Positions 1 to 49,633 of a stretch of DNA of 49,633 bases are shown one piece after another. Below the pieces are notes generated by a model. That model saw nothing but the letters and a program-made list of their open reading frames with translations, was not told the DNA's origin and did not search any database. The first letter of the stretch is position 1; every line of letters starts with the position of its first letter. Made by a program: the position numbers and the translations under genes. The stretch is from a virus, in IMG/VR virus record IMGVR_UViG_3300024509_000024, positions 1 to 49,633 of that record, one strand, 5' to 3'.

Positions 1-601
1 CTGAGCTGCCCGAGCCCGAGGGTCTAGTTGTAACAGAGCCTATGCTGATCTCAGGTGCAGGGCCTGCGACATAGCCAGCTACCTGTTCACGCCCATCCGA
101 CCAGCGATATATGAGATTGCCCGTGGCTGTGTCTACTCTAAGACTTTCTATTTGCTGAGCTGCGGCCGAAGTTTGTACCACTTCTGTAGTGATCAGCTGT
201 GCCCTAGGCGTTTGAGCAGTTTCATCGCTGACCAAGCCTGAGGTAGTCAAAGCCCAGGTTAGGCTAAGATTTTCAGCTGTGACAATGTTGTCTGTGGTTA
301 ATAGTTCAAGGGGAAACTGAGTGCCCAGAACTGATCTGCCCTTGCGAATGTTCTGTTGATAATGATCAAACCAAGCACGTGACCAATCAATTCTATTCTT
401 ATACTCTTCACGGTCTATGGTGATGCTGACAATGGTCTGTCCTAGCAGATCCGAGCTAGGCGGGTTAGCTGTGCGTATTTCCTTACTGGTAAATTTAAGC
501 GCAACTTCTCGAATGGCTCTAGCATTGGCCCTAGTGGGTGTAACTCCTGAGCGTATCAAGGAGTCTGTGAGCACACGATGTTGATTTTTGGTAAGAGCCA
601 T
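1..601 (-). CDS. Partial phage protein of unknown function
   Basis: An open frame of 200 codons starts at ATG 601 and runs off the left edge with no stop, so the C terminus is missing. The N-terminal third is basic and helical-looking. The rest is rich in Thr, Ser, Val and Gly and ends at the edge in a Gly/Ser stretch, which would fit a fibrous or surface virion protein, but no family is recognised. There is no Shine-Dalgarno sequence; an ATTAAATA box ends five bases before the ATG. It follows the gene at 614-964 by 12 bases and probably shares its transcript. Confidence 0.7.
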   Translation of the reverse strand, partial: MALTKNQHRVLTDSLIRSGVTPTRANARAIREVALKFTSKEIRTANPPSSDLLGQTIVSITIDREEYKNRIDWSRAWFDHYQQNIRKGRSVLGTQFPLELLTTDNIVTAENLSLTWALTTSGLVSDETAQTPRAQLITTEVVQTSAAAQQIESLRVDTATGNLIYRWSDGREQVAGYVAGPAPEISIGSVTTRPSGSGSS

Positions 602-606
602 ACTAG

Positions 607-614
607 TATTTAAT
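607..614 (-). promoter_or_regulatory. T4-late-type box ATTAAATA
   Basis: On the minus strand ATTAAATA keeps the TAAATA core of the T4 late promoter. Five bases separate it from the ATG at 601, so transcription would start at or beside the A of the start codon. It overlaps the stop codon of the upstream gene. Motif match only. Confidence 0.4.
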
Positions 615-964
615 TAAACCCAGCTGCGACTATGACTTCTAGATAATTCTGGGTATTTGATTTCAAAGAACACACGATTACGATCAGGCACAAAAAAGTC
701 TATGTCGCCCCCAGGTTGTATACTGAGAAAGCCACCCCACGCTTGTACATCACGCCAAATCTGTTCAGGATCTAACCCATGTCGAAAGTGATGATATCTA
801 TAACAATGATCTGTGATCTGAATCGCCATCCTGTACTTATCCAAAATGGCCGAGCATAATTCTATAAGCCGCGAAGCGGCAGCGGTAGCGCCATAAATAT
901 CAAATGAGGAAATTGCTGTTAATTTTAACTCTAGGCCTAGAGGCATGCTCACAGCTTTGCCCAC
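614..964 (-). CDS. Conserved-looking phage protein, unknown function
   Basis: 116 residues starting at GTG 964, preceded by TAAGG five bases upstream. An in-frame ATG six codons later is the alternative start. The C-terminal half holds a Trp-Gly-Gly-Phe segment and a run DIDFFVPDRN followed by FFEIKYPEL, which looks like a compact beta-rich fold. No family is recognised. It lies directly upstream of the partial gene at 1-601 and diverges from the small plus-strand genes that begin at 1017. Confidence 0.7.
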   Translation of the reverse strand: MGKAVSMPLGLELKLTAISSFDIYGATAAASRLIELCSAILDKYRMAIQITDHCYRYHHFRHGLDPEQIWRDVQAWGGFLSIQPGGDIDFFVPDRNRVFFEIKYPELSRSHSRSWV

Positions 965-1016
965 AGGGCCTTACAGAAGATCCACATAGAGTGTGTGTGC
1001 AGATAAGGATACAGGT

Positions 1017-1274
1017 ATGAAACAACAGGTTTGGTATCTGGTGCATAAAGACACCCAAAGACGCTTAAAGTACTACAGGTCTCTTGCGGGTGCTCGTATA
1101 GCACAAAGAGCACGTAATCATAGACTGGGCTTTATTGAGCGTGTAGAGCGTGTAGAGATATGGGATAACTGGGAAGTGGAAAGGTGCAAAAATAAAGCGG
1201 GTCTTATCTTAGAAGCAACTTGGTGTATAGTAGAAGACACCGTGGACATTGAGGATTTATATGCAGAAGAATGA
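1017..1274 (+). CDS. Small basic protein, unknown function
   Basis: 85 residues. ATG 1017 is preferred over the GTG at 993 because AAGGA sits seven bases before it. The protein is rich in Arg, Trp and Tyr (QVWYLVHKDTQRR near the start) and carries one region of repeated arginines, suggesting nucleic-acid or protein binding, but nothing more definite. Its 3' end overlaps the start of the small membrane protein at 1261. Confidence 0.6.
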   Translation: MKQQVWYLVHKDTQRRLKYYRSLAGARIAQRARNHRLGFIERVERVEIWDNWEVERCKNKAGLILEATWCIVEDTVDIEDLYAEE

Positions 1275-1350
1275 TACGAAACTACAAGCATTACTAGCAA
1301 GTATAGTCTTAGTCTTGGTCTACTGGCTGTTTTGGATCATAACACATTAA
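1261..1350 (+). CDS. 29-residue single-span membrane peptide
   Basis: ATG 1261 lies inside the end of the preceding gene (overlap 14 bases, different frame) and follows a GAGGA ribosome site by five bases. The product has a short polar N terminus and one hydrophobic span (SIVLVLVYWLFWII) reaching almost to the C terminus. This pattern is typical of phage micro-membrane proteins. Function unknown; the short length keeps confidence moderate. Confidence 0.45.
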   Translation: MQKNDTKLQALLASIVLVLVYWLFWIITH

Positions 1351-1390
1351 ATACTTGTATAACAACAAACAACTACGCAGGAGCGTGTAT

Positions 1391-1594
1391 ATGCGTAATC
1401 CAGAAGAAATTTCTAAATGGGTAAGAACAGAACTGGCTAGAGTAAATCCCTATACAGATAAACTTAGAGCACATCTTTGGGCAGTGGGTTTTCTAAGTTC
1501 AATTATAGCTAGTCTAATATGGGCAGACTCTAAGAACTTGACGAGTTTTAGACTGGCTGTGGCTGCTAAACTCAAAGAACAAGATAGACTATGA
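1391..1594 (+). CDS. Small phage protein with hydrophobic centre
   Basis: 67 residues from ATG 1391, chosen because GGAGCG at 1380-1385 precedes it; a TTG at 1355 in the same frame has no ribosome site. A hydrophobic stretch (WAVGFLSSIIASLIW) sits between polar ends, possibly one membrane span or a buried helix. No family recognised. It is the first gene with the GGAGCG ribosome site that is common through the plus-strand block. Confidence 0.6.
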   Translation: MRNPEEISKWVRTELARVNPYTDKLRAHLWAVGFLSSIIASLIWADSKNLTSFRLAVAAKLKEQDRL

Positions 1595-1671
1595 CCTATA
1601 ATGGCCCCGCTGTAGAATCAACGTGTACATATATGTAGTATAGGCCTAAAGGCCGAGGGAACTATATATAC

Positions 1672-1709
1672 ATTCTTACTGAAGGATAAGAATCAAAGAT
1701 TCTTACTGA
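1672..1709. repeat. Direct 11-mer repeat with overlapping dyads
   Basis: ATTCTTACTGA occurs at 1672-1682 and again at 1699-1709, 27 bases apart. Between them ATTCTTA pairs with TAAGAAT (1687-1693) and GAATC with GATTC (1690-1702), so two alternative hairpins compete for the same bases. Confidence 0.7.
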
Positions 1710-1761
1710 GCTGTAGACGTTGATTTTACTGGGGTTTTGCAGCTGGGTCAGTAAGTAGCAA

Positions 1762-1854
1762 AAAGTGTGATTTACTGAGCCTAGACTCGCGTACAGGCCC
1801 CGCTGCGTAGGGTGTGCGCAAGGAAAAAGTGCAGAAAAGTGTGATAAAGTGTGA
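1762..1854. repeat. AAAGTGTGA iterons
   Basis: Three exact copies of AAAGTGTGA lie at 1762-1770, 1836-1844 and 1846-1854. The last two are ten bases apart, one helical turn, as expected for a protein-binding array. A degenerate copy precedes them at about 1826. Confidence 0.55.
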
Positions 1855-2054
1855 AATTGTGTGGTATTTGAACTATGCCTCATAACCAATTCACCACGGT
1901 AGAGTCTACACTAAAAGATTCTAGCCTAGACTCTGCTCAAACGATTCAGAATCCACCATTTCTCAGGGAGAATCCACCGTGAATCCACCGTGAACTAGTG
2001 CTCTTAAACCAGTCTACGGTAGGCGCAAAGTGGCCCCGCTGCTGTAGATTGTGG

Positions 2055-2083
2055 TTGACATACTCACGTAATGACTATATAAT
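2055..2083 (+). promoter_or_regulatory. Perfect sigma70 promoter
   Basis: TTGACA, 17 bases, TATAAT, identical to the host consensus. The predicted start of transcription is at 2090, one base before the ATG of the TraR-like gene, leaving no leader. The spacer carries TGA at positions 12-14. Confidence 0.9.
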
Positions 2084-2090
2084 ATCGCAT

Positions 2091-2345
2091 ATGACACAAA
2101 GAGAAGTATTTGAATATAACAATGAAGAAGAAGCCGAAATGGCTCAGATTCATAGTCTACACATTAATCAGAACGCTATAGATTCTGTACAAGCAGAGTT
2201 GGCTCGTCAAAGATCACAGCCTAGTCTAGAGGAATGTGAAGACTGCGGTGAAGCTATTCCACAGGCTAGACAGCAAATGGTCCCAGGTTGTACACGCTGC
2301 GTATACTGCCAAGGCTTATTTGAGCGTCGTAGAGCTGGATACTAA
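2091..2345 (+). CDS. TraR/DksA-like C4 zinc-finger protein
   Basis: 84 residues. The C-terminal half has CEDCGEAIPQAR, then CTRCVYC, the Cys-x2-Cys...Cys-x2-Cys zinc finger with the GxxIPxAR core that marks the TraR/DksA family. TraR-type proteins (about 70 residues) bind the secondary channel of RNA polymerase and mimic ppGpp/DksA, so this gene could redirect host transcription. The N-terminal part is acidic and helical. ATG 2091 is used because the promoter starts right before it; no Shine-Dalgarno is present, so translation would be leaderless. An internal ATG near 2138 is an alternative. Family call is firm, role inferred. Confidence 0.85.
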   Translation: MTQREVFEYNNEEEAEMAQIHSLHINQNAIDSVQAELARQRSQPSLEECEDCGEAIPQARQQMVPGCTRCVYCQGLFERRRAGY

Positions 2346-2347
2346 TA

Positions 2348-2357
2348 GGCCCCGCTG
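2348..2357. repeat. GGCCCCGCTG dispersed repeat
   Basis: One of five exact copies in the window (1603, 1796, 2032, 2348, 10741). All lie between genes in the plus-strand block. This copy and the one at 10741 are followed by CTAYAC and an alternating purine-pyrimidine run. Confidence 0.75.
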
Positions 2358-2414
2358 CTATACACACGTACATGTATGCAAAAGAAAAGACTATTATCTA
2401 AAAGCAGAGACTCT

Positions 2415-2714
2415 ATGACCCTACCTGATGAACGTTATCGCGCTGTAGAGCAAACACAGCGTTTTCTAGAATCACTATTAGATTCTGCACAAACTCCCAG
2501 AGTACCCAAAAAGATCCGAGATTCAGCAAGAAGTCTGCTGCGCCACTATCCCTCACGTTGGGATCTAGATCGTGCAGCAGCAGCTAGTCCTGATGTTTTT
2601 ATACGTAGACTTGATCCCTTGTACAAGATGGTCAAGACTCATGACATGCAGCAGCGTATGGCCGAGGATGTGGAAGAAGATCTACGTGAAGCTAAGAATA
2701 GAGGTGAACTATGA
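2415..2714 (+). CDS. BPSL0761-family protein
   Basis: 99 residues. The N-terminal pattern (LPDERYRAVEQTQRFLESL), the central Pro-x-x-Arg-x-x-Ala segment and the LLRHYPS motif match the small BPSL0761 family found in Burkholderia, Pseudomonas and their phages. Function of the family is unknown. ATG 2415 is chosen because family members begin with Met-Thr-x-Pro-Asp-Glu-Arg; an in-frame ATG at 2376 would add 13 basic residues and has no ribosome site. The C terminus is long and charged. The stop overlaps the next start (ATGA). Confidence 0.75.
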   Translation: MTLPDERYRAVEQTQRFLESLLDSAQTPRVPKKIRDSARSLLRHYPSRWDLDRAAAASPDVFIRRLDPLYKMVKTHDMQQRMAEDVEEDLREAKNRGEL

Positions 2715-2887
2715 CTAGGATAAAGATTGTTCAACCGGTGGAAGCGGACGGGGAAGTGGCTATGACTCCAGAAGAACTAGCACTAGCACAGGCTCGTCAA
2801 CGTGCTGCGCTGGTGCCTAAATACGGGGAACCTGGCTGGAATCCTGATGCTCGCGACCCCGACACTGACACCTTACCCAATCAATAA
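2711..2887 (+). CDS. 58-residue protein coupled to the BPSL0761 gene
   Basis: ATG 2711 overlaps the preceding stop by four bases, a common sign of translational coupling. The product has an N-terminal strand, a helix EELALAQARQRAALV, and a Pro/Asp-rich tail with GEPGWNPDARDPD. No family recognised. It ends seven bases before the first tRNA gene. Confidence 0.6.
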   Translation: MTRIKIVQPVEADGEVAMTPEELALAQARQRAALVPKYGEPGWNPDARDPDTDTLPNQ

Positions 2888-2893
2888 TTAATT

Positions 2894-2970
2894 CACGCAT
2901 TAGCTCAGTTGGATAGAGCAACAGCCTTCTAAGCTGTGGGTCAGGGGTTCGAATCCCTTATGCGTGGCCA
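2894..2970 (+). tRNA. tRNA-Arg (anticodon TCT)
   Basis: All four arms fold: acceptor CACGCAT/ATGCGTG, anticodon stem ACAGC/GCTGT with loop CTTCTAA (anticodon at 2928-2930), T arm with GTTCGAAT, and an encoded CCA. It reads AGA, a codon more useful to the AT-rich half of this phage than to a GC-richer host. Confidence 0.93.
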
Positions 2971-2974
2971 GTTA

Positions 2975-3052
<78 letters not shown>

Positions 3053-3059
3053 CTTGAGA

Positions 3060-3092
3060 AACCCTATAGTCAACTCAGCTATAGGGTTTTTT
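3060..3092 (+). terminator. Rho-independent terminator after the tRNA pair
   Basis: A perfect 10-bp stem AACCCTATAG/CTATAGGGTT with a nine-base loop is followed by a T run. It closes the tRNA transcript eight bases after the CCA end. Confidence 0.9.
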
Positions 3093-3093
3093 C

Positions 3094-3122
3094 TTGTCCA
3101 AACGGCTGTGATCGTGTACAAT
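3094..3122 (+). promoter_or_regulatory. Weaker sigma70-like promoter
   Basis: TTGTCC, 17 bases, TACAAT directly after the tRNA terminator and 22 bases before the small gene at 3145. It is the least consensus-like of the plus-strand set and lacks the spacer TGR motif. Confidence 0.55.
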
Positions 3123-3144
3123 ATGCATTTAAACAAGGACAGCA

Positions 3145-3273
3145 ATGACAGCACTACAGCAAAAGTTCTACGCTGCGTTAGCCTCGCTACAGCAGCACAC
3201 AAATTTAGATGACGAAGAACAGCAAGACGCAATTGCTGCACTCGCGCAGCTAATCGAGGATCACGTCAAATAA
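3145..3273 (+). CDS. 42-residue helical protein
   Basis: ATG 3145 follows AAGGA by about six bases. The product is Ala, Gln and Leu rich and predicted mostly helical, with an acidic middle (NLDDEEQQDA). It has its own promoter and hairpin, which supports a real gene despite the length. Function unknown. Confidence 0.55.
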   Translation: MTALQQKFYAALASLQQHTNLDDEEQQDAIAALAQLIEDHVK

Positions 3274-3291
3274 CCCTAGGCCCTCTAGGGT
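3273..3291 (+). terminator. Stop-codon hairpin, possible weak terminator
   Basis: ACCCTAG pairs with CTAGGGT around a five-base loop, beginning in the stop codon of the 3145 gene. No T run follows, so termination would be weak or Rho-linked. Confidence 0.4.
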
Positions 3292-3306
3292 CTTAGACAA
3301 AATTGG

Positions 3307-3335
3307 TTGACATTTTGGCGCAGAGATCGTACAAT
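3307..3335 (+). promoter_or_regulatory. Sigma70 promoter of the GIY-YIG-like gene
   Basis: TTGACA, 17 bases, TACAAT. Spaced 24 bases from the ATG at 3360, with GGAGCG at 3350-3355 between. Confidence 0.85.
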
Positions 3336-3359
3336 ATACATATGTTGAAGGAGCGGCGA

Positions 3360-3680
3360 ATGCGAGCAAAGAGATCAGATCGTAATCACATCATCTATGA
3401 ACTACGTGTTAACGGTGAGAACTACATTGGTGTCACAGCCAAGACTGAATCAACTATTAATAAGAGTGTTCGCGCTCGTGCTGCCAAGCACTTCTATCGT
3501 GCCAAAACAGAAACTAAGAATTGGCTGCTTTGCTCAGCTCTACGCAAGCTCAACAGCAAAGAAGAAATTGAAATCATTGTTCACGAGATTGTTCGTGGCA
3601 AAGCCCTGGCCCATAAGCGCGAAGTAGAAATCCGCAGACTGGTAGGCCCTACACTAAACACAGACACACGAGGAGACTAA
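3360..3680 (+). CDS. GIY-YIG-like nuclease domain protein
   Basis: 106 residues. The first half shows YELRVNGENYIGVT, matching the paired GIY and YIG strands of this nuclease fold, followed by arginines and a His in a helix (RARAAKHFYRAK). Near the C terminus KREVEIRRLVGPTLN supplies the conserved Glu and the terminal Leu-Asn of the family. GIY-YIG proteins in phages are free-standing homing or host-DNA nucleases. ATG 3360 is set by GGAGCG five bases upstream. Overall similarity is modest and nuclease activity is unproven. Confidence 0.65.
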   Translation: MRAKRSDRNHIIYELRVNGENYIGVTAKTESTINKSVRARAAKHFYRAKTETKNWLLCSALRKLNSKEEIEIIVHEIVRGKALAHKREVEIRRLVGPTLNTDTRGD

Positions 3681-3681
3681 C

Positions 3682-3936
3682 ATGGACTTGACCGTAGAAA
3701 TGTATCGTATAGATCGTCGCTGCAAAGCGGGCCGAGTACTAGTAATGAAGCAGGACTACACAGACGTGAGCTGGGCCCAAATGGAGCGCATGTACCCACG
3801 TCGTCCACGCTACATCGTAGAGTTTCACGAGACTTGGGTTACAAAGACTAACCTTATGACGGGCTTGCCCTATCAGGAACGTTACGATACCCCACATTGC
3901 TGTTCAGCAGCCAGCGAGACCTACTGGAGCATGTAG
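3682..3936 (+). CDS. Small phage protein, unknown
   Basis: 84 residues from ATG 3682 with AGGAGA upstream, two bases after the GIY-YIG-like stop, so likely on the same transcript. It is rich in Arg, Tyr and Met, with MERMYPRRPRYIVEFHETW in the middle and a Cys-Cys pair near the C terminus. No family is recognised. Confidence 0.65.
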   Translation: MDLTVEMYRIDRRCKAGRVLVMKQDYTDVSWAQMERMYPRRPRYIVEFHETWVTKTNLMTGLPYQERYDTPHCCSAASETYWSM

Positions 3937-3939
3937 GGG

Positions 3940-3968
3940 TTGACAACTAGGAATTTTGGCAGTATAAT
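3940..3968 (+). promoter_or_regulatory. Perfect sigma70 promoter
   Basis: TTGACA, 17 bases, TATAAT, beginning three bases after the preceding stop. Spacer positions 9-14 read TTTTGG. The GGAGCG ribosome site follows at 3987. Confidence 0.92.
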
Positions 3969-3996
3969 ACAGGCTTACAACGTTAAGGAGCGACCT

Positions 3997-4173
3997 ATGA
4001 CTAACCCAATCCCTTCTAGCAACATTTGGCACACACCCGCAGATCTCAACGAGCTGCAGGATATGATCAATCAGTTCACAGGCCAGGAAGCTGCGCTGGC
4101 TGCACACGTGATGATGTTGACCCTGAACACCTGCCACAAATTAGTCGATGAAGCTATCAAGGAGGCCGCATGA
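3997..4173 (+). CDS. 58-residue helical protein
   Basis: ATG 3997, four bases after GGAGCG. Residues from about 13 onward form one long amphipathic region (LNELQDMINQFTGQEAALAAH, then ML-rich), suggesting a coiled coil or helical hairpin. It overlaps the next gene by four bases (ATGA). Function unknown. Confidence 0.65.
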   Translation: MTNPIPSSNIWHTPADLNELQDMINQFTGQEAALAAHVMMLTLNTCHKLVDEAIKEAA

Positions 4174-4535
4174 GGTACTGGGACGAACTGCTGCGCGAGC
4201 AGCGTAATGGTCTAACCGTGATCGTGGACAAGACCTGGGAAGACTGCTCTATTCGCGATCTCTTTGATGAAAGCTGCTGTGATGTAGAGGACCTGGAACG
4301 TAAGGTTAACAGGGGCGATTTGGATTGGTTTATGCTCAGAGCTCGCGTCATGTACAATGATCTGGAACTGGGCTCAGAGATCTGTGGAGGGTTCCTCTAC
4401 GAAGATGCTCGCGATGTGCTGCGTGATGGTATGGCTGACGAGATGATCTGGCAAGCAGAGGAAGAAGCCAAACGACAATTACCCGGCCTTATTGAAGGGT
4501 TATTGCGTGTAGAGGTTGACAAATTGGCTGCGTGA
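4170..4535 (+). CDS. Acidic phage protein, unknown
   Basis: 121 residues, start ATG 4170 overlapping the previous stop; AAGGAGG just upstream gives a strong ribosome site. The protein is acidic and Trp-rich, with two Cys near residue 36 and a Glu/Ala helix before the end. Its last codons contain the -35 box of the next promoter, so coding and control sequence overlap. Confidence 0.7.
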   Translation: MRYWDELLREQRNGLTVIVDKTWEDCSIRDLFDESCCDVEDLERKVNRGDLDWFMLRARVMYNDLELGSEICGGFLYEDARDVLRDGMADEMIWQAEEEAKRQLPGLIEGLLRVEVDKLAA

Positions 4536-4544
4536 GCATACAAT
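4516..4544 (+). promoter_or_regulatory. Sigma70 promoter inside the end of a gene
   Basis: TTGACA, 17 bases, TACAAT. The -35 box encodes part of the C terminus (Val-Asp-Lys) of the 4170-4535 protein. Spacer motif TGA at 12-14. Confidence 0.85.
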
Positions 4545-4571
4545 AGAGACTTAGCAACAAAGGAGCGCGAT

Positions 4572-4910
4572 ATGCAGACACTTTTTAGCACAGCAGGCGA
4601 CGGCTTGTGGAGCAACGTAGCAAAGCCTGTACACATTGTAGACATGCAACTTGCCTACATTAACGACGAGAGAGATTTTGGCGAGCTGCGTGTTTACTTT
4701 AACACTAAGTTTTGGGACGTTAACAAAGACGGTCTCATTTACACAGACAGCAACTTTATTGAAGAACTGCGCAATTTTTTAATTGCACAAGAACTAACTG
4801 ACGACTGCGACTACAGCGAGCAAGGCATGCAGGGAGACAACTACGTTAGCTTAGACGTGGGAGAGGGCTTTATTGCTGCGTGGGATGCAAAGTTTAACTT
4901 GTTTGCATAA
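4572..4910 (+). CDS. Conserved-looking phage protein, unknown
   Basis: 112 residues from ATG 4572, four bases after GGAGCG. The pattern DFGELRVYFNTKFWDVNKDG, a short helix FIEELRNFL, then DNYVSLDVGEGFIAAW suggests a compact alpha/beta fold. The family cannot be named. Its downstream hairpin holds the next -35 box. Confidence 0.65.
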   Translation: MQTLFSTAGDGLWSNVAKPVHIVDMQLAYINDERDFGELRVYFNTKFWDVNKDGLIYTDSNFIEELRNFLIAQELTDDCDYSEQGMQGDNYVSLDVGEGFIAAWDAKFNLFA

Positions 4911-4915
4911 GCACA

Positions 4916-4943
4916 AAACGGGGGTTGACAACAGCCCCCGTTT
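4916..4943 (+). other. GC-rich hairpin presenting the -35 box in its loop
   Basis: AAACGGGGG pairs with CCCCCGTTT (9 bp) and the ten-base loop is TTGACAACAG, which contains the -35 box of the next promoter. As RNA it would also end the upstream transcript, since it follows the 4910 stop by five bases. A second hairpin with the identical loop is at 5418-5441. Confidence 0.75.
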
Positions 4944-4953
4944 ATAGTACAAT
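4925..4953 (+). promoter_or_regulatory. Sigma70 promoter overlapping a hairpin
   Basis: TTGACA, 17 bases, TACAAT. The right arm of the 4916-4943 hairpin lies in the spacer. Confidence 0.85.
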
Positions 4954-4982
4954 AGACACACATTAACACAAAGGAGCGTGAA

Positions 4983-5405
4983 ATGGCTACTCGAAGCACT
5001 ATTGCAATGGAGCAACCCGACGGTCGCGTAATGCAGATCTACTGCCACTGGGACGGTTACCTTGATCACAACGGAGAGATCCTTCAGGAGCACTATCGTG
5101 ATCGCGCTAAGGTTTTGGCACTCATGTATCTGGGCGATATCAGCTCCTTAGCTCCTAGCATCGGAGAACCGCACGATTGGGACAACTGCCCTGAGGGTGT
5201 CTGCAACGCCTACGGACGCGATCGTGGCGAATCGGGCTGTGAAGCTCGTGTGTTCAAGGACTTTGAGGACTACAAGGCCAACCACCAGTACGAAGAATAC
5301 GAGTATATCTTCCGTTCGGACGATCAGTGGTATGTTTCCGAATACAGCCGAGCCTACCGCGCACTTGAGCAGGTGCTGGCAGAAGCAGAAACCCTAGAGG
5401 ATTAA
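4983..5405 (+). CDS. Conserved phage protein (MATRSTIA family), unknown
   Basis: 140 residues, ATG 4983 after GGAGCG. The opening MATRSTIAMEQPDG, then IYCHWDGYLDHNG and LMYLGDISSLAP, is a pattern I recognise from many unrelated phage genomes, always without known function. The Cys, His and Trp in YCHWDGY are the most conserved. The C-terminal part is acidic and Tyr-rich. It forms a single-gene unit with its own promoter; a hairpin spans its stop codon. Confidence 0.8.
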   Translation: MATRSTIAMEQPDGRVMQIYCHWDGYLDHNGEILQEHYRDRAKVLALMYLGDISSLAPSIGEPHDWDNCPEGVCNAYGRDRGESGCEARVFKDFEDYKANHQYEEYEYIFRSDDQWYVSEYSRAYRALEQVLAEAETLED

Positions 5406-5410
5406 GGGTT
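5390..5410 (+). other. Hairpin across a stop codon
   Basis: AACCCT pairs with AGGGTT around the TAA stop of the 4983 gene. The same arrangement, with nearly the same sequence, spans the stop of the unrelated gene ending at 14731. Confidence 0.55.
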
Positions 5411-5417
5411 ATTACTG

Positions 5418-5441
5418 AATGGGGTTGACAACAGCCTCATT
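5418..5441 (+). other. Second hairpin with TTGACAACAG loop
   Basis: AATGGGG pairs with CCTCATT (one G-T pair), leaving the same ten-base loop as at 4916-4943, again the -35 box of a promoter. Confidence 0.6.
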
Positions 5442-5453
5442 TGGTAATATAAT
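5425..5453 (+). promoter_or_regulatory. Perfect sigma70 promoter of the AAA+ gene
   Basis: TTGACA, 17 bases, TATAAT, with TTTGG at spacer positions 10-14. Confidence 0.92.
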
Positions 5454-5486
5454 AGAGGTATGTTCAACAAATGCATAGGAGCGAAA

Positions 5487-6560
5487 ATGCCAGCAGTAAT
5501 TGAGATTCGTGAGGGTTCGTATAAGATCCGTGGCTCAGATGTGAGCATGGCCGGTAACCGTTTCGAACTAGTAGAGCAATACAAAGAAGGTGCTCAGGGT
5601 GGTTATGTAACCGTAGAAGGTGGCTCTGTACAGCCTGCTAACCCTGGCATTCCAGATCGTAAGATCCGTATTCGTTGCAGTTCAGCACAAAGTTACATGA
5701 TTGTCGCCGGTGAAGTGCCAGCAATGCCCGCAGGTGATAAAAGTTTGGAGCAGATTAAAATTTCAGATAATGCCGTAGCACACGAAACGGACGAGCAGAT
5801 CATCGAACGTCTTCGTAACCGTTTTGACGTGCTCAAAGATATGACCAAAGCAGTCAAAGAAGGTACCGTGCGAGCTATGATCGTCACAGGCCCTCCAGGC
5901 GTGGGCAAGAGCTTTGGTGTAGAAGAAGTACTAAGCAAGGACGATCTCTTTGATATGATGGGTCAGCGCAAGCCCAAATATGAGATTGTCAAAGGCGCAA
6001 TGTCAGCAGTGGGTCTGTACAGCAAGCTCTATCACTACAGCGAAAAAGGCAATGTTATCGTGTTTGATGACTGCGACTCTGTGCTGTTGGATGACCTTAG
6101 CCTTAATATTTTGAAGGCTGCTCTGGACTCTAGCAAGAAGCGTACTATCTCTTGGAACACTGACAGCCGTGTTCTGCGTTCAGAAGGAGTGCCAGATCGC
6201 TTTGAATTTAAAGCAGGCGCTATCTTTATCACTAACATCAAGTTTGAGAATGTGCGTTCTAAGAAACTGCAGGATCACCTTGCCGCTCTTGAAAGCCGTT
6301 GCCACTACATTGATCTTCAAATGGACACAGATCGCGAAAAGGTCTTGCGCATTAAGCAGATCACCCAAGATGGCATGTTGGACAGCTACGAGTTTGAAGA
6401 CTGCGTTAAGGATGAGATCATTGATTACATTCTTGAAAAACGAGCACAAATGCGTGAGCTGAGCCTGCGTACGGTACTCAAGGTAGCAGACCTGCGCAAG
6501 AGCTTTCCTACAAATTGGAAGAGCATGGCAGAAGTTACCGTTATGAAGCGAGGTGCCTAA
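5487..6560 (+). CDS. AAA+ ATPase
   Basis: 357 residues. Walker A GPPGVGKS is at residues 135-142 and Walker B IVFDDCD at 191-197; the following region has a Ser-rich sensor area and arginines (LESRCHY) that could supply the finger. The first 100 residues form a separate strand-rich domain seen before the ATPase core. Likely an oligomeric remodelling ATPase. ATG 5487 is set by GGAGCG at 5478; ATG 5460 in frame has no ribosome site. It heads a unit with the GcrA-like and membrane genes, close to the MoxR/VWA pair, so it may share a substrate with them. Confidence 0.85.
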   Translation: MPAVIEIREGSYKIRGSDVSMAGNRFELVEQYKEGAQGGYVTVEGGSVQPANPGIPDRKIRIRCSSAQSYMIVAGEVPAMPAGDKSLEQIKISDNAVAHETDEQIIERLRNRFDVLKDMTKAVKEGTVRAMIVTGPPGVGKSFGVEEVLSKDDLFDMMGQRKPKYEIVKGAMSAVGLYSKLYHYSEKGNVIVFDDCDSVLLDDLSLNILKAALDSSKKRTISWNTDSRVLRSEGVPDRFEFKAGAIFITNIKFENVRSKKLQDHLAALESRCHYIDLQMDTDREKVLRIKQITQDGMLDSYEFEDCVKDEIIDYILEKRAQMRELSLRTVLKVADLRKSFPTNWKSMAEVTVMKRGA

Positions 6561-6802
6561 TGGAAGGCCCGTCTAAGACCTGTACTTGGATTGGGCCCGA
6601 GCAGGACCCTTTGAAGCACTGGCCCATTCATTACTGCGGGTGTCCTAGTGTTCAAGGGTCTAGCTACTGCGCTGATCACTACTGGAAGGTCTATGCTCGA
6701 GGCACTTCAGTTAACGGCCGTCGACGTGAACGTGCCATAGAGCAAGAGATTCAACAACTTAAACAAGCACAAGAGCTTGAGGAGTATGAAAATGAAAACT
6801 AA
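6560..6802 (+). CDS. GcrA-like Cys/His protein
   Basis: 80 residues, TAATG overlap with the AAA+ gene. CTWI, then HYCGCPSVQGSSYCADHY, matches the C-terminal part of GcrA-type regulators (Cys-x-Trp-Pro/Ile...Phe/Tyr-Cys-Gly...Tyr-Cys-x-x-His). The N-terminal helix-turn-helix of GcrA is absent; instead a Glu/Gln-rich helix (EQEIQQLKQAQELEEYE) ends the protein. GcrA binds sigma70-polymerase at methylated sites in alphaproteobacteria, so a truncated mimic could bind polymerase. The match is by motif only. Confidence 0.55.
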   Translation: MEGPSKTCTWIGPEQDPLKHWPIHYCGCPSVQGSSYCADHYWKVYARGTSVNGRRRERAIEQEIQQLKQAQELEEYENEN

Positions 6803-6992
6803 CATCTTTACAATTGCCCTGCTGGCGCTTGTAATCGTATTCTTTTTTGCCGTAGGTCCTATCCTGGTAATTTGGAGTATGAATACACTATTCCCCGTGT
6901 TGGCCATTCCGTATACGTTTTGGACATGGTTAAGCGTGGTCTTGCTCGGCGCATTCTTTCGAGCAAATGTTTCCATTAAACGGAAAGATTGA
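6792..6992 (+). CDS. Two-span membrane protein
   Basis: 66 residues. Start ATG 6792 is preferred because GGAG lies eight bases upstream; ATG 6786 is only one base from it. Two hydrophobic spans (about residues 5-29 and 38-58) are separated by a short loop with Pro-Tyr-Thr-Phe-Trp-Thr-Trp, and the tail is basic. A similar protein occurs in other phages, function unknown; a holin is possible but the early context argues against it. Confidence 0.7.
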   Translation: MKTNIFTIALLALVIVFFFAVGPILVIWSMNTLFPVLAIPYTFWTWLSVVLLGAFFRANVSIKRKD

Positions 6993-7024
6993 GGTTGCTA
7001 TTTTACAACAAGAATGCTACTATA

Positions 7025-7054
7025 TTGACACGCTGTGGAACACAGCCATATAAC
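7025..7054 (+). promoter_or_regulatory. Sigma70 promoter of the HTH gene
   Basis: TTGACA, 18 bases, TATAAC. It is the only plus-strand member with an 18-base spacer. An overlapping alternative, TTGCTA-17-TACTAT at 6995-7023, would make a tandem pair. Confidence 0.7.
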
Positions 7055-7072
7055 ATAAAGGAAAACACAGAC

Positions 7073-7348
7073 ATGAAACGTATCTCTAAAGACTCAAAGA
7101 CTTTTAAGATTTTTACTGCACTACAAAATGGTGACAAACTAACTGCAAGCCAAGCTGAGAAGCGTTTTGGCGTAAAGAACCTGGCTGCTGAAGCAAGCCG
7201 TCTCCGCCAAGCTGGTTATGCTGTTTATGCTAACTCTCGCAAGGCAGGTAATGGTGTTACCGTTACTGAGTATGAACTAGGCCGTCCTTCACGCGAGATC
7301 GTTGCTCTAGGCTACTTAGCTCGTAACATGGGCATGACATTGGCTTAA
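7073..7348 (+). CDS. Helix-turn-helix protein
   Basis: 91 residues from ATG 7073, with AAAGGA upstream. Residues 1-60 carry KLTASQAEKRFGVKNLAAEASRLRQAGY, a winged-helix type recognition unit in which a phased helix pair is followed by a beta hairpin (VYANSRK..GVTVTEYELG). The tail repeats small hydrophobics. Such short proteins are common in large phages and are likely DNA binding; the target is not known. It is followed by the 7358-7424 hairpin element and a strong terminator, and might regulate the surrounding promoter set. Confidence 0.75.
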   Translation: MKRISKDSKTFKIFTALQNGDKLTASQAEKRFGVKNLAAEASRLRQAGYAVYANSRKAGNGVTVTEYELGRPSREIVALGYLARNMGMTLA

Positions 7349-7424
7349 TAGGTCGCTCCACAAAACCAAGCCGATTCGCTCCCGGGGCGGTTTTGGAATA
7401 GGGTCCTAAGGGCCCTATTTTTTT
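7349..7424 (+). ncRNA. Candidate 3'-UTR RNA with anti-RBS loop, copy A
   Basis: Right after the HTH stop, AAAACC (7362-7367) pairs with GGTTTT (7389-7394), extended by CC/GG over a two-base bulge. The 21-base loop contains CCGATTCGCTCCCGG, shared exactly with copy B at 13309-13323. CGCTCC is the complement of the GGAGCG ribosome site used by ten genes here. A strong terminator follows, giving the hairpin-plus-terminator layout of a small RNA. Function is inference. Confidence 0.45.
7397..7424 (+). terminator. Strong Rho-independent terminator
   Basis: AATAGGGTCC pairs with GGGCCCTATT (one T-G pair), loop TAA, followed by seven T. Confidence 0.92.
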
Positions 7425-7451
7425 GGCCGTTTGTTGCAAAAAAGCCACAGG

Positions 7452-7463
7452 CCGGCACTCTCC
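7452..7463 (-). repeat. GGAGAGTGCCGG dispersed repeat (inverted copy)
   Basis: The minus strand reads GGAGAGTGCCGG. Plus-strand copies lie at 10696-10707 (exact) and 9383-9392 (lacking AG). The 7442 and 10722 copies also share a nearby AAGCCACA. Confidence 0.6.
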
Positions 7464-7470
7464 AAAATGG

Positions 7471-7499
7471 TTGACAGAACTGCTGTTTGATGGTATAAT
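7471..7499 (+). promoter_or_regulatory. Perfect sigma70 promoter
   Basis: TTGACA, 17 bases, TATAAT; spacer TTTGA at 10-14. Drives the 7523 gene. Confidence 0.92.
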
Positions 7500-7522
7500 A
7501 GAGTTATTGTTAAGGAGCGATG

Positions 7523-8167
7523 ATGAGCACATTTACAGCAGATCAAGTTTGGGGCCTAGCTGTTAGGGCTGATACACAGAATGGCGGCTACTGCAAAGAG
7601 CCTGTATTCGCTGCTACCGCTACACACGGGATCGATTACAATAACGTGATCAAACAAGCCAACAAGGTTCTGGTCAAGAACTGGCTCAGAGAGAATGCTC
7701 AGCCTACAGCAGAAGAGATCACTCTTGGCCAAGAGTATCGTAACTATTTCAAAACATTCACCCTCAAAGCACTCACTGGCAAGATCAATGACTTTGAGAC
7801 CACAGCTATGAAGATTGCAGCCAAAGACGAGTTCACTGGCCGTGATATGTTGGACTTTGCTGTTGTCAGCTGTTTACCCAGCGTAGCTCGTCGTGATAAG
7901 GCCCAAACAGAGCTCAAGCGAGAGATCTATCAAAGCGAGCAACTCTCCGGCGCTGTAGGTGATGAGATCGTAGGGGAGATCGAAGTGATCCGCACACGAT
8001 TCAACCCTGAATACAACAAGTATCGCATCACTGCTCGTATGGGTGAGAGCTTTATTGATTTTTGGTACAAGGATGATGTCAAAGGCACTATCCGTATCAA
8101 GGGCAAGATCAAGAATGTTCGTGGCGATAAAACAACACAGCTCAACTATGTTAAAAAAGTTGGTTGA
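7523..8167 (+). CDS. Phage protein, possible OB-fold C terminus
   Basis: 214 residues. ATG 7523 rather than 7520 gives the better six-base distance from AAGGA. The N-terminal two thirds is mixed helix. The last 70 residues alternate strands (IEVIRTRFNPEYNKYRITAR, then IRIKGKIKNVRGDKTTQLNYV), resembling an OB-fold in which strand 4-5 carries Lys-Gly-Lys-Ile-Lys. This would fit nucleic-acid binding, but the family is not recognised. The stop TGA is part of the next TTGACA box. It precedes the MoxR-type ATPase. Confidence 0.65.
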   Translation: MSTFTADQVWGLAVRADTQNGGYCKEPVFAATATHGIDYNNVIKQANKVLVKNWLRENAQPTAEEITLGQEYRNYFKTFTLKALTGKINDFETTAMKIAAKDEFTGRDMLDFAVVSCLPSVARRDKAQTELKREIYQSEQLSGAVGDEIVGEIEVIRTRFNPEYNKYRITARMGESFIDFWYKDDVKGTIRIKGKIKNVRGDKTTQLNYVKKVG

Positions 8168-8192
8168 CAACTGCACCAAGAGGTGCTACAAT
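8164..8192 (+). promoter_or_regulatory. Sigma70 promoter with a dyad spacer
   Basis: TTGACA, 17 bases, TACAAT. The spacer contains a perfect dyad GCACC-AAGA-GGTGC (8173-8186), a possible operator. The -35 box includes the stop codon of the upstream gene. Confidence 0.88.
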
Positions 8193-8244
8193 AATGATAC
8201 TGGGAAAGTAATTGTTTTAACTCTTTTTATTAGCGAGGTCTAGA

Positions 8245-9330
8245 ATGGCAAAAGCACAAGACGTTTCCGTCCGTCAAGTTGGCCCTAAGGGTGCCAAAAA
8301 AGCAATCCGTCACGCAATTAAAATGCGTCGTCCTGTATTCCTGTGGGGCCCTCCAGGTATTGGTAAGTCCGATCTCGTGAAGCAGATCGGTGATGATTCC
8401 AACCGTGAGGTTATTGATGTGCGCCTAGCACTTTGGGAACCCACCGACATCAAAGGTATTCCGTATTACAACGCAGACCAGGGCAAGATGGTTTGGGCTC
8501 CTCCCGCAGAACTGCCCATTGACCCAGAGTCCACTGCTATCATCTTCTTGGATGAATTGAACTCTGCTCCTCCTGCTGTTCAGGCCGCGGCCTATCAGTT
8601 GGTGCTGAACCGTCGTGTTGGTACCTATGTTCTGCCTAAGGGTGTTGACGTAGTCGCCGCTGGTAACCGTGAAGGTGACCGTGGTGTTACCTATCGTATG
8701 CCTGCTCCGTTGGCTAACCGCTTCCTGCACTTGGAAATGAAGGTGGACTTTGATGACTGGCAAGATTGGGCTACCCTTAACAAGGTGCATCCTGAGGTTG
8801 TAGGTTATGTGGGTTTTGCCAAGCAAGACTTGTATGACTTCGATCCTAAGAGCCCTAGCAAGTCATTTGCTACTCCTCGTTCTTGGAGTTTCGTCAGCGA
8901 CCTGTTAGGTGATGACGGTGTTGACGAAGATACTTTGTCTACATTGGTAAGTGGTGCTATTGGTGACGGCTTGGCTGTTAAGTTTATGGCTCACCGTAAG
9001 ATTGCTGGCAAATTGCCTAAGGCAGAAGACATCCTTATTGGCAAGGTCAAGGACCTTCAGATCAAGGAAGTGTCAGCGATGTATTCTTTGACCGTTTCAT
9101 TGTGCTACGAGTTGAAAGACCGTGCAGAGAAAAAGGTTAAAGATTGGGATGCTCAGGCAGACAACTTCTTCCGCTACATGATGGACAATTTCCCAACTGA
9201 GATTGTGGTCATGGGTGCTAAGACTGCTCTTACCAACTACGACTTGCCGTTGGACGCTACAAAGATGAAGAGCTTTGACGAGTTCCACAAGCGTTTTGGT
9301 AAGTATGTTTTGAAAGCGATGGAGAATTAA
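8245..9330 (+). CDS. MoxR-type AAA+ ATPase
   Basis: 361 residues. Walker A GPPGIGKS at 35-42, Walker B FLDE at 101-104, sensor Asn in VVAAGNREGDRG near 141, and the arginine finger in PAPLANRF near 159: the full set for a MoxR/RavA-like ATPase. The C-terminal 150 residues form the helical lid plus a phage-specific extension. MoxR ATPases act as chaperones with a VWA-domain partner, and such a partner is encoded next (9488). A long leader with GAGG precedes the ATG. Family is secure, phage role unknown. Confidence 0.92.
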   Translation: MAKAQDVSVRQVGPKGAKKAIRHAIKMRRPVFLWGPPGIGKSDLVKQIGDDSNREVIDVRLALWEPTDIKGIPYYNADQGKMVWAPPAELPIDPESTAIIFLDELNSAPPAVQAAAYQLVLNRRVGTYVLPKGVDVVAAGNREGDRGVTYRMPAPLANRFLHLEMKVDFDDWQDWATLNKVHPEVVGYVGFAKQDLYDFDPKSPSKSFATPRSWSFVSDLLGDDGVDEDTLSTLVSGAIGDGLAVKFMAHRKIAGKLPKAEDILIGKVKDLQIKEVSAMYSLTVSLCYELKDRAEKKVKDWDAQADNFFRYMMDNFPTEIVVMGAKTALTNYDLPLDATKMKSFDEFHKRFGKYVLKAMEN

Positions 9331-9388
9331 GACCTCGCCCATCGCCGGGCGGGGGCTCACCCAGGGCTTCCGCCCACCTTTTGGAGTG

Positions 9389-9431
9389 CCGGGCGGTGTT
9401 GTAAATACGCAACATCGTCCGGTTTCTTTTT
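9389..9431 (+). terminator. Strong terminator after the MoxR gene
   Basis: CCGGGCGGTGTTG pairs with CAACATCGTCCGG (13 bp, two G-T pairs), loop TAAATACG, then TTTCTTTTT. Upstream, GGGCGG/CCGCCC at about 9345-9375 forms another GC-rich hairpin. Confidence 0.88.
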
Positions 9432-9433
9432 GG

Positions 9434-9462
9434 TTGACAAACCCGGATCCTGGTGCTATAAT
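9434..9462 (+). promoter_or_regulatory. Perfect sigma70 promoter
   Basis: TTGACA, 17 bases, TATAAT, starting two bases after the terminator T run. Spacer TGG at 12-14. Confidence 0.93.
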
Positions 9463-9487
9463 ATACACATACTAAGGAGAGCGACTA

Positions 9488-10696
9488 ATGTCTACAAACA
9501 TCGTTGATAAATTAACTACTGCACGGGTCGGTCTATTGCTCAAAGCACCGTTCTTTGGCAACATGGCAACTCGTATGCGTTTAGTCTGTGCTGACGACTG
9601 GTGCCCTACTGCGGCGACCAATGGCCGTGACTTTTATTACAACACAAAGTTCATCGAAAAACTTTCAGAGAAAAAACTAGAGTTCCTGTTTGGTCACGAG
9701 ATCCTTCACTGCGTGTTTGATCACTTTGGCCGTGTAGGTAGCCGTGATCGTCAACTTTCTAACATCGCACAGGACTTTGCTGTAAACCAAATCCTTGTAG
9801 ACGAGCGTATTGGTGAGAAGATCACTGAGGTTAAGATCTGTTATGATCCTAAGTTCCGTGGACTTGCTTGGGAAGAAATCTACGATATTCTGTATGAAAA
9901 AGCAGAGAAGATTCCTATGGATCAACTGATGAAAGAGTTGGGCGATCTGTTGGACGAGCACATTAAGGAACAAGAGGGTGCTGGCTCAGAAGATGACAAG
10001 ACCAAAGACGGTAAGAGCAAGCCTAGCCTTAGCAAAGAAGAAGCAGAACGCATCAAGCAAGAGATCAAAGAAGCAATGATCCAAAGTGCCGCGGCCGCTG
10101 GTGCAGGCAAGACTCCTGCAGGCATTATGCGTATGATTAAGTCTATGACTGAGCCTAAGATGGACTGGCGTCAGTTGGTGCAACAAGAGATCCAAAGCAT
10201 TGTTCGCAACGACTACTCCTTCCAGCGTGTTAATCGCAAGAGTATGCACTCAGGCGCAATCTTGCCAGGCATGAAAGAAGCAACTACCATTGACGTGGCT
10301 ATTGCTGTTGACATGAGTGGTAGTATTGGTGAAGAAGATGCCAGCACATTCCTTTCGGAGATCAAAGGCATCATGGACCAATACGAGGACTTCAAGATCA
10401 ACCTGTGGTGCTTTGACACAGAGATCTATAACCCACAAGAGATCACTCATGACAACTCACATGACTTGCTTGAGTATGAACCTCAAGGTGGCGGTGGCAC
10501 AGACTTTGATGTCAACTTTACCTACATGGAAGAGAATGACATTCGCCCTAAGAAGTTCATTATGTTCACAGACGGCTATCCCTGTGGTAGTTGGGGTCCT
10601 GAGGACTACTGCGACACAATCTTTATCGTTAAGGGCAATACACAAGCAGAGGCGCCCTTTGGTCAAACGGTGATCTACGAAAAAGAGGCGGGCTAG
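9488..10696 (+). CDS. VWA-domain protein with metallopeptidase-like N terminus
   Basis: 402 residues, ATG 9488 after AAGGAGA. The N-terminal domain has HEILH at 70-74 with a further His at 79, as in the putative metallopeptidase domain of the DUF2201-type proteins. A charged Lys/Glu linker (about 155-200) leads to a VWA-like domain with MIDAS residues DMSGS (275-279), Thr 338 in GGGGTDF and Asp 362 in FTDG. It is the expected partner of the MoxR ATPase encoded just upstream. Whether HExxH is catalytic is unknown. Confidence 0.88.
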   Translation: MSTNIVDKLTTARVGLLLKAPFFGNMATRMRLVCADDWCPTAATNGRDFYYNTKFIEKLSEKKLEFLFGHEILHCVFDHFGRVGSRDRQLSNIAQDFAVNQILVDERIGEKITEVKICYDPKFRGLAWEEIYDILYEKAEKIPMDQLMKELGDLLDEHIKEQEGAGSEDDKTKDGKSKPSLSKEEAERIKQEIKEAMIQSAAAAGAGKTPAGIMRMIKSMTEPKMDWRQLVQQEIQSIVRNDYSFQRVNRKSMHSGAILPGMKEATTIDVAIAVDMSGSIGEEDASTFLSEIKGIMDQYEDFKINLWCFDTEIYNPQEITHDNSHDLLEYEPQGGGGTDFDVNFTYMEENDIRPKKFIMFTDGYPCGSWGPEDYCDTIFIVKGNTQAEAPFGQTVIYEKEAG

Positions 10697-10730
10697 GAGA
10701 GTGCCGGGGGGTGTGGCTAAAAAGCCACAC
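10696..10730 (+). repeat. GGAGAGTGCCGG repeat plus hairpin
   Basis: GGAGAGTGCCGG at 10696-10707 begins in the VWA stop codon. It is followed by an 8-bp hairpin GTGTGGCT-AAAA-AGCCACAC (10711-10730). No T run follows, so it may stabilise rather than end the transcript. Confidence 0.6.
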
Positions 10731-10740
10731 TTCCACCAAA

Positions 10741-10750
10741 GGCCCCGCTG
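10741..10750. repeat. GGCCCCGCTG dispersed repeat
   Basis: Fifth copy of the 10-mer, 8 kb from the others. It lies 29 bases upstream of a perfect promoter and is followed, as at 2348, by CTAYAC and an alternating purine-pyrimidine tract. Confidence 0.75.
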
Positions 10751-10779
10751 CTACACGTATGCACGTATATAGATTATGG

Positions 10780-10808
10780 TTGACAGATAGATAATTTGGC
10801 CTTATAAT
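10780..10808 (+). promoter_or_regulatory. Perfect sigma70 promoter
   Basis: TTGACA, 17 bases, TATAAT, with TTTGG at spacer 10-14. It serves the four-gene unit 10840-11505. Confidence 0.93.
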
Positions 10809-10839
10809 ACATATACACAGACACAGAAAGGGGCGGTAA

Positions 10840-10983
10840 ATGGAACTAGTAATTGCATTTGTCCTTGGGCTCATAGTAATGGACTTAATGTGGGCCTGGC
10901 GCTTGGGCATCCCTCAGATGCTTTGGGCACGTTGGAAGTATCGCAAAGTCCTTAAACAAATGTCAGAACAGGAGCAATCATGA
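10840..10983 (+). CDS. 47-residue membrane protein
   Basis: ATG 10840 after AAAGGGGCGG. One hydrophobic span at residues 3-18 (VIAFVLGLIVMDLMW), then a basic Trp/Arg region and a polar Gln/Glu tail. This would fit an N-out/C-in inner-membrane protein. First of four genes joined by four- or one-base overlaps. Function unknown. Confidence 0.6.
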   Translation: MELVIAFVLGLIVMDLMWAWRLGIPQMLWARWKYRKVLKQMSEQEQS

Positions 10984-11108
10984 AAGTATTCATCGCAGGT
11001 ACAATCTTTGGTCTCGTAGTGGCTACCGTAGGATTATCGGGCATCGCTAAGATCTTCGATAATGGGGTTGCCAAAGTCCAGGAAGTATCTAAAGAAGCTG
11101 CGAAGTAA
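10980..11108 (+). CDS. 42-residue membrane protein
   Basis: ATGA overlap with the previous gene, with GGAGCA upstream. The N-terminal half is one hydrophobic span with Gly residues (FIAGTIFGLVVATVGLSGIA), followed by a short amphipathic helix with VAKVQEVSKEA. Peptides of this type are common in large phages. Function unknown. Confidence 0.6.
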   Translation: MKVFIAGTIFGLVVATVGLSGIAKIFDNGVAKVQEVSKEAAK

Positions 11109-11317
11109 TGCCTAGATACACGTTCTGGCGCAATTCTATAATCTGCGAAGTCTACGAACTTGAAGCAGGTTCAGAAGAGGAAGCACGTGAAAAGCTCATG
11201 AATGGAGAAGTGGACCCAATGACCGAAGAATGGGTTGATTGGGCCACTGACAACTTCGAGCTGGAAGACGTGGAAGATGAATTGGTAACATTCTTAAAAT
11301 CAAAGGAAACAACATGA
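11108..11317 (+). CDS. Small acidic protein
   Basis: 69 residues, TAATG overlap. Pattern: an N-terminal strand (RYTFWRNSIICEVYELEA), then SEEEAREKLMNGEV, then an acidic helix DVEDELVTFL. The strand-helix arrangement is frequent in small phage proteins but has no known function. Confidence 0.65.
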   Translation: MPRYTFWRNSIICEVYELEAGSEEEAREKLMNGEVDPMTEEWVDWATDNFELEDVEDELVTFLKSKETT

Positions 11318-11505
11318 CTTTTGGTATGATCGTTGAAGATCCCTTTTATGATGAAGATGGTGTACTCATTGACGAGGATGCTGATTGGGAAGATGTTGCA
11401 GACCCGGGCGACCTAGTCTACAACGAAGACATCGGCGAATGGTTGGACAAAGAGCTAGCTGCTCACGATCGCACCTACAGCCCATTCGATACAATCAACA
11501 GCTAA
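11314..11505 (+). CDS. Very acidic 63-residue protein
   Basis: ATGA overlap. About a third of the residues are Asp or Glu (DEDGVLIDEDADWEDVADPGD) with few Lys, so it would be strongly negative and could act as a DNA mimic or partner-binding peptide. That role is inference; no family recognised. It closes the 10840 unit. Confidence 0.65.
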   Translation: MTFGMIVEDPFYDEDGVLIDEDADWEDVADPGDLVYNEDIGEWLDKELAAHDRTYSPFDTINS

Positions 11506-11520
11506 CGTACATCATTTTGG

Positions 11521-11549
11521 TTGACAACTTGGCTTTTTGGTGTTAAACT
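11521..11549 (+). promoter_or_regulatory. Sigma70 promoter with overlapping palindrome
   Basis: TTGACA, 17 bases, TAAACT. Spacer TTTTTGG at 8-14. The dyad ACTATAGGCATAGT at 11547-11560 overlaps its -10 box. Confidence 0.78.
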
Positions 11550-11560
11550 ATAGGCATAGT
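11547..11560. promoter_or_regulatory. Candidate operator ACTAT-N4-ATAGT, site 1
   Basis: ACTATAGGCATAGT is an inverted repeat of five bases per arm. The same half-sites with four-base centres recur at 15970-15983 and 27957-27970, each on a promoter. Confidence 0.5.
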
Positions 11561-11574
11561 GAAAGGAGCCAGCT

Positions 11575-11778
11575 GTGAATCAAAATGAATTTGAATACCT
11601 GAAGCGAGCCGTTGATGCATTGGGATCGTCAGAGACAACTCCGATGGCCCGTGTCAAGATCTTAAGGACGATGGAGCAGATCGCCGGACGCTGTGCCGTG
11701 GTGATCGAGAGGGAGTTCCAAGACCGCGTAGATCAGAACTTGGCCAATGCACATTTGGTTGACCTTTTGAGAAAATGA
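11575..11778 (+). CDS. Small helical protein, GTG start
   Basis: 67 residues from GTG 11575 after AAAGGAGC. Mostly helical and charged, with one Cys (GRCAVVIEREFQDRV). Its last codons (His-Leu-Val-Asp-Leu-Leu) hold the -35 box of the next promoter. Function unknown. Confidence 0.65.
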   Translation: MNQNEFEYLKRAVDALGSSETTPMARVKILRTMEQIAGRCAVVIEREFQDRVDQNLANAHLVDLLRK

Positions 11779-11787
11779 TTGTATAAT
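11759..11787 (+). promoter_or_regulatory. Sigma70 promoter inside a coding end
   Basis: TTGACC, 17 bases, TATAAT. The -35 box lies within the 11575 gene. Spacer TGA at 12-14. Confidence 0.87.
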
Positions 11788-11803
11788 TTTAACACTAACT
11801 TAA

Positions 11804-11812
11804 GGAGCGAAT
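11804..11812 (+). promoter_or_regulatory. Extended ribosome site GGAGCGAAT
   Basis: The best of the ten GGAGCG sites. Nine bases, GGAGCGAAT, are the exact complement of ATTCGCTCC in the loops at 7373-7382 and 13312-13320. The bases after GGAG do not extend pairing with a normal 16S tail, so their conservation needs another reason. Confidence 0.6.
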
Positions 11813-12439
11813 ATGCCTAATTGGTGCAACAACAACTTGACGCTGGAGCATGATGATCCAGCAATGATTACCCGTGCTAAAGAAGCACTTGATCGTGGAG
11901 AGTTCCTGCAGGAGTTTATTCCTGTGCCCAAAGAACTCACAGAGACCATGGCAGGATCCTACGGGGATGATGCCAAACAAAAGGATCTGGAAGCACAGAT
12001 GAAAGCCAATGTGGCCAAATATGGCTACAGCAACTGGTATGACTTCTGCGTGGGTGAATGGGGAACCAAATGGGATGTAGGCGGTGATGGACAAAGCGAC
12101 ATCCACCCAGACGGTAAGAGTCTATTCACTTCTTTTGATTCAGCATGGTCACCACCCGTGAATGCTTATCAGAAGTTGGAACAACTTGGCTTCCGTGTGA
12201 ACGCAATGTTCTACGAATCCGGTATGGCATTTGCTGGTATTTACGAAGATGGCAACTGCGAGGACTTTAGCCTAGAAGGCATGAGTGCCGATGAGATCGA
12301 GCAGAACTATCCAGAGTTGGACGAAGCATTCTGCATCGCCGAGGCTATCCGTGAATTCCAGGAAGAGGACGAAGAGCTCACAGAGTGGATCAAGGATGGT
12401 GTTGAGCAGAACAAGAAACTAGGACTTGTTTCAGAATGA
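11813..12439 (+). CDS. Api92-like / DUF1281-type phage protein
   Basis: 208 residues. The opening MPNWCNNNLTLEHDD, the GEFLQEFIPVPKEL segment, NWYDFCVGEWGTKWDV and the W-x-P-P region identify the Api92-like ferredoxin-fold family spread through phages and mobile elements. Its function is not established. The long acidic tail (EFQEEDEELTEWIKDG) is typical. ATG 11813 sits right after GGAGCGAAT. First of a three-gene unit. Confidence 0.87.
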   Translation: MPNWCNNNLTLEHDDPAMITRAKEALDRGEFLQEFIPVPKELTETMAGSYGDDAKQKDLEAQMKANVAKYGYSNWYDFCVGEWGTKWDVGGDGQSDIHPDGKSLFTSFDSAWSPPVNAYQKLEQLGFRVNAMFYESGMAFAGIYEDGNCEDFSLEGMSADEIEQNYPELDEAFCIAEAIREFQEEDEELTEWIKDGVEQNKKLGLVSE

Positions 12440-12735
12440 TGCACATTGTTAAACTCGACAAGAGATACGATGGTTATGGAAGATTTAGCCATCGTGTCGA
12501 GTTTATCAGTTATGGCGCAGGTGCGAGGCTTACAGATCAAAAGAATTGGATTAAGTCTCGCAACTACTTGTGGACGCAATTCGGTCCGAGTGCCGAATTG
12601 CACCTAGCTCGCCCAGAGTTATTCGATGGGGTCCAACCAAAATGGGCCTGGGATGATTCTAAGAGTGCTATATATTTGAAAGACGAATCTTACACAATGT
12701 TCGTTTTGAAATGGGAGTCATGGCAAAATGCCTAG
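12436..12735 (+). CDS. Conserved-looking phage protein, unknown
   Basis: 99 residues, ATGA overlap with the Api92-like gene; a second ATG at 12439 is equally possible. The middle holds WIKSRNYLWTQFGPSAEL and the end PKWAWDDSKSAIYLKDESYTMFVLKW, a pattern seen in other phage genomes. Trp-rich, compact. No function can be given. Confidence 0.7.
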   Translation: MMHIVKLDKRYDGYGRFSHRVEFISYGAGARLTDQKNWIKSRNYLWTQFGPSAELHLARPELFDGVQPKWAWDDSKSAIYLKDESYTMFVLKWESWQNA

Positions 12736-12922
12736 AGAGTTTAACTTCAGTTTTCACGTGGTCTGCGCCGGGGACGGCAAGGCAGACGTGGGCCGAGTCG
12801 AAGAAATGATCGATTTGGCCATGCAGGATCTGGTCTACGACGACGAGTTCATCGCCGCCTTGGACGAGAAGGACAGCGTTACTATTCAAGTAATTCCGCA
12901 ATTTGGACAAACAAATGGTTGA
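12728..12922 (+). CDS. Small acidic protein
   Basis: 64 residues, overlapping the previous gene by eight bases. It shows strand-helix-strand (FNFSFHVVCAGDG, VEEMIDLAMQDLV, VTIQVIPQFG), which would fit a small ferredoxin-like fold. The stop TGA is part of the TTGACA box of the next promoter. Confidence 0.65.
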   Translation: MPREFNFSFHVVCAGDGKADVGRVEEMIDLAMQDLVYDDEFIAALDEKDSVTIQVIPQFGQTNG

Positions 12923-12947
12923 CAAACTTGAATAGTGATGCTACATT
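12919..12947 (+). promoter_or_regulatory. Sigma70 promoter
   Basis: TTGACA, 17 bases, TACATT. Spacer TGA at 12-14, and TG adjoining the -10 region. The box contains the upstream stop codon. Confidence 0.83.
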
Positions 12948-13003
12948 ATTAACATGCCCAATAGGCATATCTTTAACACACACACTTTTTGGAGAACTTT
13001 AAA

Positions 13004-13306
13004 ATGGCTACAGATAAGAAATTTGCGGTTGCTGGTGTTTCGACACTGGAAGGTAAGACCAAGCTTCGTTTCGCTAACGATGTTATGCGCATCAAGATCT
13101 TGGCAAAGAACGGTCACAAGGATGTTGAGCTCGTTGAGCTGCCATCAGAGATGACCAAGGCTGAGGCTGTACAACACCTCAAGAGCGTTGGTTTCGGCTC
13201 AGGCAATGCTGCTGTACAAGCTGCGATCGCCTACGCTGAGAAGAAGAATCCAGCCCCTAAAGCTGTTAAGACTACTGCCGCGAAGGCAGAGGCTGTTACC
13301 GCTTAA
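13004..13306 (+). CDS. Phage protein with basic Ala/Lys/Pro tail
   Basis: 100 residues; ATG 13004 follows GGAGA by eight bases (TTG 12989 rejected). The N-terminal 70 residues form a compact domain (LRFANDVMRIKILAKNGHKDVELVELPSEM split by turns) that I have seen in other phages. The tail NPAPKAVKTTAAKAEA resembles histone-H1-type tails and could bind DNA or RNA. The last three codons form the left arm of the 13295 hairpin, so coding and RNA structure overlap. Confidence 0.7.
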   Translation: MATDKKFAVAGVSTLEGKTKLRFANDVMRIKILAKNGHKDVELVELPSEMTKAEAVQHLKSVGFGSGNAAVQAAIAYAEKKNPAPKAVKTTAAKAEAVTA

Positions 13307-13375
13307 ATCCGATTCGCTCCCGGTAGCGGTAACCTTGGGCCCTAGTATGCACACGTATACTAGGGCGTTTTTTTT
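13295..13375 (+). ncRNA. Candidate 3'-UTR RNA with anti-RBS loop, copy B
   Basis: GTTACCGCT (13295-13303, the last codons of the gene) pairs perfectly with AGCGGTAAC (13325-13333). The 21-base loop holds the stop codon and CCGATTCGCTCCCGG, identical over 15 bases to copy A (7371-7385). The stems differ in sequence while the loop is kept, which suggests selection on the loop. A terminator at 13339-13375 completes the unit. Confidence 0.45.
13339..13375 (+). terminator. Strong Rho-independent terminator
   Basis: GCCCTAGTAT pairs with ATACTAGGGC (10 bp), loop of eight bases, followed by G and eight T. Confidence 0.95.
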
Positions 13376-13383
13376 GACTTCGG

Positions 13384-13412
13384 TTGACAACTGGATTAAC
13401 TGATCATATAAT
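13384..13412 (+). promoter_or_regulatory. Perfect sigma70 promoter
   Basis: TTGACA, 17 bases, TATAAT; spacer TGA at 12-14. It begins eight bases after the terminator. Confidence 0.93.
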
Positions 13413-13451
13413 AGTATTAACGAATTGGAGCACAGGAGCTTAAATACACAC

Positions 13452-13778
13452 ATGAGCAAATTAGAATACCTTGCAAGACCTCTGGTAGCATTCGATGCTT
13501 ATAACAAAGATCATAGGCGCTACTACGCAGAGTTCCTAGAATACGGTGGATGGGGGCGATGTCCAGTTCGCTTTATTTGTCCCAGTGATTCCGGTTCAGA
13601 TCTAACACTAATGATCAAGAACCACCTAACTGAATACTACATTGATCGCGAGTTTGGGGGCGGCAAACTGCAACAGCTCAAAAGCGAAGAACTCAGCGAA
13701 ACCGCAGACGAAATGTATCGAAGAGCAGGGAAACTTCGTAAGGAAGCAGCCGCCCTGTTGAATCCCAGGAGAACCTAA
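13452..13778 (+). CDS. Phage protein, unknown
   Basis: 108 residues from ATG 13452; AGGAG lies about 12 bases upstream, a long gap, but the in-frame TTG at 13425 has none. Features: FDAYNKDHRRYYAEFLEYGGWG, a Cys-x2-x-Arg-Phe-x-Cys region, then a long charged helix ending in Arg-Arg-Thr. The early part looks like a small enzyme or binding domain, but no family is recognised. TAATG overlap with the next gene. Confidence 0.65.
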   Translation: MSKLEYLARPLVAFDAYNKDHRRYYAEFLEYGGWGRCPVRFICPSDSGSDLTLMIKNHLTEYYIDREFGGGKLQQLKSEELSETADEMYRRAGKLRKEAAALLNPRRT

Positions 13779-14164
13779 TGAGCGACCTTGATGTAACCAT
13801 GATCATCCTTTACGGCCTTGGCCTACTTTCAGGCTGGTGGGCATCTAAGATCTTTCATCTGCACCTACTACGCAGCATCCTGAAGGATCTTGGGGTGAGT
13901 CAGCAGGATCTACTCGCACTCCTTAACCGATCAGAAGAAGAATCATCCGATGATCCCGAGCTGGATCAGATCGATATCAAAGTTGAGAAGCATAGTAACA
14001 CACTCTATGCGTTTCGTAAAGACAACGATCAGTTCCTAGGGCAGGGCAACAGCAAGGAGCAGCTGATCGAAGCCATGGCGCAGCGTATGAAGAATGTAAG
14101 GTTGATCGTGGTTGAGGGCCGTGAATACATGGAGTCCAAAACGGTTGACACGACCGCGGTTTGA
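13778..14164 (+). CDS. Membrane-anchored phage protein
   Basis: 128 residues. One span near residues 6-24 (MIILYGLGLLSGWWASKIF), then a helical linker with acidic EEESSDDPELDQ, then a globular part IKVEKHSNTLYAFRKDNDQF followed by LIEAMAQRMKNVRLIVVEG. The soluble domain recurs in other large phages. Likely an inner-membrane protein facing the cytoplasm. The end of the gene (Thr-Val-Asp-Thr) contains the next -35 box. Confidence 0.7.
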   Translation: MSDLDVTMIILYGLGLLSGWWASKIFHLHLLRSILKDLGVSQQDLLALLNRSEEESSDDPELDQIDIKVEKHSNTLYAFRKDNDQFLGQGNSKEQLIEAMAQRMKNVRLIVVEGREYMESKTVDTTAV

Positions 14165-14173
14165 GCTTACAAT
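14145..14173 (+). promoter_or_regulatory. Sigma70 promoter of a leaderless gene
   Basis: TTGACA, 17 bases, TACAAT. With the usual seven-base step the transcript starts at 14180, the A of the next ATG. Spacer TTTGA at 10-14. Confidence 0.85.
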
Positions 14174-14179
14174 TGAGTT

Positions 14180-14731
14180 ATGAAAATTACAGAACTCCAG
14201 AACCTATACCGCGCAGGCCAGATCATCCGCAAGGCAGATCACGCAGACAAGTTGGACATCCAATTGGATCCCACAATGACTCGCGAGCTGTTTCGACAAG
14301 AAGTTGGCCGTGTTTACTTCATCGTAGTCAACGGTGAAATCAAGAAGATTGGCGGCTCACAGGCCAAGGGCGGACTCAAGGGAACCTTAGGGGCCTACTT
14401 CACTGGTTTTGCCAAGGGCATGAGCGCCAGGACCTATTGCGTATGGAACTTCATGCGCCAGCAGATCGATCAAGGGCACACGGTTGAGATCTATGTTACA
14501 TTTGCTCCCCTGGTTGAAGCAACCATTCCAGGTCCCCTGGGACATGTAACCGTACACATTCCTGTAGACTATCATACCATTGAGAAGAGCTACGTGGATC
14601 ACTTCGTGCTGGTCGAGAGCAAGCATCCTTACTTGAACATGCAGGAAAGTGCGGGCCGTTGGGAAGATACGGGGCTTTTAGAAGGCTATCACGGGCTTTG
14701 GGTTCCACAACAAGAAACCCTAGCAGCCTAA
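14180..14731 (+). CDS. Possible GIY-YIG-superfamily protein
   Basis: 183 residues from ATG 14180 without a ribosome site. RVYFIVVNGEIKKIGGSQ resembles the two-strand GIY-YIG core (Val-Tyr-Phe...Lys-Ile-Gly), and EKSYVDHF...HPYLN near the end resembles the catalytic Glu and Pro-x-Leu-Asn tail. The central region with YFTGFAKGMSARTY is not typical. Could instead be a different phage enzyme fold. A hairpin spans its stop. Confidence 0.55.
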   Translation: MKITELQNLYRAGQIIRKADHADKLDIQLDPTMTRELFRQEVGRVYFIVVNGEIKKIGGSQAKGGLKGTLGAYFTGFAKGMSARTYCVWNFMRQQIDQGHTVEIYVTFAPLVEATIPGPLGHVTVHIPVDYHTIEKSYVDHFVLVESKHPYLNMQESAGRWEDTGLLEGYHGLWVPQQETLAA

Positions 14732-14736
14732 GGGTT
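14716..14736 (+). other. Hairpin across a stop codon (second copy)
   Basis: AACCCT pairs with AGGGTT around the TAA of the 14180 gene. It matches 5390-5410 in arms, frame and the preceding Glu-Thr-Leu codons, though the two proteins are unrelated. Confidence 0.55.
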
Positions 14737-14750
14737 ATTCAAAAAAGTGG

Positions 14751-14779
14751 TTGACAACAGCCTCTAGATCGCATATAAT
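14751..14779 (+). promoter_or_regulatory. Perfect sigma70 promoter
   Basis: TTGACA, 17 bases, TATAAT. It shares TTGACAACAGCCTC with the promoter at 5425 but lacks the hairpin arms. Confidence 0.93.
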
Positions 14780-14810
14780 ACAAGCTCAACAAACAACTTA
14801 GGAGCGAAAC

Positions 14811-15164
14811 ATGGAAGCACAAGCACGTGAGTATTTTGTCCGTCGTCTTAACGAAGTAGCACAAGAAAAAGTGCAGGCCAAAGCAGTAGAACTTTACGGC
14901 GCAAGTGGCCGTCCAGAACAGCCTACTTGGGGCATGGTGTTTGAGGGCATTAAATCCGGCGAGATTACCCTTAAAGCAGACAAGGTGGACTATACGGGTC
15001 CTTACCTCAACCCTACGGACGTGGAGTGGCCTGCTATGGAAGCCAAAAAGGCAGAGCTGGAAGCATATCGCAAGTTGGTAGCCGCTGAGAAGCAACGGGC
15101 TATGGACGCTGTCTATTTGGACGAGAGCGCACAAGAAGCCCTTAAGGCTTTTGAAGCAATTTAA
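14811..15164 (+). CDS. Helical phage protein, unknown
   Basis: 117 residues, ATG 14811 four bases after GGAGCGAAAC. N- and C-terminal thirds are long charged helices (REYFVRRLNEVAQEKVQAKA and MEAKKAELEAYRKLV), with PTWGMVFEGIKSGEITL and YTGPYLNPTDVEWP between. It could form a helical bundle. No family recognised. Single-gene unit bounded by promoter and terminator. Confidence 0.7.
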   Translation: MEAQAREYFVRRLNEVAQEKVQAKAVELYGASGRPEQPTWGMVFEGIKSGEITLKADKVDYTGPYLNPTDVEWPAMEAKKAELEAYRKLVAAEKQRAMDAVYLDESAQEALKAFEAI

Positions 15165-15170
15165 ACAACA

Positions 15171-15200
15171 AAAGCCCTACACTCCGTAGGGCTTTTTCTT
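15171..15200 (+). terminator. Rho-independent terminator abutting a promoter
   Basis: AAAGCCCTAC pairs with GTAGGGCTTT (10 bp), loop ACTCC, then a T run that merges with the next -35 box at 15199. Confidence 0.93.
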
Positions 15201-15227
15201 GACCTTTTGGCACTTTGGACATATAAT
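15199..15227 (+). promoter_or_regulatory. Sigma70 promoter
   Basis: TTGACC, 17 bases, TATAAT; TTTGG at spacer 10-14. Serves the three genes 15252-15926. Confidence 0.88.
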
Positions 15228-15251
15228 ACACTTACACAGAAGGAGAAGTGT

Positions 15252-15434
15252 ATGAGAGTAGAAGTCAAAAGCCTATACAGAGTTCAATGCACAGAGTATG
15301 AAAGAGGCTATGGTCAAAGGGACATGGGTGTGGTGTTCTTTGACACAGAAGAAGAAGCCAAGCAGTTCTGCCTAGAATACGCCTCGGGTGATAGCGAATG
15401 CTACTTCCGAGCAAGCTACGAAAAGATCAACTAA
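15252..15434 (+). CDS. 60-residue protein, unknown
   Basis: ATG 15252 with AAGGAGAA upstream. Strand-rich start (MRVEVKSLYRVQCTEY), then FFDTEEEAKQFCLEYASG and ECYFRASYEKIN. The pattern of a strand, an EEEA helix and a strand is like the 11108 protein and may be a shared mini-fold. Function unknown. Confidence 0.6.
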   Translation: MRVEVKSLYRVQCTEYERGYGQRDMGVVFFDTEEEAKQFCLEYASGDSECYFRASYEKIN

Positions 15435-15450
15435 TTCTAGAAAGCCTAAA

Positions 15451-15687
15451 ATGAAAAGCAAAGACACACAGATCTACAAGAACATTGGCTCTATCCAGGC
15501 AGTACAGGGTGACGAAGGCCGCTACTACTTCTACACTCACTTTGCTACAGGTAACACCTGCGACGAAGACACTATCAAAGGTGCCAAAGAGATGTTGGAT
15601 TGGGAAGAAAAGAACCATCAAGAAGTACAGGCTGCGATCCGTGTGCTTCAGGGTCGAGGTTACAGAGTATTCAAAGAGGTTTGTTAA
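15451..15687 (+). CDS. 78-residue protein, unknown
   Basis: ATG 15451; the upstream GAAAG is a weak ribosome site, so coupling to the previous gene is possible. It shows QAVQGDEGRYYFYTHFATG, then WEEKNHQEVQAAIRVLQGRGYRVFKEVC. No family recognised. Its stop overlaps the next start (TAATG). Confidence 0.6.
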   Translation: MKSKDTQIYKNIGSIQAVQGDEGRYYFYTHFATGNTCDEDTIKGAKEMLDWEEKNHQEVQAAIRVLQGRGYRVFKEVC

Positions 15688-15926
15688 TGGGATGGGTAGT
15701 CTACGATGCTCGTACGGGGCACATGCAAAAGTATTACAAGCTGGCCCGTACAGCCAAGAGTATCGTCACGCAGCACAACACAGAACGAATCTATGAGGAC
15801 TGGATCTATCGTCCTCAGAGCACTTGGGCCTGCTGCTCCTATGCAGACTACGAAGGGATCTTAATGGGTCTGCGTGGGGAAGCGTTTAAGATGTGGCAGT
15901 TTGTTAAGAATAACCCGCAGAGCTAA
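15687..15926 (+). CDS. 79-residue Tyr/Trp-rich protein
   Basis: ATG 15687 in TAATG overlap. MGWVVYDARTGHMQKYY opens a strand pair, followed by TAKSIVTQHNTERIYEDW and a Cys-Cys. Function unknown. A short ACCC/GGGT pair spans its stop, followed by TCTTTCTTTTT, possibly a weak terminator. Confidence 0.6.
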   Translation: MGWVVYDARTGHMQKYYKLARTAKSIVTQHNTERIYEDWIYRPQSTWACCSYADYEGILMGLRGEAFKMWQFVKNNPQS

Positions 15927-15943
15927 AGGGTCTTTCTTTTTGG

Positions 15944-15972
15944 TTGACCTTTGGGCCTTTTGGTGCTATACT
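15944..15972 (+). promoter_or_regulatory. Sigma70 promoter with overlapping palindrome
   Basis: TTGACC, 17 bases, TATACT. TTTTGG at spacer 9-14. The -10 box overlaps the dyad at 15970-15983. Confidence 0.82.
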
Positions 15973-15983
15973 ATAGGTATAGT
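15970..15983. promoter_or_regulatory. Candidate operator ACTAT-N4-ATAGT, site 2
   Basis: ACTATAGGTATAGT differs from site 1 (11547-11560) by one central base and covers the predicted transcription start. Confidence 0.5.
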
Positions 15984-15995
15984 AAGGAGCGTGAA

Positions 15996-16244
15996 ATGAT
16001 AACAGAAAAACAACGTGTTGTAAATGCCCTAAAGGGTTGGCAGTTCATCCGTGGAACCCATGGTTGCTTGTATGATCGTGGCTCAGCAGATTCCTACTAC
16101 GGCCGTCCACGTCAACCTCACTACGGTGGAGTGGGAGGCGATTCCGGCCGCCGAGTCTCGGTCAACGATGCTGCATCCGTGGCCGAATACTTGGCAGGCT
16201 ACGACTACAACGAGCGTTATGGAGACAAAAAGAACTATGATTAA
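15996..16244 (+). CDS. Gly/Tyr-rich 82-residue protein
   Basis: ATG 15996, four bases after GGAGCG. After a helical start (ITEKQRVVNALKGWQFIRG), the middle is low complexity (YYGRPRQPHYGGVGGDSGRR) and would be flexible. The end has AASVAEYLAGYDYNERYG. No family recognised. Confidence 0.6.
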   Translation: MITEKQRVVNALKGWQFIRGTHGCLYDRGSADSYYGRPRQPHYGGVGGDSGRRVSVNDAASVAEYLAGYDYNERYGDKKNYD

Positions 16245-16461
16245 TCATGGCCTACAATGGCTGGGCACAGCCGCTCTGATCTCTATGTATATTGTGATGA
16301 GCTTCTTTCCTGAGCGATATCCGCTGAATATCCTCTTAGGATTACTGGGAGGTCTATGCTATTTTGCGTGGTCGTATCGTGTGGCAAATAAGCCACAGAT
16401 GATCGTTAACTTCGCAGGAATAGCCGTGTGTGCCGCAGGGTTATTTCGTTATTTTGATTGA
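16237..16461 (+). CDS. Three-span small membrane protein
   Basis: 74 residues from ATG 16237, overlapping the previous stop by eight bases. Three hydrophobic spans: LGTAALISMYIVMSFF, LNILLGLLGGLCYFAWSY and IVNFAGIAVCAAGLFRYF. The layout with Gly-Gly-x-x-Tyr-x-x-Trp and Asn in span 3 is like small PnuC/SemiSWEET-type half transporters, but this is only a resemblance. The stop TGA is inside the next TTGACA. Confidence 0.65.
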   Translation: MINHGLQWLGTAALISMYIVMSFFPERYPLNILLGLLGGLCYFAWSYRVANKPQMIVNFAGIAVCAAGLFRYFD

Positions 16462-16486
16462 CACTCAGGCACTTTGGCTATACAAT
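16458..16486 (+). promoter_or_regulatory. Sigma70 promoter
   Basis: TTGACA, 17 bases, TACAAT; TTTGG at spacer 10-14. Box shares bases with the upstream stop codon. Confidence 0.87.
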
Positions 16487-16518
16487 TAACACATACGCTA
16501 AACAACTAGGAGCAGAAA

Positions 16519-16701
16519 ATGGTTACACAAGCACAGGCAATGTTTGTATTTGTAGTAGGACTACTAATCACAATGTTGGGCACAGGTGGTGTAGAAGCCA
16601 GCATCTCTAACCTAGAACTTCTACAAGGTCTAGCAGTGGCCATCACTGGCCTAGGCTGTATGGGCTGTGGTGTGCTCATGCTTAGGCAAGCCGAGGACTA
16701 A
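16519..16701 (+). CDS. Two-span membrane protein
   Basis: 60 residues, ATG 16519 after AGGAGCA. Hydrophobic spans at about residues 7-23 and 35-55, rich in Gly and Leu, with a short acidic connection and C-terminal RQAED. No family recognised. It stands directly before the SWIM-finger gene. Confidence 0.65.
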   Translation: MVTQAQAMFVFVVGLLITMLGTGGVEASISNLELLQGLAVAITGLGCMGCGVLMLRQAED

Positions 16702-16702
16702 T

Positions 16703-17014
16703 ATGGAAGCCCTAGTTGAAACAACTGGGGGCCAGTTCCCCGCGCACACATATCTACTAGACGGTACTACCCTAGTAGCCTATGTAAAGGTCAACGAAAC
16801 TACGCCCGTCTATTTCAAAAGCGGTATCAAGGGCTTTGATAAGCGTGGTAGGCAGTTCGTTAAGGGTAACATCAACTTATTCAAAGTAAAGGCAACTAAT
16901 GACACAAGATCTGTCCAAGGCTCAAAAGGCCAAGTCTACTCAGTCAACGACGCAGAGAAAACCTGTACCTGTCCAGGATTTACATTTAGAGGTACCTGCA
17001 AACACTTGGGCTAA
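16703..17014 (+). CDS. SWIM zinc-finger protein
   Basis: 103 residues from ATG 16703, one base after the previous stop. The C terminus CTCPGFTFRGTCKHLG is a SWIM finger (Cys-x-Cys-x(n)-Cys-x-His), a module that binds DNA or proteins. The N-terminal 80 residues are strand-rich (AYVKVNETTPVYFKSGIKG). SWIM fingers also occur in recombination and Swi2-related proteins; here the protein is a free-standing small form. Start could also be TTG-like upstream codons, but none has a ribosome site. Confidence 0.8.
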   Translation: MEALVETTGGQFPAHTYLLDGTTLVAYVKVNETTPVYFKSGIKGFDKRGRQFVKGNINLFKVKATNDTRSVQGSKGQVYSVNDAEKTCTCPGFTFRGTCKHLG

Positions 17015-17035
17015 CATGATAAAGGTATTGATGCA

Positions 17036-17263
17036 ATGAGCATACAACTACACGGACTGACCCGCCAGCAGTATCAGATCGCTGACATGATCTGGAGCTG
17101 TGAATCACAAGAGGATGTTCAACGCTTGATCAATAACCTGCCCGCAGAGTATAAGAAGGACGCTGTGGTCATACACGATCTAATGATAGCAGCAGTCATG
17201 GACCAACATATGGAGATCACTGAAGATGTTCGTGCGCTTATTCATAGTATTGCTAGCCGCTAG
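17036..17263 (+). CDS. 75-residue helical protein
   Basis: ATG 17036 with AAAGG upstream. LTRQQYQIADMIWSCESQEDVQRLINNLP followed by EYKKDAVVIHDLMIAAVMDQ is a regular helical pattern that looks conserved among phages; role unknown. Its last 38 bases overlap the start of the lipoprotein gene in another frame. Confidence 0.7.
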   Translation: MSIQLHGLTRQQYQIADMIWSCESQEDVQRLINNLPAEYKKDAVVIHDLMIAAVMDQHMEITEDVRALIHSIASR

Positions 17264-17432
17264 CTTAACAGCCTGCACAGCCTTTAGGGATCCACGTGAT
17301 GCTGCGTGGGATCCTAGGCAGGATCAAGGTCGTTACCTTCACGAACAGATTCCAAATTGGCAGCATGAAGCCCTCAGAGTCTGTGGTGGTGGTGACCGAG
17401 TGAGGAGACCTGGTATGACCGATCGGTGTTGA
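17226..17432 (+). CDS. Small lipoprotein, start nested in the previous gene
   Basis: 68 residues. MFVRLFIVLLAASLTAC is a signal peptide with lipobox Leu-Thr-Ala-Cys, so the mature protein would begin at Cys 17 and be lipid-anchored. The remainder is polar and Arg-rich with no Pro-rich region, unlike typical Rz1 outer-membrane spanins, although a nested lipoprotein gene is spanin-like in layout. The end runs into the GGTCGGT repeat tract, so the C terminus may be variable. Confidence 0.6.
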   Translation: MFVRLFIVLLAASLTACTAFRDPRDAAWDPRQDQGRYLHEQIPNWQHEALRVCGGGDRVRRPGMTDRC

Positions 17433-17463
17433 TGGTCGGTCGGTGGTCGGTGGTCGGTGGTGA
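17421..17463. repeat. GGTCGGT tandem tract
   Basis: GGTCGGT occurs at 17434, 17445 and 17452 with partial units between, spanning the end of the lipoprotein gene. Such tracts can slip in replication. Confidence 0.75.
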
Positions 17464-17467
17464 GGGG

Positions 17468-17491
17468 TAACATATGTTAGTAAGTACTAAC
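17468..17491. repeat. Two overlapping palindromes
   Basis: TAACATATGTTA (17468-17479) is a perfect 12-base palindrome and overlaps GTTAGTA-AG-TACTAAC (17476-17491). Placed in a 169-base gap at the boundary between the strong early promoters and the TAAATA-type genes. Possible regulator site. Confidence 0.6.
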
Positions 17492-17543
17492 AAGCTAGTA
17501 AGGGGTAGCAAATCACCACCCTGAAAAGAAAAGTACTGCCCTT

Positions 17544-17568
17544 AAAAATTTTGCGCGGCCAATTTTTT
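17544..17568 (+). terminator. Possible AT-stem terminator
   Basis: AAAAATT pairs with AATTTTT over a GC-rich ten-base loop and a T run. The stem has no G-C pairs, so strength is doubtful. Confidence 0.4.
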
Positions 17569-17588
17569 CCCCTGTAGACCCATTTTGC

Positions 17589-17596
17589 TGTAAATA
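17589..17596 (+). promoter_or_regulatory. Late-type box TGTAAATA
   Basis: Core TAAATA ends five bases before the ATG at 17602, placing the start of transcription on the A of the ATG. No ribosome site lies between. Confidence 0.45.
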
Positions 17597-17601
17597 CACT
17601 C

Positions 17602-17766
17602 ATGAAAGATCAAATTGAACGTAACGGGCGACTCTATGAGTACTCAGCCACTGACGATTGTTGGTATCCTGTGCCCACTGAAGACCAGTATGATTTTCAA
17701 CGTTTTGTTATTTTTATCAGCACAATTCTAGTTATTTGTTATCTAGCCTATGCAACACTCACATAA
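17602..17766 (+). CDS. 54-residue protein with C-terminal membrane span
   Basis: ATG 17602. A polar N-terminal half (LYEYSATDDCWYPVPTEDQ) is followed by one span FVIFISTILVICYLAYATL, a tail-anchored layout. It starts the small run 17602-18659 in which each gene overlaps the next. Function unknown. Confidence 0.55.
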   Translation: MKDQIERNGRLYEYSATDDCWYPVPTEDQYDFQRFVIFISTILVICYLAYATLT

Positions 17767-17914
17767 TTATATTGGCCCACATTGGCGTAGTAGTCTGCCA
17801 TTTTACCCATGGACCATACTTGCTCGTAGGCCCGAATTTGTCGCTGATCCCTTGTTGAATCAAAAGAGCTCATGGGAGTTCAAGCCCGATCCTGTTATAC
17901 ATCCTAAACTATGA
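17750..17914 (+). CDS. 54-residue Pro/Trp-rich protein
   Basis: ATG 17750 overlaps the previous gene by 17 bases and the next start by four (ATGA). The product is rich in Pro, Trp, His and Phe (YIGPHWRSSLPFYPW) and has no predicted span. Kept because it links the overlapping gene chain without a gap; no family recognised. Confidence 0.5.
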   Translation: MQHSHNYIGPHWRSSLPFYPWTILARRPEFVADPLLNQKSSWEFKPDPVIHPKL

Positions 17915-18108
17915 TAGAATACGCTGTACTCACACGGGATCCTGATTTTTTGAAGTTTGCGGAATTTATACAAGCACACAATCTCAGCCACGAAATACAT
18001 CTTAATCGTACTCGTGTACACCTAGTTGAAAACTCTAGTCTACACCTAGAGTTTTTATTGAGATTTCCCAGTGCTTTTCCCATAACCACTTTCACGGAGT
18101 CGCTATGA
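17911..18108 (+). CDS. 65-residue protein, unknown
   Basis: ATGA overlaps at both ends. MIEYAVLTRDPDFLKFAEFIQAHNL, then HLNRTRVHLVENS and a hydrophobic end. Mixed helix and strand. No family recognised; probably co-translated with the following oxygenase. Confidence 0.6.
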   Translation: MIEYAVLTRDPDFLKFAEFIQAHNLSHEIHLNRTRVHLVENSSLHLEFLLRFPSAFPITTFTESL

Positions 18109-18659
18109 CTGAACCTAGAATAATACCTAATTTATTAGGCCCCAGCACATTTGAATATGCACAATCACGTTTTACGGATCTAGGCATACACTGGTACTAC
18201 ATGCCCGTGACCAGCTGTGAAAAAGATCAAATGCAGTATGCAGGCAGCTTTAGTCATTTGATCTATAAAAATGGAGAACCCATTAGTCCCTTATGGGATC
18301 TTAGTCTACAGATACTCTTAGCTGCCTGTGATCATCACGGTGAACGACTAGCAGAAATTGCTCGTGTTAGACTGGGCTTTTGTACTCGTACACCCTATGC
18401 TGTGGAGCATACACCGCATCAAGATTTTCAAGGACCGCATCGTACGGGCATATATTACCCTATTACCGCTGACGGCCCTACTACTATCTACGCAGAGAAA
18501 ACAGAACAACTTGATGGTGCGTATACTCTGTTGGCTAGTCAACAGCCTAGGGCTAACCTTTGGATGGACTTTGACGGCGAACATTTTCACAGCAGCACTA
18601 CTCCCGTAGATCACGAAAATCGCTTGGTTTTGACCCTAAACTACAGAATACAAGAATAA
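18105..18659 (+). CDS. 2OG-Fe(II) oxygenase-like protein
   Basis: 184 residues, ATGA overlap. HTPHQDF supplies the His-x-Asp iron ligands and FHSSTTPVDHENRLVLTLNYR the distal His and the Arg that binds 2-oxoglutarate. This double-stranded beta-helix layout is common in T4-like phages of aquatic bacteria. Substrate unknown. One of three such oxygenases in the window (with 21291 and 25266), all of different subtypes. Confidence 0.72.
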   Translation: MTEPRIIPNLLGPSTFEYAQSRFTDLGIHWYYMPVTSCEKDQMQYAGSFSHLIYKNGEPISPLWDLSLQILLAACDHHGERLAEIARVRLGFCTRTPYAVEHTPHQDFQGPHRTGIYYPITADGPTTIYAEKTEQLDGAYTLLASQQPRANLWMDFDGEHFHSSTTPVDHENRLVLTLNYRIQE

Positions 18660-18662
18660 TGT

Positions 18663-18670
18663 CGTAAATA
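18663..18670 (+). promoter_or_regulatory. Late-type box CGTAAATA
   Basis: Core TAAATA ends six bases before the ATG at 18677, within one base of a leaderless start. Confidence 0.4.
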
Positions 18671-18676
18671 CAAGAT

Positions 18677-18901
18677 ATGCTTCTAGTGTATCTTGAACCT
18701 TTTGTTCGTGAGCAAGAGGACCTACTACAATCCTGGCGAGATCTAGTACACTATTGGCCTCGTAGTTATGCGCACACAGATGCTTATAACTCTGCTATAC
18801 CTACAGATTGGTGGCTCTTGTTTAGGGATGCTCGTTACTCTAGTATATGGTTGATCAAATACCCTGAACACTCAAGAATTATGCTGACCTTATTCGACTA
18901 A
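18677..18901 (+). CDS. 74-residue protein, unknown
   Basis: ATG 18677 without a ribosome site, placed just after the TAAATA box. Aromatic rich (SWRDLVHYWPRSYAHTDAY, TDWWLLFRDARYSSIW). Helical in outline. No family recognised. Confidence 0.6.
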   Translation: MLLVYLEPFVREQEDLLQSWRDLVHYWPRSYAHTDAYNSAIPTDWWLLFRDARYSSIWLIKYPEHSRIMLTLFD

Positions 18902-18958
18902 AAAATCTTGCGCTTGGCGCTTCGCGCTAAAAAATTGCGCTGCGGCTTCGCCGATCTT
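18902..18958. repeat. Paired GC-rich TTCG hairpins
   Basis: Two similar segments, each with A-rich flank, TTGCGCT and a small hairpin (GGCGCTTCGCGC and CGGCTTCGCCG). They probably act as an intergenic transcription barrier; there is no long T run. Confidence 0.5.
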
Positions 18959-18966
18959 GATAAATA
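18959..18966 (+). promoter_or_regulatory. Late-type box GATAAATA
   Basis: One mismatch to TATAAATA, 18 bases before the ATG at 18985, leaving room for the AGGAG ribosome site. Confidence 0.5.
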
Positions 18967-18984
18967 TTCGAAACAGGAGCAATC

Positions 18985-19191
18985 ATGCCACAGGCCTATA
19001 AAATCATGGCACGTAACACTAGAACAGGTGTCAGAATACAAAAACAATTTCTAGATGGAGCCACCGTCACAAACTATGATATGGCTCTAGAACACGCTCA
19101 AGATCTAGCTCAGCGTCAAAGTTCACGCAGTCGCGAAACTTGGGTGGGCGAAGTAGAAATCTACACCGTGGGCAACAAGCCCGGTCAGTGA
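18985..19191 (+). CDS. 68-residue protein, unknown
   Basis: ATG 18985 after AGGAGCAATC. YKIMARNTRTGVRIQKQFLDG, then MALEHAQDLAQRQSSRSRETWVGEVEIYTV: strand, helix, strand. Basic and Gln-rich. Overlaps the convergent GNAT-like gene by seven bases, so this is the end of the long plus-strand block. Confidence 0.65.
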   Translation: MPQAYKIMARNTRTGVRIQKQFLDGATVTNYDMALEHAQDLAQRQSSRSRETWVGEVEIYTVGNKPGQ

Positions 19192-19619
19192 TACATATAG
19201 TTCACTGAATCTTCATTTTCCCTAAATGTCTCGGCCCCGTTTTTATGATGAAAACGTCGGGCCATTTCTGTCTTTGGACTTAGAGTAACAAAGGTCTTGA
19301 CTTCGGGGCTGTTTTCTTTGATGTCTGCCTGTGCTTGTGTGATCAACTCACGACCTGCACCTGCGGCATAGCTCCAAATGGTATAGAACACAGCAGTGGT
19401 AGAGTTTACTGCTAGATTGGCTAGATCATCAACATTCTTAGGAATGTCTGCTAGAAACTTAACACAGGTCACAGCCAAAGGACGGTTTTCTTCATCTTTG
19501 AGTACATAGACCTTGCCGTGTTCGTCAACTCGAAAGTCCGCAGGAATTTCTGGACGCACAGGATCGTCTTTGAGTAGGCTCAATAGTTCTTCGTTGATGG
19601 TGGTGATTTTTTCTAGCAT
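19185..19619 (-). CDS. GNAT-like acyltransferase-fold protein
   Basis: 144 residues. The central and C-terminal region (VYVLKDEENRPLAVTCVKFL, then a small residue-rich loop AAGAGRELITQAQ, then VKTFVTLSPKTEMARRFHHKNGAETF) follows the GNAT pattern, with an AGAGRE acetyl-CoA-type loop and the final Phe-His-x-Lys-Asn-Gly-Ala strand turn. Such proteins are common in marine T4-like phages. The substrate is unknown and the usual RxxGxG/A loop is incomplete. Start ATG 19619 lies four bases from the predicted transcript start. Confidence 0.7.
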   Translation of the reverse strand: MLEKITTINEELLSLLKDDPVRPEIPADFRVDEHGKVYVLKDEENRPLAVTCVKFLADIPKNVDDLANLAVNSTTAVFYTIWSYAAGAGRELITQAQADIKENSPEVKTFVTLSPKTEMARRFHHKNGAETFRENEDSVNYMYH

Positions 19620-19629
19620 GATGTTAATG

Positions 19630-19659
19630 ATTATATAACATTACTTATCATCTTGTCAA
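19630..19659 (-). promoter_or_regulatory. Sigma70 promoter of the GNAT-like gene
   Basis: Minus strand TTGACA, 18 bases, TATAAT. The transcript would carry only about four bases before the ATG. Confidence 0.8.
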
Positions 19660-19674
19660 TAAAACTAGCAGATA

Positions 19675-20568
19675 ATGTTTTACCAGATAAGTATGCTTAT
19701 GACAGAACCGAGATTATTCATTACCGGCGATAGCTTTGCCATATTTCCCAAAGATCCTGATCCAGTGAAAAATTGGGGACTGCTCTTAGCTGACCTGTTG
19801 GGTCAGGAATTAGGACAGACCCTACAGGTGGTCAATAACAGCCTTATGGGCTGTGCTCAAGATTGGAATTGGCTGAGTCTTCAAAATTGGTACGAACATA
19901 CAATCACAGAACATGACTATGTGGTCATAGCTCTAACTCATCCTAGCCGTCAGTGGTTCTTTGAAAACAGCCCTGAAATTGCCAATGCTAATCTAATTGA
20001 TCTAGATCGTTGGGTCACTCGAGAGCAGGCCAAGACCGTAGAGCTGTTTATCAAATACATGCAACGTCCTAGTTTAGATCTAATAGCAGTTCAAAATCGT
20101 TTGGCCTATTTGGCCTATATGACTAGACTTAAGGGTCTAAGGCCGCCTGTGATTATGAAATGTTTTACACAGGAATTTGGACAGGCCAATACGTGGCCAG
20201 ATCTTAAGATTGCTCAGGGTGATCTAATGAACATACAACGTTATGAGTTTGAGGACATAGACATAGATATTCGTTCGGATTTTTGGAAAGGACTAGACAG
20301 CAGGTACAATCATCTGTGTAGATCCAATCACACCATCCTAGCTCAAAAGGTCTTTGACACCCTAACCAAAGGCGCAGAGTTAGATCTTACCACAGGGTTT
20401 ATTCAAGGTCTGCTTAAAAACAATACTCTTGATGACCTAGACTTTGTTCAACGAGAATTGGATTATCCTACGTTTCTAAAAAATCGTGAAAAGCTCAAAA
20501 AGAGCCGTGGTCCAATACTGCCGTGGAAAACCAGAGTTAATATCCAAACCGGACAGGATGATGCTTGA
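19675..20568 (+). CDS. SGNH/GDSL-like hydrolase
   Basis: 297 residues. FITGDSFA near residue 15 is SGNH block I (Gly-Asp-Ser). VVNNSLMGC supplies a block II/III-type Asn, and NHLCRSNHTILAQKVF near residue 220 resembles block V with the His. The last 70 residues are charged and look like a linker. Such proteins in phages may remove acetyl groups from glycans. ATG 19675, 19693 and 19699 are all possible starts; the GDS motif lies close to each, so the exact start is uncertain. Confidence 0.65.
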   Translation: MFYQISMLMTEPRLFITGDSFAIFPKDPDPVKNWGLLLADLLGQELGQTLQVVNNSLMGCAQDWNWLSLQNWYEHTITEHDYVVIALTHPSRQWFFENSPEIANANLIDLDRWVTREQAKTVELFIKYMQRPSLDLIAVQNRLAYLAYMTRLKGLRPPVIMKCFTQEFGQANTWPDLKIAQGDLMNIQRYEFEDIDIDIRSDFWKGLDSRYNHLCRSNHTILAQKVFDTLTKGAELDLTTGFIQGLLKNNTLDDLDFVQRELDYPTFLKNREKLKKSRGPILPWKTRVNIQTGQDDA

Positions 20569-20593
20569 CACCTGCTGTTAATCTTAGTATAAT
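20565..20593 (+). promoter_or_regulatory. Perfect sigma70 promoter of the BI-1 gene
   Basis: TTGACA, 17 bases, TATAAT, overlapping the end of the hydrolase gene. AAGGAGA lies between it and the ATG. It is separated from the main promoter cluster by 4 kb and lacks the spacer TG. Confidence 0.93.
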
Positions 20594-20613
20594 ACATAGA
20601 CAAGGAGACCACA

Positions 20614-21294
20614 ATGTTTGATTCAATTACAACTTATCGTTCAGCTGAAGCTATCAATAGTGCCATGGCCAGTGTTTATAAACACATGGGTCTAGCAGTA
20701 TTGACCAGTATGATCGTTTCATTGTTTGTAGGAACCAATCCTGCACTATTGGCCTTTTTCTTTACAGGCTTTATAAAATGGATTGTTATATTTGCACCGC
20801 TGGTAGCTATTATTGCTCTTAGTATGAATATGGATTCTATGAGCAAGGGCACAGCACAACTAGCTCTACATGGCTTTGCCGCGCTAATGGGCTTGAGCTT
20901 TGCTACTATCTTTGCTGTCTACACTATGGGCAGTATTTTTTCAGCTTTTATGAGTGCCGCAGTATTGTTTGGCGTTATGAGCTTTTATGGTTATTTTACC
21001 AAGAAGAGTTTAGATAGCCTAGGCCAGTTTATGTTCATAGGCCTAATTGCCATTATCATTGCTAGTCTAATCAATATCTTTATTGGCAGCACCTTAATGC
21101 AAATGGTTATTTCGGCTATTGCTGTTATTATCTTTCTAGGCCTTACTGCCTACGACACACAAAAGATTCGAGAAATGGTCAGCTATGATACAGCGGAAGG
21201 CAATGCTGAAATTGTTGGCGCACTAACTCTGTATCTTGATTTTATTAATCTTTTCCTAAATCTTCTACAACTATTTGGCGGTAGAAAAGATTGA
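20614..21294 (+). CDS. Bax inhibitor-1 / YccA-family membrane protein
   Basis: 226 residues with about seven hydrophobic spans. The C-terminal signature GLTAYDTQKIREM and YLDFINLFLNLLQLFG, with the two conserved Asp, is that of the BI-1 (TMBIM) family; the length matches bacterial YccA/YbhL (about 220-235). E. coli YccA binds and inhibits the membrane protease FtsH, so a phage copy could protect phage proteins or ease membrane stress. That role is inference. It has its own strong promoter. Confidence 0.92.
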   Translation: MFDSITTYRSAEAINSAMASVYKHMGLAVLTSMIVSLFVGTNPALLAFFFTGFIKWIVIFAPLVAIIALSMNMDSMSKGTAQLALHGFAALMGLSFATIFAVYTMGSIFSAFMSAAVLFGVMSFYGYFTKKSLDSLGQFMFIGLIAIIIASLINIFIGSTLMQMVISAIAVIIFLGLTAYDTQKIREMVSYDTAEGNAEIVGALTLYLDFINLFLNLLQLFGGRKD

Positions 21295-21854
21295 ACGAAT
21301 ATGTTTTATTCCCTACAATAGTTAGGGAATACGATTTCAGCAAGGACCCAGATTTTCATGTCCTTGCTGATTTTGTTTCTAAACAAAAAACAGAACCACA
21401 TAGACTAGTAGGCTGGGCAGAAAGCAGTTACGGTGTAGGCCGTAGTCTTTTTGATAATTTTATTCTCAAAGGCATACGACAAAAACTACAGGCCGCTGTT
21501 GATGCATATATCATTGAACTTGGTATAGCACCAGTTAAAATAACCAATAGTTGGTTTAATAAACTAGGTCAACATCAACGTGTAGAAACTCATAGACATG
21601 AATTAAGTGTTGTGTCAGGAGCATTCTATGTTCATGCAGATCCCGGTAGTGTGGGACTAAAATTATTCAGTCCTTTGGCACAACTTCGTATGTACGAACA
21701 GATTGTAAATCACAATGCTGTTAATGCTAATTTTATTGAAATGGAATGTTGTACAGGTCAGCTAATTTTATTTCCTAGCTGGATAGAACACGGAACCGAT
21801 AATAATCAAACCGATAGTAGAATTACGGTTAGTTTTAATACAGAATATTGTTAG
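21291..21854 (+). CDS. 2OG-Fe(II) oxygenase, TIGR02466-like
   Basis: 187 residues from TTG 21291, overlapping the BI-1 stop by four bases; no in-frame ATG is near. SWFNKLGQHQRVETHRHELSVVSGAFYVH is the family's Trp...His-x-His region with the Ser-Gly-x-x-Tyr-Val strand, and LILFPSWIEHGT...RITVSFN carries the distal His and Arg. Common in T4-like aquatic phages; substrate unknown. Its 3' end overlaps the convergent nucleotidyltransferase by 20 bases. Confidence 0.8.
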   Translation: MNEYVLFPTIVREYDFSKDPDFHVLADFVSKQKTEPHRLVGWAESSYGVGRSLFDNFILKGIRQKLQAAVDAYIIELGIAPVKITNSWFNKLGQHQRVETHRHELSVVSGAFYVHADPGSVGLKLFSPLAQLRMYEQIVNHNAVNANFIEMECCTGQLILFPSWIEHGTDNNQTDSRITVSFNTEYC

Positions 21855-22545
21855 TCTGTTCTAGACTAAGTTCTTGATCTTCTAATTCACGAATCTTTTC
21901 AGTAATCTCGTCAATAAGACCTAGGTTACGTAGAATCTTAAAAACTAGATTTTCCACAGACCATTCTCCGGCACGCTCAAGTCCGGCCTTTCTCATAGTA
22001 GTAATTTTTTCTTTTACTGCTCTAAGTTTTTCTAGATCCTTAGAAACCATCGCTTCTTCAATGGCTTTCATTATACCATCTTTCTTTGCTTCCACGGCAG
22101 CATCGTCTACTTCCGGCTTGACCTTCTTTGGTTCTACCAGCCATTGACCTTTAGCTATGCTATACACTCCTGTGCTGTGGTGCGGCTCATCTTCTCCTTG
22201 AACATAACATTCAACTGGAAGACCTTTGATAGTGATAGTGTGTTGTTCTGCCCAAAGTGCCTTTTTGGCGCTGTATAATTCTCGTTCGTCGTCCGTTGGA
22301 GAACCTTTGACAATGACATGAAGATCTAGGTCAGAATGTTTAGTCCAGGTATAATTTGCATTAGATCCTGTTATGGTATAATCAACAATATCTAGATCCA
22401 CTCCAACAAAATCTACAAAGGCTTTGGCAATGTCCATTAGTTTGGCTTCAACTTCTAGATCTAATGAATCACCGTCCCATATTCTAGGATTTAATCTTTT
22501 ATTGACCGTAACAACAGAAGATGCTGTAAACTCACGTAACTTCAT
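21835..22545 (-). CDS. Phage nucleotidyltransferase-fold protein
   Basis: 236 residues. GSNANYTWTKHSDLDLH near residue 60 is the Gly-Ser...Asp-x-Asp signature of the polymerase-beta-type nucleotidyltransferase fold, and a third acidic site may lie in LPVECYVQ. The C-terminal half is helical and Lys/Glu-rich. Similar proteins occur in cyanophages and pelagiphages, substrate unknown. The N terminus MKLREF resembles those of the two upstream proteins (see findings). GGAG five bases before the ATG. Confidence 0.82.
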   Translation of the reverse strand: MKLREFTASSVVTVNKRLNPRIWDGDSLDLEVEAKLMDIAKAFVDFVGVDLDIVDYTITGSNANYTWTKHSDLDLHVIVKGSPTDDERELYSAKKALWAEQHTITIKGLPVECYVQGEDEPHHSTGVYSIAKGQWLVEPKKVKPEVDDAAVEAKKDGIMKAIEEAMVSKDLEKLRAVKEKITTMRKAGLERAGEWSVENLVFKILRNLGLIDEITEKIRELEDQELSLEQTNNILY

Positions 22546-22944
22546 TTAAACTCCAAATCGATTACGTTTTTTTGTTGCAACAGGACTGCTCTTATTGACG
22601 TCTTTGGTTTCATGACTACCTGTTGATGTAATTTGTTTTTTAGCACTAGAACTTAAACCAATTTGATTTAATGCATCATCAATAATATCTTTGGTTGTGT
22701 TAGTATAACTAATAACAATAGCGTTTTCACCCCAAGGACTTTTTGCTTGAAACGTATCTCTTTTAATAACGTCGTCTTTGGCTTTATTTGCTCGAGCATT
22801 TGCTAAAGCAACACCAAATCGGTATTGCTTATATGGGTCTTGATTAGGTAGAGCAGGAATAACAAATGCGCTTGGAATCGCTTCCGCGACATCGTCTTCC
22901 ATGCCATTCTCTCTAGACTCTTGAATAAATTCTTTAGCTCTCAT
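22546..22944 (-). CDS. Probable virion-internal protein with EFI-type N terminus
   Basis: 132 residues from ATG 22944, which overlaps the preceding stop (TAATG); a TTG four codons earlier has no advantage. After MRAKEFIQES, the pattern Y-K-Q-YRFGVALANARA and SPWGENAIVISYTN, then DIIDDALNQIG, recalls a family widespread in T4-like aquatic phages and listed as structural. The basic tail ends KKRNRFGV. The start resembles the capsid-targeting sequence of T4 internal proteins. Confidence 0.65.
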   Translation of the reverse strand: MRAKEFIQESRENGMEDDVAEAIPSAFVIPALPNQDPYKQYRFGVALANARANKAKDDVIKRDTFQAKSPWGENAIVISYTNTTKDIIDDALNQIGLSSSAKKQITSTGSHETKDVNKSSPVATKKRNRFGV

Positions 22945-23570
22945 TAGCAGTTCCAACGTCTACGTGCTTTACAGATTGCCTTATCTGGAGTTTTCGAACA
23001 ATCAATGTGATGCATTTTCTTTTGACCGGCTGATCTTGAGCAATAGCTCTTACGACGTTTGCTGGCCTTAGAACCTTTTTTAAGTTTACTTGGTTTGGTA
23101 GTTACAGCAGTTTTTAATTTGCTGCCTGGATGTTCTCTACGATAAGCATTAACAGCTTTTTTGCTCATGCCATCGGTTTTGTCTTTCTTGTTGACTTTTT
23201 GCCAATCTTCTAATACAGGTTGTGTAACTGCAAACACATATAATTCGTCATCAGTTAGAGATTCTAAATCTTCCCATACTAGATCAACATCAACTTGATT
23301 ATGTTCTGCAATTCTAGAAATGATAGATTCGATTAAATCAAATTCTTGTTCTAGACTTTCATTTTTAGGTTTTTTGCCTTGCTTTTTCATATTGACAGCA
23401 ATAGCTGCCTGTTGTGCCGGGCTACCTGCTTCATCGACACTTTCGTTAGGAACGCAATTATTAACACGAACACCACCTTTAATTTTGGTGCCCTCTTTGT
23501 GCTTGCCTTTCCAACATTTAGCGTCTAAACGTTGTTTTATAGCTTCTGTAATAAATTCTTGTGCTCGCAT
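22944..23570 (-). CDS. Phage protein with CWxGK and terminal Cys motifs
   Basis: 208 residues. MRAQEFITEA is close to the T4 internal-protein leader. CWKGKHKEGTKIKGG with VNNCVP, and the C-terminal KSYCSRSAGQKKMHHIDCS then KARRRWNC, are patterns that recur in marine T4-like phages (DUF6321-like tail). Strongly basic overall. Likely packaged with or bound to DNA, but this is inference. The ATG region carries an ATAGTGTA/TACACTAT hairpin. Confidence 0.68.
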   Translation of the reverse strand: MRAQEFITEAIKQRLDAKCWKGKHKEGTKIKGGVRVNNCVPNESVDEAGSPAQQAAIAVNMKKQGKKPKNESLEQEFDLIESIISRIAEHNQVDVDLVWEDLESLTDDELYVFAVTQPVLEDWQKVNKKDKTDGMSKKAVNAYRREHPGSKLKTAVTTKPSKLKKGSKASKRRKSYCSRSAGQKKMHHIDCSKTPDKAICKARRRWNC

Positions 23571-23595
23571 AGTGTAAATCCGATTAATACACTAT
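23569..23595. promoter_or_regulatory. Hairpin on a start codon
   Basis: ATAGTGTA (23569-23576) pairs with TACACTAT (23588-23595) over an 11-base loop. On the minus strand the right arm covers the ATG of the 23570 gene and could hide it. The loop contains AATCCGATT, also present in copy B at 13306-13314. Confidence 0.5.
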
Positions 23596-23837
23596 TTAGC
23601 CCATCTTAGGTGATACTCTACTTCTATTTTAGAATCGTAAAATTCTACTACAAGTGCAAGATTTTCAGCTATTTTTTCAACAACTAATTGACACTTTGTT
23701 TTGGGCTGAGCTAAAATCCATTCTAAATGATCTACACCAATCAGCTTTTGTATTTTAGGCCAATCTATATCAATGTTGCCAACAACTTCAATATCTGGGG
23801 ACGACCACTCTGCTAGAGTAACTTTAGTATGTTTCAT
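23592..23837 (-). CDS. 81-residue protein, unknown
   Basis: ATG 23837 lies inside the end of the helicase gene, with GAAG upstream. Alternating strands and short helix (IDWPKIQKLIGVDHLEWILAQPKTKCQLVVEKIAEN, split by turns). Small, soluble, no family recognised. Downstream partner of the replicative helicase. Confidence 0.65.
   Translation of the reverse strand: MKHTKVTLAEWSSPDIEVVGNIDIDWPKIQKLIGVDHLEWILAQPKTKCQLVVEKIAENLALVVEFYDSKIEVEYHLRWAK
23593..23600 (-). promoter_or_regulatory. Late-type box GCTAAATA
   Basis: Core TAAATA, 22 bases before the ATG at 23570, consistent with late expression of virion genes. Confidence 0.4.
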
Positions 23838-25269
23838 CTTCAGAGCTCATCGAATTTAAAATCTCACGCAATTTTGTAGATTCGACATTAGCTCTTACTT
23901 TACCCAAACTTGCACCTTGTGTAGGATCTGTAATAACTCCATCACTATCTACGTTCTTTGGTGCTTGTACGGTTGTTCTTGATTTGATAGATTCGATAAT
24001 ACTAGAACTTCCTCTACTTGCCCCTGCGTGTTCTTGTTCGTCTTCTGGTAGATCAGAAATCTTTAAACTTTCTAGATTAAATTCTAAATCTACCTTCATA
24101 CCAACACCGCTAGAACTACGTGTTTTCATAAGTTGAATTTGATAGCGTCCACGTTCACGCATAGCACGTGATGTAAAAATACCAAACACATTATCTGCGG
24201 TTTGAATTTTACTTAAACCACCTGAAATATGTGAATGATCAAATTCTACTTCTTCAACAGCGCCACGATTCAACTGACTCGCAGTTACAAGTATACAATT
24301 CTTTTCTACTGCTAGATTACGCAATTCTTCCGATACATATTTGTCTTTAATAAACAAATCTGCTGGACTAATTTTCTTACTCATAGGCATTAATAAGTCT
24401 AGATAGTCAACTAACAATACATCAACTTTTCTGCCTGTTTTAATTTCAAATTCTTTTAGATATGCTCTCAGATCGTTTGCAGTTTTACCAGAAGGCATAT
24501 ATTTGATTTGCAATGCTCCAGATTTCTTTCCAATGATCTTAACTTTCATTTCAACATCGTCAAGATCTTTAAAAATTTCTTTTGTTGGAATTCCAGTTGT
24601 CATTGCATCAATACGCATAGCAACTAAATCTTCCGAAAGTTCTAATGTTAGGTACACGACGTTAAGTCCTTGCAAACACCAATTAACACCTAAGTTTGCC
24701 AAGAACAAAGATTTACCTGCACCCGAACCACCGGCAAAAATATTCAACTCTCCGCGGTTCATTCCACCAAACAATTTACGATCAAGACTTGGCCAACCTG
24801 TGCTAATTTGTCCGTTCTTATCTTTAATTTTTAATAAACGAGCTCTCGGGTCTGCAAAATAATCAGTGCCCATATCTTTAGTTAAAGATATTTGAACTGC
24901 TTCTTTAATCTTCGTTTCAACCTGACCGTAGTCTTTCTTTTCTAATAAATCTGCTGAGTCAATGATTGCACGTTCAAGCGCCTTGTGCCTAGTAAAAGAC
25001 TCGAATTCATCCATTAGCCATTCGTTGTGACCTTCTTTTATATCTTCAGGTTTTTTAAGATCTATCCTGCAACTTGCATTAACCATTTCATAGTCAGGCA
25101 ATACAGCATATTCTTTTGCATACACATTGATAAATTCTGCTGCATCTTGTAACTTTCGATCAAACAATGTGTGATCAAAGATACCTTGACAACGAACAAA
25201 TACTTCTGCATCTGCAAGCATCAACTCGAGATATAATTTTTGTACTTCGTAATCGTATGTTTTTATCAT
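23824..25269 (-). CDS. gp41: Replicative DNA helicase, T4 gp41/DnaB type
   Basis: 481 residues. Walker A GGSGAGKS at 180-187; Walker B VLLVDYLD at 284-291; SQLNRGAVEEVEFDHSHISGG supplies motif H3/H4 with the Gln sensor. The N-terminal 130 residues are helical, as in the primase-interacting domain of DnaB helicases. Length fits T4 gp41 (475). It would unwind DNA at the fork together with gp61 encoded nearby. The acidic tail overlaps the next gene by 14 bases. Confidence 0.94.
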   Translation of the reverse strand: MIKTYDYEVQKLYLELMLADAEVFVRCQGIFDHTLFDRKLQDAAEFINVYAKEYAVLPDYEMVNASCRIDLKKPEDIKEGHNEWLMDEFESFTRHKALERAIIDSADLLEKKDYGQVETKIKEAVQISLTKDMGTDYFADPRARLLKIKDKNGQISTGWPSLDRKLFGGMNRGELNIFAGGSGAGKSLFLANLGVNWCLQGLNVVYLTLELSEDLVAMRIDAMTTGIPTKEIFKDLDDVEMKVKIIGKKSGALQIKYMPSGKTANDLRAYLKEFEIKTGRKVDVLLVDYLDLLMPMSKKISPADLFIKDKYVSEELRNLAVEKNCILVTASQLNRGAVEEVEFDHSHISGGLSKIQTADNVFGIFTSRAMRERGRYQIQLMKTRSSSGVGMKVDLEFNLESLKISDLPEDEQEHAGASRGSSSIIESIKSRTTVQAPKNVDSDGVITDPTQGASLGKVRANVESTKLREILNSMSSEDETY

Positions 25270-25871
25270 CTTATAATTTTATAATCTACAACAATGCATC
25301 GTCTCGGTGTTGACTTTACCGGATATACACCATGTAAGACACTTCCTGTCATTAAAATACAACGCCCTTCTTTAGGCATTAATGTTTTATAAATCGTTTC
25401 CTCACCACCTGCTATTACAGCAAAAATAGAACCCCACGCTGATTCTTTTGGCGGATCTTGCGGTTTATAATGATATAAATTATCAAGATAAATGACCTGC
25501 GTAACACAATCGCTATCATGATTATGCATACTTTGCCATCCGTTTTCTTGATAGTCCATATACCACGCAATAGTTGGCTGAATATTTAAATTCAACTCGT
25601 GATCAAATAATGTCTTTTTAGTCCATTCAAAAAGTTTTTCCTGAATGTTTTGCCAATTATTATGTGGTTTAAAATTGCCTGAAAATTGCCTATGATAAAA
25701 TGTTTCTGATAATTTATTATCGCACCAAAGTGGATACTGCCTGGCATTGACTGCTACGGTTTCTTTGCTATATTCTTTTGTTTCATCTAAATCTGTTGTT
25801 AATACAAATAGTTCTTTGTAATTGGGATAAAATGAATCAACAAGCCATTGTGTTCCACTAACATATTTCAT
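25266..25871 (-). CDS. 2OG-Fe(II) oxygenase-like protein
   Basis: 201 residues from ATG 25871; GTG 25886, overlapping the upstream stop, would add five residues and is nearly as likely. MHNHDSD near residue 115 gives the His-x-Asp ligands, MTGSVLHGVYPV the distal His and RRCIVVDYKI the Arg. Third oxygenase of the window and different in sequence from the others. It sits between helicase and carbamoyltransferase; substrate unknown. Confidence 0.75.
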   Translation of the reverse strand: MKYVSGTQWLVDSFYPNYKELFVLTTDLDETKEYSKETVAVNARQYPLWCDNKLSETFYHRQFSGNFKPHNNWQNIQEKLFEWTKKTLFDHELNLNIQPTIAWYMDYQENGWQSMHNHDSDCVTQVIYLDNLYHYKPQDPPKESAWGSIFAVIAGGEETIYKTLMPKEGRCILMTGSVLHGVYPVKSTPRRCIVVDYKIIR

Positions 25872-25878
25872 AACTTTA

Positions 25879-26823
25879 TTATACACGAACCTCTATGTGT
25901 TTTACAACCCCAAGGTTAGCATTCCAGACTCGTTGCTTGGTATGATATAATACAGCACCGATACTACTACTAGGATCACCAGGTTGTGGCAGGCTCCAAA
26001 TATAGTTAAACTTTGGCTCTACTACTGATTTATTTGTTTTACTATTCATCGCGCAACCGCCCATGTATACTAGACAATCAGTACCTGTTAGATCTTTGGC
26101 TTTTTTCATAACCATATCAACTTGTTCAGTAAACACTTCTTGAACAGCGGCAGCTATGTGATATTTGTTTTCTTCTGTAACTTCAAACGGCCAATCCCAA
26201 ATACCTTTATGCATGTTTTTATATGCAGTTACTAAAGTTCCCATATATTCTTTTACAGCAAAATAATATTTGTTAGGATCTCCCTTATCGGAATCTTGTT
26301 GTAATAAAAATTCATCTTGAACCGGTTTGTAACCAATAAGTTCTGTGAATGCAGAATAAAATAATCCTAGGCTATTAGGATAATCTTTATGCCAAACTTT
26401 TTTAATTTCTCCGTGCTTACCTTCCCAGATACTAGCACATTCCCACTCACCTATAGCATCAAGGACTACAATTGCACAATGATTAAAGGGACTGGTATAA
26501 TATCCGGCAGCAGCATGGCTAGCATGATGTGGGGTATAATGAATCTTTGCATAGTCGGCTCTAATTTGTCTAATATAATTTGATGGTAATGCAGAAAAAT
26601 CAAACACTCTATTCCATTGACCTGCATAGGCCTGGCGTGTTTTCTTAACCCAGGGGCGTTCATACCAAAAAATATTATCCGGAGTCCCTACATCAAGAGC
26701 CTTCCTGATAGTGCTACTTTCTAGTGTATCAGATTTATCGAATGTGTTCGAAACAAATTCGTTATTTTTAAACACGGCTAGACTCGAGCCGTGATTGAGT
26801 GCGTTAATTCCCCAATTAATCAT
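25879..26823 (-). CDS. Carbamoyltransferase, N-terminal domain only
   Basis: 314 residues. HHASHAAAGYYTS carries the His-x3-His metal site of the NodU/CmcH (TobZ) Kae1-like domain, and GGCAMNSKTN its nucleotide loop. Family members are about 550-600 residues with a second carbamoyl-transfer domain that is absent here. The catalytic chemistry of the first domain (carbamoyl-AMP formation) may be all that is kept, or a partner supplies the rest. ATGA overlap with the upstream small gene. Confidence 0.85.
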   Translation of the reverse strand: MINWGINALNHGSSLAVFKNNEFVSNTFDKSDTLESSTIRKALDVGTPDNIFWYERPWVKKTRQAYAGQWNRVFDFSALPSNYIRQIRADYAKIHYTPHHASHAAAGYYTSPFNHCAIVVLDAIGEWECASIWEGKHGEIKKVWHKDYPNSLGLFYSAFTELIGYKPVQDEFLLQQDSDKGDPNKYYFAVKEYMGTLVTAYKNMHKGIWDWPFEVTEENKYHIAAAVQEVFTEQVDMVMKKAKDLTGTDCLVYMGGCAMNSKTNKSVVEPKFNYIWSLPQPGDPSSSIGAVLYHTKQRVWNANLGVVKHIEVRV

Positions 26824-26936
26824 TTGTAGATAAACGGATCACGTTTTCTCAGTTCAGCAAGACGTTTTTTCCATGCCTTGTGTTCTTGATATTTCCTCCA
26901 GGGAAATGTAATAAAATCAATTATTGTTTTCAGCAT
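26820..26936 (-). CDS. 38-residue basic protein
   Basis: ATG 26936 inside the end of the primase gene; the stop overlaps the carbamoyltransferase start (ATGA). The product is one amphipathic basic helix ending RKRDPFIYK, a C-terminal pattern I recall from other aquatic T4-like phages. The exact fit between two larger genes supports it. Function unknown. Confidence 0.6.
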   Translation of the reverse strand: MLKTIIDFITFPWRKYQEHKAWKKRLAELRKRDPFIYK

Positions 26937-27945
26937 TTTTTAATATCTCTAATTTAGTTTGAAGGTTACGTTTAGCAATTTCAATTTTAATAGGACCTTC
27001 TTGTGCTGTTTTAATAGCATCGACAATGACAAATAATTTTCCATATTTTTGTACTGCATCGGCAGTATCTTTTACATCATTGTCCCACGTTGGAAAAGCT
27101 ACCTTCCATCCTAATTCTTTGGCCTGTTCTATCAAAATTAAACCTGCTTTGTCTTGGTCAGGAATCACAATAACTTCCTTGCCTAGACTATTAATTATCC
27201 TACTTTGTTGTTCAGAAACTTCATTAGTGAGAAGTGCAACACCGCCTACAGCTAATGCATCAAATGGTCCTTCGCATACAAATACATATTTGTGATCTTC
27301 AGATTGTTCGTCAACATTAAAGACAAAAAACGGATGTTGATCTGATAGATATTTTGGTTTTCCGTCGGTGACTTTTCTGGCAGTATTGCCAACGATTTTT
27401 CCTTGATAGAAAAACGGAATAATGACTCGAGTTTCGTAACCGGCAGCAGGACTCCAATAAAAATGATTATCTAATGGATCAAATCCTCTCAAAGATATGT
27501 ATTCTATAACAGGATCTAACCAAAGAGCAGTCATGTCGTCATACATGTCAAGCCATTTGGCTATTGGCATTGCGCCTTCTGGAAGCTCTTTTTCTGTAAA
27601 GTCTACTTTAGGTTGGTATTGTTCAGGCTTGTACTCTTCGCTTTCTGTTTTAAGAGCTTCAAAGATCATTTCTTTAACTATATCATCGCTGGCGCCCATC
27701 CATCGAACCAACGTTTTCATTTTTTCGCCAATTGGACTTCCTGGTTGCCATCCGGTGGTAAATTTGCAGTTAAAGCAGTTATAGACTATTCCGTTACCGT
27801 CGAAGCGAACGCCTGCCCGTTTACGAGTATCCGGACTATGTCCGCGATGCTGGCAACAAGGTGCGTTGAAACTGAGCCAACCAGAAGGGCTCGGTTTAGT
27901 TTTAACAGGAAGCAATCTACGAAATAAGTCTACGACCATAGTCAT
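26917..27945 (-). CDS. gp61: DNA primase, T4 gp61 type
   Basis: 342 residues. N-terminal zinc-binding CCQHRG (30-35) and CFNC (57-60); TOPRIM motifs CEGPFDA (224-230) and PDQDKAG (262-268). Length equals T4 gp61 (342). It makes RNA primers with the gp41 helicase. The perfect minus-strand promoter puts the transcript start exactly on the A of ATG 27945, so it is probably leaderless; a second Met at codon 3 is the alternative. Confidence 0.93.
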   Translation of the reverse strand: MTMVVDLFRRLLPVKTKPSPSGWLSFNAPCCQHRGHSPDTRKRAGVRFDGNGIVYNCFNCKFTTGWQPGSPIGEKMKTLVRWMGASDDIVKEMIFEALKTESEEYKPEQYQPKVDFTEKELPEGAMPIAKWLDMYDDMTALWLDPVIEYISLRGFDPLDNHFYWSPAAGYETRVIIPFFYQGKIVGNTARKVTDGKPKYLSDQHPFFVFNVDEQSEDHKYVFVCEGPFDALAVGGVALLTNEVSEQQSRIINSLGKEVIVIPDQDKAGLILIEQAKELGWKVAFPTWDNDVKDTADAVQKYGKLFVIVDAIKTAQEGPIKIEIAKRNLQTKLEILKNAENNN

Positions 27946-27951
27946 AAACTT

Positions 27952-27980
27952 ATTATACTATCTGTATAGTATCTTGTCAA
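27952..27980 (-). promoter_or_regulatory. Perfect sigma70 promoter of the primase gene
   Basis: Minus strand TTGACA, 17 bases, TATAAT, reaching the end of the structural gene. The predicted +1 is 27945, the A of ATG. Confidence 0.92.
27957..27970. promoter_or_regulatory. Candidate operator ACTAT-N4-ATAGT, site 3
   Basis: ACTATCTGTATAGT on the plus strand has the same half-sites and four-base centre as sites 1 and 2. It fills most of the promoter spacer. Confidence 0.5.
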
Positions 27981-28788
27981 ATGTTCCTGTATTAGGAATT
28001 GCCGGTTTGTGTTTGACTCTTAACCATTTCCATTTTCCTTCAATATTTGAATAGGAAAGATTATTAGTGGTAAAGGTCAGTGTGTCCAATGTGGTCCAGG
28101 ATGTTGGAGTTCCACCTTCAAACATACTACCTTCTATAGTAACTTCGCCGGAATAATTGGTCATATAAAAAGCAAAGGTATGTGTGCTTTTTGATGTTGA
28201 TAATTCATAACTAGCGTCAATTAAACTGCTATAATAAATTGGATTTCCGGTGTCACCTGTTACGCTAGGCTGTAATAATAAAAACTTTGTTATTTCAATA
28301 CTATCTAACGGATCGCCTTGGGCATCTCCTTTAATCTCAATAACAGCTTCGGTGCCGTATTGGCTATCAATGTATACCGGAGTTTTTTTGGCAACGTATT
28401 TGGTTGTATCTGCACTATCTAAAGTACGTTCTTCTTTATAGATGCTATATTGATAAAAACCAGGTCGTAAATCATAAAGTTCGCTGGCGGTTAACTCGAC
28501 ATTGAGTTTACCAGACGACAGCGTAACTACGGTACAATCTTTGGATAATACAAGTTCTCGATTTTCACGATTAACAAGATTAAAAACAAATGAATAGTTT
28601 TTGTTTGTTAAATCAATTGCTTTTTCGTCTGAATTTCTAACCTGTATATCTATAGGATTATCAATACCGCGATAAATTTTTATATTTCTATTATACACTC
28701 TACGATACCTCTCTGTTGTCCAAGATCCGGGAACATTTGTATAGACATCGATTCTATTTGGATATAAATAAACTGGATTTAGTTGCAT
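27958..28788 (-). CDS. Virion structural protein, baseplate/BppU-like
   Basis: 276 residues. The first 120 residues (KIYRGIDNPIDIQVRNSDEKAIDLTNKNYSF split over two strands, then VTLSSGKLNVELTASELYDLRPG) follow the beta-sandwich pattern of BppU-like baseplate N-terminal domains. The remainder is strand-rich with YYSSLIDASYELSTSKSTHTFAF and a Trp-rich end. Likely a tail or baseplate component; an ACTAAATA box upstream agrees with late expression. Confidence 0.65.
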   Translation of the reverse strand: MQLNPVYLYPNRIDVYTNVPGSWTTERYRRVYNRNIKIYRGIDNPIDIQVRNSDEKAIDLTNKNYSFVFNLVNRENRELVLSKDCTVVTLSSGKLNVELTASELYDLRPGFYQYSIYKEERTLDSADTTKYVAKKTPVYIDSQYGTEAVIEIKGDAQGDPLDSIEITKFLLLQPSVTGDTGNPIYYSSLIDASYELSTSKSTHTFAFYMTNYSGEVTIEGSMFEGGTPTSWTTLDTLTFTTNNLSYSNIEGKWKWLRVKHKPAIPNTGTFDKILYR

Positions 28789-28809
28789 ACACTAGTGAGC
28801 CCTTTAGCA

Positions 28810-28817
28810 TATTTAGT
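28810..28817 (-). promoter_or_regulatory. Late-type box ACTAAATA
   Basis: TAAATA core 21 bases before the ATG at 28788, with AAAGGG between. Confidence 0.4.
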
Positions 28818-29189
28818 ATGAGAATAACAGAAAATTTACAACAAAACTTTCCTTTTATAAGTGTTATAAACCACGTAAATCAAGAATACGTGGGTATTAT
28901 CATTAATCAGGATGCGCAGGTAACCAGCTTTTACGATTACGTAGCATTACGGAGCGAAGAAGAAAAATCTAAGTTTTTAGAGCTTGGAGAAGCATGGTGG
29001 TGGGAATCAAATAGACAAATTCCTATCAACATATTCCTAGCTAAAGAAATACAGGTATTTAGATACGCTATTAAAAATTTTGCAACTAAAGATGTAAGGG
29101 TAATGTTTGGACCGTGTACTAGTTTAAATGATATTATCACAAAAAGAATTAAGCGTAAATCAATTACACTAGTTAGGCGAAGTACTTAA
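28818..29189 (+). CDS. Conserved phage protein, unknown
   Basis: 123 residues from ATG 28818, chosen because the longer frame starts inside the divergent structural gene. LRSEEEKSKFLELGEAWWWESNRQIPINIFL and KRIKRKSITLVRR form a pattern I recall from many aquatic T4-like phages. No Shine-Dalgarno is visible. It is a lone plus-strand gene in a minus-strand block and overlaps the 29186 gene end by four bases. Confidence 0.7.
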   Translation: MRITENLQQNFPFISVINHVNQEYVGIIINQDAQVTSFYDYVALRSEEEKSKFLELGEAWWWESNRQIPINIFLAKEIQVFRYAIKNFATKDVRVMFGPCTSLNDIITKRIKRKSITLVRRST

Positions 29190-29764
29190 CTAAATCCGTA
29201 ACTAACACCTTCGCAGATTAGATTCATCTGAACAACAATAGCCATGGCATATGCTGTAGCATGGCTTTTCTTAAAATAGTATTCGTCATTCTCCGGTTTC
29301 GTCCATACTTCCGTCATCACCGTAGTCCAATCTTTGCCAATCAGATAACGTTTCGCTGGGCGTATCATTGCTAGAATGGCCGCCAGTTGTTCCACACTCT
29401 TTGGCTTCATTTGTCTTAATATAGAACCATGCCCGTTTACGTGAAAGAGTAAGTTGACGAAATCGTCTTGCTCTAAAAGATCCCATAGTGGCTCCGTATT
29501 CATTAGTTGGATAAGATGTTCTTCATTACGTACACCTTTGTATATGTGAACATTTAAAAAATCTATCTTAAAATAACCTAAATCCTCTGCCTGATCGTAA
29601 GGAATAGAACAAAGTCCAGAAACGGCATCAACAGGAACATCGTGTAGGTATATTCCTGTATTATGTTTGACTAATTTAGTATCTTCAAGTCTACTTGCAG
29701 ATGTAGTCTTAAAAAATTTAAGAGCCTCGTCTCTGTTAACAAAGTCTATATCGATATCTGGCAT
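29186..29764 (-). CDS. Miniature DnaE-like (Pol III alpha) protein
   Basis: 192 residues. MPDIDIDF at the start equals the DnaE palm motif PDxDxDF, giving Asp 3 and Asp 5; YFKIDFLNV near 68 matches the KxDFLG motif holding the third metal-binding Asp. GSILRQMKPKSVEQLAAILAMIRP and FKKSHATAYAMAI match later DnaE segments. A DnaE polymerase has over 1,000 residues, so PHP, most of the fingers and the C-terminal domains are missing. It may be a decoy, a clamp-associated remnant or a minimal nucleotidyltransferase. ATG 29764 overlaps the previous stop. Confidence 0.8.
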   Translation of the reverse strand: MPDIDIDFVNRDEALKFFKTTSASRLEDTKLVKHNTGIYLHDVPVDAVSGLCSIPYDQAEDLGYFKIDFLNVHIYKGVRNEEHLIQLMNTEPLWDLLEQDDFVNLLFHVNGHGSILRQMKPKSVEQLAAILAMIRPAKRYLIGKDWTTVMTEVWTKPENDEYYFKKSHATAYAMAIVVQMNLICEGVSYGFS

Positions 29765-29988
29765 TACTGCAACCTAGTGCTTTCAAATAATAATAAAGGT
29801 AGTGTGTCTGCTAAGAATTGTGCATATTCTTCGGCATCTTCTTCGTCGTCAAACCCGCTAAATTTAACATAAACATCGGGCGAATCAGAACCAACCACTA
29901 CCTCAATATCAATGTCATCCCTTGAAATAAATTCCTCGTTTTCTTTAAGTTCTTCTTCTACTATCTCTTCTTTTTGTCGTTTTGGCAT
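29764..29988 (-). CDS. Very acidic 74-residue protein
   Basis: Start ATG 29988 and stop both overlap neighbours by one base. Glu/Asp-rich throughout (KEEIVEEELKENEEFISRDDIDIEV split by turns), with a hydrophobic C terminus. Could bind the DnaE-like protein next to it, but only position suggests this. Confidence 0.65.
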   Translation of the reverse strand: MPKRQKEEIVEEELKENEEFISRDDIDIEVVVGSDSPDVYVKFSGFDDEEDAEEYAQFLADTLPLLLFESTRLQ

Positions 29989-30671
29989 TATTGTATCTTC
30001 GCCTCCTTGATGACATCTTTAACTAATTCAATATCGGCGGGCAGTGATTTAAAACGTCTAAGCCAGAACTGAGGATCAATAACTGGACCAACTATTTCTA
30101 ACTGCTCGTCGTTCATGCGTGTAAGCATGTCTTTACCAGACTTGCTATTTAACAATATCCATGGACTAATTAATCCTTCTCGAATATCGTGAGCAGCTCT
30201 ATTTAAATTAACAAATGCAAAATAATGTTCCCACGGAGCATTGTTTTTTTCACCCCAATCCATCATAGTTGATATAGTTCTTTGAATTGCTCCGTCTGCA
30301 GGTTCTTTCTTAATCATCTCGGTGATATAAGTTTCGTACAATTCATCTCTACACCAGTGGTCTAATTTCACCCCACTTCGTAAAACGTAGTCTATAAACA
30401 TTTCCGGATAAATGGGGGCGGTGTTAACTAAAAAACTTCCAAATTTTACAAATGCTGTGTAATAAGGACTTGATGCAAATTCGTCAAAGGTTTTTTGAAC
30501 TTTTCCTTTGCTAGACAATTCATAAAATTTCTGAAATGTTAAAAGTCCTGCCTGAACATGTTTTTCATTTTTGGCTAGGTATCGACGTTTTTGTTCACAA
30601 ATATGCACGGTCAAAGTTTTTTCTTTGACAAATTCCTTACCGCAATGCTCGCATTTAAAATTTGATTGCAT
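29988..30671 (-). CDS. Phage protein with N-terminal C2HC finger
   Basis: 227 residues from ATG 30671; the longer frame from GTG 30704 has no ribosome site. CEHCGKEF...TVHICEQ near residues 7-25 is a Cys-x2-Cys...His-x-x-Cys zinc finger. The rest is helical (TFQKFYELSSKGKVQKTFDEF, YPEMFIDYVL) and recalls a protein conserved near the replication genes of aquatic T4-like phages. Function unknown; DNA binding is plausible. Confidence 0.7.
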   Translation of the reverse strand: MQSNFKCEHCGKEFVKEKTLTVHICEQKRRYLAKNEKHVQAGLLTFQKFYELSSKGKVQKTFDEFASSPYYTAFVKFGSFLVNTAPIYPEMFIDYVLRSGVKLDHWCRDELYETYITEMIKKEPADGAIQRTISTMMDWGEKNNAPWEHYFAFVNLNRAAHDIREGLISPWILLNSKSGKDMLTRMNDEQLEIVGPVIDPQFWLRRFKSLPADIELVKDVIKEAKIQ

Positions 30672-31134
30672 TGATTTCTTTTTTATCCCAACCAAGTGAC
30701 GCACAATATTCCTTAATTTCTTTATCGGTAGATATCATGGCAAGAGTCTCGACATCCGACCATTTCATGTTTGGAAATAAATTTGCTAAAAACTCTTCTT
30801 TTTTGTTTTTCTCACGTTTTAAAGGAAGCCATTCGTGAAAATATGTTTTCTTAGTTTCGTGAGAGCATAAACACAAAGACTGCCATAAAAGTTTAGGATG
30901 TTTTTGTATTCCTGCCCAATTCTTGTTATAAAATTCATTTACGGTTAATACAAAATGTTCTTGTAATTCTCGATTACTCGATTTTACATTACTAATATAA
31001 CGTGTAAGATTCCACAAGTCGCCTTTGATTTCTTTACGACCATCTTCTGTAGCAGCATCCCAAAGTTCTTTTAATCCCATGTCCACTGCTGGGATCATAT
31101 CTTTAAAAAGGTCTACGTGTTTATTCTTGCCCAT
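30655..31134 (-). CDS. Conserved-looking helical phage protein
   Basis: 159 residues, ATG 31134. FKDMIPAVDMGLKELWDAATEDG, LWNLTRYISNVKSSNRELQEHFVL and HPKLLWQSLCLCS are helices that I recall from other T4-like aquatic phages beside the zinc-finger protein. Overlaps it by 17 bases. No function known. Confidence 0.72.
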   Translation of the reverse strand: MGKNKHVDLFKDMIPAVDMGLKELWDAATEDGRKEIKGDLWNLTRYISNVKSSNRELQEHFVLTVNEFYNKNWAGIQKHPKLLWQSLCLCSHETKKTYFHEWLPLKREKNKKEEFLANLFPNMKWSDVETLAMISTDKEIKEYCASLGWDKKEINAIKF

Positions 31135-31405
31135 TATTTTTACTCAGGTAATACAACATTTTAACACGATTAAGCGCCTCGTGTAAAGCAGGATTAGTCT
31201 TCGCGGCCTGCCGAATATTGTACCAAAGTTGATTTTCTAAAATGCTTTCTCTTGAAGCACCGCGAACTCTTGACGGATTATCTTCGGGTATCCAGTCCCA
31301 CCCTATTGGCATTCTTTCTTCAACCGGTGCACCTTTTTCTCGAGCATATACAACACCTTCTTGGCGTTCATAGATATACTCGGCACCTGGTTTAAGACTG
31401 CCCAT
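31121..31405 (-). CDS. 94-residue conserved phage protein
   Basis: ATG 31405 (MGSLKPGAEYIYERQEG) is preferred over the upstream start at 31468 because the protein begins with a pattern seen in relatives. The second half, LENQLWYNIRQAAKTNPALHEALNRVKMLYYLS, is one or two helices. It overlaps the cupin gene start side by 14 bases. Function unknown. Confidence 0.68.
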   Translation of the reverse strand: MGSLKPGAEYIYERQEGVVYAREKGAPVEERMPIGWDWIPEDNPSRVRGASRESILENQLWYNIRQAAKTNPALHEALNRVKMLYYLSKNNGQE

Positions 31406-31748
31406 GATTATATCCCACCGTTTCTCTTTCAATGTCGTCATGATCAAATTCTGCCCAATACAATTCAAATGCTACCGTATCTTCAAGGGCTTCAAATTGA
31501 TGATATTCGCCAGGCATCACTTTAGTAAAATCGCCTGCTTCTAAGATAGTCTCATCGACAAGATCGTAGTTGTTTTTCCAAACACGAATAATAAGTTTAC
31601 CTGATTCAACAAAAAATCCATTCCACTTATATTTGTGTTTATGCTTTGAACAGACGCCGCCTTTCCGGGCTTCAATACGGTGAAACTCTAATACACCATT
31701 GGCTTCAAGGAGTTCTGTTTGACCCCACACTTTACCTGCTTTCATCAT
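31392..31748 (-). CDS. Cupin-domain protein
   Basis: 118 residues. HKHKYKWNGFFVESGKL near 38-54 is the first cupin motif with two His, and VMPGEYHQFEALEDT near 90 the second with the His. A single-domain sugar- or metal-binding cupin. In phages it often stands near sugar or DNA-modifying genes; here it is between replication proteins. ATG 31748 and 31745 are both possible. Confidence 0.8.
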   Translation of the reverse strand: MMKAGKVWGQTELLEANGVLEFHRIEARKGGVCSKHKHKYKWNGFFVESGKLIIRVWKNNYDLVDETILEAGDFTKVMPGEYHQFEALEDTVAFELYWAEFDHDDIERETVGYNHGQS

Positions 31749-31755
31749 AATCCTT

Positions 31756-32262
31756 TTAAATGACCTTATCGAGTTGAAGTATCTCGCATTGTCTACTTAC
31801 TTCTTTAACAAAAAATGCACACGGAGGATTATCTCCGTCGTGCAATGGAACCGTGAGCATATGTCCGTTTTTCATTTTAGGAAAATACCAACGAACATCT
31901 TGATAGATATTAATAATTTCAATAGGAAAATATTCTGCCTTAAATCCTTTAATAGGATTAAAAATAAGAGCATCAAATCCCCGTTCATTGATGCTAGTTA
32001 ACGGCAATACTTCTGGATCTAATCCGCAGTCTTTATCCCCTACTACCATACACCAATCCAAAGGCATTTGTACTTCATACCCGCCAATGTTTAATAAAAT
32101 GGCTGGGCTATTAAATGACTCTAAAAATATTAGAGGCATAAAATAAAAATCTGGTTCGCTAGGGTTAGAATTATCTAATACACTAAATCTCGTATCTTCA
32201 TCTACCTCTTCTGGTAAATCATTTAAATCAAATGATTTATTGTTTAATGTTAAAATTCTCAT
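31756..32262 (-). CDS. Conserved phage protein upstream of UvsW gene end
   Basis: 168 residues. GGYEVQMPLDWCMVVGDKDCG and NGHMLTVPLHDGDNPPCAFFVKEVS are strand-rich patterns that I recall beside uvsW in other T4-like aquatic phages. ATGA overlap with uvsW. Function unknown; co-translation hints at a link with recombination. Confidence 0.7.
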   Translation of the reverse strand: MRILTLNNKSFDLNDLPEEVDEDTRFSVLDNSNPSEPDFYFMPLIFLESFNSPAILLNIGGYEVQMPLDWCMVVGDKDCGLDPEVLPLTSINERGFDALIFNPIKGFKAEYFPIEIINIYQDVRWYFPKMKNGHMLTVPLHDGDNPPCAFFVKEVSRQCEILQLDKVI

Positions 32263-33713
32263 GTTGTTACCTTTGTAATTGTGAAAGGATATTTTGCTTC
32301 TTTATAATATTTTTTCCTTTCAGTTAAATGCCGTTTGGCATATTTGCATGTAGAGGTAATATCCCAAATCTCTACATGGTCTTTGTCTTCTGCTTTTCTA
32401 ATGCCTCGTCCAATAGATTGGATAACGCGGACAAAGCTCTTTCCGGGCTCAATAAGAACCAGATTAAAAATCCTTGGAATATTAATACCCACAGCGGCCA
32501 CACCGTAAGTCGCCACAATAATCTTGTCATCACTTGTTTTAACATCATCGTATTCTTCTTTCCTGTCATCTAATTTAACAGAGCCGTTGATAAAGACCGC
32601 ACCGGGTAGTAGGTTAATTAACTTGTCTCCTGTGTCAATCCTGTTGACTAAGACAAGTGTATTTCCTGAAGTGGAAATATCTTTAACCTTATTTGCAATC
32701 CAACTAATTCTAGTAGGATCGGTAACTAACCATGAATATTCTTCGGCGTAACTTCTGAATACTTCTATGTTGTTAGTTTGTAAAATATTAATATTGAGTT
32801 GAGCAAGAACATCTTTTTGTTGTAAATCATAAGCAGATACACGATTAATAACTGGACCTATACTTGCAAGTATGCCTTGAAACTCCCAAGCTTCTTTAGG
32901 TATGGTGCCTGTTAATCCCCAACGTATAGCGCAGTTTTTAAAATTTTGAGTCAATAATTTTGTTAAAACATCTGCTTTGGCCTGATGAACTTCGTCAACA
33001 ATAATAGCCACAACCCCTTCGCAAAATTCTGCAAGGCTAAGACTTTCTTCATCATAGCTTTTTTTGTCTAATACATTAAGACTTTGCCATGTACAGATAG
33101 TGTGTGTTCGATTTAATTCTTTTCGATCACCGAAATACACACCAACATCTAAACCTAGGTTTTTGTAGTCTTCTTCAGTCTGGACAACAAGCGATTTGTT
33201 CGGAACAATAACCATCGTACGACCATACGGTTCACAAAGATGCGACAACGTCGCTGTAGTAATCGTTTTACCTGCACCTGTTGCTACCTCCTGTAAGGCT
33301 TGTTGATTTTCTAAAAATTTATTAACAACATCGTATTGATAATCTCTCAATATGATAGGTTTACCTGCTTCTGGATGACCTTTTGGCCATGTCTTGCCTT
33401 TGTCAGCCCAATAGTTTTCATTTATTTGCTTAAAGTCAAACGCATGAGGTTGTCTTAGATCCTCTACATCAATATCAAATCCTGATTCTTCAATAATAGG
33501 TAATATAACATCTAAGTGTGCTAGATATCCATTGCCGCCAATACCAAAATATGTTTTAGTACCGTCCCATCTACCTAGTTTGTAAGCGGGCATATGACGT
33601 GCATAGGGAAGGTCATACTTGAGTTTGTTTGCTAGCTTTCTTCGAACTTCAACAGGCAAACCGTCAAGTTTAATATTAACCTCATCCTTAATTATTAATT
33701 TACAAGTCGACAA
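32259..33713 (-). CDS. uvsW: UvsW-like SF2 helicase
   Basis: 484 residues. Q-like motif RDYQYDVV (123-130), motif I ATGAGKT (144-150), motif II DEVH (240-243), motif III LTGT, motif VI QSIGRGIRKAE. The first 90 residues form the small N-terminal domain seen in T4 UvsW. The protein remodels recombination intermediates and R-loops and ends origin-type replication. Length is close to T4 UvsW (about 500). Overlaps the upstream gene by 14 bases. Confidence 0.94.
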   Translation of the reverse strand: MSTCKLIIKDEVNIKLDGLPVEVRRKLANKLKYDLPYARHMPAYKLGRWDGTKTYFGIGGNGYLAHLDVILPIIEESGFDIDVEDLRQPHAFDFKQINENYWADKGKTWPKGHPEAGKPIILRDYQYDVVNKFLENQQALQEVATGAGKTITTATLSHLCEPYGRTMVIVPNKSLVVQTEEDYKNLGLDVGVYFGDRKELNRTHTICTWQSLNVLDKKSYDEESLSLAEFCEGVVAIIVDEVHQAKADVLTKLLTQNFKNCAIRWGLTGTIPKEAWEFQGILASIGPVINRVSAYDLQQKDVLAQLNINILQTNNIEVFRSYAEEYSWLVTDPTRISWIANKVKDISTSGNTLVLVNRIDTGDKLINLLPGAVFINGSVKLDDRKEEYDDVKTSDDKIIVATYGVAAVGINIPRIFNLVLIEPGKSFVRVIQSIGRGIRKAEDKDHVEIWDITSTCKYAKRHLTERKKYYKEAKYPFTITKVTT

Positions 33714-34881
33714 TATTCCTATCCTTTTGAACAGCTGGTTTTACATCGCTTAGATATAAAACACAATAGTGGTTATCAATCCACGTTTGAGACATATTGC
33801 TCATAGGAGGAAAAGATTTGTTCACTACTATAATACTAACATCGTCTTCTTCTTTAATCAACCACTTTGCAGGCTTTTTAAAGATTAGTAATCTACCTTC
33901 AGACAAATCTCCACCGAGACCCGAAGCTCTAACCCATTCGTTGAACTTTGGATCTTCGTCGTTCCTACTTCGAAAACAAATTTTTATTTCCTCTTTGCTA
34001 ACTCCATTGTTAATGGCGGAGATAACAAACGACTCTAACCAACTTTTTAAATGATTATCTTCACTGACTATTAAAATAACTTTTTTCTTTACGGTTTTAT
34101 ACAAATTAAAAAATTTACTAAAATCGTCGGTCCAAAAATAATTTGTATTATATGAGGCTACTCTATGAATAAGATTTTTTGATGTAGACCCGTACAATAC
34201 ATAACCCATACGCTTTGCCAGCATTAGGTCGTGATCTAATTCTTTTAATTTTCTAGAATCAAAATACTCTTGTGCAGACGAAGTTGCGTTTTGTAATACT
34301 ACTTCATCGTTTACAATTTTGCAGGCTGGAGCATAATACTCTGCGTCGTTCCAAATCTGTTCAACATCTGCTAGTGCATGATTAAATGATTCGTCAATAT
34401 TAAATCCGTGTCTAATTGCAAATTCATTTACTAAAATTAAATTTAAATCGTAGATGTTATATTTTCTAACTTTATCGTCTGGATTCCAAAGAGATCGATC
34501 TTCTCTGTTATTTTTAAGAACTTCTTTTTCAAAAACTTCTTTAAGAGAATAAGGATGTTTTAAGCATAACCAAAGTTTATCATTTTTGTCTTTTTCAACA
34601 AAAATGCTTTTAGTCATATCTAAATTTCTAAAAGGATTTTTCCATGTTGCGTTTTGTAATCTAAAATTTAAATTTAATTGTCGTGTACTAAAATGATTTT
34701 TATATTTTTCCATTAACTTGATAACATAGTTTGCCTGCGCTTGGGTAAGATTTTTGTTATCTGCAATTAAATTGAAAAAATTTGTCAATACGACAATGTC
34801 CTGATTATTCAAGAAATTTGTAGATATAACCGAAGTATAAAATTCGGTAAAGATGTCTTCGAAATATTCATTCGCCGCCAT
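33700..34881 (-). CDS. Unrecognised 393-residue partner of uvsW
   Basis: No family is recognised. The first half is helical and rich in Asn, Lys and Phe. The second half alternates strands and helices (KKVILIVSEDNHLKSWLESFV, RLLIFKKPAKWLI, VSIIVVNKSF, HYCVLYLSD), somewhat like a RecA-type fold without Walker motifs, so a degenerate helicase domain is possible. It has its own promoter with the transcript start on the ATG and overlaps uvsW, which suggests a recombination role. Confidence 0.72.
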   Translation of the reverse strand: MAANEYFEDIFTEFYTSVISTNFLNNQDIVVLTNFFNLIADNKNLTQAQANYVIKLMEKYKNHFSTRQLNLNFRLQNATWKNPFRNLDMTKSIFVEKDKNDKLWLCLKHPYSLKEVFEKEVLKNNREDRSLWNPDDKVRKYNIYDLNLILVNEFAIRHGFNIDESFNHALADVEQIWNDAEYYAPACKIVNDEVVLQNATSSAQEYFDSRKLKELDHDLMLAKRMGYVLYGSTSKNLIHRVASYNTNYFWTDDFSKFFNLYKTVKKKVILIVSEDNHLKSWLESFVISAINNGVSKEEIKICFRSRNDEDPKFNEWVRASGLGGDLSEGRLLIFKKPAKWLIKEEDDVSIIVVNKSFPPMSNMSQTWIDNHYCVLYLSDVKPAVQKDRNIVDL

Positions 34882-34887
34882 AATAAT

Positions 34888-34915
34888 ATTATAGCAGAAA
34901 TAATTTAAAAATCAA
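34888..34915 (-). promoter_or_regulatory. Sigma70-like promoter, leaderless
   Basis: Minus strand TTGATT, 16 bases, TATAAT. The predicted +1 at 34881 is the A of ATG. Confidence 0.65.
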
Positions 34916-35751
34916 GACTTTTGTAAAATATTTACTAACCTTTTTTGAGGAATTCCGTCAACCATTTCTGATAATAACCACTCGGTATGACAAAGTTTTT
35001 TGAACCAGTCGCTCCGTTCAGGAATAATTGGGTTTTCTATATTTTCAAAGTTATTAGAAAGTTCGCCTGCAAGACTTGTTTGATCGCAAATTACAGGTAC
35101 ACCGTTAATTGATGCTTTAACTGCTGGACCACTATTAAAATTTACTACACAATGATAATTATAATCTATATCAAAATCATCGTAGGTATTTGCCACTAAT
35201 CTTGGATATTGTACCAACACATTTGGAGAATTTACAACTACAGGCGACCGTGGATGTGGCCTTACAACAATTAACCTATCAGTATATTTTCTTATTTCTG
35301 CTACGGTATTTTTTACCCAAACAGACATAGACGGTTGACCAACCCACTGGAGGCTTTTTTCATGCTGACTAGCAATTAGTATTTCTTTTCGTCGTAGTGT
35401 ATTTTCTGGTTTTAATTGAATATTTAATTTTTGTGGTCGTGCTTCGTCAATCTCATCTTGATTTCCAAATTCACCTAGGCCGTTAATATTATTTAAACTA
35501 ACCCTCCACGTTAATCCTCTAACCAAATTTCCAACTTCAATAATCATCACAGGAATATTAGCTGCTTGGCATTGTTCGTAAACAGATTTATTACTAAACA
35601 TTCTTCCATGCCAAAGTACGCTCCAGATAACAGCTACATCTTCTTCCTTATCGACAATAGTATGTCCTAATTTTTTTAGTCCAAGTTCAAAGGCATCAAA
35701 TACAGGCCCACTATTCATGGCTCCATACTTTCTATACAATTTAAATTTCAT
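34912..35751 (-). CDS. KpsC/LpsZ-like surface-glycan protein (paralog 1)
   Basis: 279 residues. RKYTDRLIVVRPHPRSP and YHCVVNFNSGPAVKASINGVPVICD match the capsule-polysaccharide transferase pattern (Arg-Pro-His-Pro, then Asn-Ser-x-x-x-Ala...Gly-x-Pro-Val). A Trp-rich end (WFKKLCHTEWLLSEM) is shared with paralogs at 38715 and 41067. Probably a GT-B-type sugar transferase working on the host surface or virion glycan. Divergent from the 35795 gene. Confidence 0.72.
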   Translation of the reverse strand: MKFKLYRKYGAMNSGPVFDAFELGLKKLGHTIVDKEEDVAVIWSVLWHGRMFSNKSVYEQCQAANIPVMIIEVGNLVRGLTWRVSLNNINGLGEFGNQDEIDEARPQKLNIQLKPENTLRRKEILIASQHEKSLQWVGQPSMSVWVKNTVAEIRKYTDRLIVVRPHPRSPVVVNSPNVLVQYPRLVANTYDDFDIDYNYHCVVNFNSGPAVKASINGVPVICDQTSLAGELSNNFENIENPIIPERSDWFKKLCHTEWLLSEMVDGIPQKRLVNILQKS

Positions 35752-35763
35752 AGTTTTTTGAAT

Positions 35764-35771
35764 TATAAATA
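35764..35771 (+). promoter_or_regulatory. Exact T4 late promoter box TATAAATA
   Basis: Perfect match to the T4 late consensus, 23 bases before the ATG at 35795. No -35 box, as expected for the class. Confidence 0.7.
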
Positions 35772-35777
35772 ACAGAG

Positions 35778-35785
35778 TATTTAAT
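35778..35785 (-). promoter_or_regulatory. Late-type box ATTAAATA, divergent partner
   Basis: Minus-strand TAAATA core, 26 bases before ATG 35751, back to back with 35764-35771. Confidence 0.4.
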
Positions 35786-35794
35786 TCTAATTCA

Positions 35795-36211
35795 ATGAGT
35801 AAATTTGAAAAAACGTTAAGAAAGAAAGTAGGAAAGCCCCAAAATACTATTCTATTGGGATTAGGGCCTAGCGAGATTGAAACAGCATCAAACGTTTTTC
35901 AATCTGTATTTGTATTTTCTTCTATAGATCAGTCGTTTAAAAATAGAAACGTAATCTATTTTGAAAACTTTAACGATATGGCCAAATTACCGGAAGTAAA
36001 TTTTATACTTATTAATCCTGAAAATATTAAAGAAATGCCAAATATTACACCAATATTAAAAAATTCAAAACCGCTGGTTATGATACTTTCAGGGGAATAT
36101 ATACATAAACGTTTTTCAAAGTGGCTAATTGAAGAAATGCATTATGAACTAGTTGAACTCGACACTCATCGTCAACTATGGAAAAAGAAACGATTATTAG
36201 GACAATTATGA
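35795..36211 (+). CDS. Rossmann-like protein, unknown
   Basis: 138 residues, ATG 35795 without a clear ribosome site. ILLGLGPSEIETA near residue 18 is a strand-Gly-x-Gly turn; later strands VNFILINP and LVMILSGEY fit a small Rossmann-type fold. It precedes gmd with an ATGA overlap, so it may handle a nucleotide sugar or methylate a sugar, but no family is secure. Confidence 0.6.
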   Translation: MSKFEKTLRKKVGKPQNTILLGLGPSEIETASNVFQSVFVFSSIDQSFKNRNVIYFENFNDMAKLPEVNFILINPENIKEMPNITPILKNSKPLVMILSGEYIHKRFSKWLIEEMHYELVELDTHRQLWKKKRLLGQL

Positions 36212-37188
36212 AAAAGACAGCATTTGTAACAGGAATGACAGGACAAGACGGTCCATATCTTGCTAAACTTCTTCTAGAAAAAGATTATAAAGTATATGGT
36301 CTTGTAAAAAGATATTCTAATCCAAATTTAGATAATATCAAATATTTAGGTATTGAAAACGACATTGAGTTGATCACCGGCGATATTACAGACGACGGAT
36401 GTATCAACCATTTAGTTAAAAGTCTTAAACCAAATGAATTTTATAATCTTGCCGCTCAAAGTTTTGTAGGAGCAAGCTGGGACCTTAATAAATTAACCAC
36501 TGAAGTTAATGCTGTTGGCCCTTTAAATAATCTTAATGCTATTAAGCAGCATAGTCCAGAAACAAAATATTATCAAGCAAGCACTTCCGAAATGTACGGT
36601 AATAGCATTGAAATTTCCGGAGGACACCAAGACGAAACAACACCGTTCTGGCCCCGTAGTCCATACGGAGTTGCAAAATTATATGCTTACTGGATCACCG
36701 TAAATTTTAGAGAAAGTTACGGAATTCATGCTTCAAATGGAATATTGTTTAATCACGAAAGTCCTATTCGAGGTAAAGAATTTGTTACAAGAAAAATTAC
36801 AGATGGCGTAGCAAAAATTAAATGTGGCCTTGCTGACAAAATTACTTTAGGTAATTTAGATTCTAGAAGAGACTGGGGTTTTGCCGGTGATTTTGTTGAA
36901 GCTATGTGGTTAATGTTACAACAAGACGAACCGGGCGATTATGTTATTGCCACAGGAGTTCAATACACTATTGGTGATTTATTAGAACGTGCATTTAGAT
37001 ATGCAGGCATCGAAGACTGGGAAAAATATATTGAATCAGATCCAAGATTTAAGAGACCGGCAGAGCTTTATAGCCTTTGTGGAAACCCCGCTAAAGCAGA
37101 AAATGTCCTTGGGTGGAAACGTAAAACTAGTTTTGACGATCTAGTTAAAATGATGGTTGAAGCAGATATCAAACGTTATACTAAATGA
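36208..37188 (+). CDS. gmd: GDP-mannose 4,6-dehydratase
   Basis: 326 residues from ATG 36208 (ATGA overlap). TGMTGQDGPYLAKLL is the NAD(P)-binding turn; STSEMYG gives the catalytic Ser/Thr-Glu and SPYGVAK the Tyr-x3-Lys pair; NHESPIRGKEFVTRKIT is specific to Gmd. It converts GDP-mannose to GDP-4-keto-6-deoxymannose in the host cytoplasm. The next step can be done by the ColD-like enzyme encoded at 42637. Confidence 0.95.
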   Translation: MKKTAFVTGMTGQDGPYLAKLLLEKDYKVYGLVKRYSNPNLDNIKYLGIENDIELITGDITDDGCINHLVKSLKPNEFYNLAAQSFVGASWDLNKLTTEVNAVGPLNNLNAIKQHSPETKYYQASTSEMYGNSIEISGGHQDETTPFWPRSPYGVAKLYAYWITVNFRESYGIHASNGILFNHESPIRGKEFVTRKITDGVAKIKCGLADKITLGNLDSRRDWGFAGDFVEAMWLMLQQDEPGDYVIATGVQYTIGDLLERAFRYAGIEDWEKYIESDPRFKRPAELYSLCGNPAKAENVLGWKRKTSFDDLVKMMVEADIKRYTK

Positions 37189-38009
37189 CAACAAAATTTG
37201 CAGTAGTCACTACTTTTCATCAGGCTGGGTACGAAAAATACGGTCGAAGGATGATTCAAACCTTTTTAGAATCATGGCCTAAAGATGTAACCTTATATGT
37301 GTATCCTGAGAATTGTGCAGTAATTGAAACTGCTCCAAACCTCGTTGTGAGAGATTTACACTCGTCAAGTCCCGAACTAGTTGCATTTAAAGAAAAGTGG
37401 AAAAATGACCCAAAAGCCAGAGGGGAAGTAGCCATGGGACCTCCTGGACCTAAGGGAAAGATTCCCGGAATTGGTTTTCGTTGGGATGCTATTAGATTTA
37501 GTCATAAAATTTATTCGGTATGTCATGCGGCAGAAAATACCGATGCCGATATACTGCTTTGGATGGATGCTGACATGGTTTGCCATACCACACTTCCGGT
37601 GCATTTTTTAGAAAAAATGGCAGGTACTCATGTGGGTTTGGGATTTTTAGGTAGAGAAAATAAATTTACCGAATGTGGATTATATTCGATGAATTTAAGA
37701 AATCCTGCTACTCAAGAATTTTTAAAAGAATTTCAAAAGGCCTACGACACTGGCAGAATTTTCACCATGAAAGAGTGGAATGATTGTTGGGTTTTTGACG
37801 TTGTTCGAGAAGAAATTAAAAAACTTCATCCTGACTGGTATTGGTACAACTGGAGTAAGGGATTAATCAAAGGAGAAGGCCATCCGCTGGTTAATAGTCC
37901 TTGGGGTGCTTATCTCGATCACCTTAAAGGTAACCGAAAAAATACCGGAAAAAGCCTAAAAACAGATTTTATTCGTCAGCGTACTGAAAAATATTGGATT
38001 ACTCAGTAA
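37185..38009 (+). CDS. Glycosyltransferase-like protein, GT-A type
   Basis: 274 residues, four-base overlap with gmd. FAVVTTFHQAGYEKYG opens the fold; ILLWMDADMV near residue 125 is the metal-binding Asp-x-Asp. The region between has PGPKGKIPG, a likely flexible loop. Related in layout to 37999 and the C-terminal domain at 39650. Ends in an 11-base convergent overlap. Confidence 0.8.
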   Translation: MTTKFAVVTTFHQAGYEKYGRRMIQTFLESWPKDVTLYVYPENCAVIETAPNLVVRDLHSSSPELVAFKEKWKNDPKARGEVAMGPPGPKGKIPGIGFRWDAIRFSHKIYSVCHAAENTDADILLWMDADMVCHTTLPVHFLEKMAGTHVGLGFLGRENKFTECGLYSMNLRNPATQEFLKEFQKAYDTGRIFTMKEWNDCWVFDVVREEIKKLHPDWYWYNWSKGLIKGEGHPLVNSPWGAYLDHLKGNRKNTGKSLKTDFIRQRTEKYWITQ

Positions 38010-38718
38010 TTTGATATTCGTGTTTTGAATGCTTGGCTTTGTAATGATCTAAATATTCCCCAAGCACGGTATGCTTCATTGGAGTTTTGTAAGGCTTTTT
38101 AAAATCTTTGCATAAATCATTGCCTTTTGCTCCGATTTTTTCAAAAACATAACCATATACATCGTTATCGTAAAATCTTCTTAAATTTTTTGAATCTTGT
38201 TCAACAAAGTGTCTACGATACTCATTTCTAAAATTAAAAAAGTTTGGATGTTTTGTGTTTACAGCAGAAAAACCAGTCTCAGGAACAAACCATCTACCAG
38301 GAGTTCCGTCTTTAGCTGACAAATATGTAACTCCCATGTGAGTGCTAAGAACATTGTCAGGTAAAACTGATTTTAACAAGTCTAAAGGAAGTTTTTTCTT
38401 TGTAATAACATCGGCGTCTAACCAAATAATTCGATCAGCATCGCTGTTAAACATTGCGTGTATAAAACTAAAAGATTTTTTAGCAAATTTTCTTTCTTGA
38501 CCGCCTATACCTTTAGTATTTTGAAAAATTTCATATGCAGGGTCTAATTCTTTAAAGTCTATTTGTTTAATTCGGTTTATGTTTGGTAATTGAAACTCTT
38601 CGACATAGCAAGTCAGTGTTAATTCTTCTGGCCAATATGTTAACCAAGACTCTACAGAGTCTCTTCCGATGAGATTATAATAATATTCGTTGAAACTTGT
38701 TATAACTTCTATTTTCAT
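37999..38718 (-). CDS. Glycosyltransferase-like protein, GT-A type
   Basis: 239 residues from ATG 38718 (nine codons inside the longer frame). IEVITSFNEYYYNLIG starts the first strand, RIIWLDADV carries the Asp-x-Asp. KHTVLGEYLDHYKAKHSK near the end parallels GAYLDHLKG in the 37185 protein, showing the two are related despite opposite orientation. Acceptor unknown. Confidence 0.8.
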   Translation of the reverse strand: MKIEVITSFNEYYYNLIGRDSVESWLTYWPEELTLTCYVEEFQLPNINRIKQIDFKELDPAYEIFQNTKGIGGQERKFAKKSFSFIHAMFNSDADRIIWLDADVITKKKLPLDLLKSVLPDNVLSTHMGVTYLSAKDGTPGRWFVPETGFSAVNTKHPNFFNFRNEYRRHFVEQDSKNLRRFYDNDVYGYVFEKIGAKGNDLCKDFKKPYKTPMKHTVLGEYLDHYKAKHSKHEYQITE

Positions 38719-39653
38719 ACATACTTTCTCATATGAGACCAACATTCCCCGTTGGTAATTTCTTCAAAGTTCCAATGGAACATAGCCAACCGTTCTACCC
38801 ATTTTTGTCTGTCTGGTAAATTAGGATTTTCAATGTCAGATAAATTCATATTTGAAATTTCTGCACACTGACTTTTTTCAGGATCGGTGACAAAAATAGG
38901 ATATCCTTCAATTGCGGCTCCTACGGTTGGACTTGAATTATAATTTACCACAGCCCAGCAATTTTTTAAATCATGTTCTAGTGTTGTGCCTGGTTGTGAT
39001 AACCTAATATTGTTATTTTTGTGACCAAGTTTTTTTATCAAGTTTTGAGGACTTAAATAATCTTTTGAGCCTTTGTCACCTGGATGTGCTCTTAATACAA
39101 TTTCTCTATCAGTGTATTTTCTAATCTCTTTTAAGGTTGCTGCGGTCCATTCTACCACATCATATCCACCCATCGACCATCCGCCATTTCGTTGTAAACA
39201 AAATAAAATGTGATTTCCTGTAGTGCGATAGTCTTTTAAAGATAAATTTAAATTTTTAGAAAGAGTTATCCAACGTTGAGGATCAATTTCTTTATCGCAA
39301 TACTCTCCTGTATTAGGAAATATTCCGTTAAAACTATATCTTAAATAATGTTTAGGATTTGTATTATCTTTATATAAAAATAAATTACTATCTGCCAATA
39401 AAACTTTTTTATTTGCATTAAGTTGATAATCAATGATTTTTCTTCTAAATTCTAAATGTGCAGTTCCTTTAGATCCTGCATGAACCCATCCTATGCTCAT
39501 ACCTACGTCAGCAGGAACAACTCGCATGTCGGTCACAAGTTCAACTTCGTCACCGTATTTTTGAACCCCAGTGGCATATAATTTTAAAATTTCTCCTTTT
39601 TCAACATTTTTGTTGTTAGGAGGAATACAAGCTAGGTATGCTGCAAATTTCAT
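38715..39653 (-). CDS. KpsC/LpsZ-like surface-glycan protein (paralog 2)
   Basis: 312 residues. RKYTDREIVLRAHPGDKG and CWAVVNYNSSPTVGAAIEGYPIFV match the paralog at 34912 motif for motif, as does WVERLAMFHWNFEEIT near the end. It is longer by an N-terminal segment. Four-base overlaps join it to the GT genes on both sides. Confidence 0.75.
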   Translation of the reverse strand: MKFAAYLACIPPNNKNVEKGEILKLYATGVQKYGDEVELVTDMRVVPADVGMSIGWVHAGSKGTAHLEFRRKIIDYQLNANKKVLLADSNLFLYKDNTNPKHYLRYSFNGIFPNTGEYCDKEIDPQRWITLSKNLNLSLKDYRTTGNHILFCLQRNGGWSMGGYDVVEWTAATLKEIRKYTDREIVLRAHPGDKGSKDYLSPQNLIKKLGHKNNNIRLSQPGTTLEHDLKNCWAVVNYNSSPTVGAAIEGYPIFVTDPEKSQCAEISNMNLSDIENPNLPDRQKWVERLAMFHWNFEEITNGECWSHMRKYV

Positions 39654-41077
39654 TTATTAGTATTTTTAATTAAAAGTTCTTTATTTAGAATACCAATGTG
39701 ATGATGAAAATATTCATTCAACGGGCTGTACTTAATGGAAAATTCATTTTTTCGTTCATCGGCGCCATTGAGTTGCCACTTATCTGCTGTATCGCAATAA
39801 GAACCAATTCCATATTTTCCTATTAAAGACCCTAGCATATGATTATCGTATATTTGCCTTTGTTGATAAATTTGTCCATTATACCAACCAGTAGAATATT
39901 CTCTAATAAATGCCGGAAATGCTTCGTGTTTTGTATTAAACGCAACAATTCCAGTTTCTAAATCTAACCCCGTACCAGGAATTAATGTTGCACATACTCG
40001 AGCGCCGGGGCTCAGTAATTCTTTTGCTTTTGAGAAAGATAAGGGACGTTTAACAGAAATATCAGCGTCTAACCAAACTACAAGACCACCAAATTTTCTT
40101 GCTGCCCATACCTGTACACGACTCTTTTTCCAGAATCTATCTGCTTTAGTTCCTCCCATTGCTTCTTGAACCCAAGGGTCCTGTGTATTAGCAACATCTT
40201 TCCAGAACATAAAATTTTTACCAAATCCTAGATCTACAGGTTTGTCATCCCAAACAAAAACAACATCGCCCGGTAATGTATTTCTCCAAGATGCAAGTGT
40301 AATACTACCTACTTCGTTAAAATAATCTCTAGAAAGACTAGTAACAAACGTCAATGGAGGACGAGGCTTAGAACCAAATTCTAATCCCAACTCATTAGCA
40401 TAATCAATTAAGTATTGATACCATACATTTTTATATAAACAATCCATGTAATGGGGGAACCAAGGTCCGCCCTCAGTCCAGTGGTATGCAACAGGCTTTC
40501 CGTCTTTTGTTTCATCATTCCATCCGACAAGAAAATTATATTTTGTTGAAACAGAACCAATCTCGTGATCCTGTAACCATTGGAACCTATGTAAAAATTG
40601 TCCTGTTTGAGAATTTACCACCTCTGGTGTTAATGCTCTGTTTGATGGATGCTCACAATTCCATAAAATCATCGAACTCCAGTTCTTTCTTGGATACTGG
40701 GCCTGTTGTTTGTTGTCCATCTTTACGGTATTTGTTGGTTGATGATTATGTTGAACAACCATTACAGCATATTTTGGATCTGCTTGAGCAAATAATTCTG
40801 ATATGTTACCGTCCCAAACAAAATCACAATCGCAGAATAAAGCCCAACCTTTGTATTTTTGTAAAGATGGCACTAAAAATCTAGTAAATGTAAATTCGGT
40901 GCTTCCTAAAGAATCGACATCTCTTGTATATAGACCGTCTCGTCTTAATTGGTCCTGTTTTAAAGGCTTAACAATAGCATCAGGTGTATTTTTATAGATT
41001 GAAAATTCGCATACCTTATATGCAATATCTTCTCTAGAATCGTAACCGATATAAACAGGTAAAAAATCAAAATTCAT
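39650..41077 (-). CDS. Two-domain glycosyltransferase
   Basis: 475 residues, two GT-A-like domains in tandem. Domain 1 (about 5-235) has FCDCDFVW; domain 2 (about 243-470) has LVVWLDADI and ends EYFHHHIG, parallel to the ends of the neighbouring single-domain enzymes. The fusion would let one protein add two sugars or couple two acceptors. Overlaps on both sides suggest co-translation. Confidence 0.82.
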   Translation of the reverse strand: MNFDFLPVYIGYDSREDIAYKVCEFSIYKNTPDAIVKPLKQDQLRRDGLYTRDVDSLGSTEFTFTRFLVPSLQKYKGWALFCDCDFVWDGNISELFAQADPKYAVMVVQHNHQPTNTVKMDNKQQAQYPRKNWSSMILWNCEHPSNRALTPEVVNSQTGQFLHRFQWLQDHEIGSVSTKYNFLVGWNDETKDGKPVAYHWTEGGPWFPHYMDCLYKNVWYQYLIDYANELGLEFGSKPRPPLTFVTSLSRDYFNEVGSITLASWRNTLPGDVVFVWDDKPVDLGFGKNFMFWKDVANTQDPWVQEAMGGTKADRFWKKSRVQVWAARKFGGLVVWLDADISVKRPLSFSKAKELLSPGARVCATLIPGTGLDLETGIVAFNTKHEAFPAFIREYSTGWYNGQIYQQRQIYDNHMLGSLIGKYGIGSYCDTADKWQLNGADERKNEFSIKYSPLNEYFHHHIGILNKELLIKNTNK

Positions 41078-41882
41078 TTAACATTCTCCAGGCTGCGCCA
41101 TTTTTTAATTCATCAATGTGATATTGTCCGTAGGCTAAATGGCAAGCCCATGCATATACTTTATCTTTGTCGGGATAGTACGGAGTTTCGATTTGACTCA
41201 AATCTTGTGATGCAACAGGAGAAGCTGCATGTGTAGGTGCTAGCGTAAATGCAGGATATCCGTATAAAATTGCTTCGGTTGCTGAATTTGAATTATATGT
41301 AACTAACGCATGAACATCGTCATCAAGTGCTTCTTTTAACGTATTTGTAAGTACACGATCTGTTCTGCTTTTAACTCGTTGGCGTACAACAATTTCTCTA
41401 TCTGTATATTGTTTAAGAGTATAGATAGTATCGTTGATCCATTCTTCTAAATCAATATTATAAAACTTACAAGGTTTTTCATCAGGGGCTGCAATAAGAA
41501 TTTTTTTGCCGCCTTTTTTCCAATTGTGAATAGGAATTCCTAATTTTCTAAATCTATCGTCTGGCCTTTGAATTATAGTATTTCCGTGTTGTATATCGTT
41601 TTTAACAATCCTATGCCAATATTTCCAACCCATGGGATTTAATGCACTTTTTTGATTACCCATATATCCGGTATCCATAAAATAAAAATCTCTATTATCA
41701 AACCAACAACGTTGCATGATTTTTTTCTTAAGAATACCTCTAAGGACAATGGGGTCTCTGCTGTGCTCATATATAAAATCATCTGTGTTTATCACTCGAC
41801 CATTAGCGCCAAGTGCAAACATGTTGATATATTCATCTTGTCCGTCTTTACTAAGAAAGATCCAATTGGTCATCTGTTTCAT
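41067..41882 (-). CDS. KpsC/LpsZ-like surface-glycan protein (paralog 3)
   Basis: 271 residues. LKQYTDREIVVRQRVKSR, then VHALVTYNSNSATEAILYGYPAFT, corresponds to paralogs 1 and 2, but the Arg-Pro-His-Pro element is changed to Arg-Gln-Arg. The shared end WACHLAYGQYHIDEL is kept. The altered motif may mean a different sugar or a lost activity. Confidence 0.72.
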   Translation of the reverse strand: MKQMTNWIFLSKDGQDEYINMFALGANGRVINTDDFIYEHSRDPIVLRGILKKKIMQRCWFDNRDFYFMDTGYMGNQKSALNPMGWKYWHRIVKNDIQHGNTIIQRPDDRFRKLGIPIHNWKKGGKKILIAAPDEKPCKFYNIDLEEWINDTIYTLKQYTDREIVVRQRVKSRTDRVLTNTLKEALDDDVHALVTYNSNSATEAILYGYPAFTLAPTHAASPVASQDLSQIETPYYPDKDKVYAWACHLAYGQYHIDELKNGAAWRMLNEF

Positions 41883-42640
41883 TGTCTTTCTATATCATCT
41901 TCAATGCATTGTTCACCGTATTGAATTTCAACAACTTTCACAGGAACATCAAACGGATTAGTAAGTTGATGCCACTCGTTAACTGGTACTTTGTACTCAA
42001 CGTGCTTTCTTAAATGAACGCTAGGCATAGCGTAACCGCTGTTCATTAGTCTGTTTACTTCTGCTTCACCGTCGCTGACTATCCAGTATTCTGCTCTTAA
42101 TTTATGTCGTTGCATACTTAATTTTTTTCCAGGATCAACGGTTAGTTCTTTTACTTTCATTCCTGGTACTTCGTGCAAGACACGATAATATCCCCACGGA
42201 CGTTCGGTCTTTGGTGCTTTCCATTCTTGTAAAATCCATGAGCTAGAATTCATCTTATGTTCGCCGCCAACTCCAAATACAAATTCTAAATTATCGTCTT
42301 TAATATCCATTTCGGGAATATTAGCATTTGTTCTATCACCGCCGTTAGCAAATATAATTTTATCGTTGGGATAAATTTCACGAACTTTTCTAATAGCATC
42401 TTTAGCTGAACCGTCGTCGTCGTTAAAATTAATAACTCGAGATACATTTGTTAAAGCGCCTAATATGCTTGAACGTTCTTCCCAAGGCATAAATTCTTGA
42501 CCTTTTTTTCTTCTTAACCATGCATCGGAATTTGCACCAACAACTAGAACATCACCTAATTTTTTAGCTTCATTAATATAAGCAATATGGCCAGAATGAA
42601 TAGGATCAAATCCTCCAGTAACTAACACTATATTTTTCAT
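41879..42640 (-). CDS. Cytidylyltransferase fused to a phosphomannose-isomerase cupin
   Basis: 253 residues. Domain 1 (1-135): GGFDPIHSGHIAYI with the His-x-Gly-His nucleotide site and NSDAWLRRKKG, as in RfaE/TagD-type nucleotidyltransferases. Domain 2 (145-253): ERPWGYYRVL, PGKKLSMQRHKLRAEYWIV and HQLTNPFDVPVKVVEIQYG, the type II phosphomannose-isomerase cupin normally found at the end of ManC. The two activities would give an activated sugar and a mannose phosphate precursor. Unusual pairing; substrate unknown. Confidence 0.85.
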   Translation of the reverse strand: MKNIVLVTGGFDPIHSGHIAYINEAKKLGDVLVVGANSDAWLRRKKGQEFMPWEERSSILGALTNVSRVINFNDDDGSAKDAIRKVREIYPNDKIIFANGGDRTNANIPEMDIKDDNLEFVFGVGGEHKMNSSSWILQEWKAPKTERPWGYYRVLHEVPGMKVKELTVDPGKKLSMQRHKLRAEYWIVSDGEAEVNRLMNSGYAMPSVHLRKHVEYKVPVNEWHQLTNPFDVPVKVVEIQYGEQCIEDDIERQ

Positions 42641-43821
42641 TTTAGTCCTTTCAAAATAGTTTCTAGTAATAGTAAATCGTTGTCATTAACAAAATGATTG
42701 TTTCCAATATAAACACCAACATCGTGTAATATGTCGGCATTATGAGGGCTGTCTGTTTCAATATTATATTTTTTTAAAAATGGATGTTTTAATAAATTTC
42801 CACTTACTACAGGCCGATATTCGATGCCGTGTTTTTTAAATTCGTCTAATAGTGTTATATATGTTTCTTTACTTTTACAAATAAAAGGAAAACAGAAACT
42901 ACTATTAGTTTCATCTTCTTTAGGAAAAAAGAATTTATCAGGATATTGTTTAATAATTTTTAAATATTTTTTAAAATTTTCTTTACGGATATGAATCATG
43001 CTATCCAATCTTTTTAGTTGTGACATACCTAAAATTGCAGGTAACTCATGATTTCTAAAATTATATCCGTCTGTCATAAACAGAAAACTAGGAGGCAAGT
43101 TTGGATATTCATCTTGATATTTTTTAAAATATTCGGGAGATCCTTCTCTAGCTAGACCGTGACTTCTTTTTAATCTCATCAATTCATATAATTCTTGATT
43201 GTTTGTGGAAATCATTCCTCCCTCAACGGTAGTCATGTGATGGCCGAAATAAAAGCTAAAAGTTGCCCCTAAAGAATCTGAACCTCTTTTTTTGTTATTA
43301 GGATCGCAAACACCGTGTGATTCGCAAATGTCTTCTAGTATGAGCGCATCTGGAAATATTTCTTTGTATTTTTCTATTTCAGCATCTAAGCCCAACAGAT
43401 GTGTGACAAATATTATTTTAATGTCTTTATGTTTATTTTTTAATTTTTTTAACTTTTCAACATCGTAACTAAAAGTTGATAAATCAATATCTGCAAAGAT
43501 TGGTTTAAATCCAGTTTGAATTACTGGGGCAACGTTTGTGACCCATGTACACGCAGGAACTAAAACTTTATCCCCGTCTTTAAAATTATATAACTCTTTA
43601 ATAGCAGATAATAATAATAAATTTGCTGTGCTGCCAGACGAAACAAATAAAGAATATTTAGAACCTAACCATTCATTCCACTGAGCCTCAAATAATTTTA
43701 CTTTTTCTCCGTTAGTGAATTTTTTTGAAGTTAAAATGAACTTGATCATTTTAAATTTGTCTGGCCAAGTAATTGTATCTTTCATTAAAGGCCATTTTAG
43801 TATTGGTGGTTTATTGATCAT
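42637..43821 (-). CDS. colD: DegT-family sugar enzyme, ColD-type dehydratase
   Basis: 394 residues. GSTANLLLLSA near 63 and EDICESHG near 163 are DegT-family PLP-site motifs. In FSFYFGHHMTTVEGG the usual PLP Lys is replaced by His (His 194). This replacement marks ColD, which removes the 3-hydroxyl of GDP-4-keto-6-deoxymannose instead of transaminating. The Gmd gene in the same island makes that substrate. RfbH also has the His, but it works with an iron-sulfur cluster on CDP-sugars and its Cys motif is not seen. Confidence 0.85.
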   Translation of the reverse strand: MINKPPILKWPLMKDTITWPDKFKMIKFILTSKKFTNGEKVKLFEAQWNEWLGSKYSLFVSSGSTANLLLLSAIKELYNFKDGDKVLVPACTWVTNVAPVIQTGFKPIFADIDLSTFSYDVEKLKKLKNKHKDIKIIFVTHLLGLDAEIEKYKEIFPDALILEDICESHGVCDPNNKKRGSDSLGATFSFYFGHHMTTVEGGMISTNNQELYELMRLKRSHGLAREGSPEYFKKYQDEYPNLPPSFLFMTDGYNFRNHELPAILGMSQLKRLDSMIHIRKENFKKYLKIIKQYPDKFFFPKEDETNSSFCFPFICKSKETYITLLDEFKKHGIEYRPVVSGNLLKHPFLKKYNIETDSPHNADILHDVGVYIGNNHFVNDNDLLLLETILKGLK

Positions 43822-44539
43822 GGTAACAAATTGCCGTATGGTTTATATAAATTTCCGAGTAGCCGCGAAGATGAAATTCTTCGCAAATAATTGAAGTATC
43901 GCAATCAAATTTTTTAAATCTTTCATTAAACCAGCCGTACCGTGCACCGTCCTGAAATGGTTTTGCATCAAATAAGCATACTCCGTTACATGTTGAATAA
44001 TATTTTCCAAAAGGAGTAATATCCCAATCTTTATGTAATTTTCCTCTGTCTTCGTCGGCGTGTCTTCGTGTAGCCCAAACATCATATAATTTTCCGTTTG
44101 TTCCTTTTGAAACCATTGATACAATATCAACTTTTGTTAAATTATATGTTTCTTGAAAATTTAAAATTTTTTCAACATCTTGTAGATCAAATCTCATATC
44201 GGATTCAATATCTAATATATGATCTACATTGTTAAGAAAATTTTTTGCTTCGATTGCTTTATTTCTTGCTGCTGCTAAATTTTTTACACGCTGTTCATCT
44301 TTAACAGAATGAAAAAATTCTGTTCCTATATTTTCGCAGATAATAGAAAAATCTTTAGCGAAGGACCAATCTAAATTATTCAATTTAATTTTGGTATCAT
44401 CAGTTGAATCGTTTTCATACAAAGAAATATAAAAATTATAATTAGGAAAATGCTCAACTATTGATTTTATTTGAGAATAATATTGTTCTATTTTTTGACT
44501 AGAATTTCTAAAAATAGTGTATATCAAAATGTTTTTCAT
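43811..44539 (-). CDS. Glycosyltransferase-like protein
   Basis: 242 residues. LYENDSTDDT, then LAAARNKAIEAK and HILDIESDMRF, follow the GT-A order of donor loop, Ala-Arg-Asn helix and acidic metal site; overall it is like CAP59-type mannosyltransferases. An exact minus-strand TATAAATA ends four bases before the ATG, so the transcript is nearly leaderless. Confidence 0.75.
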   Translation of the reverse strand: MKNILIYTIFRNSSQKIEQYYSQIKSIVEHFPNYNFYISLYENDSTDDTKIKLNNLDWSFAKDFSIICENIGTEFFHSVKDEQRVKNLAAARNKAIEAKNFLNNVDHILDIESDMRFDLQDVEKILNFQETYNLTKVDIVSMVSKGTNGKLYDVWATRRHADEDRGKLHKDWDITPFGKYYSTCNGVCLFDAKPFQDGARYGWFNERFKKFDCDTSIICEEFHLRGYSEIYINHTAICYHDQ

Positions 44540-44543
44540 GAAC

Positions 44544-44551
44544 TATTTATA
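44544..44551 (-). promoter_or_regulatory. Exact T4 late promoter box TATAAATA
   Basis: Minus-strand match to the full consensus, four bases from the ATG at 44539. Confidence 0.6.
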
Positions 44552-44552
44552 A

Positions 44553-44560
44553 AATAAATA
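44553..44560 (+). promoter_or_regulatory. Late-type box AATAAATA, divergent partner
   Basis: One mismatch to TATAAATA, 23 bases before ATG 44584, with AAGGA between. Back to back with 44544-44551. Confidence 0.45.
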
Positions 44561-44583
44561 TTTGGCATTTTAAGGATTAGAAT

Positions 44584-45231
44584 ATGTGGGTATTAGCAAG
44601 TCGCGGAAGACCAAAGAACCTAAAACGGTTTATTAAATGCTGGAAAGAAACTAAAGGATCAACTCCAGTTTATATTAGATTAGATGAATGCGATCCAGAA
44701 ATTGAAAATTATAAAAAATTAAATTATCCAAAAGAATTTCATGTTGTAATAGAATCTCGAGCCAGGTTAGGACGGGCAATGAACGAGATGGTTGAAAGGT
44801 ATCCAAACGAACCGTGGTATGGATTACTAGCAGACGATTTAATCCCACAAACTCAAAATTGGGATCAAAAACTTGTAATTGCTGCTTCTAATAATTTTAT
44901 ATCTCAATGTAATGATTTAACAAGAAAGCCACAAAACTGCTGTCATCCTTGTATAGGGGGAGATTTGATAAGAAAAATTGGATGGTTTGCTTTACCTGTA
45001 TGCACCCATTATTGTGTTGAACTTCCTTGGAAAGAGCTTACTAAAAGAAATCCAGAAATTTTAAAATATCTTTCAGATGTAGTTGTTGAACATGCGCATT
45101 ATCGATTTGACAAAGCTGAATTGGACAACACATACAAAGAGTTAAAAACTTTAAAACATCCTGACCACGAAATTTGGGATCAATGGAAATTACAACATCT
45201 TGACGAATTTTGTATCAAGGCGTTGAGCTAA
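44584..45231 (+). CDS. Glycosyltransferase-like protein
   Basis: 215 residues, ATG 44584 after AAGGA. MWVLASRGRPKNLKRFIKCW, YIRLDECDPEI and GLLADDLIPQTQNWD give a GT-A-like order with Asp-Asp at the metal site. A pattern common in phages of aquatic bacteria. The 3' end overlaps the convergent dehydrogenase gene by 17 bases. Confidence 0.72.
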   Translation: MWVLASRGRPKNLKRFIKCWKETKGSTPVYIRLDECDPEIENYKKLNYPKEFHVVIESRARLGRAMNEMVERYPNEPWYGLLADDLIPQTQNWDQKLVIAASNNFISQCNDLTRKPQNCCHPCIGGDLIRKIGWFALPVCTHYCVELPWKELTKRNPEILKYLSDVVVEHAHYRFDKAELDNTYKELKTLKHPDHEIWDQWKLQHLDEFCIKALS

Positions 45232-46024
45232 AAAACAACTCAATATTTCTATCTTTATTATTGATGTTGTTAACTTGTTTTAATAATTCTAAATCAATTC
45301 CTAGACTAGACGCTTCTGTTTGAATAGCACTAATATCTTTTGGAAAGCATATGCCACCCCAACCAAATTTTCCATCTGGTCCGGGAACATTTAAATGTGT
45401 ATAACCAATTCGATCATCATAAATGGTTAGATCTTTTAACGATTCAAAACTTACATTCTCTGCCTTTGCTAACTTATAAAATTCATTCATAAATGTTACC
45501 TTAGTGGCAAGGTACGCATTCATCATATACTTGTATAAGGCAGCAGACTTAATATCAGTAACTAAAAATTGCCTGTGGACTAGAGGAACACCTGATCGAA
45601 TAACATCTCTAGCAGTAACACATAATTCTCCGTTACCGCCTAGAATAAAATATCTACTATTTTGATAATCGGCGCTAGCATTAGCCGCAGTTAAAAATTC
45701 TGGGCAATGAATTATTGAAGGATATTCTTTTAAAAGTTGATTGTATATGCTAGGAGTTGCTGTCGATTTGCATATTAACGGTATTTTTTCGCTAATGCCT
45801 GCATTATATAATTCTTTTAAAACCTGTTCAAGAATAGAGGCATCACAACTACCATTGTCTAAAGCTGGAGTTGGAACACAAATAAAGATTCCGTCGCAAT
45901 CTAAGAATTTTTCATAGTCGGCACTATCTTCAAATTTTGGATCTCGAACTACTCTTTCATCATTACGATGTGCCCAATAAATTGCTTCTCCAACAAAACC
46001 TAGACCAATAATTCCTATTTTCAT
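45215..46024 (-). CDS. Nucleotide-sugar 6-dehydrogenase family, short form
   Basis: 269 residues. GIIGLGFVGEA is the NAD-binding turn, CVPTP and KSTATPS follow as in UDP-glucose/GDP-mannose dehydrogenases, KYMMNAYLATKVTFMNE has the Lys and Asn, and GGICFPKD the catalytic Cys. Family members have 390-450 residues with a C-terminal UDP-binding domain, absent here. It may act with a partner or on a smaller substrate. Confidence 0.87.
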   Translation of the reverse strand: MKIGIIGLGFVGEAIYWAHRNDERVVRDPKFEDSADYEKFLDCDGIFICVPTPALDNGSCDASILEQVLKELYNAGISEKIPLICKSTATPSIYNQLLKEYPSIIHCPEFLTAANASADYQNSRYFILGGNGELCVTARDVIRSGVPLVHRQFLVTDIKSAALYKYMMNAYLATKVTFMNEFYKLAKAENVSFESLKDLTIYDDRIGYTHLNVPGPDGKFGWGGICFPKDISAIQTEASSLGIDLELLKQVNNINNKDRNIELFFSSTP

Positions 46025-46476
46025 AGAGTAGCATCTTCCAGGCCAGCTGTTCTTAATTTAACAATGTTAGATAATTGCCATTGCTTGATGTCAAGACCTT
46101 TAATGATACCTAACCATTTGTTACGTAGCAAAGCAAAGTCATTGATAATTTTTTCAAAGTCTACAACGTCGGCTTCGCCCTCTACAAATTTTTCACAATC
46201 TCTAGAGGACAAAGCACGTTGATAGTTTTCAAGGTACTTACGAAAATGTTGACTTCGAAGTCTACGAAGTTCAATATTAAGATATTCGAGAATTGCTTCA
46301 ATTTCTTGAAGCTGATTGAATCGATTTTCAACAATGCCGGGCATACTGGCAGCGGCCTTTTCAATATTTCCCGCTATGCGAGCATCATTCTTTGCTGCCA
46401 ATAATTCAGCCTCATAGTATGCCACTGCATCAGGGATATTTGAGATGTCCTTTGAAACTCGATCATACCAATTCAT
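46021..46476 (-). CDS. Probable UvsY-like recombination mediator
   Basis: 151 residues, helical and charged: AAKNDARIAGNIEKAAASMPGIVENRF, LNIELRRLRSQHFRKYLENYQRAL, then a C-terminal WLGIIKGLDIKQWQLSNIVKLR. Length, all-helical profile and position directly beside uvsX fit UvsY (137 residues in T4), which loads UvsX on gp32-coated DNA. Sequence identity to UvsY is not evident by eye, so the name is context-based. Confidence 0.6.
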   Translation of the reverse strand: MNWYDRVSKDISNIPDAVAYYEAELLAAKNDARIAGNIEKAAASMPGIVENRFNQLQEIEAILEYLNIELRRLRSQHFRKYLENYQRALSSRDCEKFVEGEADVVDFEKIINDFALLRNKWLGIIKGLDIKQWQLSNIVKLRTAGLEDATL

Positions 46477-46710
46477 TTAATCCTCATCTTCGTAATATTC
46501 ATCTTCTTCTTCGATCTCTTCGCCATCAATAGCATATTCAATAGCTGTGTCTAAATATGGATCTACGCCTAGTAGACTATCTAAAACACTTTCTTTAATA
46601 CCATAATCTAACAATGTGTTAACAAAGTCAGCGGCAACGTCTTTGCGTTGTTTTTCAGGAATATGCTCTACAACAATTGACCATAAATCTGCAATTAAAT
46701 CTTCTTTCAT
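46477..46710 (-). CDS. Small acidic protein between uvsX and uvsY-like genes
   Basis: 77 residues, ATG 46710 with GGAG seven bases upstream, overlapping the end of uvsX. Helical (AADLWSIVVEHIPEKQRKD region and FVNTLLDYGI) with a strongly acidic tail EEEDEYYEDED. Comparable acidic proteins are found near uvsX in other phages. Function unknown. Confidence 0.68.
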   Translation of the reverse strand: MKEDLIADLWSIVVEHIPEKQRKDVAADFVNTLLDYGIKESVLDSLLGVDPYLDTAIEYAIDGEEIEEEDEYYEDED

Positions 46711-47786
46711 TCTACGCTCTCCGGTTGGGATTCAATATTTGTAGTTATCTCAGAAACGGATTTTTCACCGTTTTTGATGATGTCGGACATAATTGCATCT
46801 AGCCCACCGTTTTCGTTTCTTTCCCAAGCCTTGCGGAATTGTTTGATAATTTCGCCATCGGCTGTTGTGTATACAAGGCTATTTCCTTCTTTCTTTAGAA
46901 GACCTTTTTCTTCTGCCAGATCTACCATTCCGCTATACGGATTCATACCTGTTTCATAAGGAATCTTTACCTGTACACTTTCAAAAGGTTTTGCATAACG
47001 TGTTTTCATAATCTTACAAGCTGCACGAATACCTTTAACTTCTGAAATCTTGTTGCCGTCTTCGTCTTCTTTCAACTTTAACTTACGCATAGCAACAACA
47101 ATAGAGCTTGCGTAGATAAAACCTTGTCCTCCACTGATTTTGTCATCTGGATCAAACATATCTTGACTTGCGTATGTGTGGTTAGTAGCAACTAAACCAA
47201 TGTTTAAACTACCAAACATATTAACACAATTACGAACAAGTGCTGTAAGTGCTTTAGGTTTACGGCCCATGTCGCCTTTTAAATCGCCTGCTTCGAACTG
47301 ATTAACATCTGTAGGAGTTAACAACATACCTAGTGAATCAAGTACAAACAGAACCTTAGGACGGCTATCTTCAGGCATTGCTTTATATTCAGCAACAAAT
47401 TCTGTAATAGTTTTTGCTACATCGTCAATCATTGCCATATTAAGTTTAAGCAACTTATCTTCGCTAGTATCAACACCAAGTGCTTTTAACCAATCTTCAT
47501 CGAGAGCATTTTCTGTATCGATTAGGATTGGATAAATTCCTTGTGCCTGTGCTGCCTTAATAAGGTTACCTGAACAGATATATGATTTACCTGCGCCAGA
47601 TTCACCGGCGAATACCGTAACTTTACCTAGCGGTACACCTTTATTAAAATCACCGCTAATCAAATAATTGAGAGCGTAGTTACCTGTTGAGATCCAATCA
47701 GTAGGATCATTAAAGCCAATTGACAAGCCTTCAATAGACTTTGTAATTGACTTTCTAAATTTAGAAATATCAAATGCTTTTGCCAT
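46707..47786 (-). CDS. uvsX: UvsX recombinase (RecA-like)
   Basis: 359 residues from ATG 47786, which has AGGGAA upstream; 15 earlier codons are rejected. Walker A GESGAGKS (61-68), Walker B VLFVLD (145-150), and an L2-type loop after ISGGQGFIYASS. It forms filaments on single-stranded DNA and drives strand exchange in T4-type recombination-dependent replication. Next to gp32 and the UvsY-like gene, as in T4-like phages. Confidence 0.95.
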   Translation of the reverse strand: MAKAFDISKFRKSITKSIEGLSIGFNDPTDWISTGNYALNYLISGDFNKGVPLGKVTVFAGESGAGKSYICSGNLIKAAQAQGIYPILIDTENALDEDWLKALGVDTSEDKLLKLNMAMIDDVAKTITEFVAEYKAMPEDSRPKVLFVLDSLGMLLTPTDVNQFEAGDLKGDMGRKPKALTALVRNCVNMFGSLNIGLVATNHTYASQDMFDPDDKISGGQGFIYASSIVVAMRKLKLKEDEDGNKISEVKGIRAACKIMKTRYAKPFESVQVKIPYETGMNPYSGMVDLAEEKGLLKKEGNSLVYTTADGEIIKQFRKAWERNENGGLDAIMSDIIKNGEKSVSEITTNIESQPESVE

Positions 47787-47809
47787 ATTATGTTCCCTGT
47801 AGTGGTAAG

Positions 47810-47834
47810 AGAGTGCGGGTATTGCCCACACTCT
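47810..47834. other. Hairpin between gp32 and uvsX
   Basis: AGAGTGCGGG (47810-47819) pairs with CCCACACTCT (47825-47834), one G-T pair, loop of five. On the minus strand it lies in the gp32-uvsX junction without a T run, so it may be a processing or stability site. Confidence 0.55.
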
Positions 47835-47845
47835 TTACTTTATTA

Positions 47846-48826
47846 TTATTGACTTTGACGAGCGCGAATCTTGGCAAGAATGTCTTGCGCACGACTAGCA
47901 CCTTCTGCTGCCGGAGCACTTGCTACAGGAGTAGACTGAGCTGCCGGAGCACTTGCTACAGGAGTAGGTTCTTCGTCAACTTCTTCAGCAGGAGCACTTG
48001 AGCGAGCTTTGTTAGGATCGCCTGTTGCAGCACCCATGCCTGCTGGTTTGAAGTATTGACCCCAACGGTCCATGTCATATGCTTCGCCATTAACTGATGC
48101 TTCAAACATTTCTTTCATAACCTTAAGCTCAACATCGGTTGGCTTCTTAGGCAAGAAGTCTGACAAGTTAAACAAACCATGGGTATCAACTGCGGATTTT
48201 TCTGCATCGGTTAGAGCACGTTCACGACGGCTCCACTTACTTGTAGAATAATCAGCAAAACCACCTTTGCTTGTTTTTGCGATACGGAAATCTACACCGC
48301 GGAGGTAATCAGTTGGTAGTTCTTCCAACTCTGGGTCCATTAGTGCTGAACGAATGATTTGATAGATTTGAGGACCGATGATGAATCTGCGAATTGGATT
48401 CTCTGGTGTTTTTTCTTCTTTGAGAGCATCTTCAACAACAAAGCCTTGGAAGATATATGAACGCTTTTTCCAATATTTACGACCCATATCCTCTAATGAT
48501 TTGTCTTTAAACCAACCACGCACTTCTGAAAGGATTGGACATACGGAACCATCGTTATACATTTCAACACAGGGAACCTGTACTTGAACTTTACGTGAAT
48601 CGGTTTCGCCTTTAATTCCTGCGAATTCCAATTTGATCATTGCACGTTCAACCCAGAAAAATGTGTTGTTAGAATTGCCATCTGGTAGGAAACGAACTAC
48701 GGCTTCCTTGCCTTCTTGCATGTTCCAATGTGGGTAAATTGCGTTGTCGCCGCCGCTTGATGTTTGTCCTGTGGACTTTGATTGTGCTTCTTGAAGTTTA
48801 GCACGAATTTCTGCTAATGTTGCCAT
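47846..48826 (-). CDS. gp32: Single-stranded DNA-binding protein gp32
   Basis: 326 residues. YPHWNMQEGKEAVVRFLPDG, FFWVERAMIKLEF and VQVPCVEMYNDGSVCPILSEVRGWFKD are the OB-fold core pattern of gp32 in aquatic T4-like phages; Cys 86 and Cys 96 may bind zinc. The N terminus with Arg and Lys corresponds to the cooperativity domain. The tail holds the repeated TPVASAPAA linker and a final basic helix in place of the usual acidic tail, which is odd for gp32. GGAGGC ribosome site. Confidence 0.88.
   Translation of the reverse strand: MATLAEIRAKLQEAQSKSTGQTSSGGDNAIYPHWNMQEGKEAVVRFLPDGNSNNTFFWVERAMIKLEFAGIKGETDSRKVQVQVPCVEMYNDGSVCPILSEVRGWFKDKSLEDMGRKYWKKRSYIFQGFVVEDALKEEKTPENPIRRFIIGPQIYQIIRSALMDPELEELPTDYLRGVDFRIAKTSKGGFADYSTSKWSRRERALTDAEKSAVDTHGLFNLSDFLPKKPTDVELKVMKEMFEASVNGEAYDMDRWGQYFKPAGMGAATGDPNKARSSAPAEEVDEEPTPVASAPAAQSTPVASAPAAEGASRAQDILAKIRARQSQ
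47908..47967. repeat. 27-base direct repeat in the gp32 gene
   Basis: 47908-47934 and 47941-47967 are identical and encode the repeated TPVASAPAA linker. Copy number probably varies among relatives. Confidence 0.85.
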
Positions 48827-48883
48827 TTTATAGCCTCCTTATGCCTTTAATGTAAATGACTTTATGCCTATCGCATAACAACT

Positions 48884-48912
48884 ATTATGCGCTTTTTATT
48901 TAGCAAGATCAA
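48884..48912 (-). promoter_or_regulatory. Sigma70-like promoter of gp32
   Basis: Minus strand TTGATC, 17 bases, CATAAT, giving a leader of about 50 bases. Weaker than the plus-strand set. Confidence 0.55.
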
Positions 48913-48936
48913 GTCCTTTCTAAAAATTTATTTCAC

Positions 48937-48965
48937 CAAAAAAAATCCACTCTATGAGTGGATTT
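48937..48965 (-). terminator. Rho-independent terminator overlapping a stop codon
   Basis: Minus strand AAATCCACTC pairs with GAGTGGATTT (10 bp), loop ATA, then eight T. The left arm encodes the last residues of the 48952 gene, so termination sits directly on its end and separates it from gp32. Confidence 0.93.
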
Positions 48966-49356
48966 GGTGATAACGAATCATAGCCGCTGTTCTTGCTAAA
49001 AATAATTTCCACCGGATTTCTTCAGTAATTAAACCTTCAGGATCATCCGGTGTTGGGTCTGTTTGAATTCTTTGTAGATCTTTTCTTCGATAAGATGTAA
49101 TGATATCGTCAACTTCAATAATGTTATCTTCGCTGTCATCTGCAAATAAAACAATTTTGTGAGGATTGCCTGTAAAAATTTTAGGTTTTTGTATTTTGAT
49201 AGATCTTGCAAGGACCGGTCCTTTTTTGATCGCAATCTGAGCTGGTGACTCTATAGTTGTAGGTCTCCCAAAGAGTTCTTTCCCATTGAGACTCGTATTT
49301 GCCTGGCTTGTCCCAATTAAACTCATCGCAGCTAAGATTACTGCTAACCTTTTCAT
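48952..49356 (-). CDS. Exported protein of unknown function
   Basis: 134 residues from ATG 49356 (GAGGA upstream). MKRLAVILAAMSLIGTSQANT is a signal peptide with a likely cut after SQA. The mature part is polar, with IKIQKPKIFTGNPHKIVLF and an acidic DDSEDNIIEVDD, then an Arg-rich helix. It could work in the periplasm. No family recognised. Confidence 0.75.
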   Translation of the reverse strand: MKRLAVILAAMSLIGTSQANTSLNGKELFGRPTTIESPAQIAIKKGPVLARSIKIQKPKIFTGNPHKIVLFADDSEDNIIEVDDIITSYRRKDLQRIQTDPTPDDPEGLITEEIRWKLFLARTAAMIRYHQIHS

Positions 49357-49374
49357 TTCTAGTCCTCATTAACA

Positions 49375-49633
49375 TTATTGACAAGTCCTTGTAAGTGTTA
49401 CACTACCGTCTGGATTGCGCACTTCAGTCCAAGGACTACATACTTGTTGTTGCGTATAAACGGGCGGTTGTTGAATAACCGCTGGCGGTTGTTGAACAAC
49501 TACAGGACGAGTTGCGGCATATACCACAGCACCTCCAACTACAGCTGGAACTACCCAATTCCAACCTCTCCCATGATGCATATGGTGTCCGCCATGATAG
49601 CCATGATGTGGACCTGCTTGCGCACCAAAAGCA
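49375..49633 (-). CDS. Partial exported His/Pro/Gln-rich protein
   Basis: The frame stays open to the right edge, so the ATG at 49581 is probably internal. Reading from the edge it shows AFGAQA, a likely signal-peptide end, then a His/Gly stretch (HHGYHGGHHMHHG), a hydrophobic VVPAVVGGAVVYAAT, a Pro/Gln region and CSPWTEVRNPDGSVTLTRTC. Small exported Gly/His proteins with this end occur in phages and bacteria, function unknown. Confidence 0.65.
   Translation of the reverse strand, partial: AFGAQAGPHHGYHGGHHMHHGRGWNWVVPAVVGGAVVYAATRPVVVQQPPAVIQQPPVYTQQQVCSPWTEVRNPDGSVTLTRTCQ

Follow-up and report, generated by a model that had tools for sequence, protein, structure and literature searches.

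The window, i.e., the whole stretch of DNA analysed here (49,633 nucleotides, IMG/VR record IMGVR_UViG_3300024509_000024), contains three genes of interest, all located on the + strand like every feature given below. Gene A (7073-7348) encodes a small HTH_39 (winged helix) protein (PF14090, E 1.4e-7; phrog_4973). Gene B (13004-13306) encodes a 100-aa protein for which the family searches matched no known family. Gene C (5487-6560) encodes an AAA ATPase (phrog_1250) and has its own ribosome site GGAGCG at 5478. The sequence upstream of gene A is AAAGGAAAACACAG, not GGAGCG, and that upstream of gene B is TTTTTGGAGAACTTTAAA. Gene B has a sigma-70-like promoter (TTGACA-17-TACATT, 12919-12947, 10/12 matches in the promoter scan); the scan gave none for gene A, where TTGCTA-17-TACTAT was found by eye. 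The viruses concerned form a group whose members are large, infect bacteria and have not been cultured. No close cultured relative was found by DNA with positions 7000-8300 as the query; the DnaB-like helicase is 51-53% identical to that of PA5oct-like jumbo phages.

The 15-mer CCGATTCGCTCCCGG is present in exactly two copies in the window, at 7371-7385 behind gene A and at 13309-13323 behind gene B, which agrees with the 15-base core that a preliminary description of this DNA had reported for two hairpins. There is no further copy in the window at up to 3 mismatches (expected 0.32; two reached in 2/100 shuffles). The open loops of 21 bases reported at the same time are not retained: folding of short stretches predicts that 9 bases, AUUCGCUCC, form the apical loop, which a CCG/CGG helix closes on top of a longer stem. 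For element 1 (7361-7395), the predicted outer stem is 7361-7367/7389-7395 (7 bp), the inner CCG/CGG 7371-7373/7383-7385 and the loop 7374-7382. For element 2 (13295-13333), the corresponding positions are 13295-13303/13325-13333 (9 bp, including the end of gene B), 13309-13311/13321-13323 and 13312-13320. With more flank (7325-7430) a competing fold is predicted for element 1, the fold of which is thus ambiguous. A third CGCTCC, unpaired, lies directly past the stop codon of gene A (7354-7359) and is a possible extra pairing site; a similar CGCTCC is found ahead of the hairpin in L001, L023, L076 and L115. The strong terminator reported after each hairpin is confirmed by the terminator scan for element 2 only (intrinsic terminator, 13339-13374). 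Behind element 1 a terminator-like hairpin with a U run (7398-7424) was recognised by eye from sequence and fold, and is absent from the scan. Terminator-like sites are not enriched in 6900-13500 (5 vs. 5.4 in shuffles). Rfam at gathering score, applied to the window and 6 loci, returned tRNAs only, i.e., the hairpins match no RNA family described there; its three matches in 7000-13500 are all far under their gathering scores.

The loop is complementary to GGAGCG, and a motif search finds GGAGCG at all ten ribosome sites for which it had been reported. They stand in separate places, many with their own promoter-like sequence ahead. CGCTCC/GGAGCG has 17 matches in the window vs. 9.6 expected (17 reached by 1/100 shuffles); a GGAGCG-motif match at 3783 is inside a reading frame. 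When duplex energies with the loop are computed, 11 of the 87 window genes reach −9 kcal/mol or lower, and the nine best are all marked early genes (the region is taken as early because of its sigma-70-like promoters). The lowest value, −14.3 kcal/mol, is obtained at 11804-11809, where the full 9-base loop match GGAGCGAAT had already been noted as the best pairing. The other GGAGCG sites give (in kcal/mol) −10.6 (1380-1385), −11.4 (3350-3355), −12.3 (3987-3992), −10.2 (4562-4567), −10.4 (4973-4978), −12.4 (7514-7519) and −13.3 (14801-14806), and the variant GGAGAGCG of gene 9488-10696 (9476-9483) gives −9.8. The site of gene C (5478-5483) is absent from the best duplexes listed, another start having probably been taken for this gene; that at 15986-15991 comes from the motif search and is not among the energies listed. 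The values for the carrier genes A and B are −2.3 and −5.0 kcal/mol, respectively. With the same energy measure, letter-shuffled loops reached at least 11 genes in 12/300 cases, because CUCC-rich loops suit many Shine-Dalgarno sites.

The loop is conserved in IMG/VR relatives while the stems vary. The 15-mer matched in at least 119 stretches of this viral collection. Among the matches listed, there are 128 places including the two of the window, of which 102 are behind the three gene families A, B and C, and 26 are others; gene C, a target in the window, itself bears the element in other phages. The complementarity of the flanks around the core is above all 500 permutations in each class, the mean best perfect stem for A, B and C being 5.88, 6.0 and 8.8 vs. 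permutation maxima of 5.53, 4.93 and 5.33. Alternative inner stems (CTG/CAG, GTG/CAC, TCG/CGA, AGG/CCT) occur at places that were not selected by the search. Loci selected through the protein vary too little in the inner 3 bp for good covariation testing. Identical contexts or proteins were counted once (stems, carriers, 3' ends, mini-stems, tree and co-occurrence).

Among the matches listed, GGAGCG is found within 20 nt upstream of gene A in 0/43 distinct proteins and as the ribosome site of gene B in 0/15. For gene C it is found in 25/29 distinct genes, the remainder being without a usable start (the start choice in L111 and the truncated L080 are doubtful, and both were scored as without GGAGCG). 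In class C two cores are in tandem in 28/30, and the second hairpin often has a T run directly after it (28 distinct cases, collected for this very feature). The protein-based sets each contain the best 80 confirmed loci, out of 464 for A, 289 for B and 577 for C; they lean to element-bearing relatives, since the profiles were built from 15-mer loci and only the best 80 were kept. Behind 64 distinct B genes so chosen (best 80 of 289), the 3' end contains the 15-mer in 31 cases, GATTCGCTCC or TTCGCTCC in 11 more, and none of these cores in 16 (too-short stretches excluded: 2, 1 and 2).

In this group, i.e., the GGAGCG-type clade, the word repeated at the ribosome sites (the mark) is AGGAGCGAA. 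GGAGCG is present at the ten sites; the conserved target is rather GAGCGA(A). Sites of the GGAGAGCG form number 17 in ten element-bearing early regions. In the ten element-bearing early regions GGAG is continued as GGAGCG in 73/163 cases vs. 2/53 in six related regions without element (presence or absence was checked in all sixteen); GGAGCG equally frequent without the element, which would have refuted the preliminary description, is not observed. GGAG is continued as CG in 0/6 cases in the window at 20-49.6 kb and in 3/74 in the GAGGGC clade. The mark is mostly confined to one stretch of ~15-20 kb per record (records with places listed).

Element in the 3'-UTR and mark at the locus occur together. 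For gene A (best 80 of 464) both are present in 38 cases, the element only in 2, the mark only in 1 and neither in 9 (p 2e-7); for gene B (best 80 of 289) the counts are 47, 1, 9 and 6 (p 4e-4). These p values are only indicative, because the sequences are related and the profiles were drawn from element-bearing loci. The test scores loop letters and requires no stem; 3 and 1 too-short stretches were excluded. Six of the nine mark-only B loci were inspected: L280 has the core at another place, the record of L273 has it in a different part (L385), and it was not found in the remaining four. A more lenient contingency count, superseded by this test and by the tree, put a few loci in the mismatched class (A 1, B 2, C 1). 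Among them only L185 was inspected; its mismatch depends on two CTCGCTCC places whose letters look like coding sequence.

A related clade uses the ribosome site GAGGGCA, GAGGGC being found there in 55/319 genes vs. 1/432. The hairpins behind gene C in this clade show GCCCUC loops, mostly UGCCCUC, on stems of 5-13 bp; four chosen hairpins with loop GUGCCCUC have 13 both-side changes vs. a shuffled mean of 3.8. On the tree, 23 rows are GGAGCG+CGCUCC, 8 are GAGGGC+GCCCUC and 0 are mixed, i.e., 31/31 rows scored for both traits match (L317, L322 and L324 count as without loop under the strict stem rule, despite a GCCCTC hairpin in each record). From one clade to the other, ribosome site and loop change jointly, and GAGGGCA/UGCCCUC is, in terms of predicted complementarity, a matched pair. 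This natural change at clade level is a single event on the tree, involves many sites and is not an experiment. A broader scan, for any terminator whose loop complements a start site, picked up the UGCCCUC hairpins of L359, L362 and L369 along with many matches that look unrelated; the AUUCGCUCC hairpins were not among its results.

Some records depart from this scheme. L470 has UCGCUCC loops, yet most of its sites are GGAGCA and one is GGAGCGAA. Record G022 (G022/L380) has its own private site, AACGGAGAAAC. A third code in it was rejected: no convincing hairpin was found at 25 TTCTCCG places, the sole 6-bp candidate being in L397, without terminator. No element was seen behind gene C in 11 loci of the L431-L446 clade (by eye, 260 bases). 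Mini-stems of at least 4 bp are in excess around GAGCGA (41/275 sites vs. 18.9 expected, permutation maximum 28) and similarly around GGAGAA (26/189, expected 13.7, maximum 24), but not around GGAGCG (17/287, expected 19.7) or GAGGGCA (6/77, expected 4.7). Kissing loops are therefore rejected as a rule and are at most a minority trait. Protein bS21 was also rejected as the cause of odd sites, being present in 6/21 records, from both code groups and from none. RegA (PF01818) was found in 0/21 records, but the control genomes also gave no match.

The reading that we prefer, with a probability of roughly 0.7, is that early genes are repressed by trans-acting anti-RBS elements, which sit in 3' ends and base-pair with a private Shine-Dalgarno barcode, repression and timing being inferred. 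The pairing between loops and mark, as predicted from sequence alone, is well supported. Comparison of relatives establishes, at this level, both words and the GAGGGCA/UGCCCUC pair; it also shows that the stems covary, that the element's carriers fall into three families, that A and B escape, and that the mark is enriched where the element is present. On the contrary, accumulation of the RNA, pairing in the cell, repression, the early status of the region and timing are inferences, there being no expression or translation data for these uncultured phages in the material used; for a stable separate RNA, the only indications are promoter- and terminator-like sequences. According to this reading, the 3' ends of the short genes A and B would present the single-stranded loop AUUCGCUCC; as their transcripts, or 3' fragments thereof, build up, the early set would be turned down. 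A and B would escape because their ribosome sites are without mark. In phages with hairpins on the ATPase gene C, C would limit itself. The RNA-end regulon pairing with the phage's own GGAGCG sites, proposed in the preliminary description, is thus supported by loop conservation, mark enrichment and the joint change of site and loop in the related clade.

Four other readings must be weighed. The one that survives best, although improbable, keeps the pairing and gives it another purpose, i.e., exclusion of superinfecting phages with the same mark (c4-like heteroimmunity) or sorting into compatibility groups. Each clade has its own mark, which changes as a whole, and, in the available part of PMC12197685, c4 RNA blocks the ribosome site region of ant and is essential for P1/P7 heteroimmunity; however, the targets sit in the phage's own genome, and C carriers would repress themselves. 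Slightly less probable still, hairpin and mark would be binding sites for phage protein(s), RNA- or DNA-binding, with complementarity as a by-product, e.g., of a DNA motif in both orientations. Proteins do serve phages as translational repressors, e.g., RegA on about 30 T4 mRNAs (PMC3014915, as far as it was accessible), but a reader of single-stranded RNA would not recognise the reverse complement, and loop and site change together in the GAGGGC clade. Moreover, these are stem-loops with covarying stems, some with a U run after them; RNA is therefore favoured over a double-stranded DNA site. It is very doubtful that the pairing activates or stabilises, e.g., by shielding marked messages from a GGAG-cutting RegB-like nuclease. 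T4 RegB cleaves early mRNAs at GGAG within their initiation regions and thereby inactivates them (same partial source, PMC3014915), and masking could therefore protect; but GGAG is absent from the GAGGGCA mark, GGAGCGAA does not conform to the RegB consensus GGAGRAYARAA, and translation should not start at a masked ribosome site. Already disfavoured and hardly credible is the reading in which the hairpins are ordinary terminators, or stabilise 3' ends, and have a loop that is like an anti-Shine-Dalgarno by chance; it fits the C-rich loops and the second class C hairpin often directly before a T run, but not the counts for the 64 distinct B 3' ends (15-mer in 31, GATTCGCTCC or TTCGCTCC in 11 more, none of these cores in 16; best 80 of 289), the separate terminator of element 2, or a mark and a loop that co-occur and differ together.

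Repression by anti-RBS elements can be extended to a private translation barcode: a word on a gene set, its anti-word in 3'-end loops of genes that are unmarked (or of an ATPase gene that limits itself), lock-and-key evolution and mutually orthogonal clades, with cluster K mycobacteriophages as perhaps an independent instance. We consider the chances of this wider proposal to be even. It points to a compact way of controlling translation orthogonally. If true, the mechanism would also explain the conservation of post-GGAG positions unable to pair with the usual 16S tail.

The class of mechanism is already known (RNAIII, LhrC, c4); no description of a virus-wide, co-switching ribosome-site barcode was found. 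In Listeria, LhrC pairs through C-rich loops with several mRNAs at their ribosome site and blocks initiation. The C-rich hairpin loops of Staphylococcus aureus RNAIII likewise pair with ribosome sites of several mRNAs and block initiation (PMC2837412, accessible part). As in these two cases, an unpaired C-rich hairpin loop is here predicted to be complementary to the Shine-Dalgarno of several genes. The differences are that: (i) RNAIII and LhrC are bacterial and obtain specificity from longer, differing pairings; (ii) in the virus a single extended site recurs ahead of many genes, and the RNA is carried in the 3' ends of the virus's own genes; (iii) site and loop differ together between clades. 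The c4 antisense RNA of phages P1/P7 has, in the portion of PMC12197685 at hand, stretches, probably located in loops, that complement a ribosome site region, and it blocks translation. It is likewise a phage RNA with a stretch complementary to a ribosome site, but acts, in that portion, on the ant mRNA, whereas in the present case one site is common to many separate genes and the element is carried by others.

The SAS of cluster K mycobacteriophages is a repeated extended Shine-Dalgarno, GGGATAGGAGCCC, before many non-structural genes; its function is unknown, an RNA or protein partner being left open (PMC3203893, partly available). The repetition of an extended Shine-Dalgarno word before many genes is common to both cases; the sequence and the phage group are different, and the available part of PMC3203893 describes no complementary RNA for SAS. 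Compared by eye, neither the mark AGGAGCGAA nor GAGGGCA meets the SAS consensus GGGATAGGAGCCC at up to 2 mismatches. In Adephagia, the stretch separating genes 92 and 93 has a lone SAS in the opposite orientation, within the loop of a predicted hairpin. This inverted SAS is at a reported late transcription start, and on this model a late transcript would silence SAS genes; cluster K may be a second case. This gives a concrete hypothesis for the unexplained SAS, testable in cultured phages.

Finally, as with T4 RegA/RegB, a set of early genes would be shut off at the ribosome site, but T4 does so with proteins; the sites of RegA are rich in A+U, and RegB cleaves at GGAG (both points from the accessible part of PMC3014915). 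If true, the present mechanism would be the RNA counterpart of RegA/RegB, i.e., a whole viral gene set controlled at the ribosome step via one shared, changeable word and a matching RNA.

The window is a 49.6-kb part of a large phage. Family searches place a DnaB-like replicative helicase, a DNA helicase and a DNA primase in it, and UvsX- and gp32-like proteins were recognised by eye; this set is read as T4-like. A 219-kb record (G001) has A and B proteins identical to those of the window and the same ribosome-site spacing. A tRNA-Arg (TCT) gene and a tRNA-Met (CAT) gene lie at 2894-3052. The preliminary description had claimed a hairpin behind each of gene A (7073-7348, + strand, HTH_39 protein) and gene B (13004-13306, + strand, no known family), as well as ten GGAGCG ribosome sites: folding gives both hairpins, and all ten sites are found. 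In the predicted fold of each hairpin, an outer stem leads through an internal loop to a CCG/CGG helix that closes the 9-base loop AUUCGCUCC, whose reverse complement is GGAGCGAAU. By predicted energy, the nine best loop duplexes among 87 predicted genes of the window all belong to early genes with the mark (GGAGCG or a variant form of it); the two carriers, A and B, reach only -2.3 and -5.0 kcal/mol. At the Rfam gathering score, the window and six loci contain no family except tRNA. For gene B, the scan lists both a promoter-like sequence and a terminator; for gene A it lists neither, and both are recognised by eye only.

In ten early regions with at least one element (i.e., a 3'-end hairpin with a loop complementary to the ribosome site), GGAG continues as CG at 73 of 163 sites, and a further 17 sites read GGAGAGCG. 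The corresponding values are 2 of 53 in six regions from relatives that lack any element and 0 of 6 in the remainder of the window. Per whole record, GGAGCG-N1-8-ATG occurs 12-22 times in ten marked records vs. 0-9 times for the reversed pattern. In the records with listed places, most of these sites fall within a single stretch of about 15-20 kb. With the usual 16S tail, the CG after GGAG adds no pairing (the host of the window phage and its 16S are unknown), thus another partner is needed. Within 20 nt before the start, GGAGCG is found in 0/43 A genes, 0/15 B genes and 25/29 genes of a third carrier family in other phages, the AAA ATPase gene C (the other four are cut or without clear start). 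The gene C of the window (5487-6560) carries the mark and lacks an element behind it.

When IMG/VR was searched for exact copies of the 15-base core shared by the two elements of the window, at least 119 stretches matched. Among the matches listed, 128 places (the two of the window included) comprise 52 that follow a relative of gene A, 16 that follow one of gene B, 34 that follow gene C and 26 others, including GC-rich sequence and opposite-strand ribosome sites. In L025, L028 and L047, a late-promoter-like sequence is followed by a ribosome site within the exact reverse complement of the core (CCG-GGAGCGAAT-CGG); the next gene resembles, by eye only, a phage-encoded CsgF. The flanking stems vary yet remain complementary, the mean best perfect stem exceeding all 500 permutations in each class. 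At places not selected by the search, the same loop sits on other inner stems (CTG/CAG, GTG/CAC, TCG/CGA, AGG/CCT). Two successive cores lie behind gene C in 28 of 30 cases, and a T run often follows the second hairpin directly, as in 28 distinct cases; behind gene A there are two cores in L003 and L088 and three in L108. The B loops vary: ATTCGCTCC (33), GTTCGCTCC (7), ACTCGCTCC (3) and others (3) in 46 contexts fitting the loop pattern.

Protein profiles, themselves built from loci with the core, were also used to gather relatives of A, B and C; the best 80 of 464, 289 and 577 confirmed loci, respectively, were kept. Element and mark occur together in 38 of 50 distinct A 3' ends (neither in 9, three exceptions) and in 47 of 63 distinct B 3' ends (neither in 6, ten exceptions). 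Nine of the ten B exceptions have the mark and no element behind B; the core was located elsewhere for two of these nine (L280; L385 for L273) and was not found for the other four of the six examined. It must be noted that related sequences inflate the p-values of such comparisons.

In another clade of gene-C relatives, GAGGGCA precedes the early genes. G007 also uses it; the A protein of this phage shares 76% identity with that of the window. Each of these records shows, in the gene C 3' region, one to three hairpins with a loop containing GCCCUC, mostly UGCCCUC. Four hairpins, chosen for their 8-base loop GUGCCCUC, have stems of 11-13 bp with all cells paired and both-side changes at 7 of 13 pairs; a long U run follows two of them and neither of the others. 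With both codes, the gene C stop codon can fall within the first hairpin (L026, L359). In a tree built from 114 gene-C proteins, code and loop match in all 31 rows scorable for both traits (23 and 8), and each changes once. The joint switch is thus a single event, strong in detail and unreplicated.

Two counter-examples to the matching of mark and loop are G022 and L470. The former (L380, 212000-231999) has a third private ribosome site, AACGGAGAAAC, ahead of at least 11 genes, and no convincing hairpin matching this site was found there. L470 has two perfect hairpins with the 7-base loop TCGCTCC behind gene C (G029, 58639-58672), despite which most of its ribosome sites are GGAGCA.

Another hairpin keeps the loop GGTAGTGT on varying stems (CCTGGG/CCCAGG, CCCGGG, CCGGG, TTAGGG); it is seen in L070, L167, L190, L320, L321 and L331, and lies 3' of gene A in the first three. 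ACACTA, the complement of its loop, recurs in the 5' leaders of these three; the hairpin possibly has a second anti-leader loop. Ribosomal protein bS21 is phage-encoded in 6 of 21 related records (G003, G004, G006, G007, G027, G028).

The likely mechanism is that the loops pair with the mark and thereby mask the Shine-Dalgarno sequence, much as RNAIII masks that of coa mRNA (PMC2837412). Since carriers and targets lie in one region with sigma-70-like promoters, the simplest option for the circuit would be a delayed shut-off. The main alternative is that its purpose is the exclusion of phages with the same mark. For a delayed shut-off, accumulation of the RNAs, repression and timing are all inferred, without experiment, from uncultured phages of unknown host.

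No such elements are described in the portions available of the literature searched, subscription papers being mostly outside coverage (PMC2837412, PMC3014915, PMC3203893, PMC9723584, PMC11373665, PMC12197685, PMC12699233). Cluster K mycobacteriophages repeat GGGATAGGAGCCC (SAS) ahead of many genes, with one opposite-orientation copy reported in four phages (PMC3203893). In Adephagia and Anaya (L491 33686, JF704105 near 58685; L492 34874), the inverted copy, with one mismatch, falls within the apical loop predicted for a long hairpin that lies outside the annotated genes. In Adephagia it sits between genes 92 and 93, at the apparent start of late transcription (PMC11373665, section 19). The region is present in 163 phage records, several of which annotate a hypothetical protein across it. 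Among the phages sampled, all seven with 80% identity or more have CTCCTAT at this place, in six of them (not L497) within the predicted hairpin loop. It is missing from all 11 matches that are more divergent or only partial, as well as from the examined part of TM4, although SAS does occur in the subclusters concerned (PMC12699233); cluster K is therefore only a lead to a second case.
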